Below, piece by piece: positions 1 to 12,906 of a DNA stretch of 12,906 bases. Under the pieces are notes generated by a model. It was not told the origin of the DNA. It was given only the letters and a program-made list of their open reading frames with translations, and ran no database searches. This stretch comes from Candidatus Lindowiibacteriota bacterium (GTDB lineage Bacteria; Lindowbacteria; 2-12-FULL-62-27). The DNA is taken from NCBI GenBank assembly GCA_023249255.1, contig JAHFCY010000060.1:1-12906 (forward strand). Reading direction: 5' to 3'. Position numbers and translations under genes: made by a program. Position 1 is the stretch's first letter. The number at the start of each line of letters is the position of its first letter.

Positions 1-2193
1 TACGGGCCGGGCAGTGAGTCAGTGAAGGGGCTGGAGCTTCCGAAAGGCACCGGCGTGGTCGGATGGGTTGTGAACATGAAAAAGCCGACGATCGTGAAGG
101 ACGCGACGGCCGACAAGCGGTTTGCCGGCGGGACCGACCAGAAGACGGGATTCGTGACCAAATCGATGATCTGTGTGCCGCTTCTGGTTCGGGCCTCGGG
201 CGCGATTCTCGGCGCGATTCAGGTGTTGAACAAAAAAGGCGAGAGCGGACAATTCGGCGACGCGGACCTGGAGTTGTGCAAGGTCATGGCGGAAAACGCC
301 GCCTCGGCCATCGTGAACGCCCGGTCGTTCGAATCGGAAAAGAAGGCCAAAGAGCGCATTCAGGTGTTCAACGAATTCAACAAAGTCCAGAGTTCGACGC
401 TCGATCTGGACAAACTGCTCGACATCATTTTGAAACGCGTCGTGACGATCCTCGACGCTGTGGCCGGAAGCGTGTGGCTGCGCCAGGGGAGCGAACTCAC
501 CGCCAAAGTCGCGGTCGGTCCGACTGCCGGGAAACTCGTGGGCGCGAAAGTCGGCGTGGGGACGGGCATCGTCGGCAGTGTCGTGCAGAAAAAGGCGCCC
601 GTCATCGTCGAGGACGCGTCAAAATCGGATCTCTTTTCCGGCAAAGTCGATGACGCGACCGGATTCAAAACGAAATCGCTGATGACCGTTCCGCTGATCC
701 ATCAGGACGAGGCGATCGGCGCAATCCAGGTCATCAATAAAAAAGATGAAGACGACCTATTCACGAAAGACGATATGGAACTTCTGTCGAGCCTCGCGGG
801 CCTGTCGACCAGCGCGATCAAAAACGCGACGCTGTTTGAGGTCGAACGCAAGGCGAAGGACCTGCACACCCTGCTTGAAATTTCCAAGGAAGTCTCGTCG
901 AACCTCGACATCGACAGCGTGCTTCTGACCGTCGTCAATCTCACCAACCAGGTCGTGCCGTATGAGCGGGCGGCCATGCTCGTCCGGGACGAAAACAAAT
1001 ATGATTTGCGCGCCGTGTCCGGCACGGCCAAAATCGACAAATCCGATCCGGCCTTGAAAGCGCTCGATAACGCGGCCGATTCGATCGACAAAGATCTTTA
1101 CATCGCGGACGCCGAGCAGTATCTCGCCGACGCGGGCGGCATCCCGTCCGTGAAGGAATATCTCAAGGCGTCGGGGGTCGCGTCATTTTACGCGCGCGTT
1201 CTGGCGGACGACCAGGGCATTCTGGCGCTGATGACGATGGAGAGCAAGACGAAGGATTTCGTCCAGCCGTCGCAGATGGAGATGTTGACGCTTCTGGCGA
1301 ATCAGGTCACCGTCGCGATCCGAAACGCCGAGCTTTACAAATCGGTGCCGCTGTTTTCGAGTCTCGGCAAGAGCGCCATCGGCAAGCGGCCGCTCATTGC
1401 GCTGGGCATCGCGATTCCGGTCATCGCCGGAATCTGGGCGGGCCTCACCATGCCGATGGTCGACCACCGGATCATGGCCCAGGTCGAGATCGTTCCCATC
1501 GTGCGGAACAAAATTTACGCCAAAGAAAGCGGGATTCTCGACAAGGTCAATTTCCGTGAAGGCGACACCGTCAAGGCCGGCGATCTGTTTGCCGAAATAT
1601 CGACGCAGGACATGGATCAGGAGAAGGGGAAAATTCTGACGAAACGCGAACTGGCGCGCCAGTCGTATCTTCGGGCGCTCGGACTTTCCCAGATGGCGGA
1701 CGCGCGGATGAAGGAGGCCGATATCGCCCAGGCCGACCAGGACCTTGCCAATCTGAACGCGAAAATGGAAAACACGAAGGTCTTTTCGCCCTACGAGGGC
1801 CAGATACTCACGCAGGACTTGCCGCAGAAAGTCGGCGAGAACGTGAGCAAGGGCGCGATCGTGGGCGAGGTCGTCGACTTGTCGAAACTCCTCGTAAAAG
1901 TCATGATCCCCCAGGAACAGATGCGCTACATCAAGGCCAATGAGGATGTCCATTTCAAGGTGTCCGCCTATCCGAACCGGGATTTTGCCGCGAAGATCGA
2001 GAAATTTTCGATTGAATCGGAAAAGAAGGCCGACAAAATTTATTACAACGGATTTGCGGCCATCGACAACGTGGACCGCAGTCTCCGGTCGGGCATGTCC
2101 GGCCGCGGGAAAATTCACGCCGGCCAGTGGCGGCCGATCGACTCTCTTCTGGAACAGCCCAAACACTGGGTCCAGATGAACTGGGTGTGGTGA
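1..2193 (+). CDS. GAF-domain sensor fused to HlyD-type membrane fusion protein (5' partial)
   Basis: The reading frame is open from base 1, so the true start lies outside the window. Three GAF domains are visible. The tail of GAF1 spans nt 1-345, and GAF2 (about nt 400-840) is clearly homologous to it; both share the pattern TGxVGxVV, GFxTKS, VPL and IGAIQVxNKK. GAF3 (about nt 880-1350) is more divergent. A single hydrophobic helix follows (nt 1387-1458, RPLIALGIAIPVIAGIWAGL). An HlyD-type adaptor comes next: a lipoyl-like half (SGILDKVNFREGDTVKAGDL), a short helical hairpin (nt 1620-1780), a second lipoyl half (SPYEGQIL) and a beta-barrel ending at SGRGKIHAG. The single helix implies cytoplasmic GAF domains and a periplasmic adaptor. 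The NKK...F...DD pattern of GAF2 resembles the NKFDE motif of cyclic-nucleotide-binding GAF domains, but the ligand is unknown. An adaptor gene follows 2 nt downstream, which fits one export system. A transporter or M50-peptidase partner may lie upstream; it is not in the window. Confidence 0.88.
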   Translation, partial: YGPGSESVKGLELPKGTGVVGWVVNMKKPTIVKDATADKRFAGGTDQKTGFVTKSMICVPLLVRASGAILGAIQVLNKKGESGQFGDADLELCKVMAENAASAIVNARSFESEKKAKERIQVFNEFNKVQSSTLDLDKLLDIILKRVVTILDAVAGSVWLRQGSELTAKVAVGPTAGKLVGAKVGVGTGIVGSVVQKKAPVIVEDASKSDLFSGKVDDATGFKTKSLMTVPLIHQDEAIGAIQVINKKDEDDLFTKDDMELLSSLAGLSTSAIKNATLFEVERKAKDLHTLLEISKEVSSNLDIDSVLLTVVNLTNQVVPYERAAMLVRDENKYDLRAVSGTAKIDKSDPALKALDNAADSIDKDLYIADAEQYLADAGGIPSVKEYLKASGVASFYARVLADDQGILALMTMESKTKDFVQPSQMEMLTLLANQVTVAIRNAELYKSVPLFSSLGKSAIGKRPLIALGIAIPVIAGIWAGLTMPMVDHRIMAQVEIVPIVRNKIYAKESGILDKVNFREGDTVKAGDLFAEISTQDMDQEKGKILTKRELARQSYLRALGLSQMADARMKEADIAQADQDLANLNAKMENTKVFSPYEGQILTQDLPQKVGENVSKGAIVGEVVDLSKLLVKVMIPQEQMRYIKANEDVHFKVSAYPNRDFAAKIEKFSIESEKKADKIYYNGFAAIDNVDRSLRSGMSGRGKIHAGQWRPIDSLLEQPKHWVQMNWVW

Positions 2194-2195
2194 AG

Positions 2196-3131
2196 ATGAC
2201 AACGCATTTTTTTCGCATGAGTCTGTTTACAGTTGCCGTTGCGGCAGTTGCCGCCTGCCTGTCTGCCGCCGCCCATGCGGACGTCTATCCCAACGGCCTT
2301 TTGGTTTCCTATCAGGAAGTATCGGTGAGTCCGAGATCGTCCGGGGTGGTCGAGAAGATTTTTGTGCGCGAGGGGCAGTGGATTGCGCAGAGGGACAAGA
2401 TCGGCATACTGGACTCGGCGAAAGAGGAAATGGACGTTCGGGCAACGGAACTGGATCTGGAACAGCAACGGCTGTCGCTCGATAAACTGAAACAGGGCAC
2501 CCCCGCGAAAGAAATTGAAAAAATGGAAGTGGACATAGAGAAGGCGAAACTGGCGAAGGAGAAGGCGGAGGCGGATCTTGCACGGGTCAAGCGTCTCTTT
2601 GAAGAGAAGGCGGTGTCGGAGAAAGACGTGCTCGACGCCAAAAACACGCTGGACGTGGCGGCCCTCTCGGTAAAATCGCTGGAAATAGCGCTGGACATCT
2701 CAAAGGATAATCCGAAAAAAGAGGACGTCGTTCTTCAGGAAATGAAAATCACGCAGACCATGCTGACGCTGGACCAGAAGAAACTCGCCGTCGAAAAAAT
2801 GACCGTCCTCTCGACGACGGCGGGTGTCATTTCCAAACTCTATTACGCGCCCGGAGAAAACGCGTCAGCCGGCCAGCCGTTCTGCGACGTTCTCAACACG
2901 GACAGCCTCTACGTGGAGTTAAACCTACCGGTGAGCGAGATCAAGCGGATCAAGACGGGCACTAAGGCGACCGTAACGGTGCCGGTGATCACACCCCAAA
3001 GTTTCCCGGGGTTCGTGGTCTTCGTCAGCCCGACGGTCGATCCGGCCAGCCGGACGTTCAAAATCCGGATTGAGATTGCAAATCCGAACCGATTGTTAAA
3101 ACCGGGGCTGTTCGCGACGGTGTCGATTTAG
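2196..3131 (+). CDS. Periplasmic HlyD/RND-type efflux adaptor
   Basis: The product has 311 residues. The ATG at 2196 is chosen over the in-frame GTG at 2127, which lies inside the upstream gene, because it opens an export signal. Residues 1-28 have an Arg7 n-region, a hydrophobic stretch FTVAVAAVAA, and either signal peptidase I cleavage after AHA28 or a lipobox-like VAAC with Cys21. Both are possible, and adaptors of this family are often lipoproteins. Residues 30-73 form the first lipoyl half (SSGVVEKIFVREGQW). Residues 74-200 are a Lys/Glu-rich coiled-coil hairpin. Residues 205-240 are the second lipoyl half (TTAGVISKLYYAPGENASAG), and 245-311 are a beta-barrel with DPASRTFKIRIEI and LLKPGLFATVSI, typical of MFP/RND adaptors. 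It starts 2 nt after the GAF-HlyD stop, so the two are probably co-translated. It is rather short, with little or no membrane-proximal domain after the barrel. The substrate cannot be inferred. Its TAG stop overlaps the stop of the convergent histone gene. Confidence 0.88.
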   Translation: MTTHFFRMSLFTVAVAAVAACLSAAAHADVYPNGLLVSYQEVSVSPRSSGVVEKIFVREGQWIAQRDKIGILDSAKEEMDVRATELDLEQQRLSLDKLKQGTPAKEIEKMEVDIEKAKLAKEKAEADLARVKRLFEEKAVSEKDVLDAKNTLDVAALSVKSLEIALDISKDNPKKEDVVLQEMKITQTMLTLDQKKLAVEKMTVLSTTAGVISKLYYAPGENASAGQPFCDVLNTDSLYVELNLPVSEIKRIKTGTKATVTVPVITPQSFPGFVVFVSPTVDPASRTFKIRIEIANPNRLLKPGLFATVSI

Positions 3132-3307
3132 GCCAAATCAGACGCCTGAACCGTCTTTTTGCCCGCCGCTTTCGCCTTCTCCACACCTTCTTTGGCTTTC
3201 GCCGCAACCATGTTGCTCAAGGACTCGATGGCGTCGGCTGACGTCCGCATCCCCTGCTCCTTGATCAATTTCTTGATTTTGCTCGATACAACCAGAATTT
3301 CTGACAT
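3128..3307 (-). CDS. Bacterial histone-fold DNA-binding protein (59 aa)
   Basis: This gene encodes 59 residues, starting MSEILVVSSKIKK and ending KKTVQASDLA. The pattern fits a single histone fold: helix 1 (about 8-18), a short loop MRTS, a long central helix rich in Ala/Lys/Glu (about 24-48), the GKKTVQ loop that matches the GRKTIKxED loop of archaeal HMf histones, and then only a few residues of helix 3. A truncated helix 3 is a known trait of Bdellovibrio Bd0055-type bacterial histones. Basic residues outnumber acidic ones by 11 to 7. The ATG at 3307 is supported by GAGGAG at 3318-3323, 10 nt upstream, the best ribosome binding site in the window. It lies 108 nt downstream of the murJ-like gene on the same strand and probably has its own promoter. 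Its TAA stop overlaps the TAG of the convergent adaptor. The likely role is a nucleoid-associated, dimeric DNA-binding protein. The family call rests on pattern comparison from memory. Confidence 0.82.
   Translation of the reverse strand: MSEILVVSSKIKKLIKEQGMRTSADAIESLSNMVAAKAKEGVEKAKAAGKKTVQASDLA
3140..3160 (+). terminator. Weak intrinsic terminator of the adaptor operon, inside the histone gene
   Basis: Nine bases after the adaptor stop, a 5-bp stem (AGACG 3140-3144 with CGTCT 3152-3156) with a 7-nt loop runs straight into five T residues (3156-3160). It points in the right direction to end the plus-strand transcript. The same bases encode the KKTVQAS end of the convergent histone, so the T-run is also its lysine codons. 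The stem is short, so confidence is low. Confidence 0.35.
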
Positions 3308-3317
3308 GCGACAAACA

Positions 3318-3323
3318 CTCCTC
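3318..3323 (-). promoter_or_regulatory. Strong ribosome binding site of the histone gene
   Basis: The minus strand reads GAGGAG followed by 10 nt (TGTTTGTCGC) and then ATG. The other minus-strand genes in the window have weak or no recognisable Shine-Dalgarno sequence, so this one suggests high translation, as expected for an abundant chromatin protein. Confidence 0.7.
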
Positions 3324-3333
3324 TCTATGTAAA

Positions 3334-3387
3334 CGGATGTTGGACTGGACTAAAAAGTCCTGAATACTCCTATTATCGGAACATCCG
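3334..3387 (-). promoter_or_regulatory. Palindromic 5' region and possible -10 box of the histone gene
   Basis: Two nested inverted repeats lie between the murJ-like stop and the histone start. The outer pair is CGGATGTT (3334-3341) with AACATCCG (3380-3387). Inside it is the hairpin GGACT (3347-3351), AAAA, AGTCC (3356-3360), and GGACT is also repeated directly at 3342-3346. On the minus strand a -10-like GATAAT lies at 3372-3377, inside the outer repeat, but I see no good -35 at the right distance. The arrangement could be an operator over the promoter or a structured leader; both readings are inference. Confidence 0.4.
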
Positions 3388-3415
3388 GCGCAAAAATTGA
3401 CCGGTTGGGATCACG

Positions 3416-5053
3416 TCATATTCGGGGCGACTCGGCGCGGCCGCTGCCCATCGCGTTTCGGGTCAAATCGAGCGTCTCCCGAAGTTCGGGTGTGCGAAGA
3501 ACAGCGCAACAGGCCAGAAAAATTCCAAGGTACAGACAGCCGAGGCTGATGAGAGTCACGGCCTGTGCCGCCGCGGAGCCGGGCAGTCGGCCGGCCGTCT
3601 GGATCAACACCGGCTCAATCCCGGACCATGCCGACGTTTTCCGGATCGCGTCGGCCGCCAGTCCGGCGACCCCTGCGGCCAGGGAAATCCGGATCGACGC
3701 CCGGAGAATCTCCAGTCCCCCCAGGGGTCCCAACCGGATCCGCATCTGCCTGTACAGGATCAGAAACCAGACTGCCTCCCCCAGCGTCTTGCCGAGCGCA
3801 ATTCCGCCATGCTGAAGATATCGAACAAGCCAGACATTGAACAGCATATTGGCCAACAGCGACACCAGCGTCGCCCATAGAGGCGTCATGAAATCCTCGA
3901 GCGCCGCAAGGGCCTGGATCGTGTGGCTTCGCCAGACCGTAAACAGAAGGCCCAGCGAATAGAACGTCAGGGCCGTCGCGGTCAGGTCGGACGCCTGCCG
4001 GTCAAACGCGCCGCGTTCAAACAGCAGTCGAATGATCTCCATGCGAAACACGATCAGGCCGACCGTAATCGGGATAAAGATGAACGCAAGCATCCGAAGA
4101 CCCCGGACAAAGGCGCGCTGAAACCGTTCGCCGTCGCCGGACGCGCGCAATGCGGTCATGGCCGAATAGAGGACCGTCACGACAGTGTTGCCGAATGCGC
4201 TGATCGGAAGCTGGAACGTTCGATTGGCGTATTCGAGGGCCGAGATACTGCCGGCAACGAGACGGGACGCCAGAAACCGTTCGACGATCGCGTTGACCAT
4301 CTGCACGGCCATTCGAAGGCCGACCGGAATCATCTGCGCCGCCATGTTGCGGACCGCCGGATGAGACCATTTCAGGACCGGCCGATAGGGCGGCAGAGAT
4401 CGAATCGTGGCCGGGATCTGCGAGCCGAACATGACAGCCTGGGCGATCAGCATGCCTGCCGACACGGTGATGATCCCGCCGCCGGTTCGGCTCACAAAAA
4501 TCGCCGCGATCAGGACCGCATTGAAATAGATGTGACTGAGCGCCGTCGGCGTGAATCGCTGAAATATCTGAAGCACACTCTGGCACCAGCCCCCAAGACC
4601 GATGAAAACCACAATAAAAGCGAGGACTACGGACAACCTTCGCGCCAACGCCAACTGCTCCGCATTGAATCCGGGGGCAATCCAATCGAGGCACAGCGGG
4701 ACCAGCAAAACCTGTAAGAGCGCGAGTCCCGATACGAACACGAGTACCATGTGAAACAGGCTCCACACCACATCGCCCAGGTCCGTGCGTTTCTGCGGCT
4801 GATACACGTATTCGCCCAGAAGGGATGTGCCGACAGTCTGGACGCCGCCGGCGAGCACAACGGCGAGGATGTTGGGAATCATCAGAGCGACAAAGTATGC
4901 GTCGGTAATCTGTCCGGCGCCGAAAACCGCCGCCATCGCAGATTCGCGAAACACCCCGAGGGCTTGACTGACCAGGATAATCGCCGTCACCGCAATGGTC
5001 GCCTTGAAGGCCGATGCGGAAGAAACGCGGTCCGGCGGAGGCGGGGAAGTCAT
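3416..5053 (-). CDS. murJ: MurJ/MviN-family (MOP superfamily) lipid-linked oligosaccharide flippase
   Basis: The product is a 545-residue inner-membrane protein made almost entirely of hydrophobic helices, close to the usual 510-550 residues with about 14 helices. Family hallmarks are LGVFRES (33-38), FGAGQITDAYFVALMIPN (44-61), EYANRTFQLP (274-283), LLFERGAFD in the second half and a late GKTLGEAVW. MurJ flips lipid II for peptidoglycan synthesis. Aligned by eye to E. coli MurJ, Arg24 (here R36), Asp39 (D51) and Arg270 (R278) are kept. The positions of Arg18, Arg52 and Glu273 are Gln30, Ala64 and Gln281. It may therefore be a diverged MurJ or an MviN-like exporter of another polyprenyl-linked sugar. 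Start: the ATG at 5053, 12 nt after the glyS stop, implies one transcript with glyS; no clear Shine-Dalgarno sequence is visible. The symbol reflects the family and is not proof of lipid II specificity. Confidence 0.88.
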   Translation of the reverse strand: MTSPPPPDRVSSASAFKATIAVTAIILVSQALGVFRESAMAAVFGAGQITDAYFVALMIPNILAVVLAGGVQTVGTSLLGEYVYQPQKRTDLGDVVWSLFHMVLVFVSGLALLQVLLVPLCLDWIAPGFNAEQLALARRLSVVLAFIVVFIGLGGWCQSVLQIFQRFTPTALSHIYFNAVLIAAIFVSRTGGGIITVSAGMLIAQAVMFGSQIPATIRSLPPYRPVLKWSHPAVRNMAAQMIPVGLRMAVQMVNAIVERFLASRLVAGSISALEYANRTFQLPISAFGNTVVTVLYSAMTALRASGDGERFQRAFVRGLRMLAFIFIPITVGLIVFRMEIIRLLFERGAFDRQASDLTATALTFYSLGLLFTVWRSHTIQALAALEDFMTPLWATLVSLLANMLFNVWLVRYLQHGGIALGKTLGEAVWFLILYRQMRIRLGPLGGLEILRASIRISLAAGVAGLAADAIRKTSAWSGIEPVLIQTAGRLPGSAAAQAVTLISLGCLYLGIFLACCAVLRTPELRETLDLTRNAMGSGRAESPRI

Positions 5054-5065
5054 GTCTAAAAGCCG

Positions 5066-7195
5066 TCAGTCGCCGACGGCAATCCGGTCAAACTCGGCGT
5101 AGGATCGGAACGCGTCGCTGATGGTTTTGATCAGCGCAAGACGGGTTTGCCGGACCGCCGCGTCCTCGACCATGACAAACACTTTTTCGAAAAACCGGTG
5201 GAGCGGCTCGGCCATCTGAAGAATGGACCGGAGGCGTTCGGTATATTTTCTGTCCGGGATGGACTGAACGTGCGCACGCCAGTCCAAAATGGCCCGGTGG
5301 AGCGCGCGCTCCTCATCCTGCTGAAAGAGCGCGGGGTTGAGAGCCGGCAGATTTTTTTCGGCTTTCACGATGTTGTACGCGCGTTTGGCCGTCCGAAGCA
5401 ATGTCACCCACTTCTCTTTCCCCTCCGCCGAAACTTTCGAAAACGCCGCCACCTTGCCCGCAACTTCGCATGGATCGTCCGAGACGTTGAGACAGGCCGC
5501 GACGAATTCGGCCGGATGGGATTCCTTGAGCTGGGCCTCGAGCCGCGCCCGGAAAAAATCCATGGCTTCCGGCACGGCCTTTCGGACGGCTTCGGAATTC
5601 GAAAATGCCGATGACGCCTCTTCCGCGAATTTGCGCACCGGCAGATGCCAGGCGCGCGCAAGCAGTATCCGCGCGATGCCGATGGCCGCGCGGCGCAGTC
5701 CGTACGGATCGGCCGACGCGCTGGGACGGATTCCGATGGAAAACGCGCCAAGAAGCAGTTCAAATTTGTCCGCAAGAGCCAACAGCGCGCCAAGCGTCGA
5801 CGCGGGCACGGGGTCCTGCGCCCCTTTCGGCTGATAATGTTCGGCAATGGCGTCGGCGATTTCGCGCGGCTGACCCTCCAGCGACGCGTAGATTTGTCCC
5901 ATGAGCCCCTGAAGTTCCGGGAACTCGCGGACGACCTCCGTCAAGAGATCGGCTTTGCACAGGAAAGCGACATCGGCAAACCGCGCAAGATCGATGTCGA
6001 CGCCGAGGCGCGGCGCGAGCTGAACCAGCAGGGACCGGACGCGGGCGGCACGGTCGTGCAGTGTGCCCAAGCCCTGAAGATAGACGACACCTTTGAGGCC
6101 GTCGATGCGGTCAGCCAGATTTTTCTTCCGGTCGGTTTCAAAAAAATATTTTGCGTCAGAAAACCGCGCGGCCAGCACGCGGCCGTTGCCTTTCGCCACG
6201 AGCCGTTTGGAATCAGCCGGGCCGTTTCGGACGACCAGAAAGTGCGGCGCCAGACATCCTTTGGCGTCCGTCAGCCCGCTCCCGTCCATCCCTGGACTCC
6301 GCGGGATTCCCTTCGTCCTGCCGGTCACCGGAAAATAACGCTGGTGATGGCTCATCGCGCTTTTGAGGACAATGTCGGGAATTTTCAGAAACTCCGGATT
6401 GAAATCACCCAGAAGGACCGTTGGAAATTCTGTCAGATAAACGACCTCGTTCACAAGGTCGTCCGCCAGTTCGGGTGAGAGGCGGCGCAATTTGGCAATG
6501 CGCGCAGCGTCTTTTAGAATTTTGTCCCGGCGATCGGCGCCCGACACCACGACCATCCGCTTCTTCATCTCCAGGAAATATGCCGCCGAGGACGTCACGC
6601 GAAACGGCGACGGATGGAAAAATTTGTTGCCGGTTGTCCGGTCGCCGGCCGTGAGGCCGAACGCGGCAATTTTCAGGGGCTTGCCGTGGAGAAGGCACAA
6701 CAGATTTCGGACTGGACGGGCGAAGACAGTCGGATCGTTGGTCCGCCAGCGCATGTTTTTTGGAAAATGGAGAGAGGTCAGAAGGACGGGGAGCGATTCT
6801 TTCAGGATCCCGGCGGTCGGTCGGCCTTTTTCCGTCAGCCGGACGCCGACAAATTTTCGGTCTTTTTTCTGAATCTCGACAACATCCTTCTCCGACGCTC
6901 CCGCTGATTTCAGAAATCCGGCGAGCGCCTGCGTCGGTCTGCCCGACGCGTCGTACGCCGATTCCAACGGCGGGCCGGATTTTTCGATCACGTGAGTCTC
7001 GGCCAACGCCGCAACAGTTTCAATATGGAGAATCAGGCGGCATGGCGTGGCGTACGCCTGAATTTTGCCGAACGTGATGCGCTGGTCGGTCAGAAGTTTT
7101 CGGGATGATTCCTCCACCTGCCGGATCGCCGGCGGCAGAAACCGCGCCGGAATCTCCTCCGTGCCGATTTCGAGCAACAAATCGCGGTCAGACAT
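5066..7195 (-). CDS. glyS: Glycyl-tRNA synthetase beta subunit
   Basis: The product has 709 residues, against 689 in E. coli. The frame is open to a GTG at 7243, but the ATG at 7195 gives the family N-terminus MSDRDLLLEIGTEEIPARFLPPA, and the longer version would run through the intergenic repeat. Hallmarks include MRWRTNDPTVFARPVRNLLC, SHHQRYFPV, AARFSDAKYFFETD, EFPELQGLMGQIYA, SADPYGLRRAAIGIARI and a C-terminal anticodon-binding-like helical region. Relative to E. coli there is an insertion of about 20 residues after RYFPV (TGRTKGIPRSPGMDGSG). The beta subunit binds tRNA-Gly and completes the alpha2beta2 enzyme that charges glycine. Order on the minus strand is glyQ, a 138-nt gap with an inverted repeat, glyS, then a 12-nt gap to the murJ-like gene. 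The Shine-Dalgarno sequence is weak. Confidence 0.96.
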   Translation of the reverse strand: MSDRDLLLEIGTEEIPARFLPPAIRQVEESSRKLLTDQRITFGKIQAYATPCRLILHIETVAALAETHVIEKSGPPLESAYDASGRPTQALAGFLKSAGASEKDVVEIQKKDRKFVGVRLTEKGRPTAGILKESLPVLLTSLHFPKNMRWRTNDPTVFARPVRNLLCLLHGKPLKIAAFGLTAGDRTTGNKFFHPSPFRVTSSAAYFLEMKKRMVVVSGADRRDKILKDAARIAKLRRLSPELADDLVNEVVYLTEFPTVLLGDFNPEFLKIPDIVLKSAMSHHQRYFPVTGRTKGIPRSPGMDGSGLTDAKGCLAPHFLVVRNGPADSKRLVAKGNGRVLAARFSDAKYFFETDRKKNLADRIDGLKGVVYLQGLGTLHDRAARVRSLLVQLAPRLGVDIDLARFADVAFLCKADLLTEVVREFPELQGLMGQIYASLEGQPREIADAIAEHYQPKGAQDPVPASTLGALLALADKFELLLGAFSIGIRPSASADPYGLRRAAIGIARILLARAWHLPVRKFAEEASSAFSNSEAVRKAVPEAMDFFRARLEAQLKESHPAEFVAACLNVSDDPCEVAGKVAAFSKVSAEGKEKWVTLLRTAKRAYNIVKAEKNLPALNPALFQQDEERALHRAILDWRAHVQSIPDRKYTERLRSILQMAEPLHRFFEKVFVMVEDAAVRQTRLALIKTISDAFRSYAEFDRIAVGD

Positions 7196-7209
7196 GGTAA
7201 ATCTCGTAA

Positions 7210-7325
7210 CCACACACAGACATCCACAGGCGCCCACAGACACGAACCGGCCATGCTATTTTAGAAATATTTTTTCGCCGGCGTCCTGTCTGTGTCTGTC
7301 CGTGCCTGTGTGCGTCTGTGTGTGG
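7210..7325. repeat. CACAGACA-type inverted repeat between glyQ and glyS
   Basis: The left arm (7210-7250) is built from degenerate CACAGACA-like units. The right arm (7284-7325) is its reverse complement with mismatches. The outer 12 bp are a perfect match: CCACACACAGAC at 7210-7221 against GTCTGTGTGTGG at 7314-7325. The loop (7251-7283) is AT-rich in part. It fills most of the 138-nt gap, from 15 nt before the glyS ATG to 8 nt beyond the glyQ stop. A relative lies at 8226-8327. There is no T-run on the minus strand after the hairpin, so it does not look like a terminator. Confidence 0.75.
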
Positions 7326-7333
7326 CAAAAGAT

Positions 7334-8215
7334 TTAACATTTTCCCTCCACTTTACAGAGCGGAAACCCGAGTTGTTCGCGCAGTTTCAGGAAGCCGGCG
7401 GCGGAAAGCGATGCGAGCTCCCGCACGCGCAGGATGTATTTCATCCGTTCCGACACGCTGATCGCGCCGCGGGCGTCGAGGAGGTTGAAGGTGTGCGAGC
7501 ACTTCTGGACAAACTCGTAGCCGGGCAGGACCAGGCCGCCGCCGATGAGCCGTTTCGCTTCGGACTCAAACGTCTCAAACAATTTGAACAAAATCTGCGG
7601 ATCGGATTTTTCGAAATTGTACGTCGATTGCTCCCACTCGTTTCGCTGGTGCATTTCGCGGTACGTGATCGACTCGTTCCACTTCAGATCATAGACGTTG
7701 TCGACGCCCTGAAGCGACATGCAGATGCGCTCAAGGCCATACGTGAGTTCGACCGGAATCGGATCGAGCTTGATCCCGCCGACTTCCTGAAAGTACGTGA
7801 ACTGCGTGATCTCAAGACCGTCCAGCCAGACTTCCCAGCCGAGGCCCCACGCGCCGAGCGTCGGTGATTCCCAGTCGTCCTCGACAAACCGGATGTCGTG
7901 CCCGCGTTCGCTGACGCCGAGCGCCCGAAGCGAGCCGAGATAAACATCCTGCACGTCGGCCGGCGCCGGTTTGAGGATGACCTGATACTGGTAGTAGTGC
8001 TGGAGGCGGTTGGGATTTTCACCGTATCGGCCGTCTGTAGGCCGGCGAGACGGCTCAACGTGCGCGACACGCCATGGCTCCGGCCCGAGTGACCGCAAAA
8101 ATGTGTTCTGGTTGAACGTCCCCGCGCCGACTTCCAACCCCGCCGGCTGGACGACGATGCACCCGCGTTTTGACCAGTAGGAATTCAGCGCGAAGATCAG
8201 GTCCTGGAAATACAT
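7334..8215 (-). CDS. glyQ: Glycyl-tRNA synthetase alpha subunit
   Basis: The product has 293 residues, against 303 in E. coli, and the match is close along the whole length. It contains the class II catalytic core: LEVGAGTF (27-34), LGPEPW (43-48), motif 2 as [20 protein letters not shown] (55-74), [20 protein letters not shown] (109-128), FTYFQEVGG and motif 3 GLER (160-163), then HSFNLLDAR-like [18 protein letters not shown] near the end. It activates glycine with ATP and pairs with GlyS. The start is the ATG at 8215, giving the family opening [14 protein letters not shown]; it is 11 nt from the inverted repeat at 8226-8327, with no Shine-Dalgarno sequence that I can see. It sits between cutA (upstream) and glyS (downstream), on the same strand. 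Confidence 0.97.
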
Positions 8216-8225
8216 TTAAACCAAG

Positions 8226-8327
8226 GCCACAGACAGACAACCACAGACATTCACAGACACAGACCGGAGACATGGTTGAGGGGCGGGGTGGACAGCCTGT
8301 GTGTGTCTGTCCGTGTCTGTGTGTGGC
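8226..8327. repeat. CACAGACA-type inverted repeat between cutA and glyQ
   Basis: This is a second member of the family at 7210-7325. The left arm (8226-8266) has CACAGACA units and ends in ACCGG followed shortly by CATG, just as the left arm of the other copy does. The right arm (8293-8327) shares CTGTCCGTG and CTGTGTGTGGC with the other copy but is about one repeat unit shorter. It fills most of the 137-nt gap upstream of glyQ. No open frame or terminator is evident. Confidence 0.7.
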
Positions 8328-8333
8328 TTCATG

Positions 8334-8359
8334 TTTTCATCATGTGTTTTCATCATGTG
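8334..8359. repeat. 13-bp tandem duplication over the cutA stop
   Basis: TTTTCATCATGTG occurs twice in direct tandem (8334-8346 and 8347-8359). The cutA TGA (8353-8355 on the minus strand) is inside the second unit. It looks like a slippage duplication just after or over the end of cutA. Confidence 0.7.
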
Positions 8360-8685
8360 GACGTCTCGTCAGCGAGCCAGCGAAGATAATCGGGATTGCC
8401 GCCTTCGATCCGCAGGGCGATGACTTCGGGCACGGAGTACGAGTGCAGTCGTTTGACCTCGGCCGTAAGCGCGCCAAGATGCGTCTCCTGCGTCTTGATA
8501 ACCATGACGCATTCCGCCGCATCCTCGATTTTGCCCTGCCACCAGTAAAGAGACCTCGCCCCCGGCACGATATTGACGCATGCCGCCAGCCGCTTCTCCA
8601 GAAGCCCGCGCGCTATCCGCGCCCCCTGCTCGGCCGTCTCGCACGTGACCAGCACAACCATTGTCTCGGGAAGTGACTCAATCAT
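8353..8685 (-). CDS. cutA: CutA1 family divalent-cation tolerance protein
   Basis: The product has 110 residues, the usual CutA1 size. Family hallmarks are VVLVTC (10-15), ACVNIVPGARSLYWWQGKIE (35-54), ECVMVIKT, HSYSVPEVIALRI and GNPDYLRWL near the end. CutA1 proteins are trimeric, ferredoxin-like and PII-shaped, and were named for copper/divalent-cation tolerance; the molecular role remains unclear. The ATG at 8685 is used; the internal ATG at 8661 (MVVLVTC) is an alternative, and neither has a clear ribosome binding site. It is the first gene of the same-strand run cutA, glyQ, glyS, murJ-like. A TTGACG -35-like box lies at 8717-8722 on the minus strand, but no convincing -10 accompanies it. 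Confidence 0.94.
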   Translation of the reverse strand: MIESLPETMVVLVTCETAEQGARIARGLLEKRLAACVNIVPGARSLYWWQGKIEDAAECVMVIKTQETHLGALTAEVKRLHSYSVPEVIALRIEGGNPDYLRWLADETST

Positions 8686-8745
8686 GGGAAAAAGAACTAC
8701 TTTGGGTCGGAGATTACGTCAACGGCGGCCGGGCGGGAACGAAAT

Positions 8746-8777
8746 CAAATGTCAATGATGTCAATACCCGGCCCCAT
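8746..8777 (+). repeat. 32-bp transposon-associated repeat, copy R1
   Basis: R1 matches R3 (12684-12715) in the same orientation, with one mismatch (AATGATG instead of AATAATG). Identity extends four bases outward as AAAT on the left side. It reads CAAATGTCAATGATGTCAAT and then ACCCGGCCCCAT. It lies 26 nt beyond the stop of the DHH-family gene and 60 nt upstream of cutA. The rest of the 118-nt gap (8686-8803) holds no gene I can support. Confidence 0.9.
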
Positions 8778-8803
8778 TCCCCGTCCGCAATCATTGTATC
8801 GTT

Positions 8804-11668
8804 CTATATTCGGATATTCAGAAATTCCATACGATTCGGAACGGTGCCGACGATCGTGTACCCGGATTGATCGGCCGTCATCAGCCCGAATAAATCGCAC
8901 AAACGATAGATGTCCTCCTTGTTCAGCCAGCGCGATTTCCGCGGAATGTATTTGCTCAACCGCCCGCTCGCGATCCCGACCCATTCCGTCCCGGCGTCTT
9001 CCGACCAGCCAAGGCCCTTGGCCAGACGATCGACATTCAATCGTTTTGCCGGGTCGTTCACGTTATGGATGACGATCGAGTTCAGCCCCGTCTGGCAATA
9101 GACCAGATAATGAACGTCCGTTCTGCGGCGAACGTCATTGTAGACGTGAAGATAACTGACCGGGGTATCGGGCGTTTTATCGGGCGCTTTGACGAAAAGC
9201 ACAAAAATTCGGTCGGATTTGGGGTTTGGGCCGGTCAGTTCAAGCTTGAGGGAGTTCTCATGCATCCGCTCCAGAATTTTGTTCTGTTCATCGCTCATCT
9301 GCATATCCGGCGGCATGACGCCGATGAGGTCTAATCCGCACTTCGACGCAATCCGCTCGCCGATATACCACAGGTACTGAAGAAAATTCAGGTCATTTAT
9401 CTTTGAAAATATCCGCCGGGGAAACGCCGGGTTTTGATCGGGCCGGCAAGTCGCCGCGCCGCTGTGGCCGCCGTCCGCCCGGCACCCCAGATGCTGGGCC
9501 AGAAGGCTTAGGTCAAAGGTGAAATCCTCCTTGTTGGATTTTCGCATCTGCAGCATGCTTGAGTCGTAACAATAAAAAAAATAATCGCACGGGTACTTCT
9601 TCCCGCCCAGCAGGTATCCCATCGCGGACGCCACGTTGATTTGAGGGTCGCTAAACGGAGGCAACACGGCGAGAATATGGATGCGGCGCTCCTCTCCCTC
9701 CTCCCCCGCGCAGCCCAGCACGATATGTCCGATGGCCTGTTCGGTCAGCGGAAGAACTTTCGACAGTTTCCCGTCGAAGGATTTCACGCCTGACGCCCAT
9801 CCGGCGAGAGACATGACCTGATCGGCCGATTTTTCGTCTTTGAGGGTTCGAGCGAGAGTCAGAACCATATCGATTTTACTGTGCTTTAATCCAATCACTC
9901 TGGACAACTGCATCGCCAGGTCAATTCTCTCGATCGCCAAATCCTGGCAGTGCGCCAGATTTCTCAATTTGCTCAACCCGCCGTTGTCCCACGGCTTGCC
10001 TTGGACATATTGCTCATAAATAAGGTCCGCGCCGCATTTTTGCCGATCCACGGGCAGTTCTTCGCCGCGCGGCAAACTGGAAAGCTTGATATGGCCGATG
10101 TATCCCTGTTCTTTGAGCTCTTGAAGTTTATTCAGAATGGCCGGAGTGTACGGATGATGGTCGTCAATAGCCGCGATGGTAATGTCGTGGTCCTTCAGAA
10201 ATTTGATCTCGCGTTCCATCAGGTCAAGCGAAACCTTCATGGCCCGGTCGATGCCCTCGGGGTCGGCGAACGCGTCCGTCTCCTCCTCGACGTAAGCGCC
10301 GCTTGTTTCGGCGTCGGGATTGATTTCGGACGGAAAATAGATGTGGTTCATCTCGTCGAACGTCGCGCTGAAACGATAGGCCTCATCGGGCGACGCGGGC
10401 CTGTAAAAAACCTCGATCAATCCGTTCCGGTCCGTCACCTGACAAACTTCAGGTCCCGCGTCTTCCGTTCCATCGGGCAAAACAAATGCGCCGCTTCCTT
10501 CAAGACGCCTTACGACAATTTCGATGTTGGACACCGCGATTCCCGACGCCTCGTACATCACCATTAAACGGACGGGGACAAGACCGTCTTTCGATTCCGG
10601 CGGCCGGGGATTTTTAATTTGTTCCGTGATTTCCACGAGCGAATGCAGGCAGGTGCGGATGTTTTGGATGGCCGATTCCACTCCTTCATCGCCCATCGGA
10701 GTTTGAGGCGTCATGTTGATGAGGTCGGTAAAATAATTCTTGAGCGCGGCTCTGACACTCTCAATGTCCTCTGTGATTTTCGCCGTCAATTTGGGGCTGA
10801 CCTGATCGAGCCGAAGTTCCCGGATTTGTTTCAGGCCGCGAATGGCATAGGCCACCGTCTCGACGGCCAGAATGAGAAGCGCGGGCGTATTCTCGATCTG
10901 CCAATGCGTGGACGAATCCTCCTCGGCGGCCTTCAGTAAAGCGAGGATATATCTCTTTTCGGCGGCGGCATCATATTTTTTATCCAAAACGATATCGATG
11001 AGGTCCTGCTTCGTCCGGGATTCGGTCGCGCCCGACAATCTCCCCCGAAGCCGATCGAGATCGGCGCCCGTTGCAGCTTGGATTATTTGGTCAACCCATT
11101 CACCGATGACGGATGAGAGCGCCGGGTCGGCCGTCGTTTTCGCGACGATGTTCAAATAGGCGAGATTGTAAAAAAGGTAAATGAGGTTGTTGCCGGCTTT
11201 GATCGCCGCCGATTCCTGATGTTCGATCACCTTTGAATATTGAAGAAATATTTGATTCGACACTGCTTTCAGGCCGGGCGAAATAACCGCGCTGTAATCC
11301 GCGATCCATCGGCGGTACTCGGTAAACAGATGGGTGAATTCGTTCAAATATTTTATGGCCTCTTCTTCCGTAACCAGAATCATCTTGATCCGAGGAACGA
11401 GCGCGTCGATCGGAAAATCCGGCAGATAAATGTCCGAGCCGCGATGGATCACCAGATGAAACAGCCCTTCCGAATAGTTCACGAAGTCAAACGCGTAATC
11501 CTGTCCGTACACAGGTTCCCGGCCCAGAACTTCCTTCAGATGATTTTGGGCCCAGACCGCGTAAAAAACGTTGGAAGCGACCGTGTCCAAGTCCCCGCCG
11601 CTTTCCTTGCCCATCCCATCCCGCATGCCTTTTCCATGAATAATAAAAACTTTTTTTCGATAGCTCAT
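8804..11668 (-). CDS. Large DHH/DHHA1-family phosphoesterase-like protein with a split core and tandem DHHA1 domains
   Basis: The product has 954 residues with no signal peptide or membrane helix. The ATG at 11668 (MSYRKKVFIIHGKG) is chosen; the frame is open to 12019, but the extra part overlaps the transposase gene and translates the 32-bp repeat. Domains by eye: residues 1-90 are an N-terminal DHH half with motif I GGDLDTVAS (24-32; Asp26, Asp28, Ser32), like the PPX1/PRUNE DLDS motif, and SDIYLPDF (78-85) as a motif II candidate. Residues 91-355 are mostly helical and unrecognised. Residues 364-448 form a beta-rich, Ig/Big-1-like stretch (VTDRNGLIEVFYRP). Residues 475-505 resume the DHH core, ending in AAIDDHHPYTP (500-509). 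LAHCQD (571-576) is a motif IV candidate. Residues 663-745 are DHHA1 with DGGHSGAA (732-739), and 821-905 are a second DHHA1-like copy without GGH. Metal-dependent cleavage of a phosphodiester or phosphoanhydride is the family expectation; the substrate is unknown. It is framed by repeats R1 and R2. Confidence 0.75.
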   Translation of the reverse strand: MSYRKKVFIIHGKGMRDGMGKESGGDLDTVASNVFYAVWAQNHLKEVLGREPVYGQDYAFDFVNYSEGLFHLVIHRGSDIYLPDFPIDALVPRIKMILVTEEEAIKYLNEFTHLFTEYRRWIADYSAVISPGLKAVSNQIFLQYSKVIEHQESAAIKAGNNLIYLFYNLAYLNIVAKTTADPALSSVIGEWVDQIIQAATGADLDRLRGRLSGATESRTKQDLIDIVLDKKYDAAAEKRYILALLKAAEEDSSTHWQIENTPALLILAVETVAYAIRGLKQIRELRLDQVSPKLTAKITEDIESVRAALKNYFTDLINMTPQTPMGDEGVESAIQNIRTCLHSLVEITEQIKNPRPPESKDGLVPVRLMVMYEASGIAVSNIEIVVRRLEGSGAFVLPDGTEDAGPEVCQVTDRNGLIEVFYRPASPDEAYRFSATFDEMNHIYFPSEINPDAETSGAYVEEETDAFADPEGIDRAMKVSLDLMEREIKFLKDHDITIAAIDDHHPYTPAILNKLQELKEQGYIGHIKLSSLPRGEELPVDRQKCGADLIYEQYVQGKPWDNGGLSKLRNLAHCQDLAIERIDLAMQLSRVIGLKHSKIDMVLTLARTLKDEKSADQVMSLAGWASGVKSFDGKLSKVLPLTEQAIGHIVLGCAGEEGEERRIHILAVLPPFSDPQINVASAMGYLLGGKKYPCDYFFYCYDSSMLQMRKSNKEDFTFDLSLLAQHLGCRADGGHSGAATCRPDQNPAFPRRIFSKINDLNFLQYLWYIGERIASKCGLDLIGVMPPDMQMSDEQNKILERMHENSLKLELTGPNPKSDRIFVLFVKAPDKTPDTPVSYLHVYNDVRRRTDVHYLVYCQTGLNSIVIHNVNDPAKRLNVDRLAKGLGWSEDAGTEWVGIASGRLSKYIPRKSRWLNKEDIYRLCDLFGLMTADQSGYTIVGTVPNRMEFLNIRI

Positions 11669-11752
11669 GTCACGAGAACTCGACTTTCCGTCAATCCATA
11701 TCCCGTCCCAGCGGCGAACGGCGCGGCGATCAGAGGAAGGTGAAGTTGGGCC

Positions 11753-11788
11753 GGGACATGGGACATGGGGCCGTGGGACATGGGGCCG
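11753..11788 (+). repeat. GGGACATG short tandem repeat next to R2
   Basis: GGGACATGGGGCCG occurs twice with a 15-bp period (11760-11773 and 11775-11788), preceded by a partial unit GGGACATG at 11753-11760. The last unit runs into R2. It lies in the 130-nt gap between the DHH-family start and the transposase stop; I see no other feature there. Confidence 0.7.
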
Positions 11789-11811
11789 GGTATTGACATT
11801 ATTGACATTTG
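11780..11811 (-). repeat. 32-bp transposon-associated repeat, copy R2 (inverted)
   Basis: R2 is the exact reverse complement of R3 at 12684-12715 over 32 bp. It contains two direct 9-mers, TATTGACAT. The TAA stop of the transposase (11799-11801 on the minus strand) lies inside it. Because it is inverted relative to both R1 and R3, it forms an inverted pair with R3 around the transposase gene and with R1 around the DHH-family gene. Confidence 0.93.
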
Positions 11812-12668
11812 GCGGAGCGTTGAAAAGCATGAATGACGGCGGATGGCGTTCGATCAAAGACCCGGGCGATTTCGCTTGGGGCGTATCCCTCTTCGTATAA
11901 TTTGGCCATGATGCCTTGTCGAACTCGAGACTGCTTTCTCCTTTTCCCAAGCATCCGCAATTCCTCAAGTCGGCATCCTTGAGCGGCCGCTTCCTCCGTC
12001 GCTCGACTTTCGATTGCACTCATCCCTCGACGCTCCCGCCATCGACCGCGTGGTCTGCCGACCTCCCGCCGTTCAAGTTTCTTCTCCTCACCCGCTTCTC
12101 CAACAAACGTGTTGAACACCTTGACGTCCGCGGGATCGGATTCATCGATCGTTGCAAGATAAACGCGACGACCCGCTTCGCCTTCAAATCCGGGTACACG
12201 CGCAACCTCCACCATAGGATTCGCCCGGCCATATCGATAATATCCGTCTGAACTCCATCGATAGTCCTTGGACCGTCGAACCAGTTTTGCGGCCACAGGA
12301 TTTTTGTGGATGTATCGAACAAGATTCACCAGATACCGATCATCCAGCACCAAGTAGGCCTTGTACCGGCCTTGAAACACATACCCGCGCTTTCGATATT
12401 TCCGGTTGAAATATCTGGCATAGCGAGAATGGACCAATTGCATGATTCGGGATAGACGTTCAAATCCACGGTAGATCAAGAGGTGGACGTGATTGGACAT
12501 CAGGCAATAGGCGCCCAGCGTCCCACGACATCTCGTCAACGCATTTTGTAGTTCTATCAAGTACAGATTGTCATCTTGAGGTGAATGGAACAAACATTCA
12601 CCGCGCTGGCCGCGAGCGACAACGTGGTACCACTGATCTTCAACGTCAATTCTTACCGGTCTGGCCAC
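11799..12668 (-). CDS. REP-associated tyrosine transposase (Y1/HUH) with DnaA-like C-terminal HTH
   Basis: The product has 289 residues. It opens with MARPVRIDVEDQWYHVVARG, a typical RAYT N-terminus. The HUH motif is NHVHLLI (His60, His62). The likely catalytic tyrosine is Tyr119 in RYIHKNPVAAKLV, preceded by YVFQGRYKAYLV and followed by DYRWSS; all catalytic residues appear intact. RAYTs are often shorter (roughly 150-230 residues). The extra C-terminus has a charged linker (190-225) and then SRVRQGIMAKLYEEGYAPSE to SAVIHAFQR (247-284), which resembles the DnaA domain IV helix-turn-helix signature and would bind DNA. Start: GTG at 12668, because no in-frame ATG gives the family N-terminus; a short AGG lies just upstream. 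The stop falls inside repeat R2. The enzyme would cut and move single-stranded DNA at the flanking repeats. Confidence 0.9.
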   Translation of the reverse strand: MARPVRIDVEDQWYHVVARGQRGECLFHSPQDDNLYLIELQNALTRCRGTLGAYCLMSNHVHLLIYRGFERLSRIMQLVHSRYARYFNRKYRKRGYVFQGRYKAYLVLDDRYLVNLVRYIHKNPVAAKLVRRSKDYRWSSDGYYRYGRANPMVEVARVPGFEGEAGRRVYLATIDESDPADVKVFNTFVGEAGEEKKLERREVGRPRGRWRERRGMSAIESRATEEAAAQGCRLEELRMLGKRRKQSRVRQGIMAKLYEEGYAPSEIARVFDRTPSAVIHAFQRSAKCQ

Positions 12669-12683
12669 AGGGTGAACCTAAAT

Positions 12684-12715
12684 CAAATGTCAATAATGTC
12701 AATACCCGGCCCCAT
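12684..12715 (+). repeat. 32-bp transposon-associated repeat, copy R3
   Basis: R3 starts 15 nt upstream of the transposase GTG, is perfectly inverted relative to R2, and is in direct orientation relative to R1. It is followed by CCATTTTGG twice in tandem (12712-12720 and 12721-12729). Confidence 0.93.
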
Positions 12716-12906
12716 TTTGGCCATTTTGGGGCGCGGGCGGCGTGAAGAGCAGGCTTGAGCGCGAGGGATCGGCAGCGCGGATGAGGAGACGGAGGGGTTT
12801 GCCGGTGCGGAAGGGATGGGGGATTCGGACGGTTTTCCAAGTGGGAGACGGGGGTGGAGAAATGGTCTGCACTCCGACTTGAACGCCGCCCGAAAAAAGG
12901 CCCATG
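12716..12906. other. Right-edge region with no supported gene
   Basis: The 191 nt from R3 to the window edge are GC- and G-rich on the plus strand. A minus-strand frame is open from the right edge to a TGA inside R3 (12699-12701), translating to a Pro/Arg/Ser-rich sequence of 68 residues. A plus-strand frame is also open for about 50 residues. Neither resembles a family I know. The minus frame could be the 3' end of a gene cut off by repeat R3, or noise. Confidence 0.3.

Follow-up and report, generated by a model that had tools for sequence, protein, structure and literature searches.

Large insertions inside the catalytic domain of DHH proteins are known. In CBS-PPases, a segment of ~250 residues falls between N66 and Q67 of the DHH domain and serves as an internal inhibitor whose effect adenine nucleotides modulate (PMC7226116, PMC10742508). 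Cdc45 carries a helical insertion with an acidic stretch, L118-S197, inside its DHH domain (PMC4873980). The catalytic set of NrnA consists of H20, D24, D26, D80, H103, H104, D156 and H284 of the GGGH motif, and its R266 is the arginine common to RecJ (PMC5593865).

The window, that is, the whole stretch of 12,906 nucleotides analysed here (Candidatus Lindowiibacteriota bacterium, GCA_023249255.1, contig JAHFCY010000060.1), encodes a split DHH protein on its minus strand (Table 1). Translation of the gene gave 954 residues and a stop codon, and the start codon is backed by homologues with the same MRKK-IFIIHG beginning. The translation also confirmed the motif coordinates of an earlier sequence-only reading and the long gap that it saw between motif I and IDDHH. 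Its statement that no DHH protein was known to be built in this way was too strong, because CBS-PPases and Cdc45 have internal DHH inserts, albeit of different kinds and in different places. We consider the protein to be a catalytically competent two-metal DHH-DHHA1 phosphodiesterase/short-oligonucleotide exonuclease, with an insert at the active-site rim that is most likely regulatory or partner-binding and was gained once (probability roughly 0.62).

Table 1. Features of the split DHH gene and its product, with positions in the window
Feature	Residues	Window positions	Strand	Basis
Whole gene, 954-aa split DHH protein		8804..11668	-	start agrees with 17 long homologues
N-terminal half of DHH domain (b1 with H11, motif I, b3 with motif II)	1-90	11399..11668	-	contiguous with DHH half in compact paralogues; model; superposition
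Motif I, GGDLDTVAS	24-32	11573..11599	-	D26, D28 invariant
Motif II, SDIYLPDF	78-85	11414..11437	-	metal-ligand candidate D84 invariant; D79 not
Insert	~91-481	10226..11398	-	missing from compact paralogues; among 386 genomes, only in the DHH family under study
Helical module of insert	102-350	10619..11365	-	model; generic helical-bundle matches
Beta-rich Ig-like module of insert	362-446	10331..10585	-	model; weak Big_1 and filamin matches
Acidic low-confidence linker	447-469	10262..10330	-	pLDDT < 50 at 448-468; D/E-rich in most long forms
C-terminal half of DHH domain (motifs III, IV)	482-644	9737..10225	-	conservation; model; superposition
Motif III, IDDHH	501-505	10154..10168	-	D503, H504, H505 invariant
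Motif IV candidate, QDL	575-577 (D576)	9938..9946	-	invariant in 23
First DHHA1 domain	645-787	9308..9736	-	model; superposition; hhalign
DGGH signature of DHHA1	732-735	9464..9475	-	invariant; in line with NrnA GGGH
Second, degenerate DHHA1 copy (EDAGT for ADGGH)	793-944	8837..9292	-	hhalign 99.7%, E 4e-26 against first copy

Structural modelling supports the folding of residues 1-90 and ~482-644 into one DHH domain. The AF2 model of the 954-residue protein, made without templates, averaged a pLDDT of 79, with most values in the core segments at 85-95, and had a pTM of 0.67. Against structures of RecJ, pApase, NrnA-type proteins and PF0399, 256-330 residues of the model were aligned (VIA), spanning about residues 1..778 and skipping the insert. 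PF0399 (5yh1) matched with a Z score of 12.5 (rmsd 3.9, 330 residues, model range 1..778), a PAP phosphatase (8a8k) with 12.4, RecJ-Cdc45 (7bih) with 12.0 and RecJ (5f54) with 11.8, while the family II pyrophosphatase 2iw4 reached 8.5 over 3..593 only. With Foldseek alone, the matches to this multi-domain model were borderline, the best being PggH (7d62, E 2e-3, probability 1.0). It had been proposed from the sequence that the motif I segment is the missing half of the DHH core, with residues 1-90 and 475-600 in a single domain. This proposal held, as DHH structures superpose on the AF2 model across both halves and the compact paralogues hold both parts contiguously; models of the long and compact forms alike build the DHH fold from both segments. 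The C-terminal domain, which carries GGH, could be superposed on proteins of the DHHA1 type, and none of the 23 family members matched Pfam DHHA2.

Three compact paralogues (L010/L038, L011/L039 and L035; 388, 393 and 445 residues) have a GGDLD-to-DHH spacing of 78-88. Both close relatives have one (L010 and L011, 73% identical to each other), and in these the sequence is uninterrupted from motif I through YIPDLPLDTIPDLEGDIRELGRRGSRIVHFLDHHPW. In the window's own genome, two ends of a compact-type gene are found on two contigs (L003, L002). The AF2 model of a compact paralogue (pLDDT 93.0, pTM 0.88) matched RecJ in Foldseek with an E of 9e-9 and gave Z scores (VIA) of 19.5 for RecJ-Cdc45, 19.2 for RecJ and 19.0 for PF0399; its best 50 structural matches were all DHH-family or Cdc45-family chains. 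Secondary structures of the compact and long-form cores agreed element by element (b1 5-11, a1, b2 onward), with compact b3 at 70-75 corresponding to long 78-83, the helix before b4 at 85-94 to 470-493, and b4 at 98-104 to 496-503. No structures matched the compact form better than RecJ and archaeal RecJ-Cdc45 (GAN), at Z ~19, and the long form also has them among its top matches (Z ~12); they share the DHH-DHHA1 order and the catalytic set. Unlike them, the 954-residue protein has an insert inside the DHH domain and tandem DHHA1 copies, and it shows no significant sequence-profile match to them. In size, the compact paralogue equals the two-domain proteins of the NrnA, pApase and c-di-AMP phosphodiesterase group (DhhP, Rv2837c, TM1595). 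A third architecture was found in L036 and L037 (n=2, one from Hydrogenedentota), where ~175 residues are inserted between the strand-b1 HG motif and GGDLD; their motif II-to-DHH spacing is ordinary, with nothing inserted before the DHH motif. Compact and b1-insert relatives have 10 residues in the columns where the long form has its insert.

A scan of named genomes with an 8-sequence alignment retrieved 22 loci, comprising 17 split, 3 compact and 2 b1-insert forms. The split forms, all without a frame break, have a GGDLD-to-DHH spacing of ~457-490 residues and come from Lindowbacteria, Auribacterota (Erginobacter, Tritonobacter, Euphemobacter), Muiribacteriota, Elusimicrobiota, a Spirochaetes (Spirochaetota) bin and sediment bacteria. 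Since 18/18 long forms fell in one clade (support 100/98), their sequences are most simply explained by a single gain of the insert in the ancestor of that clade. The family is rare (10/386 sampled genomes), and no relatives were found in the viral contigs scanned. Replacement of ordinary DHH enzymes was rejected as a general rule, because each carrier genome has at least one PF01368 protein; in this coexistence with ordinary DHH proteins, the family contrasts with the NrnA/pApase group. Diadenylate cyclase was present in 13/13 carrier genomes, and the link to c-di-AMP says little because 11/14 control genomes also have the enzyme. No neighbour gene was conserved between phyla, so the neighbourhoods assign no operon-based function to the DHH gene.

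Other elements were observed around the gene in the window. The repeat CAAATGTCAATAATGTCAATACCCGGCCCC is present at 8746-8775, 11782-11811 and 12684-12713, with 10 copies in the genome and 0 in the reversed control. A Y1_Tnp (REP-associated transposase-like) gene at 11802-12668 has a copy on either side, the two in inverted orientation, and a further copy is located downstream of the DHH gene; together, the copies and the Y1_Tnp gene are probably a REP/RAYT element. Intergenic repeats of the GTCTGTGTCTGT type occur in both orientations on both sides of glyQ (7210-7250, 7285-7327, 8226-8268 and 8296-8338). The protein encoded at 22-2190 combines two GAF domain matches with an HlyD-type membrane-fusion domain, and another HlyD gene comes next, at 2127-3128.

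The alignment of long and compact forms bore out the insertion of roughly 390 residues described from the sequence, and the helical region and beta-rich stretch reported there appear in the model as ten helices and an Ig-like part. Between residues 93 and 490, the insert measures 376-409 residues across long forms. Mean pairwise identity is 27% in its helical part and 37% in its beta part, against 69% and 52% in the N-terminal and C-terminal core, and only 2/251 columns of the helical module are invariant. Values of dN/dS are ~0.09-0.32 in the helical part versus 0.04-0.10 in the long-form core halves, with synonymous sites partly saturated. Judged by these alignments, the insert is a real, selected protein under looser constraint than the core; a specificity or regulatory module would be expected to diverge fast under purifying selection, as this one does. 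An insert profile retrieved nothing outside the family from the 386 genomes, which leaves its identification as a known mobile domain unsupported. Pfam CBS matched neither the 23 members nor 17 isolated inserts, and the domain searches of the insert, which gave the weak Big_1 and filamin matches, revealed no known domain for ligand binding.

By the predicted fold, the insert would replace the short loop after motif II, at the C-terminal sheet edge where DHH active sites lie. This resembles CBS-PPases, in which a large module likewise interrupts the DHH catalytic domain in an internal loop. The position differs, as the CBS-PPase insert precedes motif II (going by family II numbering) and that of the 954-residue protein follows it. 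The parts differ as well: CBS and DRTGG with a DHHA2 partner domain in CBS-PPases, a helical and an Ig-like module with DHHA1 here. In the literature searched, which left out most subscription literature, we found no insert after motif II, no helical plus Ig-like module, no second insertion site and no tandem DHHA1.

We infer catalysis, a position of the insert at the active-site rim and a regulatory role for it. The module would have entered the loop after motif II once, in the long-clade ancestor. Two-metal catalysis would be carried out by the DHH domain reassembled from its two segments, as the conserved residues and the fold suggest; the first DHHA1 domain would grip the substrate, with the second as a degenerate copy. 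The helical module, Ig-like sandwich and acidic linker may then gate or tune access to the site, or recruit a partner. The analogous CBS insert of family II pyrophosphatases makes a regulatory role the most likely. An alternative that we think unlikely gives the insert a docking or scaffold role, by which an active DHH enzyme would be brought into a larger machine without control of its site. Helical bundles and Ig-like sandwiches are typical interaction folds, the helical part is poorly conserved, and the extra elements of Cdc45 make replisome contacts (PMC4873980). Against a docking role, we found no conserved neighbour gene or partner, and the inserts adjoin motif II in long forms or motif I in the b1-insert relatives, hinting at an effect on the site.

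Tandem DHHA1 domains were seen only in long forms. Ten relatives with longer C-termini (L020, L022-L026, L028, L029, L032 and L033) carry an additional segment, which hhalign matched as a third DHHA1 copy (98%, E 2e-13), and reversed-sequence controls for these repeats gave nothing in hhalign. Together with the extension of the RecJ groove by an OB domain (PMC5484177), this restriction to long forms would suit an insert and extra DHHA1 copies that enlarge the substrate surface for long or structured nucleic acid, leaving small nucleotides to the compact paralogue. We regard such an enlarged surface as rather improbable, given that the linker is acidic and that the extra DHHA1 of the window protein, with EDAGT, lacks the GGH signature, although L030 keeps DGGH in its extra copy.

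The catalytic competence of the preferred reading, an active enzyme with a regulatory or partner-binding insert, draws on the conservation of the core. Across 23 aligned sequences, which cover three architectures, G24-T29 and D503-H504-H505-P506 do not vary, and H11, D26, D28, D84, D88, D503, H504, H505, D576, R709 and D732-G733-G734-H735 are invariant in 23/23. In the AF2 model, motif I follows b1 (residues 5-11) and a helix begins at residue 27; motif II comes at the end of b3 (strand 78-83), and DHH at the end of strand 496-503. Earlier, both D79 and D84 had been offered as the motif II metal residue; D84 stands, being invariant, and D79 falls because it is E in L037. The motif IV aspartate, D576, is placed by its position in the sequence, and the superposition over DHHA1 reaches residue 778, beyond DGGH. 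Every NrnA-type catalytic residue thus has an invariant counterpart, on both sides of the insert. The b1 histidine of the compact paralogue is a putative extra metal ligand like NrnA H20, although the spacing from this histidine to DxD is 14 residues rather than 3, making a longer loop, and GGGH has become DGGH. R709 is, in our assignment by position, the candidate counterpart of R266. By comparison with DHH-DHHA1 relatives, the substrate would be a nucleotide-type phosphodiester. Loss of catalysis in a DHH fold is documented for Cdc45 (PMC5484177), and the H11-DxD spacing is unusual, so that a catalytically dead, Cdc45-like fold has some precedent. It is nevertheless a poor candidate here: no metal-ligand position varies among the 23 sequences, which represent three architectures, and the core is the slowest-evolving part, whereas Cdc45, with a different inserted module of ~80 residues, has lost its catalytic residues.

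Standard profiles did not detect the family. Searches of Pfam, NCBIfam and PDB sequences with the whole 954-residue protein retrieved nothing usable, and family-wide profile scans were empty or noise. No member matched PF01368 (DHH) at an E of 0.1 or better, and hence none at the curated cut-off; G000:C274 was absent from the PF01368 matches. In hhalign, compact, N-terminal and C-terminal profiles were not significant against RecJ and NrnA (at most 7%, perhaps because of few sequences), while RecJ against NrnA gave 96%; DGGH fell in register with NrnA GGGH, even though the whole profile match was weak. Membership in the DHH-DHHA1 group therefore rests on fold and motifs. That Pfam sees no DHH domain is the sole support for placing GGDLDTVAS and IDDHH in unrelated domains, or for a gene chimera or assembly error, which we dismiss almost entirely in view of the structure, the compact paralogues and 17 further long homologues that keep the spacing. 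Chance or a frame artefact was likewise rejected, the motifs being invariant in 23 sequences and those 17 homologues having a similar spacing in one open frame.

The probable enzyme, with its putative regulatory or partner-binding insert, belongs to a family that is invisible to the standard DHH profile and that has one core in three architectures. Several little-known phyla share its long architecture, inherited from a single origin, and this points to control of the enzyme by a partner or signal that would bind next to the active site. More tentatively, this unnamed DHH-DHHA1 family may have had sensor modules inserted independently in two loops of the catalytic rim, one following motif II and the other separating b1 from motif I. 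The outcome would be signal-gated nucleotide phosphodiesterases in several uncultured phyla, with sensors unrelated to those of CBS-PPases; we lean slightly against this wider proposal. Compact and split paralogues share genomes, so the effect of the insert is directly testable. The family can serve as a natural experiment on the tolerance of a catalytic domain for modules placed in its active-site loops, and on its possible control by them.
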